Shown one piece after another: positions 1 through 64,000 of a DNA stretch of 64,000 nt. Both the position numbers and the translations under genes were made by a program. The notes beneath the pieces were generated by a model that was not told the DNA's origin, searched no databases, and was given only the letters and a program-made list of their open reading frames with translations. The first letter of the stretch is position 1. Every line of letters begins with the position of its first letter. Source of the stretch: Gammaproteobacteria bacterium (GTDB lineage: Bacteria > Pseudomonadota > Gammaproteobacteria > Ga0077554 > Ga007554); assembly GCA_021731145.1 (NCBI GenBank), contig JAKFXX010000019.1:1-64000 (forward strand), read 5' to 3'.

Positions 1-614
1 GCAATTTGCAGCGGCAGATCCTGCACACCGAAGCCCGCGTTGACATTCCCAAGGTCGATTCGGCACGCGAAACGCTCGAAGCCCTCAACCCCAAGATCAA
101 AGTCGTGGGTTATCAGACCCACCTGAGTAGCCACAACGTGGAAGAAATCCTCACCGGATACGACGTAGTGGTGGACGGCACGGACAATCTGCCCACCCGC
201 TATCTGATCAACGATGCCTGCGTCAAGCTTGGTATCCCCAATGTGCACGGCGCGGTATATCGCTTCGAGGGCCAAGTGACGGTATTCTGGCCGGGTTATG
301 AAAAACAGCGCGGCGGGTGTTACCGCTGCATGTTCCCCGAACCGCCACCCGCCGAAATGGCGCCGTCCTGCTCCGAGATTGGCGTGCTGGGCGTGATGCC
401 GGGCGTGATCGGCGTGCTGCAGGCGGTCGAGGCGCTCAAGATTCTGCTCGGCATCGGCGAGCCGCTGGTGGGCAGGATGCTGTATTACGACGCATTGGGC
501 GCACGCTTCAACGAATTCAAGGTCAAGCGCGACCCGAACTGCCGCCATTGCGGCGACGAGGCAAACGTCACCGGTTACGCCGACTACGCTCAGGTCTGCG
601 CCACGGCATCCTGA
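1..614 (+). CDS. moeB: MoeB/ThiF-family adenylyltransferase, 3' part
   Basis: This is the C-terminal two thirds of an E1-like enzyme that adenylates the C-terminal glycine of a small sulfur carrier (MoaD or ThiS type) in molybdopterin or thiamin synthesis. The frame is open from the window edge, so the N-terminal Rossmann glycine motif and the true start lie outside. Visible family marks are VVDGTDNLPTRYLIND, the first zinc pair CYRC followed by MFPEPPP, GVIGVLQAVEALK, and the second zinc pair CRHC near the end. The CYRC-MFPEPPP arrangement fits MoeB or the MoeB/ThiF group that serves several sulfur carriers. I cannot separate MoeB from ThiF without the rest of the gene. The gene stops 26 bases before the next start and may be co-transcribed with it. 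Confidence 0.88.
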   Translation, partial: NLQRQILHTEARVDIPKVDSARETLEALNPKIKVVGYQTHLSSHNVEEILTGYDVVVDGTDNLPTRYLINDACVKLGIPNVHGAVYRFEGQVTVFWPGYEKQRGGCYRCMFPEPPPAEMAPSCSEIGVLGVMPGVIGVLQAVEALKILLGIGEPLVGRMLYYDALGARFNEFKVKRDPNCRHCGDEANVTGYADYAQVCATAS

Positions 615-640
615 CCCACCACGCAAGATAAGGCACTCGC

Positions 641-2035
641 ATGGCCATTGCATACACGATAAAGCAATACCTGGACAACAACCGGATTGTATACACCGTG
701 CTGGACCTGCCCGAGATCACTTCTCTTGCGCAGGCCGCCACCGCCGCCGGCATACCTCCGCGCTCCCTGGCGCAAACCGTACTGCTAAAAGACCAGATCG
801 GACTGGTGATGGCCGTCATACCCGTCACGTATGAGCTGGATACCGACTCCCTTTGCAAGATACTCCACCGCAAGCTGGAGCCTGCCCAGGACATGCAAAT
901 CACCGCCATTTTCCGCGACTGCAAGCCCGGCTTCATCCCCCCGCTGGGCGAGGCTTACGGTGTGCGAGCCATCATTGACGACAGCCTGATTCAGTCCGGA
1001 GATATCTGCTTCGCCTCAGGCAACTCTGCGCATCTGGTCAAGGTGACCAGCAAAAGCTTTCATATCATGCAGCGCAATGCCTGGCTGGGCGGTAGTTTCG
1101 CGCGCCCCATTGCCCGTGAGGACACCCTTCCTGCAGATGGCGACTCTCAAGAGGGCGCGCAAAAGGAAAGTGACCGTGCACTGGAAATCAAGCGCCGCAT
1201 TGAGCGCGTGGGGGCACTTCCCGCACTGCCTGAAATGGCGTCGAAGATCATGCAACTAAGTGCCAACCCGAATGCACGTGCAGATGACCTCGCCAAACTT
1301 GTCGAAATGGATCCCGCGCTGGCCGCCCAGGTCATGCGCTATGCCAGCTCGTCATTTTTTGGCTATCAGGGCCGCGTCGATTCGGTGCGCGTCGCCATCG
1401 CCCGGGTGCTGGGTTATGAAATGGTCATGAACCTTGCCTTGGGGCTGGCTGCGGCAAAGCCATTCAAGATCCCTCAACATGGCCCCCTGGGTTTGAGCGC
1501 CTTCTGGCGTCACGCCACCTACAGCGCCGCGTTGATGCAGGCCCTGGGCAAGGCCATGCCTGAACCACTCCGTCCGCGCGCCGGGTTAAGCTACCTCGCG
1601 GGATTGCTGCATAACATCGGGCACCTTCTGATGGGAGGGCTGTTCAAGCAGGAGTTTTTACAATTAAATGACCTGGTGGGTAAAAACCCCGAAAAACCCA
1701 TCGCCGTACTGGAAATCGAGACCCTGGGCATAAATCACGGGCAGATGGGTGCCTGGCTGACCGAGGCGTGGCGCCTGCCCGAAGAAATCACCGTCACAGT
1801 ACGTGAACACCATAACGAAGCGTATGTCGGCCCGCACGCGACCTATGCCAACCTGGCACTGATCGCCGACCGTATGCTCAAGACCCACGGCATCGGCGAG
1901 GGCGATGGCCACGACCTGCCGCCCGCCATTTTGCAAGCGCTGCAACTGGATGAGGTGCAGATAATCATGGTAATGAGCCGCGTCCTGGAAGGCTGCGCAG
2001 GGCTTGATGCAATGGCGCAGCAAATGGCCGTTTGA
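641..2035 (+). CDS. YbaK-like deacylase domain fused to HDOD domain
   Basis: A 464-residue two-domain protein. Residues about 1-150 resemble the YbaK/ProX editing fold, which hydrolyses mischarged aminoacyl-tRNA; the segment QTVLLKDQIGLVMAVIPV is typical. Residues about 185-390 are an HDOD domain (RRIERVGALPALPEMASKI at its start, with AGLLHNIGHLLMGG and REHHNEA as degenerate HD-like patches). HDOD proteins are usually signalling or regulatory adaptors without proven phosphohydrolase activity. The fusion is a recurring architecture in gammaproteobacteria, but its role is not known to me. The catalytic state of the YbaK part cannot be judged from sequence alone. It starts 26 bases after the MoeB-like gene and faces a convergent hydrolase gene. 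Confidence 0.8.
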   Translation: MAIAYTIKQYLDNNRIVYTVLDLPEITSLAQAATAAGIPPRSLAQTVLLKDQIGLVMAVIPVTYELDTDSLCKILHRKLEPAQDMQITAIFRDCKPGFIPPLGEAYGVRAIIDDSLIQSGDICFASGNSAHLVKVTSKSFHIMQRNAWLGGSFARPIAREDTLPADGDSQEGAQKESDRALEIKRRIERVGALPALPEMASKIMQLSANPNARADDLAKLVEMDPALAAQVMRYASSSFFGYQGRVDSVRVAIARVLGYEMVMNLALGLAAAKPFKIPQHGPLGLSAFWRHATYSAALMQALGKAMPEPLRPRAGLSYLAGLLHNIGHLLMGGLFKQEFLQLNDLVGKNPEKPIAVLEIETLGINHGQMGAWLTEAWRLPEEITVTVREHHNEAYVGPHATYANLALIADRMLKTHGIGEGDGHDLPPAILQALQLDEVQIIMVMSRVLEGCAGLDAMAQQMAV

Positions 2036-2044
2036 GTTTGGATT

Positions 2045-2812
2045 TTACGATTTAGCCACAGAGGCATAACTGGCGATCGGTAATGCCGCCTTGGCATCCC
2101 CCGCTTTAGCGGCACGGGGCGCAAGCGCCCGTTTGAGCTGGTCGCGCAAGTCGTTGAGATGTCCATGAAAAAAATGGTCAACACCCCTCATGCAGATCAC
2201 ACGCGGCGGGCGAGCCAGACTATCCACCCAATCCAGCACCTCATCGCAGGGGACGATCTCATCCTGATCCCCTTGAATCAACAGCCATGGGCATGACGGC
2301 AAAGGTACCGCGCCAAGATCAAAAAGATTCGCCGGTGGCGCGACTGTAATCAGCCGTGCCACCGGCCTGCGGCCAGCACCGCATAGCGCAATGTAGGCCC
2401 CGAAAGAAAAACCCGCCAGCCAAACAGCATGCCCTGGATACTGCACGTCCATCCAATCCAGCACCGCCAGCAGATCCTCTGTTTCGCCAGCGCCGTGCGC
2501 GTAACTGCCCGCACTCGCCCCCACACCCCGGAAATTAAAACGCAGCGTCCCCACGCCCAACTCATTAAAGGTGCGGGACATGTAATGCACTACCTTATTG
2601 GCCATGGTGCCGCCATAAAGCGGGTGTGGATGGCAGATCACCGCCACGGCACGCATTGCCTCAATTTCCAGCGGCAAAGAGGTGATAGCCTCCAAATCGC
2701 CCGCCGGACCCGCTATAGTCAAGGGAGCGCTGACACAAGGGACATCGATTTCCCCATCGTAAAGATGGCTATCCAGACTCAACGGCAAGACGACCTCCGA
2801 ATATTTTTGCAT
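2045..2812 (-). CDS. alpha/beta hydrolase
   Basis: A cytoplasmic serine hydrolase of about 255 residues in the family often annotated as alpha/beta hydrolase or dienelactone hydrolase-like. HPHPLYGGTMANKVV after the first strands is the family hallmark and supplies the oxyanion region. GFSFGAYIAL is the nucleophile elbow, GDQDEIVP carries the acid, and GVDHFFHG carries the histidine. The substrate is unknown. The start is uncertain. An ATG at 2812 has no ribosome binding site, whereas a TTG at 2788 sits six bases after GGAGG and may be the real start; an upstream ATG at 2836 is also in frame. The gene converges with the YbaK-HDOD gene, leaving nine bases between them. Confidence 0.8.
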   Translation of the reverse strand: MQKYSEVVLPLSLDSHLYDGEIDVPCVSAPLTIAGPAGDLEAITSLPLEIEAMRAVAVICHPHPLYGGTMANKVVHYMSRTFNELGVGTLRFNFRGVGASAGSYAHGAGETEDLLAVLDWMDVQYPGHAVWLAGFSFGAYIALCGAGRRPVARLITVAPPANLFDLGAVPLPSCPWLLIQGDQDEIVPCDEVLDWVDSLARPPRVICMRGVDHFFHGHLNDLRDQLKRALAPRAAKAGDAKAALPIASYASVAKS

Positions 2813-3060
2813 GGCGCTGTGAAGATATAAGCACACACGAGCTCAGGCGTTAAATTATAGCATTAGGTGCTCCGGATTAACCGCGTGAACACGAGACCTG
2901 ACGCGTAATTCTGGAGACACTCTAAAAAATATTGCTAAACTATTGGAAATTTTCTCAAATAGCACTAGAATATGGCGCTTGCTCGATACTTAACTGTTTT
3001 CAGTGTCGGGAAATGGTGGATATTCGCGTTTATTTTTTTATTAGGATTATAGGAACCAAC

Positions 3061-3303
3061 ATGAAACACCCAATTCTCCTTGCTTCTTTATTGGCGTTGT
3101 CCCTGGCTGCTTGCGGCAAAAAGGAAGAAACAGCTGAAGCTCCTGCTCCTGCTCCTGAAGTTGCTGCTCCTGCTGAAGTCGCTCCTGCTGCTCCTGCCGA
3201 AGCTGCTCCTGCTGAAGCCGCTCCTGCTGCTCCTGTCGATGGTGCTGCTGCTCCCGCCGCTGCTCCTGCCGAAGGCGCTGCTGCTCCTGCCGCTGGTCAT
3301 TAA
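3061..3303 (+). CDS. small Ala/Pro-rich lipoprotein
   Basis: An 80-residue lipoprotein precursor. A hydrophobic signal ends in the lipobox LAAC at residues 16-19, so lipidation at Cys19 and membrane anchoring are expected. After GKKEETAE the mature part is almost only Ala, Pro, Glu and Val in APAE/APAA repeats, coded by a run of GCT-CCT codons. Such low-complexity tails are common in small proteobacterial lipoproteins and give no enzymatic clue; a spacer or tether role is only a guess. The ATG at 3061 is preferred over an upstream in-frame ATG because it begins the signal peptide and follows AGGAACC. A strong hairpin terminator follows directly. Confidence 0.75.
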   Translation: MKHPILLASLLALSLAACGKKEETAEAPAPAPEVAAPAEVAPAAPAEAAPAEAAPAAPVDGAAAPAAAPAEGAAAPAAGH

Positions 3304-3336
3304 TAAGTTTGTAACTTGTAGCATTGCTGTTCTTGA

Positions 3337-3366
3337 AAGCCGGCCTTCGCGCCGGCTTTTATTTTT
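3337..3366. terminator. bidirectional intrinsic terminator
   Basis: GCCGGC stems (3339-3344 and 3351-3356) with a CTTCGC loop, extended by AA/TT pairs and followed by TTTTATTTTTT. It lies between the convergent lipoprotein and DUF1499 genes and can serve both; it slightly overlaps the end of the DUF1499 gene. Confidence 0.8.
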
Positions 3367-3859
3367 TCACGCCCATGGCTTTCTCTGTTGCCTGGATCAA
3401 ATCCAGCACATGCCGGGTATTCGCCCCCAAGTCACCCTTTCCAATGCGTGATTCTGAACGCATATAGACCGCACTTCCTCCTTGCGGCAAGGACCGCAGC
3501 CAGATTGTCACATCGTCTTTGAAACGCCATACCGGCGTGACCACCACTGCGCGCAAGACCTTGTGCTCAGCATCAATCCCGGAAATCTCCCACCCCAAGC
3601 TTTGCGCGGCGCGGCTTACCGCCTCGAACAGGGGTTGTACTGCAATATCATAGTGGCGCGGACGCAGCTCGGGAAAAATCGCGTCATCACGCACTTCCGC
3701 CTCATGTGTCGTAAGATATGCCTTGAGCCGGAAGGCAAAGCCCGGCGGCTTACTCAAGGGCGGATGGTTCCACGCCAGCCCCCATACGATCAACACAACA
3801 GGGATGAGCAACGCCGCCAATACTGCTCGCAGAATGAACCCCGCCATCGAAACATCCAC
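3359..3859 (-). CDS. DUF1499 family protein
   Basis: A 166-residue protein with one N-terminal membrane segment (about residues 8-28) and a DUF1499 domain. Typical features are DDVTIWL, the RSESRIGKGDLGANTRHV block and the closing LDLIQATEKA. The domain is widespread in proteobacteria and plants. I know of no assigned biochemical activity for it. The protein is probably anchored in the inner membrane with the domain outside the cytoplasm. It is a monocistronic gene convergent with the lipoprotein gene and divergent from alanine dehydrogenase. Confidence 0.8.
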   Translation of the reverse strand: MDVSMAGFILRAVLAALLIPVVLIVWGLAWNHPPLSKPPGFAFRLKAYLTTHEAEVRDDAIFPELRPRHYDIAVQPLFEAVSRAAQSLGWEISGIDAEHKVLRAVVVTPVWRFKDDVTIWLRSLPQGGSAVYMRSESRIGKGDLGANTRHVLDLIQATEKAMGVKK

Positions 3860-4040
3860 TTTCTACCCTCCAGAACTTTAAAGCCTGCCTGGACTTTGCT
3901 TTGCACCCGGGGTTTACGGCGGTATCATTGAAACCGGAAGTCCTGAAACCTCGGGCGTCCGTGCAGGCATAATTTCAGTCGAGTTTATCAGACATTCATG
4001 CCGTTTTTTCCGTAGTGATGAATTGCAAAAGGAACCCCTC

Positions 4041-5153
4041 ATGCTCATCGGCCTTCCCAAAGAGATCAAAGACGACGAAAACCGGGTTGGAATGACGCCC
4101 GGCGCGGTGCAAACGCTCTCCCGCCGCGGCCACCGTGTTTTAGTGCAAAGTGGGGCGGGCTTGGGGAGCGGCATCACGGATGCTGAATACCACGCCGCAG
4201 GTGGCGAAATTGTGCCCGATGCGGCAGCGGCGTGGTCTGCACAGATGGTGGTGAAGGTGAAGGAGCCGATTGCGTCTGAATACGCCTTTCTGCGCCCAGA
4301 TCTCACGCTCTTCACCTACCTGCACCTGGCCGCCAACCGCACCCTGACGGAGCGCATGCTGGCATCGGGCGCCACCGGCATTGCCTATGAAACCGTGACG
4401 GCCCCCAATGGCTATCTTCCCCTGCTGGCGCCGATGAGCGAAGTAGCTGGGCGCATGGCCACTCAGGTGGGCGCAAGCCATCTGGAAAAGCATCTGGGAG
4501 GACGCGGCGTGCTGTTGGGCGGAGTGCCCGGGGTGCCGCCGGGGCAGGTGACGATCCTGGGTGGTGGTGTGGTGGGTCTCAACGCGGCCAGAATCGCCGT
4601 GGGCATGGGCGCGCAGGTGACAATCCTCGACACGCGCCACGAGCGCCTGCAATACCTGGATGATATTTTCATGGGGCGGCTGCATACCCGCACCAGCAAC
4701 GAGATCAATATCGAAGATGCCGTGTTCCATGCCGATCTGGTGATTGGCGCGGTGCTGATTGCTGGCCACCGCGCGCCGTGGCTGGTAACGCGCGACATGC
4801 TGCAGGGCATGCGCCCCGGCAGTGTGATTGTGGATGTTTCGGTCGACCAGGGCGGCTGCGTGGAATCCACCCATCCCACCACTCATCATGATCCCACGTA
4901 TGTCGTCGACGGCGTGGTGCATTACTGTGTTGCCAACATGCCCGGGGCAGTACCGCGCACCAGCACGTTTGCGCTGGTCAATCAAACCTTGCCTTACATC
5001 ATTGCGCTGGCGGACAAGGGTTTGAACGCCTTACGCGGCGACGCAGCCTTGCGCGCGGGGCTCAATATTCATGGTGGCGCACTGACCTGTCGTGGCGTAG
5101 CAGAGGGCTTGGGGATGCCCTACACAGAGGCAGAAGCGGCGCTCACGCCGTAG
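4041..5153 (+). CDS. ald: alanine dehydrogenase
   Basis: NAD-dependent enzyme converting L-alanine and pyruvate plus ammonia, cytoplasmic, 370 residues, the usual family length. [20 protein letters not shown] is the canonical N-terminus. VVKVKEP supplies the substrate lysine and FTYLHLAAN the catalytic histidine. The Rossmann motif is [15 protein letters not shown] near residue 170. [14 protein letters not shown] and [14 protein letters not shown] are conserved C-terminal blocks. The ATG at 4041 is chosen because it begins the conserved sequence and follows AAAAGGAACC; an in-frame ATG at 4023 lies upstream. The gene stands alone, convergent with the 3' end of the type II secretion operon. It probably links alanine use to nitrogen and carbon balance. 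Confidence 0.95.
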
Positions 5154-5158
5154 AGTTG

Positions 5159-5989
5159 TTACAGAGGCAGAGGCATCATCCCCTGCGTCGAGATGGCTAC
5201 CTTGCCTCCCGGGCCGGGGCTGCCGAAGAAGCGCAGGGCCTGTTCCAGGTCGGGGCGTCCGGGGTCGCGCAGGGAGAGGCTGCCGGTGAATTGATAGGCG
5301 CCATCAGGCTTGAGGCGCAGCAGACCCTCGGCGCGCAGCGGGCTGCCGGGGCTGTCCTTGAGCACGCCTTTGATTTCCTGACCGCTGGTCTCCAGCGTCA
5401 TTACGAAATTGCCCAGCGCGGTTTTGGGTGAAATCAAGCCAGCGTTGTTCCAGGTGAGTACACCGTTCACTGCGGACAACTTTTTGTCCGCAAATGTGAC
5501 CTCCGCCAGAGTGATGTTCAGTGTTCCGTCCAGTCCGGTGCCGCTGATATTCAGCATATTTTCCAGCGCTGTGGCGGGCAATCGGGTTGCAACGTCGTGC
5601 AGGTAGATGCCGCCGCCCAGCGTACGCCCGGCGACGGCCTGGGTGTGGCGGCCCGCCTCGTCAAAATCCAGGGCAACTTCGGCGTGTCCCAGCAGCAGTG
5701 CCCACGGGCGAACATGCCAGGTCACTGCCTGGAGTTGCCGCGCACCCGCTACCGCCAGCGCCGCTGTTCCTGACCATGCCGTACCCTCAAGCTCGTAAAG
5801 CTGGAGCGGGGCGACCCGTTCCTTGAGCAGGGTATAGGCGCGCGCAGCAGGCATTGTGATCAGCAGAAATGCCAGATACATCAGCAGCGCGAACGCAACA
5901 TAGCGCCAGGCGCGAGCTATAAAAGCAAAAGAGCGCACTGTGCCCAGTTGAAACCCGCCAAACCGGAAAGATTTCATTTTATCCGCCAC
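5159..5989 (-). CDS. gspN: type II secretion system protein GspN
   Basis: The last gene of the gsp operon, 276 residues. One membrane segment lies near residues 25-50, after a short cytoplasmic head, and the rest is periplasmic. The pattern ELEGTAWSG early in the mature part and the GRTLGGGIYLHDV stretch fit the GspN family, which resembles the AsmA/TamB-like fold and is not essential in all type II systems. Its partner is the inner membrane platform. The gene overlaps gspM by 11 bases, so the two are translationally linked. The stop lies five bases from the end of the convergent ald gene, and no clear terminator separates them. Confidence 0.85.
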   Translation of the reverse strand: MADKMKSFRFGGFQLGTVRSFAFIARAWRYVAFALLMYLAFLLITMPAARAYTLLKERVAPLQLYELEGTAWSGTAALAVAGARQLQAVTWHVRPWALLLGHAEVALDFDEAGRHTQAVAGRTLGGGIYLHDVATRLPATALENMLNISGTGLDGTLNITLAEVTFADKKLSAVNGVLTWNNAGLISPKTALGNFVMTLETSGQEIKGVLKDSPGSPLRAEGLLRLKPDGAYQFTGSLSLRDPGRPDLEQALRFFGSPGPGGKVAISTQGMMPLPL

Positions 5990-6476
5990 CCTCCAGCTCT
6001 ACACGGGCGTTGACGGAACCGGCACTGCCACCTTGATGGTCGATGCTGATGCTGGTGATACGCACGCCATAAGTGTTTTGCAGATCGCCCAGCCACAGCA
6101 ACATATCATCAAATATGGCCTGCTCGAACCAGACGCGCACGATGCTGGTTCCTTCCGGTTCAATGCGCTTGAGCGCGGCGCCCAACCGGTCTTTGCGAGC
6201 CGCCTGATCCACTACTGCGAGCAGGGATTGCCCGCCCATGCCTGCCTTCATGCTCGCCGGCACCTGGGTCATCCGCAACAGTTGCGCTTCCTGGGCGGCG
6301 TTTTGCATCCACAGTTTGAGTGCCCGCTGCTCCTGAACGGCCTGCTCCAGCCGTGCGGCGCGCGCGCTGAAAGGTTGCCACAGCAGGGCGTAGACCAGCA
6401 CCATGGTAAGCAGAACACCGCCGAAGATCAGGGCGTTGCGCTCGCGCGGATCGAGACTTGCGAACCATGCCTTCAT
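5979..6476 (-). CDS. gspM: type II secretion system protein GspM
   Basis: A 165-residue inner-membrane platform protein. The layout is a short cytoplasmic head with LDPRERNALIFGG, a membrane segment at about residues 16-34, then a periplasmic coiled coil and a small ferredoxin-like domain. In known systems GspM binds GspL and helps couple the ATPase GspE to the pseudopilus. It overlaps gspL by four bases (ATGA-type junction), which fits tight co-translation of the L-M pair. Sequence identity within this family is low, so the call rests on architecture and operon position. Confidence 0.9.
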   Translation of the reverse strand: MKAWFASLDPRERNALIFGGVLLTMVLVYALLWQPFSARAARLEQAVQEQRALKLWMQNAAQEAQLLRMTQVPASMKAGMGGQSLLAVVDQAARKDRLGAALKRIEPEGTSIVRVWFEQAIFDDMLLWLGDLQNTYGVRITSISIDHQGGSAGSVNARVELEGGG

Positions 6477-7693
6477 GACGCCTTGCCTTTGATCTGGAGC
6501 AGCGCCTCAACCCTGCCATCGCGGCTGGCGGCGGACTGGATGTCGACAGTCAATCCGTGTTGTGCCGTCAGGCGTTGCTTGAATTTATCCAGGCCTTGCA
6601 AGTCGCCGATGAACAGGGCGAGGTCGATTTTCCCTTCGTTATAACTGATGCGCTGTACTTCCACGCTGGGGGTTTCTTTAAGGCTTGGGCCGATATCGGC
6701 GAGCAGCCCCATGAAACCCGCCTCATCCGCCCCCCCGCCGCGCAGCTCCTTCAGGCGCTCCTCCATCTGCGCGCGCGCATTGACCACCTTGCGCGCATCA
6801 GGGAAGGTTTTCAGGTAGACCTGCTCGATCTGTTGCGCCAGTGCTTGCCGCTCGCTGTTGAGGCGCATATATTCAGCCACCGTCATGCCACCCTGAATAA
6901 GCAAAAACACCGTCAACAGGGCCGCTACAGGCCACCATGGCCGCCATAGCCTGCCCAGTTGCTCGCGGCGACTATATGTGCCCTGCAGCAGATTGATGGC
7001 GCCTGGTTCGTCATAACCACGGCAGAGTATGGTCAAAGCAGGTTCGTCAGCAACTTCGGTATCGACAGTCACATCCAGATTGTATGACGGCGCGGCGGCC
7101 ATGGATTGGATGATGCGGATCCGTTCAGGCCGTGCCTCACCCGCCTCATTCAACGCCAGGCGCAGCAGGGTGGCGAGGTTATCACTGTCGGCCACGAAGC
7201 CGGTCTGGCGCGCGGTGCGCACCAGTGCCCGGTCCCCGTCCATGAGTACCGTCCATGTCCCGCTGGACCAAGGCAGCGCCAGGATATCCGGTGCGACGGC
7301 ATCCGGCTCGATACCGGCCTGTCGCAGGCGTTCCAGCCACGCGTCGAGCTGTGTCTTGACCACCACTGCGGCGCTGATACGTCCGTCGTCGCGGCGCTCG
7401 CCCAGCGCGAAGTGCAGGTTATCGACATCGCTGGCGAGTTGCTCTTCCAGCGCATAAGGCACAGCGCTGGCAATTTTCTGGCGATTGCCGCCCGGCACGG
7501 CGGCGCTGGTCAACAATACCTCTGCGCCCGGCACCAGCAGGATGACGCGGCAGCCTGCCGCAGCGGCGGCGATGGCCGGCAGGGGATCACGATGCACCGT
7601 GAGGTCACGTCTGGCCGGTTCGTCCATCCGTAGCCAGTCGGCCTCGTCCTGGCTGGATGGATTAAAGCGTATAAATAATTTCATGCGCATCAA
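6473..7693 (-). CDS. gspL: type II secretion system protein GspL
   Basis: A 406-residue bitopic protein that recruits the ATPase GspE to the inner membrane. The cytoplasmic part (about residues 1-245) has the actin-like fold seen in GspL and PilM; VPYALEEQLASDVDNLHFAL is a recognisable family stretch. One membrane segment (WWPVAALLTVFLLIQGG) lies near residues 250-270 and is followed by a periplasmic coiled coil and ferredoxin-like end. The gene overlaps gspK by four bases. The second or third methionine (MRM-KLF) may be the true start. Confidence 0.92.
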   Translation of the reverse strand: MMRMKLFIRFNPSSQDEADWLRMDEPARRDLTVHRDPLPAIAAAAAGCRVILLVPGAEVLLTSAAVPGGNRQKIASAVPYALEEQLASDVDNLHFALGERRDDGRISAAVVVKTQLDAWLERLRQAGIEPDAVAPDILALPWSSGTWTVLMDGDRALVRTARQTGFVADSDNLATLLRLALNEAGEARPERIRIIQSMAAAPSYNLDVTVDTEVADEPALTILCRGYDEPGAINLLQGTYSRREQLGRLWRPWWPVAALLTVFLLIQGGMTVAEYMRLNSERQALAQQIEQVYLKTFPDARKVVNARAQMEERLKELRGGGADEAGFMGLLADIGPSLKETPSVEVQRISYNEGKIDLALFIGDLQGLDKFKQRLTAQHGLTVDIQSAASRDGRVEALLQIKGKAS

Positions 7694-8625
7694 TATGCTC
7701 CTTGTCCGCGCATGACCACTTGCGTCTTGCCATCCGCCGTGCGTGAGACCAGGCTGAACAGCCGTGCCTGGCCGCGCCCGTATTGCGCGGCGGCGTCTAC
7801 CAGAAAATAGCTGCTTTCTACCTTCAAACCTTCCTGCTTGATGTTGCGGCTTTTCACCATCGGACTGTCCAAAAATTTTAGTATGTCAGGATAACCTTTC
7901 AGGCCGCGATCCTGCACCATGCCATCGGCATCAGCCTTGGACAGGTTATCCGCCAGCGTCATCAGTACCTCGGCCTTTGCAGTATTAACGTTGATATCGG
8001 TGCGCACCGGCAAGGCACAGACGAACGGCGTCAGGCGCGCCACAGCCTCGGCGGCAAACCCCTTGATCAGCCGTAGTTCGCTGACGCTGGATAACGGCGC
8101 ATTGCCCGCCCGGTAGGGTGGGGTGCGCAGCAGGTAGTCGTTATCCTCGGCGCCGTCCAGCGACACCTTCTCGCTGTCGGGATCGATCCAGTCCACGAGT
8201 GGCTGTGCCAGCGCCGGATCGAGCTGCAATGCCCGCAACAGGCGCTGGAAACGCGCTATGTCCGGTGCGCTTGGCCTACCGTCAGCGCCGACCAGATTGT
8301 TGAGATTGTAGCGCCCCTGCATATCCTCGATTCGTCCCGCGACCTTGCCGCCTTCCACATCCAGCGGCGGCAGCACCGTCGCCCAGATTTCGCCCAGATT
8401 GTCCGATGTGTTGTCACGCCGGTCTTGCGCCAGTATACCCAGCGCCCAGCTTTCCACCCCCAGCGCGAACAGATAAGCCTGGTCGCCCTCCAGTACATTG
8501 GCGCTGCGGCGGATATCAAGCTGCTGGCGTGTCGCCATGCTCACCGCTATCACTACCACAATGGCGGTCACCAGCATCGCCGTGATCAGCGCAACGCCCG
8601 ACTGGGATCTCATGCCGCGCCTCAC
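7690..8625 (-). CDS. gspK: type II secretion minor pseudopilin GspK
   Basis: A 311-residue minor pseudopilin that caps the pseudopilus tip with GspI and GspJ. The prepilin leader is short (MRRGMRSQS), followed by GVALITAMLVTAIVVVIAVS, and it lacks the glutamate at position 5 of the mature protein, as is usual for GspK. The long alpha-helical insertion domain typical of GspK is present, with QGRYNLNNLV and LVDWIDPDSE as landmarks. It should be cleaved by the prepilin peptidase at 27.3-28.2 kb. Overlaps of four bases with both gspJ and gspL tie it into the operon. Confidence 0.93.
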   Translation of the reverse strand: MRRGMRSQSGVALITAMLVTAIVVVIAVSMATRQQLDIRRSANVLEGDQAYLFALGVESWALGILAQDRRDNTSDNLGEIWATVLPPLDVEGGKVAGRIEDMQGRYNLNNLVGADGRPSAPDIARFQRLLRALQLDPALAQPLVDWIDPDSEKVSLDGAEDNDYLLRTPPYRAGNAPLSSVSELRLIKGFAAEAVARLTPFVCALPVRTDINVNTAKAEVLMTLADNLSKADADGMVQDRGLKGYPDILKFLDSPMVKSRNIKQEGLKVESSYFLVDAAAQYGRGQARLFSLVSRTADGKTQVVMRGQGAY

Positions 8626-9272
8626 TGCACCACACCCGTTTGTACGGCCGGGGCCGCTGCAATAGCCCCCGGCACGCGGAACAGACGTGGAATGCGCCCC
8701 CAGCCCTCGACATCGACGCTAACCTCAATGGCACGCGGCAGCATCACTTGCGAACTGTTGTCCGTGGTGGCGAGCGGCCATTGCAGTTGCCATTTCATTT
8801 GCGGGTCGAGAAAGCGCATCTCAAAACCTTTCACCTTGTCGAGCAGCACCGTCTCCTGCGGACGGTCTCCCGGCCCGCGGTCGAGCATCGTCCATGTCAG
8901 GCGCAGCAGCTTTCCATCCCGCACCGAATACGCGACGCGTTGCAGGGTGCTGCGCGCCCGCCCCGCCGGATTATTCCAGCCTGTGCGGGTAAATTCCAGC
9001 GCGCTGTTGCCGCTGCCTGTGGCGCCCCTCATGGCCGGCAGGGGGCCGCCTGCGTCGTCGCGGATGCGCCGCGCGGTAGCCTGCTCGATGTCTCTTGCCA
9101 TCAGCACAAAGGCGGTTTGCAGCGCGGCCAGGCGCGTTGCCTGTTCTTCAGTACGGTTGCGCGTATCGAGCACACTGCGCAGCCCGCCATAGACCAGCAC
9201 CGACACCACCGCAAAGATCGCCAGCGCCACTACCAGCTCGATCAGCGTAAATCCCTGCCGTGTTTTTCTCAC
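8622..9272 (-). CDS. gspJ: type II secretion minor pseudopilin GspJ
   Basis: A 216-residue minor pseudopilin. The class III leader [20 protein letters not shown] gives cleavage after Gly7 and exposes phenylalanine for N-methylation, with Glu5 in the mature protein. The body has GspJ features such as RDIEQATARRIRDD and the later LRLTWTMLDRGPGD. It is expected to form the tip complex with GspK and GspI. It overlaps its neighbours on both sides by four bases. Confidence 0.93.
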   Translation of the reverse strand: MRKTRQGFTLIELVVALAIFAVVSVLVYGGLRSVLDTRNRTEEQATRLAALQTAFVLMARDIEQATARRIRDDAGGPLPAMRGATGSGNSALEFTRTGWNNPAGRARSTLQRVAYSVRDGKLLRLTWTMLDRGPGDRPQETVLLDKVKGFEMRFLDPQMKWQLQWPLATTDNSSQVMLPRAIEVSVDVEGWGRIPRLFRVPGAIAAAPAVQTGVVQ

Positions 9273-9652
9273 AACGGACGCCCTGCATAGGCCACCAGGC
9301 GGGCCAGGGATTGGCCACCATCCTGGCGGGTGCGCACCTCCACATCAAGGCGGCGCACATTGGCGTCGCTCGTGCCCGCCACCGTCATGCTCCAATACCA
9401 GGCGCGCTCGGCCAGCAGCACCTCGCCCTTGGTAACGCCAGTGTCCGGGAATGCCGCGCCCGCCTGCACTTCCGCCACCTTGTTCATCGCCACCCAGTGC
9501 GCCAGGGTGCGGTCACGCAAATGCGCGGCATTGCTGACATTGGCGCTGATGCCGTTAATCACTGCCGCCAGACTGATCGCCAGCACCGCAAGGGCCACCA
9601 GCACTTCGATCAGGGTGAAACCGCGCTGGGCGCGGTTACTTTTTGGCAGCAT
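9269..9652 (-). CDS. gspI: type II secretion minor pseudopilin GspI
   Basis: A minor pseudopilin of about 127 residues. The leader ends in RAQRG followed by FTLIEVLVALAVLAISLAAV, so cleavage after Gly and mature Glu5 are intact. VINGISANVSNAAHLRDRTL and MNKVAEVQ match the GspI helix region. GspI starts the assembly of the tip complex in studied systems. The ATG at 9652 is chosen because it gives a normal-length leader and follows ACGGGAA; an ATG at 9688 is also in frame. It overlaps the end of gspH by 17 bases. Confidence 0.92.
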   Translation of the reverse strand: MLPKSNRAQRGFTLIEVLVALAVLAISLAAVINGISANVSNAAHLRDRTLAHWVAMNKVAEVQAGAAFPDTGVTKGEVLLAERAWYWSMTVAGTSDANVRRLDVEVRTRQDGGQSLARLVAYAGRPL

Positions 9653-10217
9653 TTCCCGTGTCGCTCGTTTCAACCTTACCGCCAACATCGCCTTTAAGCT
9701 GATAGCTGCTGCCGCTGGCCTTGTCCTGCAAGGTGAGCTGAAAAGGCGTTACTTCACCACTCGACAGGAGATAGATGCGGGGCTGGGATGCGGGTTTTTC
9801 CTCATCGGCTTTGCCTAGCACCACTGCTTCGCCTTCGACGTTTATATCGAGGCGCACCCCTTCCGGCAGCCGCCGCGCACGCAACGTATCGTCATCGGTA
9901 ATACGACGCCATTGATCCTTGTCGAAAACCACAAACTCATAACCACCCGGCGTAAATTGCAGGGCCAGCTCCCGCGATTGCAGCACCGCTTCCTGCGCCG
10001 CCAGGGTAATCAACCCCGCCAGCCGTTGGCTCTCTTCCTGAACGACACGGTCTGTGCTCCGCCCAATGGACAGGCTGGCGAAACTCAGGATGATGCCGAT
10101 GATCACGATCACCACCAGGATTTCCAGTAGGGTGAAGCCGTTACCTCGCGGCCTCTTGATACCCCAGCCTCGATGGTTACCGATTTTATTCAAGATTCCA
10201 ATTGCCAATATCCGCAT
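9636..10217 (-). CDS. gspH: type II secretion pseudopilin GspH
   Basis: A minor pseudopilin of 185-200 residues. The prepilin motif is RGNG-FTLLEILVVIVIIGII, with mature Glu5 present. The rest shows the GspH pattern QLRFTPGGYEFVVF-like beta strands (here LALQFTPGGYEFVVFDKD). The start is unclear because the 5' end overlaps gspG: ATG at 10244 or 10217, or TTG at 10193 close to the gspG stop, are all possible. The leader before the cleavage glycine would then be unusually long with the ATG choices, which favours the TTG. I list the middle option. Confidence 0.88.
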   Translation of the reverse strand: MRILAIGILNKIGNHRGWGIKRPRGNGFTLLEILVVIVIIGIILSFASLSIGRSTDRVVQEESQRLAGLITLAAQEAVLQSRELALQFTPGGYEFVVFDKDQWRRITDDDTLRARRLPEGVRLDINVEGEAVVLGKADEEKPASQPRIYLLSSGEVTPFQLTLQDKASGSSYQLKGDVGGKVETSDTGNAAKK

Positions 10218-10626
10218 CCGTGCCTTCACCACCCGGCTGGCCATCGGCGCCGAGCGTGAAAACGTCGATTTCGCCGCGCGTACCGGGGCGCAGGTATTGA
10301 TACGGTTTGCCCCATGGGTCGTTCGGCAGACGGTCGATGTAACCCCCTGCCTTCCAGTTTTTTACATCGGCAGGCTTCTTCACCAGCGCCTCCAGGCCTT
10401 GGTCGGTGGTGGGGTAGTTGAAGTTGTCCAGCTTGTAGAGATTCAATGAGCTTACCAGGGTGCGGATGTCCTGCTTGGCCTTGATGACGCGCGCCTCGTC
10501 AGGGCGGCCCATCAGGCGTGGCACCACCAGTGCCGCAAGAATGCCAAGAATCACCACCACGATCATCACTTCGATGAGGGTAAAGCCGCGTTGGGTGCGC
10601 TTTGGGTTTCGGATTGCAAATTTCAT
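10186..10626 (-). CDS. gspG: type II secretion major pseudopilin GspG
   Basis: The major pseudopilin, 146 residues, the usual length. The leader MKFAIRNPKRTQRG precedes FTLIEVMIVVVILGILAALV, with cleavage after Gly14. The hallmark blocks VVPRLMGRPDEARVIKAKQD, LDNFNYPTTDQGLEALV and GGYIDRLPNDPWGKPYQYL are all present, as is the calcium-site region near the end (EIDVFTLGADGQPGGEGTD). It polymerises into the periplasmic pseudopilus after PilD-type processing. It lies 13 bases after gspF. Confidence 0.97.
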   Translation of the reverse strand: MKFAIRNPKRTQRGFTLIEVMIVVVILGILAALVVPRLMGRPDEARVIKAKQDIRTLVSSLNLYKLDNFNYPTTDQGLEALVKKPADVKNWKAGGYIDRLPNDPWGKPYQYLRPGTRGEIDVFTLGADGQPGGEGTDADIGNWNLE

Positions 10627-10639
10627 AAATATTCCCGTG

Positions 10640-11857
10640 TTATTTCACTAATTGGTTCAAATCAAAAATCGGCAGCAGGATAGCGAGCACGATCACCAGC
10701 ACCACGCCACCCATGCCCAGAATCAGCAGCGGCTCGAACAGCCCGAGGATGGCGGCCAACAGGGTTTCTATTTCACGCTCCTGGCTCACTGCGGCGCGCT
10801 CCAGCATCTGCTCCAGTTTGCCGCTGGTCTCGCCACTGGCGACGAGATGGATGGCAATCGGCGGAAAATAGCCGCTGCGTTCCAGCGACTTGTGCAGGTT
10901 TGCGCCCTCACGCACACGTCGTGATGCCTCTTCGACCGCTGCACGCATCACCAGGTTCGACATCACCTGCGCCGAGATGCGCATCGCCTCGATCACCGGC
11001 ACGCCGCTGGCGGTAAGAATACTGAAAGTACGCATGAAGCGCGCAGTGTTCATGCTGCGCACCAGACGCCCAATCAGCGGCAACGACAACAACAATTGAT
11101 GAAAGCGCCGCTTGGGGTCGGGGCGACGCAACAGGCTACTGGTCACCGCGCCCAACGCCGCCAATATTATCAGCAACAGCACGCCATAGTCGCGTATAAA
11201 ACCGCTCACCGCAATCAGCATCCGCGTCAATATTGGCAATTGCTGGCCGGTATTTTCGAACACCTGCACCACCTGCGGCACAACAAAGGCGAGCAGCGCC
11301 GTCACCACCAGAATCGCCACACCCGTCACCACTACTGGATAGATCAGCGCCAGCATGATTTTCTGCCGCAACGCCTGGCGCGTCTCGGTGTAGTCGGCGA
11401 GCCGCTCCAGCACCACTTCAAGGTGGCCGGACTGCTCGCCTGCCGATACTGTAGCGCAGTAAAGATCGGAGAAAATATGCGGAAAATCGCGCAACGCAGT
11501 GGCCAGTGTATGGCCTTCCATCACCCGCGCGCGCACCCCCATCAGCATGTTGCGCAAACGCGGCTTCTCGGTCTGCCGCGATACCACCTGCAACGCCTCC
11601 TCGATGGGCAGGCCGGAGCGTACCAGCGTGGCAAATTGGCGCGTGATCAGCGCCAGATCGGTGGTCGAAATGCCGCGCTGGAATGACAGGCGCGAGGCAG
11701 CACGGTGCTTCTCACTGCTGCGCACCTCCGCCACGGCAAGCGGTGCCAGACCCTGCTCGCGCAATTGCTGGCGTACCTGGCGCGGCGTATCACCCTCCAG
11801 CACACCCTTGTGCTCGCGGCCTGATGCGTCCAGCGCTGTAAATTCAAATGCGGCCAT
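10640..11857 (-). CDS. gspF: type II secretion inner membrane protein GspF
   Basis: A polytopic platform protein of 405 residues with two T2SSF repeats, each a cytoplasmic helical bundle followed by membrane segments. The N-terminus AAFEFTALDASGREHKGVLE and the block LALITRQFATLVRSGLPIEE are diagnostic, and the C-terminus ILLPIFDLNQLVK is the usual ending. It is paralogous to PilC at 28.2-29.5 kb. It sits directly downstream of gspE with a 10-base gap, the usual E-F order. Confidence 0.97.
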   Translation of the reverse strand: MAAFEFTALDASGREHKGVLEGDTPRQVRQQLREQGLAPLAVAEVRSSEKHRAASRLSFQRGISTTDLALITRQFATLVRSGLPIEEALQVVSRQTEKPRLRNMLMGVRARVMEGHTLATALRDFPHIFSDLYCATVSAGEQSGHLEVVLERLADYTETRQALRQKIMLALIYPVVVTGVAILVVTALLAFVVPQVVQVFENTGQQLPILTRMLIAVSGFIRDYGVLLLIILAALGAVTSSLLRRPDPKRRFHQLLLSLPLIGRLVRSMNTARFMRTFSILTASGVPVIEAMRISAQVMSNLVMRAAVEEASRRVREGANLHKSLERSGYFPPIAIHLVASGETSGKLEQMLERAAVSQEREIETLLAAILGLFEPLLILGMGGVVLVIVLAILLPIFDLNQLVK

Positions 11858-11867
11858 TAATAAAAAA

Positions 11868-13400
11868 TCATTCCGCGCGCGTCACGCGCAGCACTTCTTC
11901 CAGCGTGGTGGCGCCGGCCAGCACGCGGCGCAGGCCGTCCTGGCGGATGCCGGGCGTCAGGGTGCGCGCATGGGTTTCCATCTCCTGTTCGCTCGCGCCT
12001 TGATGAATCATGCCGCGCAGAGTGTTATCCACTTCGATGACTTCGTAGATGCCGGTACGGCCCCGGTAACCGAGAAAGTTGCATTGCTCACAGCCCACGG
12101 CGCTATAGAGAGTGGGCGGATTTTCGTGGGGCACGCCAAGGGTGTCGCATTCTGCCGCACTGGCAGTGACTGGTTGCTTGCAGTGCGGGCACAACAGCCG
12201 CACCAGACGCTGCGCCAGCACGCCGATGAGGCTGGAAGAGAGCAGGAAAGGTTCCACGCCCATGTCACGCAAACGGGTGACTGCGCCGACGGCGGTGTTG
12301 GTGTGCAGCGTGGACAGCACCATATGGCCGGTGAGACTCGACTGCACGGCAATCTCCGCCGTCTCCAGGTCGCGGATCTCGCCCACCATCACAATATCCG
12401 GATCCTGGCGCAGGATGGCGCGCAGGCCGCGCGCGAAGGTCATGTCCACCTTGGTGTTGACCTGTGTCTGGCCGATGCCGTCCAGATAATATTCGATGGG
12501 GTCTTCCACCGTCATGATGTTGCGTGTTTTGTCGTTGAGGCGAGTGAGCGCGGCGTAAAGCGTGGTGGTCTTGCCGGAGCCGGTGGGGCCGGTGACCAGG
12601 ATGATGCCGTGCGGCCTTTCGATGACGCGGTGCATCACGGTGAGCGTCGCGGGCGCCATGCCGAGCTGTTCCAGGTTGAGGCGGCCGGCCTGTTTGTCGA
12701 GCAGGCGCAGCACCACCCGCTCGCCGTGGCCGGAGGGCAGGGTGGAGACGCGCACATCCACCGGACGGCCCGCGACGCGCAGCGAGATGCGCCCGTCCTG
12801 CGGCAGGCGCTTTTCCGCGATGTCGAGCTTGGCCATCACCTTGATGCGCGCCGCAATCAGCGGCGCCAATACACGCTTGGGTTCCAGCACCTCGCGCAGC
12901 ACGCCATCGACGCGGAAGCGAATCACCAAGCGGTTCTCAAAGGGTTCGATGTGGATATCGGAGGCGTTTTCCTTGACCGCCTCGGTGAGCAGGGCGTTGA
13001 TCAAGCGGATGATCGGCGCGTCGTCCTCGGTTTCCAGCAGGTCTTCCGGTTCCGCCAGTTGTTGGGCGACGCTGAACAGGTCGATCTCCTCGCCCAGATC
13101 ACCCATCATCTGCATGGCCTGCGCCGAGTCATGCTCGTAGCTCTGAGCGAGTTCTGCCTCAAAGGTTTCAGGCGTGACCTGTTGCAGCTTCAGCGGCACG
13201 CCAAGGAAGCGGCGCAATTCGGCGAGTCCCGTGCTGGTTGTGTCGGGGCGGCACAGGACTATCGCACGTCCCGCCTCCCAGCCCGTTACCAGCACACCAT
13301 GACGCTTGGCAAAGGGAAACGGTGGACGCTGCTCGGTCACCTCCAACGGGGTGGCTGCCGGGCCGTTCGTTCGCACGGCGGTATTAATTGGTGCGTCCAT
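11868..13400 (-). CDS. gspE: type II secretion ATPase GspE
   Basis: A cytoplasmic hexameric ATPase of about 510 residues that powers pseudopilus assembly. The N-terminal domain binds GspL. Walker A is [15 protein letters not shown], the Asp/Walker B region is [12 protein letters not shown], and the His box is [15 protein letters not shown]. The four-cysteine zinc site typical of GspE is CPHC and CEQC. The ATG at 13400 is chosen because it overlaps the gspD stop by only 17 bases and fits the usual length; a longer frame reaches 13460 inside gspD. It is paralogous to PilB. Confidence 0.97.
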
Positions 13401-15489
13401 CGCCCGGAGCGGCATTGGCAGGGGACTTGTCCGCAGGCGGGCTGCTGGTACCCGGCTCAAACGGCGGCGGCAGCTTCATCATGTCCTGCATGGGCGGCAT
13501 CAGCGGCAACGCCTCATTGCGCAACAACCCCCGGTCTTTCATCTGCGCATCAAGCTGTTGAGCACGTATGAAGTTATACTTGCCGCTCGTCATGCGCTCC
13601 GCGAGTTCACCATCGCGCATGATCACCGGGTGCAGGAATACCATCAGGTTGGTTTTATCCTTGGTGTTTTTCTTGTAGCGGAACAGGCTGCCGATCAGCG
13701 GGAGGTCGCCGAGAAACGGCACCCTCTGCACATTTTCTTTGAGATCATCGGTGATCAGCCCGCCCAGTACCACCACCTTGCCGTCATCCACCATCACGCT
13801 GGTCTTGATGGAGCGGGTGTTTGTAATCAAATCCGACGCGCCGCGCACCGCGCTGGTGCTGAGGCTGTCGACCTTCTGCTCGATATTGAGCTGGATGGCG
13901 TTGCCCTCGTTGATCTGCGGCTTGACCTTCAATGTAATGCCAACATTCTGGCGCTGGATGGTCTGGAAGGGATTGACGGTAGCACCTGCCGTGCCGGTAG
14001 GGGCAGTAAATGATCCGGTAATAAACGGCACGTTCTGCCCCACGGTGATCTCGGCGTCCGTGTTATCCATCATCACCAGGGTCGGGGTAGACAGTACATT
14101 GGACGAGCCGTCCGATTCCAGCGCGCGGATCAATGCCGCGAAACTGAATCCGTCGCTGATGAAGCGGCCCAATCCGAATGTCATGCCCGGCCCGAGACTT
14201 GGGGGACGGTTGGTGGCAATCGCCCCGCCGATTTCCGCGATGCTGGATCCGGCAGTACCGTTGGTAAAGTTGGTTAGCCCAACCGGAACGTTGCTTCCTT
14301 GCGAGCGATCGAACGTCGCCCACTGCACGCCCAACTCCGCCGCGCGGCTCGAATTGACCTCCGCTATCACCGCCTCCACCAATACTTGCGCGCGCCGCAC
14401 GTCGAGCTGGCTGATCACTATCTGCAGGGAGCGGAACACATCGGGCGGGGCCGTCACCACCAGGGCATTGAGGCTTTCATCCGCCTGGATATTGATGCCG
14501 CTGCCGGGCGGTCCACCGCCTGTAGCGCCGCCGGGTGCCGCGCCACTCACCACTTTACCCTTGTCTTGCACCTGGCTCGCCACCCCCGTCAGCACCGGCA
14601 CCAGATCCTTGGCCTTGGCGTAGCGCAAATAAACGACGCGGATATTGCCGCTGTTCTCCAGCGGCGTATCCAGATGCGACACCAGGGCGCGCATCCGCAA
14701 CCGCCCGGATTTGCCGCCACCCATCAGGATGCTGTTGGTGCGCTCATCGGGAATCAGCACTGGCCGGTCGGTGATCCCGGCGGCGGCGTTGGGGTCGCTC
14801 TTGCGCGCCTCCTGGTCCAGTGACGTCAGGATGCGCACCACCTCGGTGGCGGCGGCGTGCTTGAGCGGCATGACCTCTACTTCTGCCTCATCGCCAGGCT
14901 GGTCAATGCCATCGATAATCTTGGCCAGCCGCTCCACATTAGCGGCCCTATCAGAGATGATCAGCGCGTTCGTGCCTGGGTACGCCACCATATGCGCCTG
15001 CTGCGGCGCGAGGGGACGCAACACCGGCACCAGTTGCGCGGCAGAGACGTTGTTGACGTGGATCACGCGTGTGACATATTCATCCCCTCTGCCAGGCCGG
15101 TCATTGTTGGCCAGTGGCGTGCTGACCTGCTTGGCGTTCACGTCGGGGATGATCTTGATAACCTTGCCCATCGGTACGGCGGCAAAGCCGTTCACCTCAA
15201 GCAGCGACAGAAAGACCTGATAGACCTCATCCTTGCTCATGGGTTTGGCCGAGATCACCGTGACCTTGGCCTTGACGCGCGGATCAACAATAAAATTCTT
15301 GCCGGTCACGTCGGAGACTGTGGCAATCACCGCGCCGATATCGGCGTCTTTCAGGTTAAGTGTCACATCCTGGGCATGCACCTGAAAAGGCAGCAGCAGC
15401 GCGGCCATCAACATTGGCGCTGCACAAAAAATTCTGGCTATGACTCGCAACCTCCTCACAACACCCTTCCCCTTAATATTACTTTTCAT
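13384..15489 (-). CDS. gspD: type II secretion secretin GspD
   Basis: The outer-membrane secretin, 701 residues. A signal peptide ends near [17 protein letters not shown]. The N0 domain and three N1-N3 repeats follow (for example [20 protein letters not shown] and [18 protein letters not shown]), then the secretin core from about residue 360 with VEAVIAEV and the signature [15 protein letters not shown] near the C-terminus. A glycine-rich gate region with [17 protein letters not shown] is visible. A Pro-rich tail after residue 650 could be an S-domain-like end. No pilotin gene was recognised in the window. Confidence 0.97.
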
Positions 15490-15515
15490 CGTTGCCCGAA
15501 TCCTGGCGTGCTTTC

Positions 15516-16448
15516 TTAGTTCATCCGCAACACAAAAGAACGCGGCGCCCCATTACGCACCGTGTCAACCCGCACTTCCCCATCGGTTTTCAGGCTGTTC
15601 AACACCTGCATCCCCTTGGCAGGATTGTCGAGGCTCATGCCATTGACGGAGGTCACAATATCATTGGGCTCCATGCCAAAACGCGCGAGGAAGCCCGGGT
15701 CTTCATTTGGCATAAAACGATAGCCTATAAATCTGCCGCCTTCGCTGACCGGCATCGGTCTGACTCGCTCCATCAGACTTTGCGGATTGTTCATCGCAGT
15801 GTCGCGAAATTCCTGCATCGCAGCATCGGAATTTTGCATGGGCATCGCAGCGCCTTCCCCGCCTGTTTCATCCTTGGGCAGCAGAAGTGTTTCATAACGG
15901 CCATCGCGCAACAATATAACCTTGTCGGCATGAATCTCCTTCAGCGTCGCACTGCCCGGCAGAGGCGCATCGATCGCGTAGAACTGCTCATTACCGCTGG
16001 CATCGGCAATAATCGCCCGTGCGCTTTTTTTGTCGCGGGAGGCAATCACTCCGCGCAGATTCAAGGCAAGGCTGGTCTGCGGCGCCGTTTGTGCTGCGAC
16101 GCCTACATTAATCACCTGTGTCTCGCCAAACAAATGCCACTGCGCCATCTCCTGGGGCGAGGGTTTGCGCGCCGCCAATGGCGCCGCTGTAATGCCGTGC
16201 TGGTCAAGGGGCTGGATAAGCGGGGGCGGCGCACCGTTCTCGCGCGGCGCAGGCAATATCATCCACGTCAACCTGGCCAGACTATACGCTATCAAACACA
16301 ACAGGATGACCATAAGAAGGAAGATAGCACGCCTGTTCACGGATGCCTGCAATAGCCGCAGCGCAAAATTACGCCAAGCCGCTGGCGACATGAAACCTGT
16401 GCCGCTTGCGCTTGCCGGCCCGTTACCCAATGCCATAGCCTTGATCAT
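15516..16448 (-). CDS. gspC: type II secretion system protein GspC
   Basis: The first gene of the gsp operon, 310 residues. It has a cytoplasmic head of about 40 residues, one membrane segment (AIFLLMVILLCLIAYSLARL), a Pro-rich linker, the HR domain beginning at about WHLFGETQVINVG, and a C-terminal PDZ-like domain (GRFIGYRFMPNEDPGFLARF, then LEPNDIVTSVNGM-like residues). GspC links the inner-membrane platform to the periplasmic N0 domain of GspD and takes part in substrate choice. It precedes gspD by 26 bases. The presence of C to N in one operon indicates a complete apparatus; the exported substrates are not in the window as far as I can tell. Confidence 0.93.
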   Translation of the reverse strand: MIKAMALGNGPASASGTGFMSPAAWRNFALRLLQASVNRRAIFLLMVILLCLIAYSLARLTWMILPAPRENGAPPPLIQPLDQHGITAAPLAARKPSPQEMAQWHLFGETQVINVGVAAQTAPQTSLALNLRGVIASRDKKSARAIIADASGNEQFYAIDAPLPGSATLKEIHADKVILLRDGRYETLLLPKDETGGEGAAMPMQNSDAAMQEFRDTAMNNPQSLMERVRPMPVSEGGRFIGYRFMPNEDPGFLARFGMEPNDIVTSVNGMSLDNPAKGMQVLNSLKTDGEVRVDTVRNGAPRSFVLRMN

Positions 16449-16493
16449 CCGAATACATTACCCGCGATTCATCACAATTCTGTAACGGCGTCA

Positions 16494-17291
16494 TCACTTT
16501 CCAAAGAGCCAATACAATACGCCCAAAAACACGGGCTGGTGCAGCATATACACCGGCAGGCTATGCCGCCCACCAAAGGCCAACAGGCGCGCCACTGGAT
16601 GCCTGCCTGTCCAGCGCGCAAAGGCGGGCACATTTTCCCTTTGATAAATCAGCTTGCCGAGAAACATCCCGATCAACACCACGCCAAACCATGGCAGCAA
16701 TGGCACATAATCTTCCGTCACCGGCTTGTGCGTCATCAGCCCCAGCCATTGCCAGGCCGGAAGATCAAACCAGGGATGCTGAAACTGCAACCCCGCGACG
16801 ATCAATCCCCCGCCCACTATCAAATTAAGCCAGAATAACCGCCTGAACAACAGGCCAAGCACGCTGGCAACGGCAATAAAGTGCAGGATACCAAAGAAAA
16901 TCATGCTATTGGGGAACATTGCATAACTCCCCGCACTCACCAGGCCGGCGCAACCCGCCACCAGCAACAGACGCCGCCCAAAGGCACGCGGATTAACGCC
17001 GCGCGCCGTGGCCAGGTGCAAACTGACACCCATTACACCAAGAAACAAACTCACGATAATAGCGCGAAATCCCAACCAAAAGGGATCATGATTGAAATCA
17101 GCGCCGACTACCCCGTAATAACGCAGGTCAAACGTAAAATGATACACAAACATCATCACAATAGCTGTTCCACGCAACACATCGACGAGCGAATGACGCG
17201 TTGACCGTGGGGGCAGGGCATCCTGCCCGAGCGCTTTACTGGCGCTTTTTATGGACTTATTTTGATAGGTCACTTGACACCTTATGCACAA
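16494..17291 (-). CDS. DUF1624 acyltransferase-like membrane protein
   Basis: A polytopic membrane protein of 265 residues in the DUF1624 (heparan-alpha-glucosaminide N-acetyltransferase-like, YeiB-related) group. The N-terminal SLVDVLRGTAIVMMFVYHF is the hallmark, with the arginine and histidine of the family. I count about seven hydrophobic segments, and RHSLPVYMLHQPVFLGVLYW is the typical ending. Relatives move acyl groups across the membrane to sugars; the substrate here is unknown. The first 30 residues (before RSTRHSLVD) look non-homologous, so an internal start is possible. It is transcribed toward gspC, 45 bases away, but is probably independent. Confidence 0.82.
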   Translation of the reverse strand: MCIRCQVTYQNKSIKSASKALGQDALPPRSTRHSLVDVLRGTAIVMMFVYHFTFDLRYYGVVGADFNHDPFWLGFRAIIVSLFLGVMGVSLHLATARGVNPRAFGRRLLLVAGCAGLVSAGSYAMFPNSMIFFGILHFIAVASVLGLLFRRLFWLNLIVGGGLIVAGLQFQHPWFDLPAWQWLGLMTHKPVTEDYVPLLPWFGVVLIGMFLGKLIYQRENVPAFARWTGRHPVARLLAFGGRHSLPVYMLHQPVFLGVLYWLFGK

Positions 17292-17461
17292 TGCCGCTAT
17301 GGGACGCCGTCATGCGCTTCTTGCTCGCGCCTTAAAACCGCCGCAGCCGAAAAATAACATGTAACACGTTGTTTTTGCTTTATTTGATTAATCTGGAGCA
17401 TTTTCCGTACAAATCAAGAACAACCCCGCTGTTATGCGGCCTGGCGACGCTTTGCCCCAAG

Positions 17462-17496
17462 TCATCCACAAAGTTATCCACAGACTTTGTGGATAA
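17462..17496. promoter_or_regulatory. cluster of three DnaA-box-like sequences
   Basis: TCATCCACA at 17462 (one mismatch to the consensus TTWTNCACA), a perfect TTATCCACA at 17474-17482 and a perfect inverted copy TGTGGATAA at 17488-17496. The two perfect boxes form a 9 bp inverted repeat with a 5 bp spacer. An AT-rich stretch follows (17497-17545). This could bind DnaA, or be a chance palindrome; it lies 1.7 kb upstream of polA. Confidence 0.45.
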
Positions 17497-17613
17497 TGAC
17501 AAAATTGTTACGGCAGCAATAAGTTAACGTTTTTTTATTAGATTGGCCATCAAGTATAAGGCCGCTGCTAGTACATGAAATTATAAATTACGAAACATGA
17601 TCCGAATCCCATA

Positions 17614-17681
17614 TAGGTCTGGCTTTAGCCAGACATGTCGGCCTGAAGGCTGACCTACAATCGTGCGGCATTACGCTGCAC
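17614..17681. repeat. three consecutive REP-like hairpins
   Basis: Hairpin 1 has GTCTGGC/GCCAGAC stems (17617-17634). Hairpin 2 is GTCGGCCT/AGGCTGAC (17637-17654). Hairpin 3 is GTGCGGC/GCTGCAC (17663-17681). TAGGTC at 17614 and GACCTA at 17652 form an outer inverted repeat round the first two. This matches the look of REP or BIME-type intergenic palindromes. No RAYT transposase is seen nearby. Confidence 0.55.
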
Positions 17682-17742
17682 AATTTATGTGTTCATGTAC
17701 TGGTGGTCTGCCGGACTTAGGGGGCCGTAGCGAAAAGTGGAT

Positions 17743-17826
17743 GGGGAGGGTAGGTTTACCCAAAGGACAGCGGGCAGCACACCGTGATCACCGTACAAGG
17801 TGACAATGAGGTGGCAATGCCTCCCC
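17743..17826. repeat. dispersed palindromic repeat family 1, copy 1
   Basis: Ends GGGGAGG and CCTCCCC are inverted repeats. The core at 17781-17820 includes CCGTGATCACCGTA and ACAATGAGGTGGCAATGC. The last 18 bases (17803-17820) recur exactly, in reverse, at 26616-26633, and a variant of the whole core is at 32340-32377. The surrounding gap 17292-17937 holds no gene I can support; apart from this element it contains the DnaA-box cluster and the REP-like hairpins. Confidence 0.65.
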
Positions 17827-17937
17827 TCCGGGGGATAAGAGCATTTCTTGCGCAACCCACCGAGCGTCGCGTAGCGACACAACACATTTTTAATGGGCGT
17901 GCCAGGAGGATTAAGCAAGCGCCATTCGTGCTCACCC

Positions 17938-18273
17938 CTACTTCCAGCGCAATATAACCCAGCCGGGGATGGCTATTTTAGGGTCCAGGTCGTTGCGCCG
18001 CGTTTCCAGGTTGCCGTCGCCATCGGTATCGACCAGGTAGTAAGGCGCGCCGACCGCCGGGGTAACCTTGACCGTATAAAGCACTCCGCCGATCCGGTAT
18101 TCTTCTATCTTCTCCTGGGGACGCTGGATGATTTTGACATCAGGCTCAGGAACCTCCCCGCTGTTTAAGCCGTCTGTCGGCGGTGGCGGAAGTTCGGGCT
18201 TTGTTGCCTCATTCGCCGCCCATGAAGGGGCCGTAAGCAGCAGGGACATTACTATTGCAAGGAACATCCGCAT
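17938..18273 (-). CDS. DUF2782 family secreted protein
   Basis: A small exported protein of 111 residues. The signal peptide ends at about SWA-ANEA, followed by a Pro-rich stretch and the DUF2782 domain, with IIQRPQEKIEEYRIGGVLY, VKVTPAVGAPYYLVDTDGDG and the closing WVILRWK. The family is restricted to proteobacteria, commonly lies next to polA, and has no known function. The gene sits 20 bases after the LOG-family gene and probably shares its transcript. Confidence 0.85.
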   Translation of the reverse strand: MRMFLAIVMSLLLTAPSWAANEATKPELPPPPTDGLNSGEVPEPDVKIIQRPQEKIEEYRIGGVLYTVKVTPAVGAPYYLVDTDGDGNLETRRNDLDPKIAIPGWVILRWK

Positions 18274-18293
18274 CGCGTGTTTTACCTTAAAAT

Positions 18294-19019
18294 TTAGAGA
18301 TCCAGCAACGTCGCCTGCTCATCGGCAGAAGGCTCGAAGCCACGATGCTCGTAGTGGTTGAAAATCGCGTCCACCACCTCTTGCGGGGTGTCGACGACTT
18401 GCATTAAATCGAGATCTTCCGGGCTGATGACACCTTCCGTCACCAGCGTTGTCCTGAACCAGGCGAGCAGCCCTTCCCAGAACGGCTTGTGTACCAGGAT
18501 TACGGGGATCTGACGGGTTTTGTGTGTCTGCACCAGCGTCAGAATCTCCATCATCTCATCCAGCGTACCAAAGCCGCCCGGCAACACCACATAGGCCGAG
18601 GCATACTTGACGAACATCACCTTGCGCGAAAAAAAGTGCCTGAAATTAAGCGAGATATTCTGATAAGGATTGGTCGTCTGTTCATGGGGCAGAACAATAT
18701 TGAGGCCGATGCTGGGCGATTTTCCGGCAAAAGCGCCTTTGTTGGCCGCCTCCATGATACCCGGCCCACCACCGCTCACCACACTGAAGCCTGCGTCCGA
18801 CAACAGAAGCGCAATATCTTCGGTAAGCTTATAATAAGGGTGATCCACCGGCGTGCGCGCCGAACCGAAGATGCTGACTGAAGGCTTGATCTGCGACAGG
18901 CGTTCGAAGCCTTCGACAAATTCCGCCATGATCTGGAAGATCTTCCACGACTCGCGCGTCAGTGAAGTGTCGTTGACAGGCTTGAAGCTGGGGTGAGCGT
19001 TTCTTTCTTGTGTGTTCAT
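18294..19019 (-). CDS. LOG-family Rossmann-fold protein (TIGR00730)
   Basis: A 241-residue protein of the LOG or 'lysine decarboxylase-like' family. Characterised members are phosphoribohydrolases that release the base from cytokinin nucleotides or other nucleoside monophosphates. The signature PGGFGTLDEMMEIL is present, preceded by SGGGPGIMEAANKGA, so both active-site motifs are intact. The older annotation as lysine decarboxylase is not supported. The ATG at 19019 is preferred to an ATG at 19031. It is divergent from polA across about 200 bases that must hold both promoters. Confidence 0.88.
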   Translation of the reverse strand: MNTQERNAHPSFKPVNDTSLTRESWKIFQIMAEFVEGFERLSQIKPSVSIFGSARTPVDHPYYKLTEDIALLLSDAGFSVVSGGGPGIMEAANKGAFAGKSPSIGLNIVLPHEQTTNPYQNISLNFRHFFSRKVMFVKYASAYVVLPGGFGTLDEMMEILTLVQTHKTRQIPVILVHKPFWEGLLAWFRTTLVTEGVISPEDLDLMQVVDTPQEVVDAIFNHYEHRGFEPSADEQATLLDL

Positions 19020-19221
19020 AATAGTCACCAAAAATTAAGTCGCCGCCGAAGGGGCGTGCCGGAAAAAGCTTATATTGAATATATCGGGCTGTTGGCGACA
19101 TACTTAATTCGAATAGAACTCATCATAAACGAAAAAACCCTTTGAGGCATAGCCATTAGACTGCAAACCCGTGGCAACAGCCTCGTTAAACCACACACCA
19201 CCTGCCAAGACACCATACACT

Positions 19222-21930
19222 ATGACTGAAACCGCACCCAAACCGCTGATTCTGGTGGATGGCTCCTCTTACCTTTACCGCGCCTTCCATGCCCTGCCGC
19301 CGTTGACCAATTCGCGCGGCGAGCCGACCGGGGCGGTGTATGGCGTGGTCAATATGCTGCGCAAGTTGATTGCGGACTATCAGTCGGAGCATGTCACGGT
19401 GGTGTTCGACGCAAAGGGCAAGACCTTCCGCGATGAGCTTTTTGAACACTACAAGGCGCACCGCCCGCCGATGCCGGATGAGCTGCGCACGCAGATTGAG
19501 CCGCTGCACGCTATCGTGCGCGCCATGGGATTGCCGGTGCTGGTGATAGACGGCGTGGAGGCCGACGATGTGATCGGCACCCTGGCGGTGCAGGCCGCCG
19601 CTATCGGCTTGCCGGTGGTGATCTCCACCGGCGACAAGGACATGGCGCAACTGGTCGATGGGCATGTCACCCTCGTCAACACCATGAGCAATACAACGCT
19701 CGATGTGCAGGGTGTGATCGGCAAATTTGGGGTTTCCCCCGGCCAGATCATCGACTACCTGGCGCTGGTGGGCGACACCTCGGACAACATCCCCGGCATC
19801 CCCAAGGTCGGACCCAAGACCGCCACCAAATGGCTGCAGGAACATGGCTCGCTGGACAACATCATCGCCCATGCCGATCAAATCAGCGGCAAGGTCGGCG
19901 AGAGCCTGCGTGAGCATCTGCACCTGCTGCCGTTATCGCGGCAACTGGCGACGATCCGCTGCGACGTGCCGCTGCCGGTGGGGCCGCTCGACCTGCAATC
20001 CCAACCCGCCGATACCGCCGCGTTGCGCGAGCTGTTTCAGCGCATGGAGTTCAAAACCTGGCTGGGACAACTGGATCAGTCAAAACCCGCAGACGCCCCG
20101 TCTCCTGCCCCCCAGCCCCTGGCCTCTGACTATCAAACCGTGCTCACCGAAGCAGATCTGGAGCGCTGGCTTGCACGACTGGAGCAGGCCGAGCTGTTCG
20201 CCTTCGACACCGAGACCACCAGCCTGGACTACATGCAGGCCGAAATCGTAGGCGTGTCGTTTTGCATTCAGCCAGGTGAGGCCGCCTATGTGCCGCTGGC
20301 GCACGACTACCCCGGTGCGCCCGTCCAGTTATCGCGCGAATGGGTTTTAGAGCGGCTGCGTCCGCTGCTGGAAGACGCCGGCCGCCCCAAGCTGGGCCAG
20401 AATCTCAAATATGACATGAGCGTGCTGGCCAACCACGGCATCGCATTGGCAGGCATTCGCTATGACACCATGCTGGAATCCTACGTGCTCAACAGCACCG
20501 CCTCACGCCACGACATGGACACGCTGGCGCTGACCCATCTGGGCCACAAGACCATCCGTTTCGAAGATATTGCGGGCAAGGGTGCAAAGCAGCTCACCTT
20601 TAATCAGATCGGCATCGAACAGGCCGCACCGTATGCCGCCGAGGATGCCGACATCACCTTGCGCCTGCATCACGCATTGTGGCCGCGCCTGGCCGCAGAG
20701 CCGGGCCTGCAAAAACTGTTTAATGACATCGAAGTGCCGCTGGTGCCGGTGCTGTCGCGCATCGAACGCAACGGCGTGCTGGTGGACGCCGCAATGCTGC
20801 ACCGGCAGAGTGAGGAGCTTGCGCGGCAGATGCTGGAGATCCAGCAGCAGGCGCATAGCGCCGCCGGACAACCCTTCAACCTCGATTCACCCAAGCAGAT
20901 CCAGGCCATCCTGTTTGACAAGCTACAACTGCCGGTGCTGGAGAAGACCCCCACGGGCCAACCTTCCACCGCCGAATCGACCCTTGCCGAACTGGCGCTG
21001 GACTACCCGCTGCCGAAACTGATCCTCGAACATCGCACCCTGGCCAAGCTGAAATCGACCTATACCGACAAACTGCCGGGGCAGATCAATCCACGTAGCG
21101 GGCGCGTCCATACTTCGTATCATCAGGCGGTGGCGGCTACAGGCCGACTGTCATCTTCAGACCCGAATTTGCAGAATATCCCGATCCGCAGCGCCGAAGG
21201 GCGACGCATCCGCCAGGCCTTTATCGCCCCGCCGGGACACAAGATCGTCGCAGCGGATTATTCGCAAATCGAACTGCGCATCATGGCGCATCTGTCGCAA
21301 GACGACGGCCTGCTGCGCGCCTTCAGCCAGGGTGAAGACATCCACCGCGCCACTGCCGCCGAGATCTTCGGCGCAGCTCCCGATCAAGTCACCTCTGAGC
21401 AACGCCGCAACGCCAAGGCCATCAACTTCGGGCTGATTTACGGCATGTCTGCCTTCGGCCTGGCAAAGCAACTGGGTGTCGAGCGCGGCGCGGCGCAACA
21501 GTATATGGATCTCTATTTTGCCCGTTATCCCGGCGTAAAGGCATTCATGGACCGCACGCGCACCCAAACCCGCGCCGACGGCTACGTGGAAACCCTGTTT
21601 GGCCGCCGCCTGTATCTGGCAGACATCAAATCCAGCAACCAGCAACGCCGCCAATACGCCGAACGCGCCGCTATCAACGCCCCGATGCAAGGCACCGCTG
21701 CGGACATCATCAAACTCGCCATGCTCAAAACCGACGCCATGATTCTTGCCGGTAACCTGACTGCAAAAATGGTGATGCAGGTACACGATGAGCTGGTCTT
21801 CGAAGTGCCCGAAAACGCACTCCACCAAACCATCGAAGACATCCGCCACTGCATGTCCAGCGCGGCGAGTTTATCCGTACCTCTTGTGGTGGACATCGGC
21901 GTTGGCAATAATTGGGATGAAGCGCATTAG
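19222..21930 (+). CDS. polA: DNA polymerase I
   Basis: A 902-residue repair and lagging-strand polymerase with all three activities. The 5'-3' exonuclease domain is residues 1-290 ([39 protein letters not shown]). The 3'-5' proofreading domain (about 310-490) keeps its acidic residues in [19 protein letters not shown] and [12 protein letters not shown], so proofreading should be active. The polymerase domain has motif [17 protein letters not shown], motif [17 protein letters not shown] and motif [12 protein letters not shown]. The ATG at 19222 is chosen because conserved sequence starts just after it; an upstream in-frame start at 19171 would add 17 unmatched residues. Confidence 0.98.
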
Positions 21931-21988
21931 CTCTGCTGCGATACGCGGAGAAACCTCGGGAATTTGGGGCGAGTCCTGCGGCAGTTTC

Positions 21989-23311
21989 TTACTTAAGCCA
22001 GCCATTGACCTGCTCAAGGTCGGCCAGTGAGATCATCCCTGCGGCCTGCTTCAGGCGCAGGGTGTTGATCAGGTAGTCATAACGGGCGCGCGACAAATCA
22101 CGTTTGGCGCGGTATAAGTCGCGCTGCGAGTTCAGCACATCAATGGTAGTGCGCGTACCAACCTGCATCCCGGCCTCGGTGGCGTCCAGCGCGCTCTGGT
22201 TGGATACCACCGCCTGCTTCAGTGCCCCGACGCGGCTGATGCTGGCGGTTACATTCAGGTAGCCGTCGCGGGTCTGACGTGAAGCGGCACGCGTTTGCTG
22301 TTCCTGGGTTTCCTTGGCCTGATTGAGGCGATACTGTGCCTCACGGATACGCGAGTTGACCGCGCCGCCTTGGTAGAGTGGTACGCTCAGTTGCAAGCCA
22401 ATGGCGCTATCCAGCGTTTCTCTGGCACCAAAAGCACCTCCGGAGAATTTTGAGTAGCCGTGGCTCACCACCGCGTCTACCACCGGATAGTGACCGGCGC
22501 GTTGCAGGTCGATGGTTTGGCTGGCGACATCGGTGGCGGCTTGGGCTGATATTAGCTGAAAGTTCTGTTTGAGGGCCGTACCTACCCATGCCTCGACGTC
22601 CTGCGGGTCGGGTGATGTCAGCGGTATTTGCTCAGCCAGACCGCGCAGAGACTCGGGGAGCATGCCGGTGACCTCGCGTAACGCCTCACGGTTGCTGGAC
22701 AGGCGGCTTTGCGCGTCAACCTCCTGGCTTAGCGCCAGGTCAAAGCGGGCTTGGGCCTCGTTCACATCCGTGATGGCTACCAGACCCACGTCAAAGCGCC
22801 GTTGCGTCTGCTCCAGTTGGCGCCCTATCGCCTCTTTTTCGGCGCGTGCAAACTCCACTGTGTCAGCGGCGGCCAGCACCTCGAAATAGCGTTCCGAGAC
22901 CCGCAGCAGCAGCGCCTGCTGTGCCGCGTTATAATCCGCCTCGGCCTGGCGGGTGCGGGCATCCGTCTGACGCAACTGCACATAATAGTCACGGTGATAA
23001 ATAGGCTGATTGAGGTTGAGCGTCAAGCCATCGTTCGTAGAATAAAACGTGCCGGAACGGCCAAAAAAACCGCCGCTCAAAAACTCCTGCCGGTTGCGAG
23101 TGATATTGGAATTGAGGCTCAGTTGCGGACGGAACAGCGCCAAACGTTGATTGCGCGTCTCCTGTACTGCCTGCCACGCCGCTTCAGCGGCTTTGACCTG
23201 GGGGTCGCTGTCGGCCGCAAGGCGATAGGCGTCGAGCAGATTTTCCGCATTTGCGCTGGAGGCAACAGCCAGCAGCATTGCAATCAAGAGCGGCGAGTTT
23301 TTTTTGATCAT
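21989..23311 (-). CDS. tolC: TolC family outer membrane efflux protein
   Basis: A 440-residue outer membrane channel of the TolC group. A signal peptide ends at NA-ENLLDAYRLA. The two pseudo-repeats of the beta-barrel and helical barrel are visible, each with long helices (LRVSERYFEVLAAADTVEFA; SRQTRDGYLNVTASISRVGA). GTRTTIDVLNSQRDLYRAKR is the conserved second-repeat motif. It would serve tripartite efflux pumps or type I secretion; no partner pump is in the window. It is the last of three genes (pcm-like, rhodanese, tolC) in the same direction, a common gammaproteobacterial order. Confidence 0.93.
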   Translation of the reverse strand: MIKKNSPLLIAMLLAVASSANAENLLDAYRLAADSDPQVKAAEAAWQAVQETRNQRLALFRPQLSLNSNITRNRQEFLSGGFFGRSGTFYSTNDGLTLNLNQPIYHRDYYVQLRQTDARTRQAEADYNAAQQALLLRVSERYFEVLAAADTVEFARAEKEAIGRQLEQTQRRFDVGLVAITDVNEAQARFDLALSQEVDAQSRLSSNREALREVTGMLPESLRGLAEQIPLTSPDPQDVEAWVGTALKQNFQLISAQAATDVASQTIDLQRAGHYPVVDAVVSHGYSKFSGGAFGARETLDSAIGLQLSVPLYQGGAVNSRIREAQYRLNQAKETQEQQTRAASRQTRDGYLNVTASISRVGALKQAVVSNQSALDATEAGMQVGTRTTIDVLNSQRDLYRAKRDLSRARYDYLINTLRLKQAAGMISLADLEQVNGWLK

Positions 23312-23326
23312 GGGGACGGCGGCTCT

Positions 23327-23647
23327 TTAGTAGGTAGGCATGCTCGGGTCAACCTCGCGCGCCCAGGCGGCGACGCCGCCTGTCAGGTTGACGATCTTGG
23401 TAAATCCCGCCTGCTCCAGATAGACAGCCACGCGCTGGCTGCGCATGCCGTGATGGCAGATGACGATGGTTTCCTGCTGTGCGTCGAGATCACGGCAGAC
23501 GGCGGGTACCTGTGACATGGGGATATTCCGCGAGCCTTCGATATGACAGGTTTGAAATTCCCATGGTTCGCGCACGTCCAGCAGCAAAGGTGCCGGAGTG
23601 GTATGTTCAAGGTATTCTTTGAGTTGGGTGGCGGTGAGGTGATTCAT
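23327..23647 (-). CDS. rhodanese-like domain protein
   Basis: A single-domain rhodanese of about 106 residues, a cytoplasmic sulfur carrier or sulfurtransferase. LLLDVREPWEFQTCHIEGS and the active-site loop VICHHGMRSQRVA are intact, with Cys as the likely persulfide carrier. Loop residues HHGMRS differ from GlpE-type CYHGxS, so the substrate may differ. The ATG at 23647 has GGAG seven bases upstream and is preferred to the ATG at 23653. The gene lies between the pcm-like gene and tolC. Confidence 0.88.
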   Translation of the reverse strand: MNHLTATQLKEYLEHTTPAPLLLDVREPWEFQTCHIEGSRNIPMSQVPAVCRDLDAQQETIVICHHGMRSQRVAVYLEQAGFTKIVNLTGGVAAWAREVDPSMPTY

Positions 23648-23695
23648 GGCCATGCTCCACTATATATTAATGATTAATTATATTCTAATAATACC

Positions 23696-24337
23696 TTAGA
23701 ATACAAATTGGGGCGGTTGTTCGGCGTGCAGCAACGCCGGGACGCTGGTTTCAAACAGACTCTCCCGCGCCCCGCCATGAGAGACGAGGATAGCCTCCAT
23801 CACGGGTGGCTCGCCGACGATCGCCACCATGCGCCCGCCGGGTTTCAGCGCGCGCAGGAAAGATTCCGGCAGCACGGGAAGTGAGCCGGTAATGGCGATA
23901 ACATCGTAAGGGCCGTGTTTGTCCCATCCCCCAACGGCGTCGCCGGTTTCCAGCGTCACGTTATGGATGCCGTGTCCGGTGAGCGCGTGCTGCGCACTCT
24001 GCGCGAAGTCAGGGAGAATGTCCACGCTGAACACGTGCTTGCCCAGTCTGGCCAGCAACGCAGTGAAATAACCGCTGCCCGTTCCGACCTCCAGTATAAT
24101 GTCGGAAGGCTCGATGGCCAGCGCCTGCAACAGTCGCGCTTCAACCTTGGGTTCCATCATTATCTGGCCGTGGCCGAGGGGGATCATGATGTCGGCAAAT
24201 GCCAGGTCACGGTAGTGCGCGGGAACAAACTCTTCGCGCCGGGTGCTCGTGATCAGGTCAAGAATGCCCGGATCCAGCACCTCCCATGTACGGATCTGCT
24301 GTTCGACCATGTTAAAGCGGGCTTGTTCTACGTCCAT
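23696..24337 (-). CDS. protein-L-isoaspartate O-methyltransferase family
   Basis: A 213-residue SAM-dependent methyltransferase of the PCMT family, proposed to repair isoaspartyl residues. Motif I is ILEVGTGSGYFTALLARLG, and the conserved upstream LGHGQIMMEPKVEARLL corresponds to the family block usually read as GxGxTISQP. That block is changed (IMMEP instead of TISQP), so the enzyme may belong to the divergent Pcm-like clade found with tolC and not be a true Pcm. LKPGGRMVAIVGEPPVME closes the fold. It is the first gene of its small operon. Confidence 0.82.
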   Translation of the reverse strand: MDVEQARFNMVEQQIRTWEVLDPGILDLITSTRREEFVPAHYRDLAFADIMIPLGHGQIMMEPKVEARLLQALAIEPSDIILEVGTGSGYFTALLARLGKHVFSVDILPDFAQSAQHALTGHGIHNVTLETGDAVGGWDKHGPYDVIAITGSLPVLPESFLRALKPGGRMVAIVGEPPVMEAILVSHGGARESLFETSVPALLHAEQPPQFVF

Positions 24338-24431
24338 CCTTATCCACCATTATTCTAAAGAGGCTAAACAGCTAGGTTAAGCGGTTTGAATGCCGGACAC
24401 AAGGGCGCATTCGGCTTGCAAATTACCCGTG

Positions 24432-24437
24432 TATAAT
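24432..24437 (+). promoter_or_regulatory. candidate -10 element for thiC
   Basis: A perfect TATAAT about 55 bases before the riboswitch. The upstream region has no convincing -35 box at 17 bp spacing; TG immediately before the box may partly compensate. Inferred from position only. Confidence 0.4.
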
Positions 24438-24489
24438 ATAATTTTAGGCTAAATTCGGCTAGCAGGGGGTTGATATCGCCCCCGCATGC

Positions 24490-24572
24490 CTGCTGGGGGT
24501 GCCTCGTATCAGGCGAGGCTGAGATATACCCTTTGAACCTGATCCGGTTAATACTGGCGTAGGGAAAGCAGT
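24490..24572 (+). ncRNA. TPP riboswitch (THI element)
   Basis: The conserved thi-box parts are present: GGGGGTGCC near the 5' side, GGCTGAGATATACCC (the pyrimidine-binding loop), CTTTGAACCTGATCCGG and GGCGTAGGGAAAGCAG at the 3' side. CTGCT at the start pairs with AGCAG at the end as P1. It precedes thiC by 120 bases. TGTTC and GAACA near 24600-24620 could form a hairpin of the expression platform. TPP binding would be expected to lower thiC expression. Confidence 0.95.
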
Positions 24573-24692
24573 ATCACAATGAAACTTTCGCCTGTGACGT
24601 TTGTTCACGGTATGCGAACACCCTTTCCCGTTCTTTCCCTGCGCTTGCCTCCGATTTCATTAGTTTTCGCCGGATATTTTGTAGAGGAATAG

Positions 24693-26570
<1,878 letters not shown>

Positions 26571-26587
26571 TTTCTGATTATCGAAGC

Positions 26588-26691
26588 GGGGCGGGCCCAT
26601 GTGTCCCCGTGAAGGGCATTGCCACCTCATTGTGCCACCCGTAAAGGGCGCAATGCCTTCACGGGCATCACGGTGGGACAATGTCCGCCCC
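26588..26691. repeat. dispersed palindromic repeat family 1, copy 2
   Basis: GGGGCGG (26588) and CCGCCCC (26685) form inverted ends. The 18 bases at 26616-26633 are the exact reverse complement of 17803-17820. The copy is longer than the other two and holds a second internal GCAATGCC/GGCATTGC pair. It ends six bases before the start of the next gene. Confidence 0.6.
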
Positions 26692-26696
26692 TGTTT

Positions 26697-27104
26697 ATGG
26701 AAAATATTATGGCCGCTGTCATTCCCATTTACCCTGCCATCCCGGCCGAGATCAAGTGCGGCTATTGCACCAACTCCAAGTGCTGCACCTACATCACCCA
26801 GCACATCACCACCCCGCGCTCCAAGCACGATTTTGATCATCTGCTGTGGCAGGTGTCGCATCAGAATGTCAATGTCTATAAGGACAAGGATGGCTGGTAC
26901 CTGCTGGTAAACAATGCTTGCCTGCATCTCCAGCCCGGTGGGCGTTGCGGCATCTATGAAACACGGCCCGAGGTGTGCCGCAATCACTCCAATGACTACT
27001 GCGAATACGACGCCCCCGCCGAGGATGGCTTCGAGCTGTTTTTTGATGGCTATGAAGCATTGCTTAAATATTGCAAGAAACGCTTCAAGAGTTGGGGGAA
27101 ATAG
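26697..27104 (+). CDS. YkgJ-family cysteine cluster protein
   Basis: A 135-residue protein (or 131 from an ATG at 26709) with the CxxCxxxxCC pattern near the start (CGYCTNSKCC) and a second cysteine group CGIYETRPEVCRNH further on. Proteins of the YkgJ/UPF0153 cluster are thought to bind zinc or an iron-sulfur centre; no activity is established. No ribosome binding site is visible, and the repeat element ends right before the start, so translation signals may have been altered by its insertion or may rest inside it. Confidence 0.75.
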   Translation: MENIMAAVIPIYPAIPAEIKCGYCTNSKCCTYITQHITTPRSKHDFDHLLWQVSHQNVNVYKDKDGWYLLVNNACLHLQPGGRCGIYETRPEVCRNHSNDYCEYDAPAEDGFELFFDGYEALLKYCKKRFKSWGK

Positions 27105-27190
27105 TTGCAGGTTCCCGCGTATCGTTCCAGTAACCATTTTTTCTATGGAAAGACTTGACCGTTCGCAGTAACAACGGTGTGCTCTAGCCA

Positions 27191-27268
27191 AGGGTGGGCA
27201 CAAAAAACGTGCCTACCCTACCGGGCTACGCTGGGGGAGCCTTAGCGCAGCAGGGCGAACAGCGTAGC
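27191..27268. repeat. two intergenic inverted repeats
   Basis: AGGGTGGGCAC (27191-27201) pairs with GTGCCTACCCT (27209-27219), with one mismatch. GCTACGCTG (27225-27233) pairs exactly with CAGCGTAGC (27260-27268). They lie between the convergent YkgJ-like gene and pilD, where they could act as terminators or be REP-type repeats. Confidence 0.5.
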
Positions 27269-27287
27269 GCGAGATGTCACACACATA

Positions 27288-28160
27288 TTATCCCAGTCCC
27301 GCCATACCCAGGTAGGCACGCGTTATTTGTTCGCCCCACATCAAAGCAATCCATCCCGCCGCGGCAAGATAAGGGCCGAAGGGAATCGGAATGTTCTTGT
27401 CACGGCCGCGCAGCAGCACCAGAGAGATGCCCACCACCGCCCCCACCAGGGAAGACAGCAGAATCACTGCCGGCAGCGCTTGCCAGCCCAGCCACGCGCC
27501 GAACATGGCGAGGAGCTTGAAGTCGCCATACCCCATGCCTTCGCGCCCCGTCAGCAGCTTAAAAGCCATATACACCGACCATAGGCTAAGGTAACCCGCC
27601 ATCGCACCGATGATGCTGGCGTAGCTGCTGGCAAACACGTTGAACAGGCTGAGCGCGAGTCCGCCCCACAGGAAGGGTAAAGTAATCGAGTCGGGCAGCA
27701 GGTGATGATCAAAGTCGATAACGCTCAGGGCAACCAGCGCCCAGGTCAGCAGCAGTGCAGCGCCCGCCGCCCAGCCGAAACCGAAGCGCCAGGCCACGGC
27801 GACGGAGAGCGCGGCGGTGAAGATTTCGATCAACGGGTAGCGCACGGAAATCCGCGCCGCGCATGACGAACACTTGCCCCTGAGCACCAGGTAACTCACC
27901 ACGGGTATATTTTCCAGCGCCGTGATGGCGTGACCGCAGTGCGGGCAGCGTGAGCGGGGAGCGGTCAGGTCGAAACGTTCCTGGGGCGGCGCTTCCCCAG
28001 CGCCGAGGAATTCCGCGCACTCGGCGCGCCACTGGCGCTCCATCATGATCGGCAAGCGATGTATCACCACATTGAGAAAACTGCCGACGAGCAGGCCCAG
28101 AACGCCGGCTATGGCGATAAAGGCGATGGGGCTGGCTTGCAGATAATCAATAAGAGTCAT
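27288..28160 (-). CDS. pilD: prepilin peptidase and N-methyltransferase PilD
   Basis: An inner-membrane aspartyl peptidase of about 290 residues that cleaves type IV prepilins and N-methylates them. The N-terminal cytoplasmic domain has the zinc cysteines CPHC and CSSC. The catalytic aspartates lie in VIDFDHHLLPD and GMGYGDFKLLA. About eight membrane segments follow. It is the only prepilin peptidase in the window, so it presumably also processes the pseudopilins GspG to GspK. Starts at 28166 or 28160 are both possible. It is the last gene of the pilBCD set. Confidence 0.96.
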   Translation of the reverse strand: MTLIDYLQASPIAFIAIAGVLGLLVGSFLNVVIHRLPIMMERQWRAECAEFLGAGEAPPQERFDLTAPRSRCPHCGHAITALENIPVVSYLVLRGKCSSCAARISVRYPLIEIFTAALSVAVAWRFGFGWAAGAALLLTWALVALSVIDFDHHLLPDSITLPFLWGGLALSLFNVFASSYASIIGAMAGYLSLWSVYMAFKLLTGREGMGYGDFKLLAMFGAWLGWQALPAVILLSSLVGAVVGISLVLLRGRDKNIPIPFGPYLAAAGWIALMWGEQITRAYLGMAGLG

Positions 28161-28221
28161 AACCATCCAGGGTAAACGTCTATGTCATCAGGTGTGCCAA
28201 GACAAAAAATATTCTGCGCGC

Positions 28222-29454
28222 CTACACAACCTGTCCCATTTTAAAGATCGGCAGATACATTGCCACTACCAGTCCGCCGACGAGCACCCCCAGCACCGCC
28301 ATTATGATCGGCTCCAGCAGACTGCTCAGACTATCCACCGCATTATCGACCTCTTCCTCATAGAAGTCGGCGATCTTGGCGAGCATGGCGTCCAGTGAAC
28401 CGGCCTCTTCGCCGATGGCGACCATCTGCACCACCATATTCGAAAACAGCCCGCATTGGCGCATTGCCATTTGCAGCGACATGCCGGTGGCCACTTCGTC
28501 ACGTATTTTGAGGATGGCCTTTTCATAGACGATATTACCGGAGGCCCCAGCCACCGTGGTCATCGCCTCCACCAGCGGCACACCGGCAGCAAACATGGTG
28601 GAAAGGGTGCGGGCATAACGCGCCACCGTCGCCTTGGTGACGATTTCACCGAGTACGGGCAATTTGAGCAATGCCCGATCCATCAACTGACTGACCTTCG
28701 GCGAGCGCTTTTTGGCTTCTATCATGCCATATACCGCCCCACCGGCGACGCCGAAAATGGCCCACCACCACTGCTGAAAGATCTTGGAAAGCTCGACAAC
28801 GAACTTGGTAAAGGCAGGCAGCTCCGCGCCAAACCCCTTGAACAACTCCTCAAACTGGGGAATCACGAATATCATGAGAATGGCGGTGATGATAAACGCC
28901 ACCACCACGATAGCTGCGGGATAAAACAGCGCCTTTTTGATCTTGCCCTTGATCGCCTCGATCTTTTCCTTGTAAGTGGCAATCTTGTGCAGCAGGGTCT
29001 CCAGAATACCGGCCTGTTCACCGGCATGCACCAGGTTGCAGAACAGGGAATCAAAATAGTACGGGTGCTTGGCAAGGGCCTCGGTGAAGGAATTACCGCC
29101 TTCCACGTCGGCCTTGATCTTCAATATCAGATCCTGCATGGAGGGATTATCATGGCCGCGCCCGATGATTTCGAAGGATTGCACCAGCGGTACGCCGGAA
29201 CTCATCATGGTGGCTATCTGGCGGCTGAAGATGGCGATATCCTTGGCGGTGATCTTTTTTTTGCTCGCGCCGAAGGGGGAGATCCTCTTCTTGTTCACCT
29301 TGATGGGGTTGATGCCCTGGCGGCGCAAATCGGCCTTGAGCAGCGCGGCATTACCGCTGCGTGTCTCGCCAGCCACCTTCGCGCCTTTCTTGTCGGTGCC
29401 TTCCCAGGTGAAGAGATCCATCTTTGCTGCTTTCTTGATTGCTGTTGTCGCCAT
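28222..29454 (-). CDS. pilC: type IV pilus inner membrane platform protein PilC
   Basis: A 410-residue platform protein with two T2SSF domains. The N-terminus reads LFTWEGTDKKGAKVAGETRS, then DIAIFSRQIATMMSSGVPLV. Membrane segments follow each domain, and MYLPIFKMGQVV ends the protein. In the PilC family it couples the ATPases PilB and PilT to the growing pilus. It lies five bases after pilB and 61 bases before pilD. Confidence 0.97.
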   Translation of the reverse strand: MATTAIKKAAKMDLFTWEGTDKKGAKVAGETRSGNAALLKADLRRQGINPIKVNKKRISPFGASKKKITAKDIAIFSRQIATMMSSGVPLVQSFEIIGRGHDNPSMQDLILKIKADVEGGNSFTEALAKHPYYFDSLFCNLVHAGEQAGILETLLHKIATYKEKIEAIKGKIKKALFYPAAIVVVAFIITAILMIFVIPQFEELFKGFGAELPAFTKFVVELSKIFQQWWWAIFGVAGGAVYGMIEAKKRSPKVSQLMDRALLKLPVLGEIVTKATVARYARTLSTMFAAGVPLVEAMTTVAGASGNIVYEKAILKIRDEVATGMSLQMAMRQCGLFSNMVVQMVAIGEEAGSLDAMLAKIADFYEEEVDNAVDSLSSLLEPIIMAVLGVLVGGLVVAMYLPIFKMGQVV

Positions 29455-29459
29455 GGCAT

Positions 29460-31184
29460 TTATACCGTAATTACCCGATTGATTTCCGCGAGGCTGGTCA
29501 TGCCCTGCTTGATTTTTTTCAGCCCCGATGCGCGCAAGTCCGGGATGCCCTCCTTCTTCGCCTGATCGGCAATCTGCATGGCATTACCACCCGCCATGAT
29601 GATCCGGCCCATGGCCTCGGAGACCGGCATGACCTGATAGATGCCGACCCGCCCCTTGTAGCCCTCATGACACTGATCGCAGCCTACCGCGCCGTAGATC
29701 GTAAAGCCCTCATCCAGATCCGCCTCCGTGAAGCCTTCCATGAGCAAGGCCTCACGGGGAACATCGACGGGTTTTTTGCAATGGCTGCACAGGCGCCGCG
29801 CCAGACGCTGGGCGATGATCAGCGACACTGCGGAGGCGATGTTGAACGGCGCCACCCCCATGTTGAGCAAACGGCTCAGGGTCTGCGGCGCATCGTTGGT
29901 GTGCAGGGTAGACAGCACCATGTGGCCGGTCTGCGCCGCCTTGATGGCAATCTCGGCCGTCTCCAGATCGCGGATTTCACCCACCATGATGACATCGGGA
30001 TCCTGGCGCAAAAACGCCTTCAAGGCGGCGGCGAACGTCAGCCCCACCCTGGGGTTGACGTTCACCTGGTTGACGCCGGGCAGATTGATTTCCGCAGGGT
30101 CCTCGGCGGTGGAGATGTTTCTATCCATGGTGTTCAGAATATTCAGGCCGGTGTATAGCGATACGGTTTTACCGCTACCGGTCGGGCCGGTCACCAGGAT
30201 CATCCCGTAGGGCATGTGCAGCGCGTTCATATACAGCGCCTTCTGCTCCGGCTCGTAACCCAGCGCGTCGATGCCCAGCTTGGCGCTGGAGGGGTCGAGA
30301 ATACGCAGCACGATCTTCTCGCCGAACAGTGTGGGGCAGGTGTTGACGCGGAAGTCGATGGCGCGGGACTTGGAGAGCACCATCCTCATGCGCCCGTCCT
30401 GCGGCACACGGCGTTCCGAGATATCCAGGCGCGACATCACCTTGAGACGCGCGGACATTTTGTTGGCCAAAGACACCGGCGGGTTGGCGGCCTCGTGCAG
30501 CATGCCGTCCTGGCGGTAGCGGATGCGATAAACCTTTTCATAGGGCTCGAAGTGGATATCCGATGCCCCCTTGTTGATCGCGTCGAGCAGAATCTTGTTG
30601 ATGAAGCGCACCACCGGCGCATCATCGACGTCCGGCCCGGTGTTCGTATCTTTGCCGGCGTTATCGTCCTCGCTGGTAATGTCCAGGTTGTCGAGGTCGG
30701 CATCACCAAGATCCGTGATGGCGCTCTCCTTCGCCTCCAGCACCTTTTCGATAACTTTAGCGAGCTTGTCTTCCTCGACCAGCACCGTCTCGGTATTGAT
30801 GCTGGCATGGAACTTGATTTCATCCAGCCCCGCCAGATTGGTGGGATCGGACACCGCAACGAACAGGCGGTTGCCGCGCTTGAACAGGGGCAGCGCGTTA
30901 TGCGCGCGGATCAGCTTTTCGCTCACCAGACTGCTTGCGGCCATCTCCATGTCCATGGCGTTGATATCGAACAGCGGCACGCCGAACTCCTCGGAGCCCG
31001 ACTGGGCGATGGCGTAACTGTCCGCCAGCTTGCTTTGCACCAGATGGCTGACGAACGCGATCTTGTTTTTCGCCGCATACTCCTGGGCCTTGAACACCTG
31101 GTCTTCGCTCAACAGGCCGTCGAGCACCAGGCGGCGCGCCAGGCCACTCAGGCCGATATTGATACTGGATGCAGCCACACTCAT
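29460..31184 (-). CDS. pilB: type IV pilus assembly ATPase PilB
   Basis: The extension ATPase, 574 residues. Two N-terminal MshEN-type segments (GLARRLVLDGLLSEDQVF; FKRGNRLFVAVSDPTN) precede the ATPase core. Walker A is [15 protein letters not shown], the Asp/Walker B block is [18 protein letters not shown], and zinc cysteines occur as CSHC and CDQC. MshEN domains bind cyclic di-GMP in some relatives; whether these do cannot be told here. It follows pilA by about 210 bases that include a terminator, so part of its transcription may be independent. Confidence 0.97.
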   Translation of the reverse strand: MSVAASSINIGLSGLARRLVLDGLLSEDQVFKAQEYAAKNKIAFVSHLVQSKLADSYAIAQSGSEEFGVPLFDINAMDMEMAASSLVSEKLIRAHNALPLFKRGNRLFVAVSDPTNLAGLDEIKFHASINTETVLVEEDKLAKVIEKVLEAKESAITDLGDADLDNLDITSEDDNAGKDTNTGPDVDDAPVVRFINKILLDAINKGASDIHFEPYEKVYRIRYRQDGMLHEAANPPVSLANKMSARLKVMSRLDISERRVPQDGRMRMVLSKSRAIDFRVNTCPTLFGEKIVLRILDPSSAKLGIDALGYEPEQKALYMNALHMPYGMILVTGPTGSGKTVSLYTGLNILNTMDRNISTAEDPAEINLPGVNQVNVNPRVGLTFAAALKAFLRQDPDVIMVGEIRDLETAEIAIKAAQTGHMVLSTLHTNDAPQTLSRLLNMGVAPFNIASAVSLIIAQRLARRLCSHCKKPVDVPREALLMEGFTEADLDEGFTIYGAVGCDQCHEGYKGRVGIYQVMPVSEAMGRIIMAGGNAMQIADQAKKEGIPDLRASGLKKIKQGMTSLAEINRVITV

Positions 31185-31337
31185 ATGCTTTTAACGTCCT
31201 TCAAGGGATTGCCTATCCTGTATCGGCGGATGGGGGGATTTTTTTAGTGGCTGGCGAAAGGATTTACTTTTTGGCGGGGGGGTAATCAATTGATCGCTGG
31301 GGTGCTGGGAGATCAGACTTGCTTGTGGGGCGCCCAT

Positions 31338-31370
31338 AAAAAAGCAGGGTGGGCATTGCCCACCCTGCTG
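31338..31370 (-). terminator. intrinsic terminator after pilA
   Basis: On the minus strand, stems AGCAGGGTGGGC and GCCCACCCTGCT enclose a short loop and are followed by a run of T. It lies 25 bases after the pilA stop, in the normal place for limiting read-through from the strongly expressed pilin gene into pilB. Confidence 0.85.
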
Positions 31371-31394
31371 GGTTACTACCAAGTGCGGCCAGTA

Positions 31395-31823
31395 TTATTT
31401 GCAGATGGCCGGTGAGCTGGTGCAGGTGCCAGTGACAGCCCAGGTAACACCGCTAGCCACGGCGTAGGTGGGAGTTAGAATATACGTTTCACCGCCTAGC
31501 CCATTGGCGTTGCGAGCCGTGGCGGTAATCACGCCATCTGCCGTTGCAACGGTATCGATGTACTTGGTGGGATTACCAGTGGCGACATTGGCAGGTATGC
31601 CATTGGAGCCGCCGGTACAGCCTGTGACGGTACCTAAATCCAGAGCGCAAATTTCAACAGCAGTCTTGACTCCCTGCGTGCCTTGTACAACCTCAGTGAA
31701 TTTTGCCTTTTTCGTATATTGCTGATACGCCGGAATCGCAATCGCCGCCAGAATACCGATAATCGCTACAACGATCATCAATTCGATCAGTGTAAAACCT
31801 TGTTGTGCCTTCTTCATGTTCAT
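31395..31823 (-). CDS. pilA: type IV major pilin PilA
   Basis: A 142-residue type IVa pilin. The leader MNMKKAQQG precedes [20 protein letters not shown], so PilD would cut after Gly9; mature Phe1 and Glu5 are present. [16 protein letters not shown] is the usual helix continuation. Cysteine pairs occur in the body ([11 protein letters not shown]) and at the end (CTSSPAIC), the latter forming the probable D-region disulfide. The ATG at 31823 has CGAGGA upstream; a much longer in-frame extension to 32060 is rejected because it would bury the leader. A sigma-54 promoter and other sites lie upstream. Confidence 0.96.
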
Positions 31824-31875
31824 GGTGCTTATCCTCGTTTGTTTGGGTTGAAAAGTCTTTGGCGCCTGTCCTGAT

Positions 31876-31911
31876 TTAATGACGTGTCCTTTTCGGCAAT
31901 TGCTCCTGCAT
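31876..31911 (-). other. possible leader mini-ORF upstream of pilA
   Basis: An 11-codon frame ([11 protein letters not shown]) whose ATG lies six bases after a perfect AGGAGGT (31918-31924). It ends 52 bases before pilA, inside the predicted leader, and is supplied by a dispersed repeat. It may be chance, since the repeat occurs elsewhere. Confidence 0.25.
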
Positions 31912-31940
31912 TGCTCTACCTCCTGCATCCATGCAGTCGA
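31893..31940. repeat. dispersed repeat family 3, copy 1
   Basis: Begins TCGGCAATTGCTCC and ends CTGCATCCATGCAGTCGA. The same two ends, with few changes, bracket 36105-36204. This copy is short, about 48 bases, and lies inside the pilA leader. Confidence 0.6.
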
Positions 31941-31996
31941 GTGTGCTGCGCTTCCAGTGTCTGTGCGGTTCAAGCCAGACGCCTTGCCATGAATAA

Positions 31997-32012
31997 AGCA
32001 GAAGGCGTGCCA
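31997..32012 (-). promoter_or_regulatory. sigma-54 promoter for pilA
   Basis: On the minus strand the site reads TGGCACGCCTTCTGCT, against the consensus TGGCACG-N4-TTGCW, with the -24 GG and -12 GC intact and one mismatch. The inferred transcription start is near 31986, giving a leader of about 160 bases. PilR, the sigma-54 activator encoded at 33.0-34.3 kb, is the expected regulator. Confidence 0.8.
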
Positions 32013-32067
32013 ACATTCGGTGGAAAGCTCATAAACCATGGAAAACAGCGCGCGGACCATGCAAAAG

Positions 32068-32083
32068 TGTGATGTGTGTCACA
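32068..32083. promoter_or_regulatory. CRP/Vfr-type operator upstream of pilA
   Basis: TGTGATGTGTGTCACA fits TGTGA-N6-TCACA perfectly. It is centred about 90 bases before the inferred pilA start. Vfr or CRP regulators act on pilus genes in other gammaproteobacteria. No CRP-family gene is in the window. Confidence 0.55.
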
Positions 32084-32093
32084 AAAAAACCAT

Positions 32094-32170
32094 GTAGGCT
32101 GGGTCAAGCCGCAAAGCGGCGGACCCAGCAACACGAGGCTTGTGGGTCCGCTACGCTCGACCCAACCTAC
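32094..32170. repeat. dispersed palindromic repeat family 2, copy A
   Basis: GTAGGCTGGGTC (32094) and GACCCAACCTAC (32159-32170) form the outer inverted repeat. Within it are a second pair, GGGTC/GACCC, and GCCGC/GCGGC. Copies of the GTTGGGTC/GACCCAAC unit occur at 36097-36221 and 53253-53278. Confidence 0.65.
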
Positions 32171-32192
32171 GTCATGCCGTTTTGGGTCAGAA

Positions 32193-32211
32193 AGTGACAA
32201 ATAATGTCACT
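32193..32211. promoter_or_regulatory. 7 bp inverted repeat, possible operator
   Basis: AGTGACA-AATAA-TGTCACT is a perfect inverted repeat about 215 bases upstream of the inferred pilA start. TGTC half-sites are also reported for PilR binding in Pseudomonas, so a PilR enhancer is one option. No other gene is close on this side. Confidence 0.35.
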
Positions 32212-32325
32212 ACTATTGATATGGCCATTATAATGTTTTGGTAGTTTGGCGCAATACATATCTTGGGCCAAGGAAACTTGTAGCTCCCGTTATTCCAATT
32301 CTATTTGGGAACAAAATAATCATGC

Positions 32326-32386
32326 AGGGTGCGTCCTACCCGTGATCACCGTAAAGGTGACAATGAGGGCACAATGCACGCACCCT
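32326..32386. repeat. dispersed palindromic repeat family 1, copy 3
   Basis: AGGGTGCGT and ACGCACCCT form 9 bp inverted ends. The core includes CCGTGATCACCGTAAAGG and TGACAATGAGGGCACAATGC, a variant of the core at 17781-17820. The copy abuts the VapC-like relic. Confidence 0.65.
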
Positions 32387-32392
32387 ACGACA

Positions 32393-32494
32393 TTGCACTT
32401 TTAATTCAGAAATGGAATTACCGAAGTCTCTATCGGTAGAAAGCGGTTCGATGTCACGACGGTGTGTGATGGCGCAAAGCAGGAAATCCGTGTG
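32393..32494 (-). pseudogene. relic of a VapC-like PIN-domain toxin
   Basis: The frame reads HTDFLLCAITHRRDIEPLST then DRDFGNSISELKVQ. This resembles the last third of PIN-domain (VapC) toxins, which have a DxLIAAxAxxxG helix followed by a strand ending in TxDRDF. The N-terminal half with the first catalytic aspartates is missing, and the end runs into a repeat. Upstream in the same frame only about 28 unmatched residues precede it. It is probably a decayed remnant; a database search with the 34 residues would settle this. Confidence 0.45.
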
Positions 32495-32584
32495 GAGCCT
32501 TGTACGCCTTTTAGGGGGAGCTCCCACTGCCTGATAATGGTGTAGAGGCATATCATGAAGCGAACATCCAATATTCACATTTCG

Positions 32585-32872
32585 TCAGGTGATATAGCCC
32601 CACTTCTTAAACTGCGCCTGCAACGTGGGGTCATTTTTAAACGCCTGAAAATAAATATATTCAGGCGCCAGGTCCGCGCCATTCGGCCATACTACTGTTT
32701 CGATCTCTTCATCTACCTTGAGTTTACGAAATTCAGCTATATTTTTTAATGGCTCAAATACCGGCCCCTCTAATGCGGTCGACAAGTCCGCTACGCCTCT
32801 TCGGCCATTATTGAACAAAACCTCGACTCTGTAATCTCCTGCGTACTTCGCTTCGGTCACATGTAAAAACAT
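32585..32872 (-). CDS. DUF2442 domain protein
   Basis: A 95-residue protein with the DUF2442 fold: VEVLFNNGRRGVADLSTALE, then EPLKNIAEFRKLKVDEEIET and VVWPNGADLAPEYIY. DUF2442 genes commonly pair with DUF4160 genes in what look like toxin-antitoxin-type modules. No DUF4160 partner is found here, though a VapC-like relic lies directly downstream. The gene is inserted between pilR and pilA, with TAATAAAAATG at its start and no strong ribosome binding site. The role is unknown. Confidence 0.75.
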   Translation of the reverse strand: MFLHVTEAKYAGDYRVEVLFNNGRRGVADLSTALEGPVFEPLKNIAEFRKLKVDEEIETVVWPNGADLAPEYIYFQAFKNDPTLQAQFKKWGYIT

Positions 32873-32974
32873 TTTTATTACTCCAGAGGATCAATTGGAT
32901 TGGGGGCTTCATTCCGTTGATCAAGCGATTGCATCATAAGCCAGCAAATATGGGAAAACAACGGCACGCCTCAA

Positions 32975-34348
32975 TCACTCAACCCCCAATTTCTTCAGCC
33001 GATATCGCAGCGCACGGAAGGTGATGCCGAGCAGTTTGGCGGCGGCGGTTTTGTTGTGGCGGGTTTGTTCCAGGGCCTTCATGATGGTGTCCTTCTCGAT
33101 GGTGTCGAGATAGGGTGCTAGGGGCAGGGGAACGGCGGCAGCCGGGGTTGCCGCCGCAGTTGGTGCGGGGATTTCCGGTGCGTGAGTACGAGGCAGATGG
33201 AGATCGTCATCTTGGATGACATTGCCCTCGCACAGGGTAATGGCGCGCTCCAGGATGTTTTCCAGTTCGCGCACATTGCCGGGGAAAGAATAGCCGCTCA
33301 GCGCCTGATGCGCGTCTTTGCTCAAGGCAGGGATGGCTGTCCCAGGCGGGACGAGCCGGTTCAGAATATGCTCCGCCAAAAGCGGGATGTCCTCACGGCG
33401 CTCGCGCAGGCTGGGGGCGTGCAGTTCGATGACGTTGAGGCGGTAGTAGAGATCCTCGCGGAATGCCCCCTCCTTTACCAGCGCGGCAAGGTTCTTGTGG
33501 GTGGCGCAGAGGATGCGCACGTCTATGGGCGTTTCTTTTTGCGCGCCGACGGGCCGCACCGCTTTTTCCTGGATGGCGCGCAGCAATTTGACCTGCATGT
33601 GCAGCGGCAGGTCGGCAACTTCATCGAGAAACAGGGTGCCGCCATGGGCCGCCTGGAACAGGCCGTCCTTGCCACCTCCAGCACCTGTGAAACTGCCCTT
33701 TTTGTGGCCGAAGAATTCGCTTTCCATGAGTTGTTCGGGGATGGCGCCGCAGTTGACCGGCACGAAGAGGCCGTCGGCGCGCGGTCCTTTGTCGTGAATG
33801 AGGTGTGCGATCAGCTCCTTCCCCGTCCCTGATTCCCCGCTGATATAGACCGGCGCCTGGCTGCGCGCCAGCTTGACGATGGTGGCGCGGATTGCCTGCA
33901 TCGGGGCGGAATCGCCGAGCAGAATGTGCCGTGAACGCCGTTCCCTGACGCCCGTATACCCCCCTGACTGGGTGGACTGTTCGGACAGCTTCAGTGCTGC
34001 GGTGACCAGCGTGCGCAGCACATGCAAATCCACCGGCTTGGAAACGAAGTCGAACGCCCCGGCTTTGAGTGCGCTGATGGCCATCTCCATGCTTCCGTGG
34101 GCAGTGATTACCGCGACCGGCAGGCTGGAATGGTTATTCTGGATATACTCCACCAAGTCCATACCGCTGCCGTCCGGCAGGCGCATGTCGGTCAGGCACA
34201 GGTCAAAAGGGTGCTCGGCCAGCAAGGCGCGCGCCTGCGTCAGGTTTTCTGCGGCAAAGGTGTCGATCTCCATGCGCCCGAGGGTGAGTTCGAGCAGCTC
34301 ACGGATATCCGGTTCGTCATCTACAACCAGGGCGAGGTGGCGGGTCAT
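32975..34348 (-). CDS. pilR: sigma-54 response regulator PilR
   Basis: A 457-residue activator of pilin transcription. The receiver domain (1-120) has DDEPDIRELLE and the phospho-acceptor in LCLTDMRLPDGSG. The AAA+ domain has Walker A GESGTGKELIAHLIH, the sigma-54 contact loop written GSFTGA (the variant seen in PilR, in place of GAFTGA), and Walker B GGTLFLDEVADLP. The C-terminal Fis-type helix-turn-helix is NKTAAAKLLGITFRALRYRL. It is translated from the same transcript as pilS, with two bases between. The sigma-54 site before pilA is its predicted target. Confidence 0.95.
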   Translation of the reverse strand: MTRHLALVVDDEPDIRELLELTLGRMEIDTFAAENLTQARALLAEHPFDLCLTDMRLPDGSGMDLVEYIQNNHSSLPVAVITAHGSMEMAISALKAGAFDFVSKPVDLHVLRTLVTAALKLSEQSTQSGGYTGVRERRSRHILLGDSAPMQAIRATIVKLARSQAPVYISGESGTGKELIAHLIHDKGPRADGLFVPVNCGAIPEQLMESEFFGHKKGSFTGAGGGKDGLFQAAHGGTLFLDEVADLPLHMQVKLLRAIQEKAVRPVGAQKETPIDVRILCATHKNLAALVKEGAFREDLYYRLNVIELHAPSLRERREDIPLLAEHILNRLVPPGTAIPALSKDAHQALSGYSFPGNVRELENILERAITLCEGNVIQDDDLHLPRTHAPEIPAPTAAATPAAAVPLPLAPYLDTIEKDTIMKALEQTRHNKTAAAKLLGITFRALRYRLKKLGVE

Positions 34349-34350
34349 CG

Positions 34351-36012
34351 CTATGCTACCTGTCTGCGCCGGGGATCGGCAAAGGTGATGCGGAAACAGC
34401 TTCCGCCGCCCGTCCGTGCGCGGTAATTAAGGCGCGCCTGATTGCATTCGCACAGCTCACGGGAAATATACAGACCCAGGCCGGTGCCCTTGGGGTTGGT
34501 GGTAAAAAAGGGCTCGAAGACATGTTCGGCGGCATCCTCTGCGATGCCGGGGCCGTTGTCGAGCACCTCAAGAAAGGGGATATGGCTCTCTGGCGCCAAG
34601 CCACTACGTAATTCAACATGAGTGCTGCTGGCACTATGGCGCAACGCATTCTCGCACAGATTCCAAAGAATCTGGTGCAACTGGCTGGGGTCAATACGTA
34701 CTTCGATATGCGGCGGGTCGATGTCGATGCCTAGCCATTCCGCTGCGATGTTCTCGCTAGCCCGAAATTCCTCGGCAAACCGCTCCAGCCAGGGTTTCAG
34801 GGCAAACTCCTGCGGACGGGTGCGGTCACGGCGACTGAGTTGCATCACGTTCTCTATGATCGCATTGACGCGTTGCGATTGTTCGCTGATGATCTGTGTA
34901 AGACGCACATCGTTTTTATCCAGGGCCGGAGACTCCGCAAGCAGTTGACCGGCGTGGCTGATGGCGCCCAGCGGATTGCGTATTTCATGCGCGATGCTGG
35001 CGGTGAGCCGGCCCAGTGAGGCCAGTTTCATCTGTTGCGCCTGTTGTGCCATAACGGCGGTATCCTCCAGAAAAACGAGGACGCCCGAGGACGGGTCAGT
35101 TTCCATGCGCGCAAAGCGCGGCAACAGCGCGGCGGCGCTCGCATTGGGGCGGAAGGTATGCGGCTCCTCTTCTGGGTAGGCCCACCAGGCATGCAACTGA
35201 CCGGCAAGCGCGGGGGACAACTGCTCAAGCATCGGGTTTGCAGCCTCGGTGGCGGGGAGATCCAGCAGGTGCCGTGCCGATTCATTCATCAGGCGCACTT
35301 TTTCCTGCGCATCGACAACAAGCACGCCGGTTTGCATGCGCTGAATGATGTATTCGGTGAGCTGTTGCATGTTCGCCAGATCAACCCCGCGCTGCGCCGC
35401 CAGCTTCTCCGTCTCGCGTATGCGCCGGGCCAGCACATGTGTCAAAAGTGCCGTGGCGAAAAACGTCGCGCCCAGCAGGCCGGCCTGTGTGTAGTTGGGC
35501 ACAGAAGGCGTGAATGCCACCTGGGCGTAAATCTGTTCGGCGAGCACTGCCAGCGTGGCGGTGGCGGCGAACAGAGTCGCGGTGCGTCCCGGCATCAAAA
35601 TGCCGCCGCCGGCAATGGCGATCAACAACAGCATGCCCATCCCGCTGCCGACACCACCGCTGGCGTGCATGATCAACGTGATGGCAAGGATATCCACCAG
35701 CACCTGTGTGAAAACCTGGGCCGTAAAGGCAGGCCAGCGCCAGCGGGTGGCCACCACGCTGCAGATGCCGAATATCAGGTAAGCCGCGCTCACCGTCGAA
35801 AATACCCCAAAGGGCACAAGTAGCGCGGGGGCCACATCGCCCAGCAGCCTTACTTCAGGGCCAGTCCAGGGCAGGATGACAAACAGCGTGGCAATCGCAA
35901 GGCGATAGATATTCAGCAGATGCAACAGCCGCCAGGTGTTGGAAAAACCCTGGCTGGCGGTATCCGCTGGCATGTGAGTATCGGGGTGCTGGTCGAGCGT
36001 CCTGGTGAGCAT
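34351..36012 (-). CDS. pilS: sensor histidine kinase PilS
   Basis: A 553-residue membrane kinase partner of PilR. Six hydrophobic segments fill about residues 30-200, as in Pseudomonas PilS, which senses pilin in the membrane. A PAS-like domain follows (residues 215-320). The H-box is SIAHEIRNPLGAISHAGQLL with the phospho-acceptor His. The ATPase part has WNLCENALRHS, DNGPGIAEDA and GTGLGLYISREL. The first ATG (36012) has AGAGGA directly abutting it, too close for normal use; an ATG at 35973 is an alternative. Confidence 0.94.
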   Translation of the reverse strand: MLTRTLDQHPDTHMPADTASQGFSNTWRLLHLLNIYRLAIATLFVILPWTGPEVRLLGDVAPALLVPFGVFSTVSAAYLIFGICSVVATRWRWPAFTAQVFTQVLVDILAITLIMHASGGVGSGMGMLLLIAIAGGGILMPGRTATLFAATATLAVLAEQIYAQVAFTPSVPNYTQAGLLGATFFATALLTHVLARRIRETEKLAAQRGVDLANMQQLTEYIIQRMQTGVLVVDAQEKVRLMNESARHLLDLPATEAANPMLEQLSPALAGQLHAWWAYPEEEPHTFRPNASAAALLPRFARMETDPSSGVLVFLEDTAVMAQQAQQMKLASLGRLTASIAHEIRNPLGAISHAGQLLAESPALDKNDVRLTQIISEQSQRVNAIIENVMQLSRRDRTRPQEFALKPWLERFAEEFRASENIAAEWLGIDIDPPHIEVRIDPSQLHQILWNLCENALRHSASSTHVELRSGLAPESHIPFLEVLDNGPGIAEDAAEHVFEPFFTTNPKGTGLGLYISRELCECNQARLNYRARTGGGSCFRITFADPRRRQVA

Positions 36013-36096
36013 TCCTCTTGTGCCCTTTAGGGTAGATGAATTCCGTTGTTACTGGAATGGTATCGGCCGGAATGCACATACCCTAAAGCACCGCAG

Positions 36097-36221
36097 GTTG
36101 GGTCTCGGCAACTGCTCCATGCGTTGCCCTGCCTCCGATGCACAGGGATGTGCGAGTGCCGCAGGCGCAGGATGCGCAGGAGTGGCCTGCATCCATGCAG
36201 TCGAAGCGAAGCGGACCCAAC
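36097..36221. repeat. family 2 palindrome (copy B) split by family 3 element
   Basis: GTTGGGTC at 36097-36104 and GACCCAAC at 36214-36221 are the arms of family 2. Between them, 36105-36204 is a longer family 3 copy starting TCGGCAACTGCTCC and ending CTGCATCCATGCAGTCGA. The gap 36013-36290 between pilS and the methyltransferase gene holds nothing else I can support. Confidence 0.6.
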
Positions 36222-36290
36222 ATTGTTCCTGCAAACAGCGGTGTGCGCGCTATTTGGCCTAATGAAAAACCGGGGTTCAATCCATAGGTG

Positions 36291-37592
36291 CTATTTGGCC
36301 CTTTCCAGAACAGCCGCATAAAACCCGTCGGTGCCGTGGCGGTGGGGATAGAGGCGTAGTGCGCCGTCCGCGCCGCTGCTGTTTTCGATATGGATCTGCC
36401 GCCGCGCCAGGATGTCCTGGACGGGCAGTGCGTGGAAGCCGGGGTTTTGCGCGAGGAAGTCGCGCACGATGTCTTCGTTTTCTTCCGCCAGCAGGCTGCA
36501 CGTAGCATAAACCAGACGCCCGCCGGGCTTGAGCAGTTTCGCGGCGGCGGCAAGGATGCGCTGCTGGGTGGCGATGATCTCCGGCAGGTTGATCTCACGC
36601 CATTTGATATCCGGGTTGCGCCGTAGCGTGCCGGTGCCGGAGCAGGGGGCATCCACCAGCACCCGGTCAATCTTGCCATGCAGGCGTTGCACGCGCACAT
36701 CGCGCTCGTGGGCGATGGTGATCATGCGTACAGTGTCGAGTCCGGCACGGATGAGGCGGGGCCTCATGCCTTCGAGGCGTTTTGGTGACGTGTCGAAGGC
36801 ATACAGCGTACCTGTATTGGCCATCAGCGCACCCAGATGCAGGGTCTTCCCCCCCGCCCCGGCGCAGAAGTCCACCACCATCTCGCGCCGCCGGGGTTCA
36901 AGCAACAGGCTCAGTAGCTGACTGCCCTCATCCTGGATCTCAAACAGGCCTTCCTTGAAGCTGGCGCTGTTGAACAACGGGGTGCGCTCGTTTCGCCGCA
37001 AACCCGTCGGAGAAGAAGGGGTTGGCTCAGCGGGGAAGCCTTCCTCGGCAAGGCGCTGTGCCACGGTTTCACGGTCGGCCTTGAGGGTGTTGACGCGCAG
37101 ATCGAGAGGGGCGGGTTGGTTGAGGGCGTCGGCCAATGCAATGGTTTCGGCCTCACCGAGTTGCGCAAGCAGCCGTTCGAGCAGCCAGTTGGGCAGATCG
37201 GTGCGTACTTCCAGCGGCAGGGTGGATTTATCCAGGGTGCGCACCTGAGCGGCCAGCGCGTCGGTGACCCCCTCAAATCCAGCCTCCGTAAGCACCCGTG
37301 TGCTCCAACCTTGCGTTGCGAGCAGGTAAGCCATCACTAGCGCTTCACTGGAGGTATCCTGCGCGAGATATTCCAGAAAACGCCGTCGCCGCAGGCAACC
37401 ATAGACAGTCTCGGCGACGAACCCCCGGTCGCGTCCGCCCATGTTTCTGTGCTGACGGAAGTACGCCTCCATGTGCTTGTCGGCGGGGCGGCCGCCCTGG
37501 GTAAGGACAATATGCAGCAGCTCTATGGCCTGCTGGATTTGAGTATGGCGGGGAGGTGTGGAAGCGGTGTTTTGGCGGTGTTTCATCGGCAT
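36291..37592 (-). CDS. RsmB/NOP-family rRNA (cytosine-C5) methyltransferase
   Basis: A 433-residue SAM-dependent RNA methyltransferase of the RsmB/NOP2 family. The catalytic cysteines are in DAPCSGTGTLRRNPDIKW and YATCSLLAEENEDIV. The SAM site is VDFCAGAGGKTLHLGALM. The N-terminal 140 residues resemble the RNA-binding part but lack a clear NusB-like fold at the start, so the target may be 16S rRNA C967 (RsmB) or another site. The gene is single, with its stop facing the repeat-filled gap. Confidence 0.85.
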   Translation of the reverse strand: MPMKHRQNTASTPPRHTQIQQAIELLHIVLTQGGRPADKHMEAYFRQHRNMGGRDRGFVAETVYGCLRRRRFLEYLAQDTSSEALVMAYLLATQGWSTRVLTEAGFEGVTDALAAQVRTLDKSTLPLEVRTDLPNWLLERLLAQLGEAETIALADALNQPAPLDLRVNTLKADRETVAQRLAEEGFPAEPTPSSPTGLRRNERTPLFNSASFKEGLFEIQDEGSQLLSLLLEPRRREMVVDFCAGAGGKTLHLGALMANTGTLYAFDTSPKRLEGMRPRLIRAGLDTVRMITIAHERDVRVQRLHGKIDRVLVDAPCSGTGTLRRNPDIKWREINLPEIIATQQRILAAAAKLLKPGGRLVYATCSLLAEENEDIVRDFLAQNPGFHALPVQDILARRQIHIENSSGADGALRLYPHRHGTDGFYAAVLERAK

Positions 37593-37601
37593 GTGGGTGT
37601 C

Positions 37602-38825
37602 TTACAGTAGTTTACGGTAGTGGCGCAGATTTTTTTGAAGAAGTTGGCGCTGTTTTTTCCAGGGGTCGTCCCACGGCAGGCCGGTTTTCATGAGGGCGCG
37701 GCACAACTCAAGCTCGCCTGCGATGTCATCGAGATGGACAAACTCAGGGGCCGGGCCGTCGCGCCGTTTGCAATCGGGGCCGCCTTCAAAGCCCTGGTTA
37801 TGATAGTTGCCGAGCGGCACCGAGATGCCGATGGAGGGAAAGCCATAGGCGGTCGCGGCGGTCGCTTCACAGGTTCCGCCGTCCATGATACGGCGCTGGT
37901 GAGTGCCGGGCAGCACTTGCTCCGCCACGTCCGCGAGCACCTTGAGCGCGCCTGGGTTGAATACGGTGCGCCGGTCGCCCAGGCGCACCACGGGCCCCTT
38001 GCCTACAATCGCGCCGGGCAGTGTCCGCGAGGCTTCGAGGCTCACGCACACCACGGGCCGCCGCCCCTGACTCTGGGCGAGCCAACCCAGATCGAAATGG
38101 CCGATGGCACCGATGAAGCCAACCTCTTCAGCGCGGGTGAGCAGACCCAGAAACGGCGGTGGTCGTGCAGCGCGACGCTTGCCGAACAAGGCGAGCGCGG
38201 TGGCAACAATGGCAAATACGCCCACCAGGTCATCGGCGGCCTTGGTATAGAGTTTTTTGCCGCTGCGCCATACCGGGGCACGGAATCGAAAGCCGCCGTA
38301 CAGTGTACTGGCAGGCAAATCCAGTGGGGCATCTGCCGCTTCCGGCATCCGGCCTCTCGCGGCACCCTTCGCTATCGCTCTTCCCTGCGCGTCGATGCGT
38401 ACCTCGGCGGTGTCGATAGTGCGTTTCGAGGCGGTGAGCTTGACGCGGGCAAGCGTGCCCGATCCTGTCCAGCCGTGGCTATCGGCCAGCCACACCGATG
38501 CGCCTGTCAGATGTTTGACCGGCGCGCCGCCATGCCATTGCACCTTGAGGCGACGCGGGGCTAGCCACTCCACCCCATGAAACCCCGGGTGATCCATATG
38601 CGCGATAAATACCCGCAATGGCTCAGTACTTTTCTCCCGCACCAGACGCAGGTATTCACTTTGTGATGCCGCGCCGACGACCAGATTACCTAATGGATCG
38701 GTAAAAAACGGCACCCTCGCCTGTTCCAGCACGCGGCTCACGGTGGCGATAACGTGCTCCTCACGAAAGGGCGCGGTGGGCTGGGCGAGGATGTCCAGCA
38801 GCAAGTCGAGGTGCTGGGCCTTCAT
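37602..38825 (-). CDS. M42-family metallopeptidase
   Basis: A 407-residue zinc or cobalt aminopeptidase-like enzyme of the M42 (FrvX/TET) family. Metal ligands appear in VFIAHMDHPGFHG, KAADDLVGV, TRAEEVGFIGA (catalytic Glu and ligand Glu), SLEAS, and NYHNQGFEG. It should form large tetrahedral assemblies if it follows the family, and act on short peptides. Two starts are possible: ATG at 38825, overlapping the stop of a VapC-like relic, and GTG at 38870, which has GGGGGA six bases upstream but would add 15 residues of relic sequence in another frame. I prefer 38825 on homology. Confidence 0.8.
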   Translation of the reverse strand: MKAQHLDLLLDILAQPTAPFREEHVIATVSRVLEQARVPFFTDPLGNLVVGAASQSEYLRLVREKSTEPLRVFIAHMDHPGFHGVEWLAPRRLKVQWHGGAPVKHLTGASVWLADSHGWTGSGTLARVKLTASKRTIDTAEVRIDAQGRAIAKGAARGRMPEAADAPLDLPASTLYGGFRFRAPVWRSGKKLYTKAADDLVGVFAIVATALALFGKRRAARPPPFLGLLTRAEEVGFIGAIGHFDLGWLAQSQGRRPVVCVSLEASRTLPGAIVGKGPVVRLGDRRTVFNPGALKVLADVAEQVLPGTHQRRIMDGGTCEATAATAYGFPSIGISVPLGNYHNQGFEGGPDCKRRDGPAPEFVHLDDIAGELELCRALMKTGLPWDDPWKKQRQLLQKNLRHYRKLL

Positions 38826-38898
38826 GATGCGGTCTGAGCCCAATTCTCCACCTTCAATCCCGGATAACACATAAAATCCCCCTTGTTGTTGGTAATCA
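38822..38898 (-). pseudogene. C-terminal relic of a VapC-like toxin
   Basis: The frame MITNNKGDFMCYPGLKVENW then AQTAS and a stop matches the end of VapC proteins, which read like VTNNTKDFxRVPGLxxENW. Only about 25 codons remain. It begins right after the pteridine reductase stop and ends inside the start of the M42 peptidase gene. Confidence 0.5.
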
Positions 38899-38907
38899 TC
38901 GCTGCCG

Positions 38908-39666
38908 TCAAATACTCAACGACCGCCCGCCGTCCACCGTGAGCACATGCCCGCTGGTATAAGCGGCGTCGCGGATCAGGAACAGCACGGCTTTGGCGAT
39001 GTCTTCCGGGCTGCCTTGACGCTTGAGCGCAGTGCGGGAGAGGATGTGCTGCTTGGTCTCCTCGTCCATCCTGTTTTCCGGCCACAGGATTGCGCCTGGC
39101 GCCACGGCGTTGACGCGCACATCGGGGCCAAGCTCGCGCGCCAGGGCCTTGGTCAGCATCACCAGCCCCGCCTTGGCCAGGCTATACACCGGGTGCGACT
39201 TGAGAGGGCGGTCGGCGTGGATATCCACAATATTGACGATGCAACCGTGGTGATGCGCAAGATAGGGCGCGGCAGCCTGGGATAGAAAGAACGGTGCCTT
39301 GAGGTTAGTGCCCGTCAGATCATCCCACTGCGCCTCAGTAACGTCTCCCACCGGCGTGGGGTAAAAACTTGAGGCATTATTCACCAGCACATCGAGCCGC
39401 CCCCAGGTGTCCATGGCATGCTGCACCAGACGCGGCAGACCAGGCGTGTCCAGCAGATCGGCCTGCGCCAACACCACCGAACCCGCGCGGCGGGCGTTGA
39501 GGTCATCCCGAAGCACGTGAGCAGTGCCGGAAGATGAGCGATAGTGCAGCACCAGGTTTGCGCCCGCCTCATGCAAGATGCGTGCGGTAACCGCGCCAAT
39601 GCGATGTGCCGCGCCGGTGATCAGCGCCACCTTGCCGGTTAAATCTTCACAATTATGGCTAGTCAT
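38908..39666 (-). CDS. pteridine reductase (short-chain dehydrogenase)
   Basis: A 252-residue NADPH-dependent SDR. The cofactor motif is TGAAHRIGAVTARILHEAGA, the arginine favouring NADPH. NNASSFYPTP after the central strand is characteristic of pteridine reductases, and the catalytic YxxxK is in HPVYSLAKAGL. It likely reduces dihydrobiopterin or dihydrofolate-type pterins, acting beside or instead of FolA. Its start is divergent from trmB, and the two genes leave about 75 bases between them for both promoters. Confidence 0.85.
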   Translation of the reverse strand: MTSHNCEDLTGKVALITGAAHRIGAVTARILHEAGANLVLHYRSSSGTAHVLRDDLNARRAGSVVLAQADLLDTPGLPRLVQHAMDTWGRLDVLVNNASSFYPTPVGDVTEAQWDDLTGTNLKAPFFLSQAAAPYLAHHHGCIVNIVDIHADRPLKSHPVYSLAKAGLVMLTKALARELGPDVRVNAVAPGAILWPENRMDEETKQHILSRTALKRQGSPEDIAKAVLFLIRDAAYTSGHVLTVDGGRSLSI

Positions 39667-39741
39667 TTTTCAAGTATACTACGCCCGCGATTTTCCAAAG
39701 GCTTGGCGCGCCTCTCAAATGGCAAATTTACAGGAACTATC

Positions 39742-40434
39742 GTGACCGGCACCCCAAAGATCCGCCCTATCCGTAGCTTCGTCCTGCGCGAAGGCCGTAT
39801 GACTGACGCCCAGCGCCATGCGCTGGAGACGCTCTGGGAAAGATATGGCGTGGATGAGGGCGCGGATGCGCTGGATTTGGAGGCGCTGTTTGGCCGTGCC
39901 GCGCCATGCCATCTGGAGATTGGCTTCGGCATGGGCGACGCGCTGGCGGGTATGGGCCATGCCCACCCGGAGAATGATTATCTCGGCATCGAGGTCCATA
40001 GCCCCGGCGTCGGCAGCTTCATGCAAAAAGCGCACGCGCTGGGATTAAACAATATCCGCGTGATCAGCACCGATGCCGTTGAATTGCTTGAAAAGCGCAT
40101 ACCTGCCGCCTCCCTGGACGCGGTATACCTGTTCTTCCCCGACCCTTGGCCCAAACGCCGCCATCACAAACGGCGCATCGTCAATCCCGCCTTCGCCGCG
40201 CTGGTCGCCCGAAAACTTAAGCCCGGCGGGCGCTTCCATATGGCCACCGACTGGGCAGACTACGCCCGGCACATGCTGCAAGTGATGAGCGCCGCACACG
40301 ACTTCACCAATGTGGCAGGGGAAAAACAATACGCGCCCCGCCCGGACTACCGTCCCCTCACCAAATTCGAACGGCGCGGGCAGCGACTGGGGCATGGGAT
40401 ATGGGATATGATTTTTGAGCGCAAAAAAGCCTGA
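39742..40434 (+). CDS. trmB: tRNA (guanine-N7-)-methyltransferase TrmB
   Basis: A 230-residue enzyme making m7G46 in tRNA. LEIGFGMGDALAGM is the SAM motif, followed by YLGIEVHSPGVGSFM and the signature YLFFPDPWPKRRHHKRRIV. HMATDWADYARHM and PLTKFERRGQRLGHGIWDM complete the family pattern. A GTG start at 39742, preceded by CAGGAA, is chosen: it gives the usual length, while the longer frame from 39655 would run into the pteridine reductase promoter. Confidence 0.95.
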   Translation: MTGTPKIRPIRSFVLREGRMTDAQRHALETLWERYGVDEGADALDLEALFGRAAPCHLEIGFGMGDALAGMGHAHPENDYLGIEVHSPGVGSFMQKAHALGLNNIRVISTDAVELLEKRIPAASLDAVYLFFPDPWPKRRHHKRRIVNPAFAALVARKLKPGGRFHMATDWADYARHMLQVMSAAHDFTNVAGEKQYAPRPDYRPLTKFERRGQRLGHGIWDMIFERKKA

Positions 40435-40550
40435 ACAAACCCGCATCGCAATTCGCCAGTTATTGTATGGAAAAGGTAGAATGAGTGCCATGGAGGCGGC
40501 TCTCGCTTTTAGGTTTAACGATGCGATTCAACCATAAAGGAGTGTGATAT

Positions 40551-41651
40551 ATGAGCACGACACCAGAGAAGACTGATCTTTTTACGCCGGTTCAGGTCGG
40601 ACCCTATACGCTGCCTAACCGCATTGTGATGGCGCCGTTGACGCGCAACCGTGCGGGCGAAGGCAATGTGCCGCAACCATTGAATGTGGAGTATTACACG
40701 CAGCGTGCGACGGCGGGACTGATTATCACCGAGGCGACGCAGGTCTCGCCGCAGGGGGTGGGTTATCCCGCCACGCCTGGCATTCATAGCGCGGCTCAGA
40801 TTGAGGGGTGGCGGCGCGTAACCGATGCGGTGCATGCGCGCGGCGGAAGGATCTTTCTGCAGCTGTGGCATGTGGGGCGCATATCGCATCCCTTGCTGCA
40901 GCCGGACGGTGCTCTCCCGGTGGCGCCTTCAGCGATCAGGCCAGAGGGCCAGGCCTTTACCTACGAAGGCCCGAAAGGTTTTGTCACGCCAAGGGCGCTG
41001 GATATTTCCGAGATTCCAGGCATTATCGAACAATACCGCAGTGGTGCGCGCAATGCGCTTGCGGCGGGCTTCGATGGCGTGGAAATCCACGGTGCCAACG
41101 GTTATCTGCTTGATCAATTCCTGCGCGACGGCAGCAACCAGCGCACCGATGATTACGGCGGCCCCATTGAAAACCGTGCGCGCCTGATGCTCGAAGTGAC
41201 CGAGGCCGTATGCGCAGTGTTGGGTGCGGAGCGTGTGGGCATCCGCCTCTCGCCACTGCAACCCTTCAATGACATGCGCGACTCGAACCCAGAAGCCACG
41301 TTCAGCTATGTAGTGGAGCAGCTCAATCGCTTTGGGCTGGCCTATTTGCATGTCACGGAAATGGGTAAGGATGCGCCCGGTGCCGCAGGCCCTGCTTTTG
41401 ATCTGCACAAGCTGCGACGCATCTGGAAGGGCGTATACATGACCAATGCCGGATATGATCTGGCGAGTGCCAATGTGGCGCTGGCGGCGGGCGAGACGGA
41501 CTTGGTTGCCTTCGGTGTGTTGTTCCTCGCCAATCCTGACTTGCCGCTGCGTTTCGCCCGCAATGCGCCGCTCAACACGCCCGATCCTGCTACATTTTAT
41601 GGAGGCAGTGCCACGGGCTATACGGATTATCCGTTTTTTGAGAATGCCTGA
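40551..41651 (+). CDS. nemA: Old Yellow Enzyme family alkene reductase
   Basis: A 366-residue FMN enzyme that reduces activated alkenes, quinones or nitro compounds with NADPH. N-terminal LPNRIVMAPLTRNRA, the active-site pair in HGANGYLLDQFLRDGSNQRT, and the FMN-binding AGETDLVAFGVLFLANPDLP are typical. Thr in the MAPLTRNR loop matches the NemA group. The physiological substrate is unknown; electrophile defence is usual for the family. It stands alone with GGAGTG upstream. Confidence 0.92.
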   Translation: MSTTPEKTDLFTPVQVGPYTLPNRIVMAPLTRNRAGEGNVPQPLNVEYYTQRATAGLIITEATQVSPQGVGYPATPGIHSAAQIEGWRRVTDAVHARGGRIFLQLWHVGRISHPLLQPDGALPVAPSAIRPEGQAFTYEGPKGFVTPRALDISEIPGIIEQYRSGARNALAAGFDGVEIHGANGYLLDQFLRDGSNQRTDDYGGPIENRARLMLEVTEAVCAVLGAERVGIRLSPLQPFNDMRDSNPEATFSYVVEQLNRFGLAYLHVTEMGKDAPGAAGPAFDLHKLRRIWKGVYMTNAGYDLASANVALAAGETDLVAFGVLFLANPDLPLRFARNAPLNTPDPATFYGGSATGYTDYPFFENA

Positions 41652-41676
41652 CGATCAAGCAAGCCGGAAAAGATTA

Positions 41677-41928
41677 ATGTGGTTTCTCTACTTGATCGAA
41701 TGCCGTAACGGCGCACTCTACGCGGGGATCACCAATGATCTCGCCGCGCGGTATCAGGCACATGTTGACGGCAAGGGGGCCAAGTACACGCGAGGCAATC
41801 CACCCATGCGGCTGGTAGGCTCGAAATCTTATCCGGATCGTTCAAGCGCATCTCGCGCCGAATGGGAGATAAAGCGGCTGCCACGGCATAAAAAACCAGG
41901 CTTTCTCGATGAATCGTCCATCGCATAA
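41677..41928 (+). CDS. GIY-YIG domain protein
   Basis: An 83-residue single-domain GIY-YIG nuclease-like protein of the UPF0213/YhbQ type. YLIECRNGALYAGITNDLAARYQAHVDGKGAKYT covers the two half-motifs, with Tyr residues and the Arg intact; a conserved Glu occurs in RAEWEIKRLPRHKK. Relatives are suggested to act on damaged DNA, without a settled role. The ATG at 41677 has GGAAAAG upstream; an ATG at 41644 is also in frame. It begins 25 bases after nemA and lies 13 bases before the cytochrome gene. Confidence 0.85.
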   Translation: MWFLYLIECRNGALYAGITNDLAARYQAHVDGKGAKYTRGNPPMRLVGSKSYPDRSSASRAEWEIKRLPRHKKPGFLDESSIA

Positions 41929-41941
41929 TGGGTAAAAGATA

Positions 41942-42523
41942 ATGCGCAAACAGGGGTGGCTGAAGCTGGGCGCCGCAGGAATAATTTTCGCGGCAACCGC
42001 GTGGGGTTGCATCGGCGTGGCGGAAGAGCGATGGCGCATCAAGAATGTGCCGCCTTTAACGCCGCTGGCCGAAGACGGTATTCGTGACCCTGCCAACCCC
42101 GCCATTACCAAACTTCAGCAACCAGCGGAGGCGCTGTCCAATTTTCCGAAAGACCGGCGTGGCGAGGTGGATTGGGTAAAAACGTTACGCCAAGGCCTGA
42201 TTAATCCCCGCAAGAGCATTGATGGGGATGAGTACGGTGGCAAGGAGGTCATGCAGGAGATGGATCTCGATATCATGTTAAAAAATACCGCGCAAATGCC
42301 GTGGGTACGGTTTCCGCACCGCGCCCATACCGAATGGCTTGCGTGCAGCAATTGCCACTCGGCGATTTTCGTTCCGCAGCGCGGCGCCAATCGCATCTCA
42401 ATGGAAAAAATCCTCAAGGGGGAATTTTGCGGCCGTTGCCACGACAAGGTGTCCTTCAGCCTGTTTGTCTGCGAGCGCTGCCATAGCGTGCCGCACGAAG
42501 GCTCCGGTCCTGCCTGGTGGTAG
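41942..42523 (+). CDS. triheme c-type cytochrome, c7-like
   Basis: A 193-residue periplasmic multiheme cytochrome. A signal or anchor segment (LKLGAAGIIFAATAWGC) is followed by a linker of about 110 residues and three CxxCH heme sites: CSNCH, CGRCH and CERCH. The distal histidine-bearing stretch FPHRAHTEWLACSNCH resembles the cytochrome c7-type triheme domain. It could carry electrons to or from a membrane enzyme; no partner is next to it. The cysteine at the end of the hydrophobic stretch might allow lipid attachment but the lipobox is weak. Confidence 0.75.
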   Translation: MRKQGWLKLGAAGIIFAATAWGCIGVAEERWRIKNVPPLTPLAEDGIRDPANPAITKLQQPAEALSNFPKDRRGEVDWVKTLRQGLINPRKSIDGDEYGGKEVMQEMDLDIMLKNTAQMPWVRFPHRAHTEWLACSNCHSAIFVPQRGANRISMEKILKGEFCGRCHDKVSFSLFVCERCHSVPHEGSGPAWW

Positions 42524-42646
42524 TGAACTCTCCTGTGTCCCGCCAAGTTTGATAGATGCCTGGCAGCTTGCCGGAGGTAACACCGCATGACATCTTGCCT
42601 CCAGAGATGTATATTCTGAAAAAAGGGTGGCTTGAGGAGAAAGTTT

Positions 42647-43303
42647 ATGACTAAAGACGAAATGAAAAAAGCGGTCGCGCTGGCCGCGCTGGAGTATGTC
42701 GAGGTGGGTAGCGTTGTCGGGGTGGGCACCGGCTCCACCGCCAATTTTTTTATTGACGCCCTGGCAGGCATCAAACACAAAATCGAAGGCACGGTCGCAA
42801 GCTCGGTGGCCACTGCCGAGCGCCTGAAAGGGCATGGCATACCGGTGTTCGAGCTGAATTCCGTGAATGAGATCGGCGTCTATGTCGACGGGGCTGACGA
42901 GGCCAACCATTATTTGCAGCTTATCAAAGGCGGTGGTGGGGCGCTGACGCGCGAGAAGATTGTGGCTGCGGCCAGCAGAAAGTTCGTTTGCATTGCCGAT
43001 GAGTCGAAACTGGTCGACGTGCTGGGCGCATTCCCCCTGCCCATCGAAGTGATCCCGATGGCACGCAGTTACGTCGCGCGCGAGATCGTCAAGATCGGCG
43101 GCAAGCCGGTGCTGCGCGAAGGTTTTGTGACGGACAACGGGAACCTTATCCTCGATGTGCATGGCCTGAGCATTATGGAGCCAGCGCGGCTGGAAGCGGA
43201 ACTGAATAACATCGCAGGCGTGGTCACCAATGGCCTGTTCGCCATCCGGTCTGCCGATGTACTGCTGCTAGGTAGCGCCGAAGGCGTGCGCAAACTGACT
43301 TGA
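42647..43303 (+). CDS. rpiA: ribose-5-phosphate isomerase A
   Basis: A 218-residue enzyme of the pentose phosphate pathway interconverting ribose 5-phosphate and ribulose 5-phosphate. The signature [36 protein letters not shown] (catalytic acids), [10 protein letters not shown] and the DVHGLSI-type end are all present. The ATG at 42647 follows GAGGAGAAAG; an in-frame TTG upstream is not needed. It is about 120 bases after the cytochrome gene and seems to be transcribed alone. Confidence 0.97.
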
Positions 43304-43446
43304 CGAATGGCTGGCGCGCCCCCTGCATCGTGTCTGTTCTGAGAGGTGTGCTATCATCCGCGCTCTGGTTAATTCCAGACCTGCTTCGCTGCGGAAGAAG
43401 AACGCAAGAATTTGTCACCCCGCCCACATAGAAAAGGAGCATCTGT

Positions 43447-44781
43447 ATGAGATATCCAAGGAAACCAAGCATGAAAAAAATCATGGTATCGGGACTGGCT
43501 GTAGGCGCAATTGCGCTGGCCTCCCATGCCCAGGCCGCCGATCTCGATGATCGCTGGTATATTGCTCCGGGGCTGAGCTACATCAAGCCCGATAAAGACC
43601 GCAGCGCCGACAACAGCCCAGGGCTTCAGCTTGGCATCGGCAAGCCAGTCAGCGAGTCGTGGAACATCGAGGCCAATCTGGTCGCGGACAACCTCGATAT
43701 GAAGAACAGCTCGGATAAATTCAAGCAGCGTGGCCTGGGCATCGACGGCCTGTATTTCTTTAACCGCGATTCTGCTTTTGCGCCCTATGCCTTGCTGGGT
43801 GCAGGCGCACTCAAAACCAGCGTGCCCAGCGGAAAAAGCACGAATCCCATGGCAAATGTCGGCTTGGGCTTCATGACCAGCCTGATAGATGACGCCTTGG
43901 CGCTGCGCGCCGACGTGCGTTACCGTTGGGATAAAGATGACAGTAGTGTTGCCAACCAGAATCGTTTTGGCGACTGGATTCTGAACCTGGGCCTCTCCAT
44001 CCCACTGGGAGCAAAGGCAATGGCTGCTGCACCAGTAGTGGCTGCGGCCCCTGTTGTCATGGCTGCGCCCAAACTGGCGGATAGCGATGGCGATGGCGTG
44101 ATCGACAGCGCAGACCGCTGCCCCAGCACCCCCGCAGGTGTCAAGGTCAATGCCCAAGGCTGCGAGCTGGATAGTGATGGTGACGGTGTAGTAGACAGTA
44201 AAGACCGTTGCCCGAACACCCCCGCAGGCGCGAAAGTGAATGCCGATGGCTGTGAGCTGGATGGTGACGGCGACGGCGTGGCGGACAGCAAGGATCGTTG
44301 CCCCAACAGCCCTGCCGGCGCGAAGGTGAATGCCGACGGGTGTGAACTGGACAGCGATGGCGACGGCGTGGTGGATAGCAAGGATCGCTGCCCGGACAGC
44401 AAAGGTGCCGCGAAAGTGGATGATAACGGTTGCGAGATCGCCGGTGTTATCGCACTCAAGGGCGTAAGGTTCCCCACCAACTCCGCGAAGCTGACGCCGG
44501 ATTCACTGGCTGTCCTGGATGAGGCCGCTGCAACCCTGGCCAAGCACAGCGACATCAAGGCGGAAGTGGCCGGTCATACCGATAACCGTGGTGTTGCTGC
44601 CAGGAACAAGATGTTGTCGCAGCAGCGTGCCGAGGCCGTGATGCACTACCTGGTGTCGAAGGGCGTGAATGCCGCGAACCTGACCGCCAAGGGTTATGGC
44701 CAGGAAGATCCGGCGGCCGACAACAAAACGGAAGAGGGACGTGTCGCAAACCGCCGTGTAGAGCTGCGCATCCAGAAGTAA
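43447..44781 (+). CDS. OmpA-family porin with thrombospondin type 3 repeats
   Basis: A 444-residue outer membrane protein. A signal peptide ends at HAQA-ADLDDRWY. An eight-stranded barrel domain (about 30-195) is followed by an Ala/Pro hinge, four calcium-binding type 3 repeats of about 36 residues (each like DSDGDGVVDSKDRCPNTPAG), and a C-terminal OmpA-like peptidoglycan-binding domain (VAGHTDNRGVAARNKMLSQQ, RVANRRVELRI). It resembles OprF-type porins. The ATG at 43447 has AAGGAG upstream; an ATG at 43471 is closer to a standard signal peptide start. The repeats give a 108-base period in the DNA at 44090-44440. Confidence 0.92.
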   Translation: MRYPRKPSMKKIMVSGLAVGAIALASHAQAADLDDRWYIAPGLSYIKPDKDRSADNSPGLQLGIGKPVSESWNIEANLVADNLDMKNSSDKFKQRGLGIDGLYFFNRDSAFAPYALLGAGALKTSVPSGKSTNPMANVGLGFMTSLIDDALALRADVRYRWDKDDSSVANQNRFGDWILNLGLSIPLGAKAMAAAPVVAAAPVVMAAPKLADSDGDGVIDSADRCPSTPAGVKVNAQGCELDSDGDGVVDSKDRCPNTPAGAKVNADGCELDGDGDGVADSKDRCPNSPAGAKVNADGCELDSDGDGVVDSKDRCPDSKGAAKVDDNGCEIAGVIALKGVRFPTNSAKLTPDSLAVLDEAAATLAKHSDIKAEVAGHTDNRGVAARNKMLSQQRAEAVMHYLVSKGVNAANLTAKGYGQEDPAADNKTEEGRVANRRVELRIQK

Positions 44782-44809
44782 TGGCCCGGCATTTTTGGGT
44801 TTGAAACTA

Positions 44810-44847
44810 AACCCCGGCTGATCCAGCATCAGCCGGGGTTTTTTTTG
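44810..44847 (+). terminator. intrinsic terminator after the OmpA-type gene
   Basis: AACCCCGGCTGA and TCAGCCGGGGTT form a perfect 12 bp stem with a TCCAGCA loop, followed by T6 or more. It ends transcription of the porin gene. The next 225 bases up to the PA2779-like gene hold no gene I can support. Confidence 0.9.
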
Positions 44848-45074
44848 GATGGTTGTAACCGCACAGCAACACGCGTGGCTGCAAATGGCAAGGATCGTAT
44901 GCCTGTCAGTCCTCGGCATTGCCAGAGGGTTGACGCATTTGGAGTGTGGCCGGATACGATTCGATGATATATTTATGAGGTTGTTTAATAAATTCGCGTG
45001 CTGGCCGATAGGAATAAGGCCGTACCTAAAGAAACAGGCTTTTATTTTAACCCTCAAACCAAGGAGAACTCTTT

Positions 45075-45479
45075 ATGGAGAAATTTCGTCGCGTCGTCAA
45101 GCCCATCAGCCACTTTGTGATCCTCGCCTTTCTCTGGCTTGGCTTTCAGCTTCCCGCCGCTCATGCGGGCATTGTAGGCACCGAAGCCCTGGTCAGTTCC
45201 GAACAGGCGCAGCAGGATCGCACGCATATTCTGAAGTTGCTGGAAAGAAAGGATGTACAGGAGCAGTTGGTGGCTTATGGCGTGGATGCGGAGCAGGCCA
45301 AGGCCCGCGTGAATAGCCTCACCGATGCCGAGATGCGCAGCCTGGCGGGCCAGATGGATCAACTGCCAGCGGGCGGCGACAGTGTGGTGGGCGTACTTTT
45401 CGCTATCTTCATCATTTTGCTGATCACAGACATTCTGGGTTTGACCAGTATTTTCCCGTTCGTTAAACACAGACGTTAA
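45075..45479 (+). CDS. PA2779 family protein
   Basis: A 134-residue protein of the PA2779 family. A hydrophobic N-terminal signal (ISHFVILAFLWLGFQL) is followed by a helical middle with LKLLERKDVQEQLVAYGVD and a C-terminal membrane segment SVVGVLFAIFIILLITDILG. The function is not known. AAGGAGAACTC before the ATG is a strong ribosome binding site. It stands 12 bases upstream of a PA2778-type peptidase, the arrangement seen in Pseudomonas. Confidence 0.82.
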   Translation: MEKFRRVVKPISHFVILAFLWLGFQLPAAHAGIVGTEALVSSEQAQQDRTHILKLLERKDVQEQLVAYGVDAEQAKARVNSLTDAEMRSLAGQMDQLPAGGDSVVGVLFAIFIILLITDILGLTSIFPFVKHRR

Positions 45480-45491
45480 TCCACTTTCACC

Positions 45492-46463
45492 ATGCCGATC
45501 ATGCAGCCGCCTGGCGCGTTCCGGGCGGCTTTTTGGCTGATAGCGGCGCTGCTCGTTACAGGGTGCGGCGCGCCCCTGCAAATCGATCATCTGCTGAAAT
45601 CACCCGATGCCATCGGGCCGCCGGTGGAGCTGAGCGCCGTTCCCTTTTTTCCACAGGAAGATTTTCAGTGCGGCCCGGCCGCGTTGGCCACAGTGCTGAA
45701 CTGGTCGGGCGCTGCCGTCACACCCGAGGCATTGGCGCCCCGGGTGTATCTGCCGGAGCGGCAGGGCAGCCTGCAAGTGGAGCTGCTTGCCGCTACCCGC
45801 CGCGCCGGGCGCATCCCATATCTCATTCAGCCCAAGCTTGAGACGCTGCTCGCGGAAGTCCGGGCGGGCAATCCGGTGCTGGTTTTACAGAACCTGGGGT
45901 TAAGCTGGTATACCAAGTGGCATTACGCCGTGGTGGTGGGGTATGACCTCCGCCAGGACGTGGTCATCCTGCGTTCGGGCCGCGAACGGCGGCATCTTGT
46001 GCCGTTCAAGCTGTTCGAACGCACCTGGAGGCGCAGCGATTATTGGGCAATGGTTGCCTTGCTCCCAGACCGCCTGCCTGCAAGCGCGGAGGAAATGCCT
46101 TATCTGCGGGCCGTTGCCGGGCTGGAGCGGCTGCAACGCTGGCAAGAGGTAAAGGTCGCTTATACCAGCGCACTGACGCGCTGGCCGGATAGCGCAGCGG
46201 CACGCATGGGGTTGGGCAACAGCCTGTATGCTATGAAAGACCTGTCCGGCGCGGAACAGGCCTACCGGCAAGTTACTCTGGCCAACCCCACTCTCGCACC
46301 CGCCTTCAATAACCTGGCTCAGGTGCTCGCCGAACAGGGCCGCCTGCAGGAAGCCGAACAAGCCGCACGGCGCGCCGTGAGCCTGGGTGGCCCGCTGCTG
46401 GCAAGCCATGAGGAAACCCTGCAACAAATACTTGTGCTCCAGTCACGGGAAAATCAGAACTGA
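45492..46463 (+). CDS. PA2778-type lipoprotein cysteine peptidase with TPR
   Basis: A 323-residue lipoprotein (lipobox LVTGC near residue 24) combining a C39-like peptidase domain and TPR repeats. The catalytic pattern is EDFQCGPAALATVLNW with the nucleophile Cys, then KWHYAVVVGYD with the His. Two or more TPR units follow from about residue 200 (YTSALTRWPDSAAARMGLGN; AYRQVTLANPTLAPAFNNLA). C39 relatives cleave double-glycine leaders. No leader-bearing substrate was recognised here, but the PA2779-like partner may be one. Confidence 0.84.
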   Translation: MPIMQPPGAFRAAFWLIAALLVTGCGAPLQIDHLLKSPDAIGPPVELSAVPFFPQEDFQCGPAALATVLNWSGAAVTPEALAPRVYLPERQGSLQVELLAATRRAGRIPYLIQPKLETLLAEVRAGNPVLVLQNLGLSWYTKWHYAVVVGYDLRQDVVILRSGRERRHLVPFKLFERTWRRSDYWAMVALLPDRLPASAEEMPYLRAVAGLERLQRWQEVKVAYTSALTRWPDSAAARMGLGNSLYAMKDLSGAEQAYRQVTLANPTLAPAFNNLAQVLAEQGRLQEAEQAARRAVSLGGPLLASHEETLQQILVLQSRENQN

Positions 46464-46467
46464 GCGG

Positions 46468-46893
46468 TTACTGTAATTCAAGCATTACTTCAACAACATC
46501 CTGTCCAGCCAAACGAAAGCCCCGCATCTCCAGCACCCCCTTGGTGTTTAACGAAATAATCAGGTAAAGCACGCCAGGATACGCCGCCTCGTCAAGATCC
46601 ATGGCCGACGGCAGCGCCGGGGCAGCAGGGTGCGAATGATAAATGGCAAACAATTCCTCGCCGCGTTCGCGCATCTGGCGCATGGCGTCGATCTGTGCCT
46701 TGGGGTCCATGGCGTACCGCACCTGGGGCGAGGGTGCAACATTGGCAACCGGGTAACAACGCACCGGCTCCCTCTCACGCGCGCCGATCAGGCCGCACAC
46801 CTCCCGGTCAGCGGCAAGCTGGGCATGATGCAGCAATTGGTTAACCAATTGGCGTGGTAATTTGATGGTTGGCATGGTTGGCATGGTTGTCAT
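46468..46893 (-). CDS. JAMM/M67 family metalloprotease-like protein
   Basis: A 141-residue JAB/MPN+ domain protein. The zinc site is in FAIYHSHPAAPALPSAMDLD (HxH then D), with the catalytic Glu in REVCGLIGARE. Bacterial members cut the C-terminal tail of ubiquitin-like or sulfur carrier proteins, sometimes linked to cysteine or molybdopterin synthesis. No sulfur carrier lies beside it. The start is ambiguous because ATGCCAACC-type repeats give three close methionines. It converges with the PA2778-type gene by five bases. Confidence 0.85.
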   Translation of the reverse strand: MTTMPTMPTIKLPRQLVNQLLHHAQLAADREVCGLIGAREREPVRCYPVANVAPSPQVRYAMDPKAQIDAMRQMRERGEELFAIYHSHPAAPALPSAMDLDEAAYPGVLYLIISLNTKGVLEMRGFRLAGQDVVEVMLELQ

Positions 46894-46958
46894 ATCGATT
46901 CGAGGCTATTCACCTGCCAATACTATCAAAATCACTTGAGCAGCGGGGGCTGCTGGGA

Positions 46959-46981
46959 CCGTCATGATGCGGTCATGACGG
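46959..46981. promoter_or_regulatory. 9 bp inverted repeat, possible operator
   Basis: CCGTCATGA and TCATGACGG with a TGCGG spacer form a perfect inverted repeat in the divergent gap between the JAMM gene and the Agd3-like gene. A dimeric repressor or activator could bind here. Nothing else of note was found in the gap 46894-47083. Confidence 0.4.
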
Positions 46982-47083
46982 GGAGTTATAAACGTATCGC
47001 GCCACGCTTGTCGCCAACTTGAGACAGCACCCAAGATGAGGTAAAGTGACTGTGCATGGAGTCATCGTATATCGGGGTATAAC

Positions 47084-49165
47084 ATGAATAAAAAAATCAA
47101 ATGGCTAGGTATATTCGCGGTCATTGCCAGCGTTGCAGCCTTCGCGGGGCAATGGGCGTTCACATATCAAGAGAATTTTGACGGCCACGAGTATACGGAG
47201 AGCATTTATGGTGTGTCCCCCGTGCTGCGAGAGTACGCGGAGATAAGGAAGCAGCCAACACTGAATGCTTTCGTTCCACTGAAGGTAAGCGCCCCCCCCG
47301 CCGCCGCGCCGCTCCAGAAAATAGCACTGCGCCTGCTGGTGATCAGCGCCACGACACAAGACCCGGCGCTCGCGGGTGCGAAAACCCTGCTTGACCAATT
47401 GGGTGTGCCCTACGAGGTGCTGATCGCCACTGCGTCCGAGCTGACCAGCCAGCAGCTTATAGCGCCTGGCGGTAGCGGACGTTATCAGGGTGTGCTGCTC
47501 ACCACGGGGAATCTGGCATACCTTGATGGCGCGGAATGGAAAAGCGCGTTTACCGATACGGAGTGGAACCTGCTATGGCAGTATGAGCGGGATTACCGCG
47601 TGCGTCAGGTGGCCCTTTATGTCTCACCAGGCGCCTATCCCGAGGATTACGGGCTGATCGCAACAGGCACGGCAGACACATCCCTTTCACCTTTGCTGAC
47701 CACCCTATCCCAGAGCGGAAAGACATTGTTCCCATACCTCCAGCCCCAGGCGCAGATACCAGTGCGCAATGCGTGGACCTATTTGACACGCATCGCCCCG
47801 CTGAACGGCGTGGAACCGCTATTGAATGACGCCGCAGGTAATGTTCTGGCGGTCAAGTCCACCTCCAGCGATGGGCGCGAGCGCATTGCACTGACCTTTG
47901 ACCAAAGCCCCTACCTGCTCCATACCCAGCTCCTGGGTTACGGACTGGTGCGCTGGGTGACGCAAGGCCTGTTTTTGGGCGAGCGGCGCATGAACCTTGC
48001 GGTGGACGTGGATGACTGGTTTCTGGCCAGCAATCAATGGGACCCTGCCAGTGGAACTATCAGCCCCACTCCGTTCCGTCTTTCGGCGCGCGACGCACTG
48101 AGCATGTCGCAACAACAAGCGGCGCTCAGAAGCCGTTACCCGTTAGCCAACACGTTCACTCTTACCATGGCGTTTAACGGCACGCGCGCCAATCCCGGCG
48201 CCCCCGAAAGCTGTGATCCCAACGTGTCCAGCGTCGATCCGTTGACCAGTATGACGCGTTGTCTCAGTGACCGCTTCCGCTGGGTGAATCATACCTTCAC
48301 TCACCAGGCGTTGGATTTCACTGATTACGCTACCAATTTTCAGGAGATTCAATCCAATAACCAGTTGGCTACAGCGCTGGGCTTGCCGTTCAGTCAGACC
48401 AGTCTGGTGACGGGCAATATGTCGGGATTGGGTTACTACTCCAGCGGTGGCGCCACTCCGGTGGATCATGGCCTGCTGGCCTCAAACCAGAACTTGCTCC
48501 AGGCTGCCAGTGATCTGGGTATACGCTATGTGGCGGCGGATCGTTCCGTGTCTGGTCAAACCCCGAGCTGTCCTGGTTGCGGAATATGGCACCCACTCGC
48601 TACCGATATCCTGCTGGTACCGCGCTGGCCCACCAATGTCTTCTACCATGTAACCACACCAGATCAAGCGGTGGGTGCGTACAACGCAATTTATGGCCCT
48701 GGCGGAAGCAGCCCTTACTGGAGCCACAACCTCAATTATACGGAGTATCTCGATACCGATACCGATATCGCACTTTCTCATGTGCTGGGCTTTTCTCCTT
48801 ATCCCCATTATTTCCATCAAGGCAATATGCGGGAATATGCCGCAGGCCGCAGCCTGCTTCATGACTGGCTGGACCGGTTGCTCAAAAAATATACGTCCTA
48901 CTATAACCTGCCCTTGCGTAGCCTGAGCTGGAACCGGATGGGTAGCTATGTCGCCGACCGCACCTCACATATGAATTCGCAAGCTGTGGCGATCTGGGAC
49001 CGTCCTGCGGGCACGGTAACGGTTACGGCGCCGAACGGCGGTGTGGTGTTCATAACCGGAGCGCGCGCGGGGAGTTATGAGGTTTATGGCGGCGAACCCA
49101 TTTCACGTCTGCGGCTTGCCCAGAATGGAAGCGCTGTTATCAACCTTCTGGCTATAGCAGACTAA
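47084..49165 (+). CDS. secreted Agd3-like polysaccharide deacetylase candidate
   Basis: A 693-residue exported protein with a signal or anchor at residues 5-22. A first half of beta-rich character is followed by MNLAVDVDDWFLASNQWD, whose DVDD resembles the metal-binding aspartates of deacetylases, and by VNHTFTHQALDF with the two metal histidines. CPGCGIWHP and FSPYPHYFHQGNM follow. The order resembles Agd3 of Aspergillus (CBM87 plus CE18), which deacetylates a cell-wall galactosaminogalactan; bacterial relatives exist. The substrate here is unknown, perhaps an exopolysaccharide or biofilm polymer. I put moderate trust in this because it rests on motif order and not on a search. Confidence 0.55.
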   Translation: MNKKIKWLGIFAVIASVAAFAGQWAFTYQENFDGHEYTESIYGVSPVLREYAEIRKQPTLNAFVPLKVSAPPAAAPLQKIALRLLVISATTQDPALAGAKTLLDQLGVPYEVLIATASELTSQQLIAPGGSGRYQGVLLTTGNLAYLDGAEWKSAFTDTEWNLLWQYERDYRVRQVALYVSPGAYPEDYGLIATGTADTSLSPLLTTLSQSGKTLFPYLQPQAQIPVRNAWTYLTRIAPLNGVEPLLNDAAGNVLAVKSTSSDGRERIALTFDQSPYLLHTQLLGYGLVRWVTQGLFLGERRMNLAVDVDDWFLASNQWDPASGTISPTPFRLSARDALSMSQQQAALRSRYPLANTFTLTMAFNGTRANPGAPESCDPNVSSVDPLTSMTRCLSDRFRWVNHTFTHQALDFTDYATNFQEIQSNNQLATALGLPFSQTSLVTGNMSGLGYYSSGGATPVDHGLLASNQNLLQAASDLGIRYVAADRSVSGQTPSCPGCGIWHPLATDILLVPRWPTNVFYHVTTPDQAVGAYNAIYGPGGSSPYWSHNLNYTEYLDTDTDIALSHVLGFSPYPHYFHQGNMREYAAGRSLLHDWLDRLLKKYTSYYNLPLRSLSWNRMGSYVADRTSHMNSQAVAIWDRPAGTVTVTAPNGGVVFITGARAGSYEVYGGEPISRLRLAQNGSAVINLLAIAD

Positions 49166-49310
49166 AACTCCAGCGAGCAAGCAGGGGAAAAGCCCGAAAA
49201 AATCGCATGGCGAGGACCATAGGCAAAGGCTACACTGATGAGACCTGTGGATTCCACAGAGGCTTTCCCGGTTACATCGCTGTTTTGAGCATTCAATGGA
49301 GGAGTAGATC

Positions 49311-49724
49311 ATGGGTTTATTCGACAACATAGCGGGCGAGGCCATGGGCAAGCTGACGGGCCAAGGCAGCGGGCAATCCGGCTTGCTGGATGGCGTCATG
49401 GATCTGTTGGGCAATAACCAGGCGGGTGGCATCGGTGGCCTGGTGCAGTCATTCAAGGACAAAGGCCTGGGCGATATCGTTTCCTCCTGGGTCGGCACGG
49501 ACAGCAATCTGCCAATTTCACCGGAGCAAATCCAGCAGGCGCTGGGCGCGGAAAAGATTCAGCAACTTGCAGGAAAGGCCGGCGTATCGCCGGAAGCGGC
49601 GTCGGCCAATCTGGCGGATCTGTTGCCCAATATCATCGACAAACTTACCCCGAGCGGCCAATTGCCGAGCGGCGATCTGCTGAATCAGGGCTTGGGTCTG
49701 CTGAAAAGCAAACTTCTCGGTTAA
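49311..49724 (+). CDS. YidB/DUF937 family protein
   Basis: A 137-residue protein of the DUF937 or YidB family. Gly- and Gln-rich linkers separate helical stretches; QSFKDKGLGDIVSSWVGTD and the IQQLAGKAGVSPEAASANLA block are diagnostic. GGAGTAG lies before the ATG. I know of no established role. A weak CACAG/CTGTG hairpin and T-run at 49751-49780 might terminate it. Confidence 0.85.
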   Translation: MGLFDNIAGEAMGKLTGQGSGQSGLLDGVMDLLGNNQAGGIGGLVQSFKDKGLGDIVSSWVGTDSNLPISPEQIQQALGAEKIQQLAGKAGVSPEAASANLADLLPNIIDKLTPSGQLPSGDLLNQGLGLLKSKLLG

Positions 49725-49808
49725 TCTGCCGGGGTATCATCGTGCGGGCGTCACAGCAATCACTGTGCCGCCCCTTTTTTTGTAAACCGAATCGCGGAAA
49801 CTCTTTCA

Positions 49809-51872
49809 ATGAATAAGGCCGCTGTCGCCCGCGCCAATCACCTGATCAACGAAACCAGCCCCTATCTGCTCCAGCACGCGCACAATCCGGTGGAATGGTA
49901 TCCGTGGAATCAAGATGCACTGGATAAGGCGCGGCGCGAGAACAAGCCGATCCTGCTTTCGATTGGCTATTCCGCGTGCCATTGGTGTCACGTGATGGCA
50001 CACGAATCGTTTGAGGACGAAGCAAGCGCCCAGGTTATGAACGCGCTATTCGTGAACATAAAGGTGGACCGCGAGGAGCGCCCCGACCTCGACAAGGTCT
50101 ACCAGACCGCGCACCAGTTGCTGACACAGCGCGGCGGTGGCTGGCCGCTCACCGTGATTCTTACACCGGATGACCACGCGCCATTTTTTGCCGGCACCTA
50201 TTTCCCCAGAGAGCCGCGCTATGGCCTGCCGGGATTCAAGGAGCTGCTGCAACGCATCGAGGCGTTTTACCGCGAACATCCGGAGGACGTCCGGCAGCAA
50301 AACGCATCCCTGATAAATGCCCTGGAGAGCATGGCGCCCATGGGTGGTGGCGAAATCAATGCCGCAGCACTGGACATTGCGCGCCGACAGCTTGAGCAGA
50401 GCTTCGATGCCCGCCACGGCGGTTTTGGCCGTGCGCCCAAGTTCCCCCACCCCACCCATATCGAGCGGCTGCTGCGTCACTGGGCCGCCACCGGTCGGGC
50501 GGACGACAAGGCGCTGTCCATGGCCCGCTTCACGCTCACCCAGATGGCGCAGGGTGGCCTGTACGACCAGCTCGGCGGCGGTTTCTGCCGTTATTCGGTG
50601 GACGAGCTGTGGATGATCCCGCACTTTGAGAAAATGCTGTATGACAACGGGCCGCTGCTTGCGCTGTACAGCGAGGCATGGCTGGCCACGCGCGAGCCGT
50701 TGTTCAAACGCGTCGCGGAGGAAACCGCTGCCTGGGTGATGCGCGAGATGCAATCACCGCAAGGTGGCTATTACTCGACGCTGGACGCCGACTCCGAAGG
50801 ACGCGAAGGCACGTTTTACGTGTGGGGCCAGGATGAGGTCAAAGCGCTGCTCGCTGCGGACGAATACCCTCTCTTCGCGCGCCGCTTTGGCCTTGATCAA
50901 ACCGCCAATTTTGAAGGCCAGTGGCACCTGCATGTATATGAGGACATCGCGACGCTGGCTGGCGAGTTCTCCATGGACGAGGCACAGGTCACGACGCTGC
51001 TCGATACCGCGCGTGCCACGCTGTTTGCCGCACGGCAAAAACGCACCCACCCCGGACGCGACGAAAAGATCCTCACTGCCTGGAATGGCCTGATGATTAA
51101 AGGCATGGCTGTAGCGGGCCGACATTTGAATCAGCCTGGCTATGTCGCCTCGGCGCAGCACGCGCTTGATTTTATCCAGGCGCATTTGTGGCGCGATGGC
51201 CGGTTATTGGCGAACTATAAAGATGGCCGGGCAACGCTCCCGGCATATCTGGATGATTACGTCTTTCTGATCGACGGCATTCTCGAACTGCTACAGGCGC
51301 GTTGGCGCGATGGTGATCTAACCTTTGCCATCGCACTCGCCGACGCAGTGCTCGCGCACTTCGAAGATAAAGAGCATGGCGGGTTTTTCTTCACCGCCGA
51401 CGACCATGAGAAACTCATCCACCGCCCCAAACCACTGGGTGATGATGCCCTGCCATCCGGCAACGGCATCGCCGCGTTTGTACTGGGGCGGCTGGGCCAT
51501 CTGCTCGGCGAACCCCGTTATCTCGATGCCGCCGCGCGCACCGTGCAGGCCGCTTGGCCTTCCGTGACAGAAATCCCCTACGCGCACAACGCACTACTAC
51601 TGGCCGCGGAGGAATACCTGCACCCGCCGCAAACCATTGTTCTGCGTGGCTCATTGGATGCAATGTCTGAATGGCGCGCGATATGTGCGAAGGACTACGC
51701 CCCGCGCCGTCTTACCCTCGCCATTCCTACAGATGCGACCGGCTTGCCGGGCGCTCTCGCCCATCGCAAACCTCGCGACGGCGTTGTTGCTTATGTCTGC
51801 GATGGGCTGGCATGCAGCGCGCCGCTAGAGACGCCAGGGGCATTGGAAGCAGCGTTGCCTGAGAATCCCTAA
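49809..51872 (+). CDS. DUF255 thioredoxin-domain protein (YyaL/SPATA20 type)
   Basis: A 687-residue protein with an N-terminal thioredoxin-like domain and a C-terminal (alpha/alpha)6 glycosidase-like barrel, as in YyaL and mammalian SPATA20. [20 protein letters not shown] is the starting signature, and [19 protein letters not shown] carries the CxxC. The [17 protein letters not shown] stretch is in the barrel. The biochemical role is not settled. It overlaps nothing; the kelch gene starts two bases after its stop and may be co-translated. Confidence 0.9.
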
Positions 51873-51873
51873 A

Positions 51874-53214
51874 ATGAAAACTCTATTCAAAGCCATCCTG
51901 TTCAGCATGGCAATGCCTTATGCCGCCACCGCAACGCAAGCCCCTACACAACAAACCTGGATCCCCGGCTGGCAGGATACCGCGCCGCTCACCACCCCGC
52001 GGGCGGGTGCCGCAGCGATTGAGGCCCATGGCGTGATATATGTCATAGGCGGTATTGATGGCAGGCGTTTTTTATTTTCCGCCGAATACGCCCGCATACA
52101 GCCGGACGGTTCTCTTGCCCCATGGCGCAACGCCCCGCGCCTGAAAGAAGAGCGCGGCTTCTTTTCAGCGGTCTCGCACAATGGTTTTGTCTATGCCGTA
52201 GGCGGTGGCAATGGCCCCAACGGCAGCCATCTGCTGCGCTCCGTCGAGCGTGCGCGCATCTTGCCGGAGGGTGGCCTCGGCCCCTGGAAAAAGGAAAAAC
52301 ACGCGCTGGTCTATCCTCGCCGCTGCGCCAGGCTGGCGGTGGCGGGGCGCTATATTTATGCGCTGGGCGGCTACAGCGGGGCATTGCTGGACACGGTGGA
52401 GCGGGCGGAAATCCTGCCGGACGGCAGTCTCGGAAAATGGACGCTGGAGCCGCAGCATCTTACCCTGCCGCGCTATGTCCATGCCGTGGCACAGACCAAT
52501 GACGTCCTATTCGCCATCGGCGGGCATGCGCTAAGCCAGGCCACTGGCCAGCCGGAGGTGGAGTGGGCCGCGTTGAATGCTGGCGAGGCACCTCTGCAAT
52601 GGCGCCAGGCACCTCCGTTGACGACCGGGCGCTATGGCCTCTCGGCCATCACCCACGGCACGCATGTCTATGCGATAGGCGGCATCAACAATCTTGTCTA
52701 TCTCGATAGCATCGAGAAAACCAGCGTCGCTGCGGACGGCGCGCTGCAACCCTGGCAGGCCACCACGCCGCTGCCCGCGACCCGTGCCGATGCCGGCGTC
52801 GTGGTATACAAGGACTGGGTTTACCTGTTTGGCGGCACCAACGCGAGCGGCTATTACAACACCGCTTCTTACGCCACCTTCAACGATGCGGGCGACATCG
52901 GTTTCCTCGGCACGGCGGAGGCCAACAACCAGCGGCAAAACACGGCGACATCCGTGCCCGCCGCCGTCATCTCGCTGCCCAATGAAGGTGTGATCGCAGA
53001 GGTGATCGACACCGCGATGTACACCTATTTACGGGTGACCTCGCCCGATGGCGAAGAATGGCTGGCCGCCGCCAAAGGTGGATACGCGGTCAATGCCCGC
53101 ATCCGCTACAGTGATGGGGTACAGATGACGGATTTTTACAGCAAAACCCTGCAACGGCGCTTCGCCGTGATCCGCTTTGTGGGGCGAGTGGAAATCATGG
53201 ACGCTCCTCATTAA
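51874..53214 (+). CDS. secreted kelch-like beta-propeller protein
   Basis: A 446-residue exported protein with a signal peptide ending near ATA-TQAPTQ. Six or so kelch-type units follow, each with paired glycines after a hydrophobic strand (IYVIGGIDGRRFLFS, VYAVGGGNGPNG, IYALGGYSGALLD, VYAIGGINNLVYLDS, VYLFGGTNASGYYN), forming a predicted beta-propeller. About 100 residues at the C-terminus, with EEWLAAAKGGYAVNARIRY, form a separate beta domain. Binding is likely but no ligand is known. It begins two bases after the preceding stop. Confidence 0.8.
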   Translation: MKTLFKAILFSMAMPYAATATQAPTQQTWIPGWQDTAPLTTPRAGAAAIEAHGVIYVIGGIDGRRFLFSAEYARIQPDGSLAPWRNAPRLKEERGFFSAVSHNGFVYAVGGGNGPNGSHLLRSVERARILPEGGLGPWKKEKHALVYPRRCARLAVAGRYIYALGGYSGALLDTVERAEILPDGSLGKWTLEPQHLTLPRYVHAVAQTNDVLFAIGGHALSQATGQPEVEWAALNAGEAPLQWRQAPPLTTGRYGLSAITHGTHVYAIGGINNLVYLDSIEKTSVAADGALQPWQATTPLPATRADAGVVVYKDWVYLFGGTNASGYYNTASYATFNDAGDIGFLGTAEANNQRQNTATSVPAAVISLPNEGVIAEVIDTAMYTYLRVTSPDGEEWLAAAKGGYAVNARIRYSDGVQMTDFYSKTLQRRFAVIRFVGRVEIMDAPH

Positions 53215-53252
53215 CCCCGATTCTCCATTAACCTCAACACTGTTCACTTAGC

Positions 53253-53278
53253 GTTGGGTCAAACGAAGTGGACCCAAC
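53253..53278. repeat. dispersed palindromic repeat family 2, copy C
   Basis: GTTGGGTC and GACCCAAC, 8 bp perfect arms round an AAACGAAGTG loop. This is the minimal form of the unit seen at 32094-32170 and 36097-36221. It lies between the convergent kelch and NrsF-like genes and may also end transcripts. Confidence 0.6.
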
Positions 53279-53288
53279 TTCCTGAATG

Positions 53289-53927
53289 TCACCATTTCAG
53301 TAGCACTTTACCCAGCCACAAACCGATCAGACCGATGCCGAGCATGGGCAGATAGTGCCACTGGATGACGTGGATGATGGAGTCGTTAATCTCGTGCAGC
53401 CGCAGCCAAAGCGCGCCGACACTAAAGGCGGAAAGCAGGGCGATGCTACCGGCCAGCCGGTAATGCGTGCTGGCGAATTTGCGCATGGCATGGAACGTCC
53501 AGGCGGCGGGCAACAGTGTCATCAACGTGATGCTGAGAGTGCATTCGAGGCTTTGCACCGGCAGCGGCGCGGGCGGGCTGTCGGCGTGCCAGGCAAAGTA
53601 TATGACCAGCAAAAATAGCGCAAACATCCACGTCGGGGAAAAGGCTATGCCGCGCTTCTGGTGCAGGTCGGGAAACGCCAGCAAGGCAGCGCTGAGCGAA
53701 GTGGCGATGAAAATGCCGAGCAGGGATGCAAGCTCGGCGACGAACCACGGCTCGTGGAACTTCTGCGCCAGATCCGGGCGCGGGCCGGAAAGTGTGAGCG
53801 ATATCGCAAGATAGGCTGCGGCGGCGCCCAACCACTTCATGCTTAGCCTGAGCGGGTGCGGTGCAGGTTTCACCGCCGCTGCATCTTCGGCCAGCGTCTC
53901 GATCAGTTGCTCGAAGTCTTCTTTCAT
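53289..53927 (-). CDS. nrsF: NrsF-type anti-sigma factor (DUF1109)
   Basis: A 212-residue protein with about six membrane segments and the DUF1109 pattern. In Caulobacter, NrsF of this family binds the ECF sigma factor SigF and holds it inactive until metal or redox stress. It overlaps the sigma gene by four bases (ATGA), which supports an anti-sigma role. Cysteine is scarce (LECTLSITL), so a direct thiol-sensing role is not obvious from sequence. Confidence 0.8.
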   Translation of the reverse strand: MKEDFEQLIETLAEDAAAVKPAPHPLRLSMKWLGAAAAYLAISLTLSGPRPDLAQKFHEPWFVAELASLLGIFIATSLSAALLAFPDLHQKRGIAFSPTWMFALFLLVIYFAWHADSPPAPLPVQSLECTLSITLMTLLPAAWTFHAMRKFASTHYRLAGSIALLSAFSVGALWLRLHEINDSIIHVIQWHYLPMLGIGLIGLWLGKVLLKW

Positions 53928-54463
53928 CGTTCCAGCTTCTTTCGCAGTATCTTGTAGGCACGATGTGCCGCGACCTTCACTGCCGACTCGTTCATACCCA
54001 TCTTCTCCGCCACCTCTTTGGCTGTGTAGCCCTCCTGATGCATCATCCGCAGGATGGTCGCCTGCTTTTCGGGGAGTTTATTGATTTCCCCACTGATAGA
54101 TTCGTAACTCATGGCAGATCCGGTTACATCTTCATGCAAATCATTCTCCACCTCGCACAAGTCCACGGCATGGCGCAAATGATCAGCATAGTGATCGCGC
54201 AGGTAATCCTGCAATCGGAATCTGGCGATGGCATAGGCCCAGGGCTTGTAGGGACGCATACCATCGTAAGTGTGGCGTGCCTTATGGATGGAAATCAAAA
54301 TTTCCTGTAACAGGTCATCCACCTCGCTGCCGAAGCTCAAACGTTTGGCGAGGAAAGGCTGTAATAATCTCGCTGTTTCACGCAACAGCTCGGCGTAGGC
54401 GCGCTTGTCACCGTCCAGCGACTGGCGCATCAGCGCTTCCAGATTATCAGTTTTGTCCGTCAC
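53924..54463 (-). CDS. sigF: ECF sigma factor, SigF-like
   Basis: A 179-residue extracytoplasmic-function sigma factor. Region 2 has FGSEVDDLLQEILISIHKAR and MRPYKPWAYAIARFRLQDYL. Region 4 has LPEKQATILRMMHQEGYTAKEVAEKM with a helix-turn-helix. There is no sigma region 1 or 3, as in all ECF factors. The gene is divergent from the bufferin-type operon. It is co-transcribed with nrsF, and probably directs the operon through the promoter at 54487-54512. Confidence 0.9.
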   Translation of the reverse strand: MTDKTDNLEALMRQSLDGDKRAYAELLRETARLLQPFLAKRLSFGSEVDDLLQEILISIHKARHTYDGMRPYKPWAYAIARFRLQDYLRDHYADHLRHAVDLCEVENDLHEDVTGSAMSYESISGEINKLPEKQATILRMMHQEGYTAKEVAEKMGMNESAVKVAAHRAYKILRKKLER

Positions 54464-54486
54464 CTAATGTTTCTCGAATCTTGCAT

Positions 54487-54512
54487 GTAACTTTTTTTCA
54501 AGCTCTCCCGAA
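54487..54512 (+). promoter_or_regulatory. SigF-type ECF promoter for the buf operon
   Basis: GTAACT, 16 bases, then CGAA, compared with the GTAACC-N16-CGAA reported for Caulobacter SigF targets. The predicted start is about 108 bases before bufA. No other ECF-like promoter is evident upstream of the operon. Confidence 0.6.
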
Positions 54513-54627
54513 TATGTCCATGCGCGGATGAAATTCGGCTGAGCACTGTAAGCAAGCCAGGATTTTCCCGATCAACGTTTGGGGACGATCTCTCCAATTA
54601 TATCAATCAACAAAGAGGATTTATATT

Positions 54628-54897
54628 ATGAATAACCGCCATATCCTGTCAGCCGCAATTGGCACTTTACTGGCGCTTGGCCTGGCCAGCGGCAATGTAA
54701 ATGCCGCCGACAAAAAAATGGAAATGGAAAAGTGTTTTGGTATCGCCAAGGCGGGCAAGAATGATTGCTCCAGCAATAAGAGCGCGCATTCTTGTGCGGG
54801 CCAGGCCACCAAAAACAATGATCCCATGGATTTCGTCGCTGTGCCAAAAGGTACTTGCGACAAGATCGCTGGCGGAAGCTTGGCAGGATCCATGTAA
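54628..54897 (+). CDS. bufA: DUF2282 bufferin-type precursor BufA
   Basis: An 89-residue exported precursor. A signal peptide ends near NVNA-ADKK. The mature part contains the four conserved cysteines of the DUF2282 group in [20 protein letters not shown] and GTCDKIAGG. In Caulobacter such proteins (bufferins) are RiPP-like precursors whose cysteines are modified by the MNIO enzyme BufB, with a role in copper handling. The order bufA-bufB-bufC-doxX and the nearby ECF sigma gene match that system. The ATG follows AGAGGAT. Modification in this strain is inferred, not seen. Confidence 0.85.
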
Positions 54898-55739
54898 TGG
54901 ACAAACCCGCAACCCATGCCTTGCCATGCACCGCCGGTATCGGGTTGCGGGCACCTCATTACCGTGAGGTGCTGGAGACATTACCCAAGCTCGGCTGGGT
55001 GGAGGTACATAGCGAGAATTTTTTCGGTGGTGGCGCGCCCCTTCATACCTTGCTCCGGGTGCGCGAACATTACTCTATCAGCCTGCATGGCGTGGGAATG
55101 GGACTGGCATCGGCGGCGCCCCTTGCCGAGGATCATTTGTCCGCTTTGCATCGCCTGTGTGATGCGGTGCAACCCGCCGCTGTGTCGGAACATTTGTGCT
55201 GGAATTCTGCCGTCGGCATGGTCATCAACGATCTGTTACCCTTCCCCTATACACATGAGGCATTGTCCCACGTAACGAGCCGCATTGAGCAAGTGCAGGA
55301 AAAATTAGGCTGCCAACTGCTGGTGGAAAATCTCTCCAGCTATTTGTCGTTCTCGCACAGTGAAATGAGCGAGGGCGAATTCCTTGCCGAATTAACCCGG
55401 CGCACCGGCTGCGGCATCCTGTTCGATGTCGAAAACCTGTATGTGAACGCGCGCAATCTCGGTGTGGATGCTGGGGCGTTTATCAGGGCAATTCCGGCTG
55501 AAGCCGTGAAGGAGTACCACCTGGCCGGGTACGGCATAATGGATGGCTGCCTGGTAGATACCCATGGCGCGCCAGTCTGTCCCGAGGTATGGGATTTGTA
55601 TGAGCTTGCCTTACGGCACATCGGGCCACGCCCCACGCTGATCGAATGGGATACCGATATCCCGGAACTGCCGACACTGCTGGGTGAGGCGACAAAAGCG
55701 CAGCAATATATGGAGAGATACCATGCGGACATTGAATAA
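54897..55739 (+). CDS. bufB: MNIO (DUF692) enzyme BufB
   Basis: A 280-residue multinuclear non-heme iron-dependent oxidative enzyme of the DUF692 family. Likely metal ligands lie in SLHGVGMGL, SEHLCWN, LLVENLSSYL, ILFDVENLYVNARN, EYHLAGYG, VDTHGAPV and TLIEWDTDIP. The usual HxAGH motif reads HLAGY, so one of its two histidines is tyrosine. Family members modify cysteines in a peptide partner. The start overlaps the bufA stop (TAATG), so coupled translation is likely. Most residues needed for a three-metal centre appear present. Confidence 0.9.
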   Translation: MDKPATHALPCTAGIGLRAPHYREVLETLPKLGWVEVHSENFFGGGAPLHTLLRVREHYSISLHGVGMGLASAAPLAEDHLSALHRLCDAVQPAAVSEHLCWNSAVGMVINDLLPFPYTHEALSHVTSRIEQVQEKLGCQLLVENLSSYLSFSHSEMSEGEFLAELTRRTGCGILFDVENLYVNARNLGVDAGAFIRAIPAEAVKEYHLAGYGIMDGCLVDTHGAPVCPEVWDLYELALRHIGPRPTLIEWDTDIPELPTLLGEATKAQQYMERYHADIE

Positions 55740-56505
55740 TGTCTTATCTGACCTTGCTCACGCTATCGTCCATGGTCACGAGACACCGCCGGATGCACAG
55801 GCCGTCTACCCGAACTACCGCGTCACAACGGCCATGACTGTTTATCGAAACAATTATCGCGGCAATCTGCATGACACCCTTGCATGCGTTTATCCGGTCA
55901 CCGAGCAGCTCGTCGGCAAGGATTTCTTCCGAATGATGACGCGGCAATTTATCGGGCAGCATTTTTCATGCAGCGGGAACCTGCATCATTACGGCGCGGA
56001 GATGGCCGCATTCATTGCGGGCTTTACTCCTGCACAAGGCCTGGCTTACCTGCCGGATGTTGTGGCGCTTGAATGGGCCTGCCATTGCGCCTACTTCGCA
56101 CCGGATGCGGCCACGCTCGATATCAACAAACTGTCGCGGATACCGCCCGGGCATTATCCTGATTTGATCCTGCTCATCCATCCGGCCTGTCACGTGGTGC
56201 GTTCCCGATATCCGATCACAGCCATCTGGCATGCTCACCAGCCGAATGCGCCCGGTGAATTTCATATCGACCTGGATAGCGGACCCTGTATAGCTTTGGC
56301 AAGCCGCATGAATGATGTTATTCATGTCAGCGAACTGGCTGAAGCCGATGCCGCATGGCTACTCAGCATCCAGGCCGGAACCCCACTGGGCACAGCGACC
56401 GACGCCACACAGAAGCAGTATCCGGACTTTGATTTGCAAGCCGCTCTGATAAATCTGGCATCAAAAAATGTCCTGACGGATTTCAACCTGGGGGCTGCGC
56501 CATGA
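55723..56505 (+). CDS. bufC: DUF2063 partner protein BufC
   Basis: A 260-residue protein of the DUF2063 family, often annotated as a putative DNA-binding domain protein. YRNNYRGNLHDTLACVYPVT and FIAGFTPAQGLAYLPDVVAL-like blocks are typical. In RiPP pathways it pairs with DUF692 enzymes and is thought to help recognise the precursor. DNA binding is not supported by anything I see. The ATG at 55723 lies inside bufB, giving a 17-base overlap. The operon order B-C is the usual one. Confidence 0.88.
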   Translation: MRTLNNVLSDLAHAIVHGHETPPDAQAVYPNYRVTTAMTVYRNNYRGNLHDTLACVYPVTEQLVGKDFFRMMTRQFIGQHFSCSGNLHHYGAEMAAFIAGFTPAQGLAYLPDVVALEWACHCAYFAPDAATLDINKLSRIPPGHYPDLILLIHPACHVVRSRYPITAIWHAHQPNAPGEFHIDLDSGPCIALASRMNDVIHVSELAEADAAWLLSIQAGTPLGTATDATQKQYPDFDLQAALINLASKNVLTDFNLGAAP

Positions 56506-56978
56506 CGCCGTTGTTACGTCTTGTCCGGCTTTATTACACTACGTCACACTTGCCGGAATGCCTGGCTCCTGCCCTTGATCTGGGGCTGAGATTATTTGTG
56601 GCAAATGTCTTTTTCAAATCCGGATTAACCAAGATACAGAGCTGGGACAGCACGTTGTATCTGTTCAGCGATGTATATCAGGTGCCGCTGCTGCCACCGG
56701 AGCTTGCGGCATGGCTAGCCACCAGCGCAGAACTTGGCCTGCCTGTGTTGCTGGCATTGGGGCTGTTTGGGCGCTTCGCCGCAGCCGGACTGTTCATTCT
56801 CAACCTGGTTGCTGTTATCTCTTATTACTCCGGACTGAGTGAAGCGGGCATCAACCAGCACTTGTATTGGGGCATGTTGCTGGCGGTGTTGTTGCTGATA
56901 AGCCGAGGTGCCTGGTCGGTAGATACCTGGCTGGAAAAGCGATTAAAGCTCCACGCCGTCTGCGCACAGCGCCTGTGA
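56502..56978 (+). CDS. bufD: DoxX family membrane protein
   Basis: A 158-residue protein with four hydrophobic segments and the DoxX/DUF pattern (FVANVFFKSGLTKIQSWDST, LVAVISYYSGLSEAG). Fourth gene of the bufferin-type operon, overlapping bufC by four bases. Members of the family may link quinone or redox chemistry to the membrane, and their role in this pathway is open. Confidence 0.85.
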   Translation: MTPLLRLVRLYYTTSHLPECLAPALDLGLRLFVANVFFKSGLTKIQSWDSTLYLFSDVYQVPLLPPELAAWLATSAELGLPVLLALGLFGRFAAAGLFILNLVAVISYYSGLSEAGINQHLYWGMLLAVLLLISRGAWSVDTWLEKRLKLHAVCAQRL

Positions 56979-57068
56979 GACCTTCCCCGCCACGCAGCGG
57001 TGCCTCCCATGCATGAATAATCCGGCATTAACGTTTTGCAGGTGTTTCCATTGTGATAAGTTATAGCC

Positions 57069-58580
57069 ATGAAAAATTACATTGAAAAAATTCTCACGGC
57101 GCGCGTCTACGATGTGGCGCAGGAAACACCACTGGATCTGATGCGCACACTGTCGCAGCGGCTGGGTAACCGCGTAATGCTCAAGCGCGAGGATCTGCAG
57201 CCGGTGTTTTCCTTCAAGCTGCGCGGTGCATACAACAAGATCGTTAATCTGCCACCGGGCGCGGCGCAAAACGGCGTGATCACTGCCTCGGCGGGCAATC
57301 ACGCCCAAGGGGTAGCGCTGGCGGCGCGCAAGCTGGGCATTCCGGCGCTGATCGTCATGCCGCGCACCACCCCGGATATCAAAGTGGCATCGGTGCGCAG
57401 CCTGGGTGCGACCATTGCGCTGCATGGCGACGCGTATGACGAAGCCTATCAACACGCGGCGCAACTGGCCGTGGATAATGGCATGGTGTTTATTCACCCT
57501 TACGACGATCCTGATGTCATCGCCGGGCAAGGCACCATCGGTGTGGAGATCCTGCGCCAGCACACCGATCCATTGCACGCCATTTTCATCCCGGTGGGCG
57601 GCGGCGGGCTGATTGCCGGGGTATCCGCGTATGTGAAATACCTCTGGCCGGAGATCAAGATCATTGGCGTCGAACCGGAGGATGCGGCAAGCATGTACCA
57701 CGCGCTGCGCACCGGCGAACGCGTGACGCTGGATCATGTCGGGATCTTCGCCGACGGTGTGGCAGTGCGGCAGGCGGGTGCCGAGACCTTCCGCATTGCG
57801 CGCCAGTGCGTCGACGAAATCATCCTCGTCAGTACCGATGAGATCTGCGCCGCGATCAAGGATATCTTTGACGATACCCGTTCCATCGCCGAACCCGCCG
57901 GTGCGCTGGCTGTGGCGGGGCTTAAAAAGTATGTGGCGAGAGAGGGGCTGGAAAACCAGAACATGGTAGCCATCGACAGTGGCGCCAACATGAATTTTGA
58001 CCGGCTGCGCCACATCGCGGAACGCGCCGAAGTGGGTGAGCGCCACGAGGCGATCATCGCGGTGACGATCCCCGAGCGTCCCGGCAGCTTCCGGCAGTTC
58101 TGTGAATCCCTCGGCGAACGCAGCATTACCGAATTCAACTATCGTTATTCCGACCCCAGTCAAGCCCATGTGTTCGCGGGCATAAAGCTGGCTCACGGTG
58201 AAACGGAGAAGAGCGACATCATCGAACGGCTGCAGGCGCAGGGTTATCCTGTGACCGACATGACGGACAACGAAGTGGCGAAGCTGCATGTGCGCTACAT
58301 GGTGGGCGGACACCCTCCCGCCGTTGAGCACGAAGTCATCTACCGCTTCGAATTCCCTGAGCGGCCCGGCGCCCTGTTGCGGTTTCTCAACAAGATGGGG
58401 CAGCGCTGGAATATCAGCATGTTTCATTACCGCAATCATGGCGCGGCGTATGGGCGGGTATTGGTGGGCGTTCAAGTGCCTCCTGAAGAGACGCCCAGCT
58501 TCCTGTCCTTTCTCGCGGAGGTAGGCTACGAGCATCAGGACGAAACCAGTAACCCTGCTTATACGTTATTTCTGAGTTAA
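57069..58580 (+). CDS. ilvA: threonine ammonia-lyase, biosynthetic
   Basis: A 503-residue PLP enzyme that deaminates threonine to 2-oxobutyrate, the first step of isoleucine synthesis. The lysine motif is FSFKLRGAYNKI; the glycine-rich phosphate loop is PVGGGGLIAGVSAYVK. The C-terminal half has two ACT-like regulatory domains (VTIPERPGSFRQFCESLGER and FPERPGALLRFLNKMG), which give isoleucine feedback control, as in the long IlvA type. It follows the bufferin-type operon by about 90 bases and may have its own promoter. Confidence 0.96.
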   Translation: MKNYIEKILTARVYDVAQETPLDLMRTLSQRLGNRVMLKREDLQPVFSFKLRGAYNKIVNLPPGAAQNGVITASAGNHAQGVALAARKLGIPALIVMPRTTPDIKVASVRSLGATIALHGDAYDEAYQHAAQLAVDNGMVFIHPYDDPDVIAGQGTIGVEILRQHTDPLHAIFIPVGGGGLIAGVSAYVKYLWPEIKIIGVEPEDAASMYHALRTGERVTLDHVGIFADGVAVRQAGAETFRIARQCVDEIILVSTDEICAAIKDIFDDTRSIAEPAGALAVAGLKKYVAREGLENQNMVAIDSGANMNFDRLRHIAERAEVGERHEAIIAVTIPERPGSFRQFCESLGERSITEFNYRYSDPSQAHVFAGIKLAHGETEKSDIIERLQAQGYPVTDMTDNEVAKLHVRYMVGGHPPAVEHEVIYRFEFPERPGALLRFLNKMGQRWNISMFHYRNHGAAYGRVLVGVQVPPEETPSFLSFLAEVGYEHQDETSNPAYTLFLS

Positions 58581-58598
58581 CCGGCTTGCAACCAAAAC

Positions 58599-58627
58599 AA
58601 AAAGGCCCGCTTATGCGGGCCTTTTTT
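58599..58627. terminator. bidirectional intrinsic terminator
   Basis: AAAGGCCCGC (58601) and GCGGGCCTTT (58615) stems with a TTAT loop, and runs of A and T on the two sides. It serves both ilvA and the convergent H1-like gene. Confidence 0.9.
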
Positions 58628-58646
58628 CTGACAGCCTAACCCAGGA

Positions 58647-58877
58647 TTACTTCTTCTTGGGCGCTGCTTTTTTGGCTGGGGCGGCCTTCTTTACGGCTGC
58701 CTTTTTGACTACGGCCTTTTTAGCCGGTGCTGCTTTCTTTGCAGGAGCTGCCTTTTTAGCAGGAGCTGCTTTCTTCACGGGAGCCGCCTTCTTGGCAGGC
58801 GCCACCTTCTTCTTTGCGGGCGCTGCTTTTTTGGCAGGCGCTGCTTTCTTCTTTACTGCGGCTTTTTTTACGGCCAT
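58647..58877 (-). CDS. histone H1-like Lys/Ala-rich protein
   Basis: A 76-residue protein made almost only of Lys, Ala, Pro and Val in units such as KKAAPAKKAAP, resembling the C-terminal tail of histone H1 and bacterial AlgP- or HctB-like proteins. It should be highly basic and bind DNA without sequence preference, in the nucleoid. The ATG at 58877 is preceded by GGAGGAAG. GTACAT and ATGTAC form a perfect inverted repeat in the leader (58899-58912). The low-complexity DNA may vary in length among strains. Confidence 0.85.
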   Translation of the reverse strand: MAVKKAAVKKKAAPAKKAAPAKKKVAPAKKAAPVKKAAPAKKAAPAKKAAPAKKAVVKKAAVKKAAPAKKAAPKKK

Positions 58878-59009
58878 CTTGCTTCCTCCATGTTGGATGT
58901 ACATAAATGTACGGAACTAAGTATAAACAAGTTTGCACGGATTTCTAAAGTGCTAACGCTACTTATATCGTACTTTGCATCAAATCACTTTAATTTTTTG
59001 TGAATAAAT

Positions 59010-59468
59010 TCATTCCAATTTCAAAATATAACCCCAATCTTGCGTGCTCACAGGCATAACAGAGAGCCGATTGCCGCGCTGCAACAGCGGCATATTGTGT
59101 AATGCGGCATGCTCTTTGAGTTCACTGAGACTGATAACGCGCCTGAAGGAAAGCACATAACGCACATCCACCATATACCACTGTGGACGCGCCGGATTGC
59201 TCTTCGGGTCATAATGCGGATCGCTGGAATCGAAGGCCGTGAAGTCGGGATAACCTTCCCTCACAATTTCCGCAATGCCCACGATGCCGGGCACCTTGCA
59301 GTTGGAATGATAGAAAAACACCTGGTCCCCCAGCTTCATCTGGTCACGCAGCATGTTGCGCGCCTGATAATTGCGCACGCCGTCCCAGTGCTCGGTCTGT
59401 TGCGGCCTGTGGATGAGCATATCCAGGCTGAATGTATCGGGTTCGGATTTCATGAGCCAGTAGTTCAT
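59010..59468 (-). CDS. EVE domain protein
   Basis: A 152-residue single EVE domain, related to the PUA/YTH fold. MNYWLMKSEPDTFSLD at the start, WDGVRNYQARNMLRD and GDQVFFYHSNCKVPGIVGIA are diagnostic. EVE and YTH-type domains can bind modified bases in RNA or DNA, and many occur near restriction or defence genes; none is seen here. The ATG at 59468 is chosen on homology; the 25 upstream residues in frame look non-coding. Confidence 0.9.
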   Translation of the reverse strand: MNYWLMKSEPDTFSLDMLIHRPQQTEHWDGVRNYQARNMLRDQMKLGDQVFFYHSNCKVPGIVGIAEIVREGYPDFTAFDSSDPHYDPKSNPARPQWYMVDVRYVLSFRRVISLSELKEHAALHNMPLLQRGNRLSVMPVSTQDWGYILKLE

Positions 59469-59479
59469 GTCTTGTCTCT

Positions 59480-60100
59480 TTACGTTGGAAGGTACAGCCT
59501 GGCCTCGGTAGCGACCGCATAAAGCGGCACGTCCCACTCGCAACTCTGCAATATGTCCACCCGCTGAAAGTCATAGGCAATACCCAGCAGGCGAGGCTTG
59601 CGCCAATGATGGCGGCGCCTGAGAAATGAAAAAGTTTGATCATAAAAACCGCCGCCCATGCCGAGACGGTTGCCATGTTCATCGAAGGCGACCAGCGGCG
59701 TGAGAACAAGATCCAGCGCACAGGCGGACATTCGGTTGCGGATTGACAGGCGTGGCTCGGGAATGCCAAAGCGATTGGGAATGAGCGGGTCACCTTCAAC
59801 ATACGGTACAAACCACAGCCGGTTGGCATGCAGAGTGTTCAGTACCGGCAGGTAACAGATCTTGCCCATGGCCCAGGCGCGCCGCATCAATGGCGTGGGG
59901 TCAAGCTCGCCGTTCTGGGGAAGATAACAGGCGATGTGGCGGCTGCGCTGAAAAACCTTGTAGCGGGCGATCCGGCGCGCCACCTGAAACGCAGCGGCAT
60001 CACGCTCCGTTGCGCTGAGCGCGGCACGTTTGGCGCGCATCTGCTTGCGTATCTCGGGTCGGGCCGGGGTGGACGACGGGGCAGGATTCAAAGAGGCCAC
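59480..60100 (-). CDS. ygfA: 5-formyltetrahydrofolate cyclo-ligase
   Basis: A 206-residue ATP-dependent enzyme that recycles 5-formyl-THF to 5,10-methenyl-THF. The signature GNRLGMGGGFYDQTFSFL near residue 145 is complete, and the N-terminal RKQMRAKRAALSATERDAAA helix is typical. It follows 6S RNA by about 20 bases, the conserved order in gammaproteobacteria, where both are often one transcript. Confidence 0.94.
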   Translation of the reverse strand: MASLNPAPSSTPARPEIRKQMRAKRAALSATERDAAAFQVARRIARYKVFQRSRHIACYLPQNGELDPTPLMRRAWAMGKICYLPVLNTLHANRLWFVPYVEGDPLIPNRFGIPEPRLSIRNRMSACALDLVLTPLVAFDEHGNRLGMGGGFYDQTFSFLRRRHHWRKPRLLGIAYDFQRVDILQSCEWDVPLYAVATEARLYLPT

Positions 60101-60118
60101 CGCAATGCGTTGAAATAA

Positions 60119-60317
60119 AGGAGGACATCCTCCGCCTGTGACGTTATAGGCCTTCGTTCTTGAACCAAAGGTTCAAGTGGGTACCTGTGCGATGCATCAG
60201 GCTTCCCGCTCGGAGGCGGGCATGCACACCAACATCAAGCAAACAGGTTCCCGGGGTCCTAAAATAGGCTCAAGAAATGACCCGGCCCAGCACGGGCACC
60301 GCAGGGGATGTCCAGAT
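60119..60317 (-). ncRNA. ssrS: 6S RNA
   Basis: Minus-strand RNA of about 190-200 nt between zapA and the 5-FCL gene. The ends pair (GGACATCC at 60313-60306 with GGATGTCC at 60130-60123). The 5' side resembles CCTGCGGTG...GGGCC and TTCTTGAGCC of known 6S RNAs. The 3' side has the conserved CTTGAACC/GGTTCAAG hairpin (60158-60177). It binds RNA polymerase holoenzyme in stationary phase. Exact ends are approximate. Confidence 0.9.
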
Positions 60318-60384
60318 TTAATTCTAACTGAAAACCATAGCCAGTACCACGATCCCGAAAAGGGTAGCAGGACAAAAAGACAGG

Positions 60385-60699
60385 TTACAGCTCTATCTGC
60401 TTTCCGTTGATGAGGGCGGTGTCGATCTTGTTGCTCAGCAATTTTATCCGGTTGGTGATCGACTGGGCGTAATCATCCTTGTGGGATTTGCTCAGCAACA
60501 GCTCGTGGGCGATGTTCAGCGCCGCCATTACGGCGACGCGATCTGCGCCGATCACCTTGCCGGTATCGCGTATTTCTTTCATTTTATCGTTCAAATAACG
60601 CGCCGAGGCAAGCAGCCCGTCACGCTCGTCCTCCGGGCATGCCACACGATACTCTTTGTCCAACACGCGAACGTCTACCGCCACCATGTCACCGCTCAT
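60385..60699 (-). CDS. zapA: cell division protein ZapA
   Basis: A 104-residue FtsZ-bundling protein. The N-terminal part VRVLDKEYRVACPEDERDGL and the coiled-coil C-terminus are typical, as is VAVMAALNIAHELL. It overlaps the upstream zapB-like gene by four bases. It is followed by 6S RNA. Confidence 0.95.
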   Translation of the reverse strand: MSGDMVAVDVRVLDKEYRVACPEDERDGLLASARYLNDKMKEIRDTGKVIGADRVAVMAALNIAHELLLSKSHKDDYAQSITNRIKLLSNKIDTALINGKQIEL

Positions 60700-60947
60700 G
60701 CGTCATATTCCATGGACTTGAAGCGCATGATCATGGACTCCACCCGCGTGCTGGCCAGCTCGGTTTTTTTTGCCAGTTCGGCGCGCTCCGCGGCCAGCTT
60801 GGCGTTCTGGCTGCGCAACAGGGTGTTTTCTTCTTTCAGGCGCTCGCAGACCTGAATCAGCTCTTCGATACGAAATTCGAGGCTGCGCAGATCCTGCTCT
60901 ATGACACGGGTTGAATTGTCGGATTTCACGGGTTTCATGGTCGTCAA
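60696..60947 (-). CDS. TIGR02449/ZapB-like coiled-coil protein
   Basis: An 83-residue coiled-coil protein with the pattern LRSLEFRIEELIQVCERLKE, NTLLRSQNAKLAAERAELA and a final EYDA. It is annotated as TIGR02449 and lies upstream of zapA in many gammaproteobacteria, where it may stabilise the divisome like ZapB. The ATG at 60947 or 60938 may be used. Its promoter must lie in the repeat-rich gap at 60948-61201. Confidence 0.85.
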   Translation of the reverse strand: MTTMKPVKSDNSTRVIEQDLRSLEFRIEELIQVCERLKEENTLLRSQNAKLAAERAELAKKTELASTRVESMIMRFKSMEYDA

Positions 60948-60963
60948 TAGTAGAACGGCTATA

Positions 60964-61132
60964 TTAACCCGAATGTTTCATAAATTGGCACGCGCCCTCG
61001 CTGGTCTTTTGATCGCTAGGGTGATTTTGTTCAGTCGGCCGTATGAATCACTACGGCGCTCCTTCACAAAATCCCCCTATCAATCAAAATTCTGCGCGAT
61101 CATCGCGCGAATTCATGAAACATTCGGGTTAA
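60964..61132. mobile_element. 169 bp palindromic MITE-like element
   Basis: TTAACCCGAATGTTTCAT (60964-60981) and ATGAAACATTCGGGTTAA (61115-61132) are perfect 18 bp inverted ends. Inside, TTTTGATCGCTAGGG at 61009 and CCCTATCAATCAAAA at 61075 extend the palindrome with a few mismatches. No transposase is coded. It fills most of the divergent promoter gap between the zapB-like gene and ygfB. Confidence 0.65.
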
Positions 61133-61201
61133 CAGGGTCAAGGCAGTTTCGATACTGCCGGTACGATGATAGCATAGCGTATAACAATACGGAGCCACCT
61201 C

Positions 61202-61783
61202 ATGTCTGCTGATACCCAACCCACCGATTTCGATCACATCAATGAAGTGCTGCATCGCGTCGGATCCTCGGTCGATGCGGCCGAATGCCACGGCCTGCTC
61301 AGCGGTTTGCTGTGCGCGCAGGACACGGTGGACAGCGCTGCATGGATATCCTATGTATTGGGCGGCGCGCCGGATACGGAGGTTGCCTTGACGGAAGAAG
61401 GGAGGTCTCTGTTGAGTGCGCTGCTGGGGCGGGTACTCGATCAACTGAACGATCCTGACTACGGTTTTGAGCCATTATTGCCTGACGATGATCAGCCCCT
61501 CGCCCTGCGCACCGCCGCATTGTCCGAGTGGTGCCAGAGCTTTCTGCTCGGGTTGAGTATGGGCGGTCTCAAAGACCTGGAGCAGATCCCCGAAGCCAGC
61601 GCCGAGATCATCAGGGACATGACCGAGATCACTCACATCGACACTGATGACAGCGACGCCTCTGCCGAAGACGAAGACGCCTTTATCGAAATCGTTGAAT
61701 ACGTCCGCATGGGCGTGTTGCTGATCCGCGAAGAACTGCGCGCCATCAAGCAGCCGCGCCCGGATGATGTGATCGTACATTAA
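61202..61783 (+). CDS. ygfB: UPF0149 family protein YgfB
   Basis: A 193-residue UPF0149 protein. ECHGLLSGLLCAQDTVDSAA near residue 25 and WCQSFLLGLSMGGLKDLEQI near residue 115 are diagnostic. In Pseudomonas the homologue affects beta-lactam resistance through regulation of ampDh3. It is 13 bases upstream of pepP, and the two likely share a transcript. Confidence 0.9.
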   Translation: MSADTQPTDFDHINEVLHRVGSSVDAAECHGLLSGLLCAQDTVDSAAWISYVLGGAPDTEVALTEEGRSLLSALLGRVLDQLNDPDYGFEPLLPDDDQPLALRTAALSEWCQSFLLGLSMGGLKDLEQIPEASAEIIRDMTEITHIDTDDSDASAEDEDAFIEIVEYVRMGVLLIREELRAIKQPRPDDVIVH

Positions 61784-61796
61784 GAGAATCCGCCCC

Positions 61797-63113
61797 ATGA
61801 ACACCAAAGAATTCGCACAACGCCGCGCGCGTCTGATGCGCAAAATCGGCCATGACGGGGTTGCCATACTGCCCGCCGCACCCCATGCGCTGCGCAACCG
61901 CGACAGCGAATATTCGTACCGTCCCGACAGCGATTTTTATTATCTGACGGGCTTTGCCGAGCCGGAGGCGGTGGCGGTACTGGTGCCGGGACGCAAAGAA
62001 GGCGAATACATCCTGTTTTGCCGCGAGCGCGACCCGAAGATGGAGATATGGACAGGTTCCCGTGCGGGCCAGGAGGGCGCACGCACGCTGTATGGCGCCG
62101 ATGAATCCTTTCCCATCGGCGATATCGACAAGGTGCTGCCCGGCCTGCTGGAAAACCGGCGGCGGGTCTTTTATGCAATGGGGCAACGGCAAGCCTTCGA
62201 TCAACAGGTCATGGCATGGGTGAATCAGGTGCGCAGCAAGGCGCGCACTGGCGTGCATGCCCCGGCGGAGTTTGTCGCATTGGAAGAGCCGCTGCACGAG
62301 ATGCGCCTGCTCAAGAGCAAGACCGAGATTACCGCCATGCGTTACGCGGCCAAGGTGTCGGCGGCAGCCCACCGCCGCGCCATGCAGAGCTGCCGTGCGG
62401 GCATGATGGAATATCAGGTCGAGGCCGAACTGCTGCATGAGTTTGTGCGCGAGGGTTGCCGCTTTCCTGCCTATAACTCCATCGTGGGCGGCGGCGGCAA
62501 TGCCTGCACCCTGCACTACACGGACAACAACGCCAGCCTCAACGATGGCGACCTGCTGTTGATCGACGCGGGTGCGGAATTTGACTGCTACGCCGCCGAC
62601 ATCACACGCACCTTTCCGGTCAATGGCCGTTTCAGCGCCGAGCAAAAGGCAGTATACGAAATCGTGCTGGCTGCCCAGCTCGCCGCCATCGACAAGGTGC
62701 GCCCCGGCAACCACTGGAACGAACCGCACGAGGCTGCGGTGCGCGTCCTGACCGAAGGGCTGGTGGAGCTGGGCCTGCTCAAAGGCAAGCCCAAGCAGCT
62801 CATCAAGGAGGAGGCCCATCGGAAATTTTACATGCACCGTACCGGCCACTGGCTGGGCATGGATGTGCATGACGTAGGCGCATACAAGGTGGACGGCAAC
62901 TGGCGCACGCTGGAAGCGGGCATGGTGCTGACCGTCGAGCCGGGCCTCTACATCCCGGCAGGAAGCAAGGGTGTGCCGAAAAAATGGTGGAACATCGGTA
63001 TCCGCATCGAGGATGACGTGCTGGTGACGAAGGACGGACACGAAGTGCTCAGCGCCGCCGCGCCCAAGTCGGTTGCGGACATTGAAGCCCTCATGGCTCA
63101 ACCGCCGGGCTGA
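61797..63113 (+). CDS. pepP: Xaa-Pro aminopeptidase PepP
   Basis: A 438-residue manganese-dependent aminopeptidase removing an N-terminal residue before proline. Metal ligands are in LLIDAGAEFDCYAADITRTF (two Asp), HRTGHWLGMDVHD (His), TVEPGLYIP (Glu) and GIRIEDDVLV (Glu). The N-terminal creatinase-like domain has FYYLTGFAEPEAVAVL. It is followed by ubiH with five bases between, the conserved ygfB-pepP-ubiH order. Confidence 0.96.
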   Translation: MNTKEFAQRRARLMRKIGHDGVAILPAAPHALRNRDSEYSYRPDSDFYYLTGFAEPEAVAVLVPGRKEGEYILFCRERDPKMEIWTGSRAGQEGARTLYGADESFPIGDIDKVLPGLLENRRRVFYAMGQRQAFDQQVMAWVNQVRSKARTGVHAPAEFVALEEPLHEMRLLKSKTEITAMRYAAKVSAAAHRRAMQSCRAGMMEYQVEAELLHEFVREGCRFPAYNSIVGGGGNACTLHYTDNNASLNDGDLLLIDAGAEFDCYAADITRTFPVNGRFSAEQKAVYEIVLAAQLAAIDKVRPGNHWNEPHEAAVRVLTEGLVELGLLKGKPKQLIKEEAHRKFYMHRTGHWLGMDVHDVGAYKVDGNWRTLEAGMVLTVEPGLYIPAGSKGVPKKWWNIGIRIEDDVLVTKDGHEVLSAAAPKSVADIEALMAQPPG

Positions 63114-63118
63114 TCATC

Positions 63119-64000
63119 ATGTCCGCATCCATTGATTATGACATCCTGATCATCGGCGGCGGCATGGTGGGCGCGAGCCTTGCGTGCGCGCTGGGCAATA
63201 CCGCGCTGCGCATCGGCATCATTGAGGCCGTGCCGTTTAACGCATCCGCGCAGGTGCAGCCCAGCTACGATGACCGCACCCTGGCGCTCGCCTACGGATC
63301 ACGGCGCATCTTTGAGGGCATGGGTCTGTGGCCTGCGTTGGCGGGAGCTACCACTCCCATCAAAAAAATCCATGTCTCCGACCGCGGCCACTTTGGTGTC
63401 ACGCACATTGATTGCGCCGATGAAGGTGTCGAGGCGCTGGGTTATGTCGTAGTGAGCCGAACGCTCGGCCAAACACTCATGCAAGCGCTCAGCGCCCTCC
63501 CCCATGTTGACCTGATCTGCCCGGCCCAGCTTGCCGGCATCACCACCCGCGCCGATCATGCACAGGTGATCGTGGATCAAAATGGTGAGCAGCGTACCCT
63601 CACCGCACGTTTGATAGTGGCGGCGGACGGCGGCAAATCGGCGGTGCGTGAACAGCTCAAGATTCCCACACGCACCTGGGATTACCAGCAGACCGCCATC
63701 ATCACCAACATCACGCCGCAGCGCCCGCACAACAACATCGCCTACGAGCGTTTTACCTCCACCGGCCCCATCGCCATGCTGCCGATGAGCGACAACCGTT
63801 GCGCCGTGGTGTGGACGGTCGCCAGCGACCAGGCTGACGCCATCATGAGACTGCCCAATGAGGCCTTCCTCGCGGGATTGCAACATGCCTTCGGTCATCG
63901 CCTGGGCAGACTGCAACAAACCGGCTCGCGCCACGCCTACCCACTGGTATTGACCCGTGCGCTCGAACACGTCCGCCCACACCTCGCCGTGATCGGTAAT
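63119..64000 (+). CDS. ubiH: 2-octaprenyl-6-methoxyphenyl hydroxylase UbiH, 5' part
   Basis: The first 294 codons of an FAD monooxygenase for ubiquinone synthesis; the frame is open at the window end. The FAD motif GGGMVGASLACALG is near the start, and AADGGKSAVREQLKI is the middle FAD/NADPH motif. TGPIAMLPMSDNRCAVVWTV matches the UbiH group more than UbiF or VisC. The rest of the gene, with the third motif, lies outside. Confidence 0.9.
   Translation, partial: MSASIDYDILIIGGGMVGASLACALGNTALRIGIIEAVPFNASAQVQPSYDDRTLALAYGSRRIFEGMGLWPALAGATTPIKKIHVSDRGHFGVTHIDCADEGVEALGYVVVSRTLGQTLMQALSALPHVDLICPAQLAGITTRADHAQVIVDQNGEQRTLTARLIVAADGGKSAVREQLKIPTRTWDYQQTAIITNITPQRPHNNIAYERFTSTGPIAMLPMSDNRCAVVWTVASDQADAIMRLPNEAFLAGLQHAFGHRLGRLQQTGSRHAYPLVLTRALEHVRPHLAVIGN

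Follow-up and report, generated by a model that had tools for sequence, protein, structure and literature searches.

A probable horizontally acquired bufferin-1 cassette with its own SigF-NrsF pair and a Glu179-type anti-sigma factor in a gammaproteobacterium

What does this locus produce, how is it controlled and which signal would switch it on? Within the window, the whole 64,000-nucleotide stretch of DNA that was analysed, four overlapping genes on the forward strand (bufA-bufB-bufC-doxX, 54628-56978) form a complete Buf1/DUF2282 bufferin operon. The first gene, bufA (54628-54897, +), encodes a DUF2282 (PF10048) bufferin-1 precursor of 89 amino acids (Pfam E 5.1e-26). It is followed by bufB (54897-55739, +) for an MNIO (DUF692) bufferin maturase (Pfam E 1.7e-101), bufC (55723-56505, +) for a DUF2063 and RRE-type partner of the MNIO enzyme (PME type 1, Pfam E 4.8e-19) and, last in the operon, doxX (56502-56978, +) for a DoxX/HvfX-type membrane protein (Pfam E 7.9e-19), which scored 64 bits against the HvfX-family profile, under the cut-off of 80. 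Successive genes overlap by 1, 17 and 4 bases. A divergent sigF-nrsF pair (53289-54463, −) adjoins the operon. The GTG-initiated sigF (53924-54463, −) encodes an ECF sigma factor with Sigma70_r2 and r4_2 domains that appears SigF/ECF16-like, and nrsF (53289-53927, −), overlapping it by 4 bases, encodes a membrane anti-sigma factor (Pfam NrsF/DUF1109, E 2.2e-45). The first-pass annotation had described a complete, overlapping DUF2282-DUF692-DUF2063-DoxX gene order with a divergent SigF-like and NrsF-like pair. Both descriptions agree with the Pfam matches, the overlaps, the sigma70 regions 2 and 4 and the NrsF match. Judged from its sequence, the cassette is a Buf1 bufferin operon with its own sigma/anti-sigma pair.

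The proteins carry the marks of a bufferin pathway. BufA has a signal peptide with an AxA-type site between VNA and AD, both judged by eye, and the four cysteines behind it, already pointed out at first pass, are invariant (Cys36, Cys47, Cys56 and Cys77 in 114/114 aligned homologues). BufB scored 359 bits against the BufB profile NF050167 of NCBIfam, over the cut-off of 310, and matches structure 3bww (E 3.6e-34). Its conserved residues H64, E98, H99, E144, D177, H208, D221, H223 and E250 include the putative His/Asp/Glu metal ligands. A sequence search with BufC gave no match in the PDB; a fold search with its AlphaFold model (pLDDT 93.7) did, with 3dee (NGO1945) and TglHI as the top matches.

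The gap between sigF and bufA contains the predicted SigF-dependent promoter GTAACTTTTTTTCAAGCTCTCCCGAA (54487-54512, +), which reads towards bufA and is an exact copy of the GTAACT-N16-CGAA motif noted at first pass. When the 164-bp gap was shuffled and one strand searched, 0.035% of the shuffles matched its nine-base core, GTAAC-N17-CGAA. The genome-wide count of the pattern was uninformative alone, with 6 matches versus 6 in the reversed control. It was the position relative to gene starts that made the pattern informative: the site is the genome's only perfect one placed upstream of a gene start. The perfect core also stands upstream of 18 of 21 NrsF-linked bufA genes, versus one of 16 bufA genes with another linked ECF gene. 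An ECF sigma factor, a linked DUF1109/NrsF protein and GTAAC-N17-CGAA at the target are thus combined here as in the SigF type. The cassette is also the sole DUF2282, MNIO and NrsF locus of the genome, which bears out the earlier view of a self-contained locus. Upstream of sigF itself no perfect site is present (best match 5/9).

It is very probable that the cassette works as a horizontally acquired, self-regulated bufferin-1 unit. By analogy with Caulobacter and other systems, a periplasmic signal would change NrsF and free SigF, and RNA polymerase with SigF would start at GTAACT-N16-CGAA and transcribe bufABC-doxX. With the RRE domain of BufC as its guide, BufB would turn the central Cys47 and Cys56 of BufA into 5-thiooxazoles. 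After export, a Cys36-Cys77 disulphide would form, and the mature BufA of about 63 residues may bind excess copper in the periplasm.

The genomic setting points to acquisition as one piece. The whole locus lies on a segment of about 3.83 kb (53218-57047) between a kelch gene and ilvA. In the congener G004, the counterparts of window positions 53217 and 57048 are neighbouring bases, an empty site. The MNIO gene was missing from all seven relatives searched, and buf genes were not found in them save for one partial DUF2282 match. The segment has no integrase or transposase, and its edges show no convincing terminal repeats or mobile-element gene. A search for NrsF relatives on plasmids found none. 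By this sequence comparison, the cassette appears to be horizontally acquired, and the clean empty site suggests that cassettes of this kind move as working units. The closest buf genes are in Gallionellaceae-type genomes, with BufA and BufB about 80-88% identical. The operons nearest to bufABC-doxX carry an unrelated ECF gene (TIGR02943) or no ECF gene. The closest SigF homologue (83% identical) is encoded at locus L161, also the closest for NrsF, which adjoins a gene for a Met-rich peptide. In L003, L004 and L022, which hold the closest buf operons, the divergent ECF genes were at first mistaken for SigF genes: the two that were scanned, in L003 and L022, are of the TIGR02943 type, and the L003 and L004 proteins share about 20% identity with SigF and have no NrsF.

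For the first-pass annotation, the linkage with its own sigma pair made this a self-contained copper- or metal-stress RiPP locus. The linkage does not set the locus apart, as Caulobacter (PMC3511200), the comparison named at first pass, Cupriavidus (PMC10304878) and Buf1 clusters, in which sigma and NrsF genes have been reported (PMC12452194), have it too. The layout is not new; it recurs in Caulobacter (CC3252-CC3257), in Cupriavidus (gigPABT/rpoQ-rsqA) and in 13 further genomes of the sample. In Caulobacter crescentus/vibrioides, sigF-nrsF (CC3253-CC3252) adjoins the bufferin operon CC3254-CC3257, promoters are GTAACC-N16-CGAA and SigF accompanies two Buf1-type operons (PMC3511200). The six gene families, the buf gene order, the neighbouring sigF-nrsF and the promoter class are alike (PMC3511200; PMC12452194). 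The present locus differs by a glutamate at the position of the second NrsF cysteine, by the lack of a SigF-type site before sigF and of a second buf operon, by a different bacterial order and by the inserted segment. The bufferin of PMC12452194 has modified central cysteines, an outer disulphide and bound copper. In Cupriavidus metallidurans, gigPABT forms a divergon with rpoQ-rsqA, with the same layout of a small four-cysteine periplasmic protein, DUF692-like, DUF2063 and DoxX-like proteins and a divergent ECF/membrane anti-sigma pair; control of gig by RpoQ is not proven (PMC10304878).

Other relatives respond to oxidants. The hypochlorite-responsive SigF/NrsF-type systems of Azospira suillum (sigF-nrsF with mrpX and yedYZ) and Brucella (bcrS-abcS with bcrXQP) share the sigma and anti-sigma families and the promoter class (GTAACCTTTTT...CGAA in Brucella), but they control a Met-rich peptide and Msr system instead of a bufferin, and Brucella AbcS has both C129 and C179 (PMC4623255; PMC8315932). 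The Bradyrhizobium EcfF-OsrA pair has an anti-sigma factor of the same family and length that keeps Cys129. Its C179 is essential for release on H2O2 (PMC3420878); here the residue is Glu179. In addition, ecfF is autoregulated, whereas this sigF has no site before it.

NrsF is therefore the part of the cassette that departs from the known model. Of the cysteine pair C129/131 and C179/181, it has Cys129 and a glutamate at 179. Since Glu179 is a clade-wide replacement, its sequence fits the domain family but not the two-cysteine sensor type. Among the 71 homologues sampled, residue 179 is always Cys, Glu or His; the 27 with Glu form one monophyletic clade (support 100/97), in which Cys129 is invariant. 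The predicted model has six long helices after residue 20, consistent with a six-helix membrane anti-sigma factor. It was built from six usable sequences and has a low confidence (pLDDT 65), so that no C129-E179 distance is claimed. Autoregulation of the sigma/anti-sigma pair is not indicated here or elsewhere in the clade: a promoter site before sigF is found in 0/27 Glu179 loci versus 29/39 of the remaining loci. A Fisher test on this loss (p 1.5e-10) was discarded as an unfair probability, the Glu179 type being one clade. Simple sequence patterns assigned the motif targets of the 27 loci to 7 bufA, 5 MsrB, 4 MsrA, 5 Met-rich small proteins, 3 CcdA/DsbD and 2 KCG-repeat precursors, with 7 unclassified. 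By these assignments, the clade would mostly drive oxidised-methionine and oxidant-defence genes. We found no published response that could be linked to a Glu179-type NrsF.

The metal-stress label of the first-pass annotation is not established, because the second conserved cysteine is missing from this NrsF, whose clade drives mostly oxidised-methionine and oxidant-defence genes. In the clade, the genes behind the sites encode methionine sulfoxide reductases, Met-rich peptides, DsbD-like proteins and BufA, which makes an oxidant trigger as plausible as a metal. On the ground of these mostly oxidant or methionine-sulfoxide defence targets, we tentatively propose that the inducer is periplasmic oxidant stress (hypochlorite, peroxide or copper via oxidation) and not a metal bound between two cysteines. 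Elsewhere the Glu179 clade also targets bufA, which is compatible with copper and counts against an oxidant. So does the two-cysteine NrsF of Caulobacter, which responds to Cr and Cd and not to peroxide (PMC3511200), showing that inducers vary within the NrsF family.

A real possibility is a Caulobacter-like metal cassette, in which Cu, Au or Cd acts directly on NrsF with Cys129 and Glu179 as ligands, so releasing SigF for the production of a metal-buffering bufferin. Gene order and promoter are as in CC3252-CC3257, which Cr and Cd induce (PMC3511200), and as in gigPABT, which periplasmic Cu(I) induces (PMC10304878), and all three residues found at position 179 are possible metal ligands. The missing cysteine argues against it, as do most other classified clade targets, which repair or scavenge oxidised sulphur and are not metal binders, and the direct flanks of the insert, a kelch protein and ilvA instead of metal-resistance genes. 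It is unlikely that Glu179 mimics an oxidised cysteine, so that NrsF holds SigF weakly and bufferin is made near-constitutively. The C181S exchange in Caulobacter NrsF does raise basal expression (PMC3511200), and the 0/27 count means that a feedback loop needing tight repression is missing; the C179S exchange in OsrA had the opposite outcome and kept repressing under H2O2 (PMC3420878), and the maintenance of the clade in many genomes with an invariant Cys129 argues for a working switch. That the pair joined the buf operon recently and serves another regulon would fit the different closest relatives of the two parts, but is highly improbable given that bufA alone in the genome has a perfect site before its start, and given L023, where the same SigF clade stands with the same kind of bufA.

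The class of copper-binding peptides called bufferins is young, and their inducers are known in few organisms. Because this compact cassette joins a single regulator pair to a single predicted target, NrsF sensing can be tested here free of a larger regulon. In the Glu179 clade, the residue essential in Bradyrhizobium OsrA is naturally replaced, making the two-cysteine model directly testable. The clade, which has neither the sensing cysteine nor sigF autoregulation, may link bufferin production to the defence against methionine oxidation and against reactive chlorine or peroxide, a link that is still rather doubtful. If true, the sensing chemistry would be unlike the two-cysteine model, and this bufferin would be primarily an oxidant-stress peptide.

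The bufferin operon on the forward strand comprises bufA (54628-54897), bufB (54897-55739), bufC (55723-56505) and doxX (56502-56978), with successive overlaps of 1, 17 and 4 bases. On the reverse strand, sigF (54463-53924, GTG start) and nrsF (53927-53289) overlap by 4 bases. Pfam and NCBIfam confirmed the families of all six genes; the sequence and the ORF list bore out the gene set and span described in the first-pass annotation. This layout is already known and not new. Caulobacter has a bufferin operon (CC3254-CC3257) with an adjacent sigF-nrsF pair (CC3253-CC3252); SigF controls this operon and CC2907-CC2905 from GTAACC-N16-CGAA promoters (PMC3511200). Similarly, rpoQ-rsqA of Cupriavidus forms a divergon with the operon gigPABT (PMC10304878). 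Sigma factor and NrsF genes have been reported for Buf1 clusters in general (PMC12452194), and sigF-nrsF was divergent from bufA in thirteen other sampled genomes.

The four BufA cysteines, already noted as conserved in the first-pass annotation, are unchanged in 114 of 114 aligned sequences. BufB scored above the curated NCBIfam cut-off for bufferin maturases and is alignable to the solved MNIO proteins 3bww, TglH and MbnB; its conserved His, Asp and Glu are retained in 91-93 of 93 relatives. The BufC model (pLDDT 93.7) had 3dee and TglHI as top structural matches, and these matches of a predicted structure are known MNIO partner proteins. In relatives, BufB with BufC modifies the central cysteines of a peptide whose outer two cysteines are joined by a disulphide and which binds copper (PMC12452194). 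By analogy, Cys47 and Cys56 of the window BufA would be modified.

The predicted GTAACT-N16-CGAA promoter seen earlier in the gap is an exact match at 54487-54512, 115 bases upstream of the bufA start. Perfect GTAAC-N17-CGAA sites were surveyed within 300 bases upstream of bufA. They were present at 18/21 bufA genes linked to a sigF-nrsF pair, at only 1/16 with an unrelated linked ECF gene and at 9/77 with no linked ECF gene. The 27 loci of the window NrsF clade contained 33 perfect sites in a total of 259 kb, compared to about 2 expected. The remaining five perfect matches in the host genome are intragenic or away from gene starts, and the predicted SigF regulon is therefore one operon. A periplasmic signal would free SigF from NrsF, and SigF would switch on the operon.

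The anti-sigma factor differs from characterised proteins at one of two cysteine positions. In OsrA of Bradyrhizobium, retention of the sigma factor apparently depends on C129 and its release on H2O2 on C179 (PMC3420878). A serine at either cysteine position of the Caulobacter NrsF increased basal expression (PMC3511200). The window NrsF has C129, but a glutamate, E179, at the second position. The structural model of NrsF had low confidence. The homologues sampled were uneven in coverage and came mainly from one order. Among 71 NrsF homologues, the first cysteine is invariant and the second position is occupied by Cys (43), Glu (27) or His (1). The Glu-type proteins form one clade (support 100/97). 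A perfect site upstream of sigF was present in 0/27 loci of this clade versus 29/39 of the rest; this count is descriptive, since the Glu type and the missing sigF site are probably one evolutionary change.

The search in the host's order covered eight genomes, the host and seven others. The host has one gene each for DUF2282, MNIO and NrsF; none of these was found in the other seven genomes, apart from a partial DUF2282 match in the relative G007. In the congener G004, a kelch gene is directly joined to ilvA, and window bases 53217 and 57048 correspond to adjacent bases. The congeners G005 and G006 have unrelated short sequences at this place. The kelch-ilvA junction (window 53214-57069; sampled loci L124 and L126) is a variable spot within the genus: G004 is empty there, G005 has a short ORF flanked by inverted CCCTCTCCC repeats, G006 another repeat and the window the bufferin cassette, a probably acquired insert. 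The insert has a G+C content of 54.9% versus 58.5% for the window, and no mobility gene was found in it. Elsewhere in the window, Rfam gathering scores identified a 6S RNA (60125-60310, reverse strand) and a TPP riboswitch (24485-24583, forward strand), and a low-complexity protein with KAAPAKK repeats (58647-58904, reverse strand) resembles histone H1-like proteins.

The nearest relatives of the buf genes in the insert are Gallionellaceae-type operons (about 80-88% for BufA and BufB). Several of these have a different ECF gene (TIGR02943), and no ECF gene was found in the stretch examined of the others. The closest relatives of SigF (83%) and NrsF (72%) are a pair adjoining a Met-rich peptide gene. 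On these sequence relationships, the bufferin locus looks modular. An unrelated divergent ECF gene without NrsF accompanies close bufferin operons in the sampled loci L003 (2627-3250), L022 (2851-3420) and L028 (3005-3622), which reads as an exchange of regulators while the type of operon stays the same. Those of L003 and L022 belong to TIGR02943; the L003 protein is about 20% identical to SigF.

In Glu-type loci, the genes after the sites, assigned to classes from sequence patterns, were bufA (7), MsrB (5), MsrA (4), Met-rich small proteins (5), CcdA/DsbD (3), KCG-repeat precursors (2) and unclassified genes (7). The sampled loci L161, L165, L166, L167, L168 and L170 encode small exported proteins with Met/Lys-rich repeats (MXKDX type, MrpX-like), downstream of a perfect SigF site and divergent from a Glu179-type sigF-nrsF. 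In L163 (6334-6666), L164 (3938-4270) and L191 (6368-6640), sigF-nrsF pairs lie next to MNIO clusters in which a KCG-repeat precursor (EGKCG/oxazolin-like) takes the place of DUF2282. Related systems of Azospira and Brucella respond to hypochlorite (PMC4623255, PMC8315932). The clade of the regulator favours an oxidant as the putative inducing signal, and the product of the operon favours copper. The two signals converge in the periplasm, and copper there also promotes oxidation.
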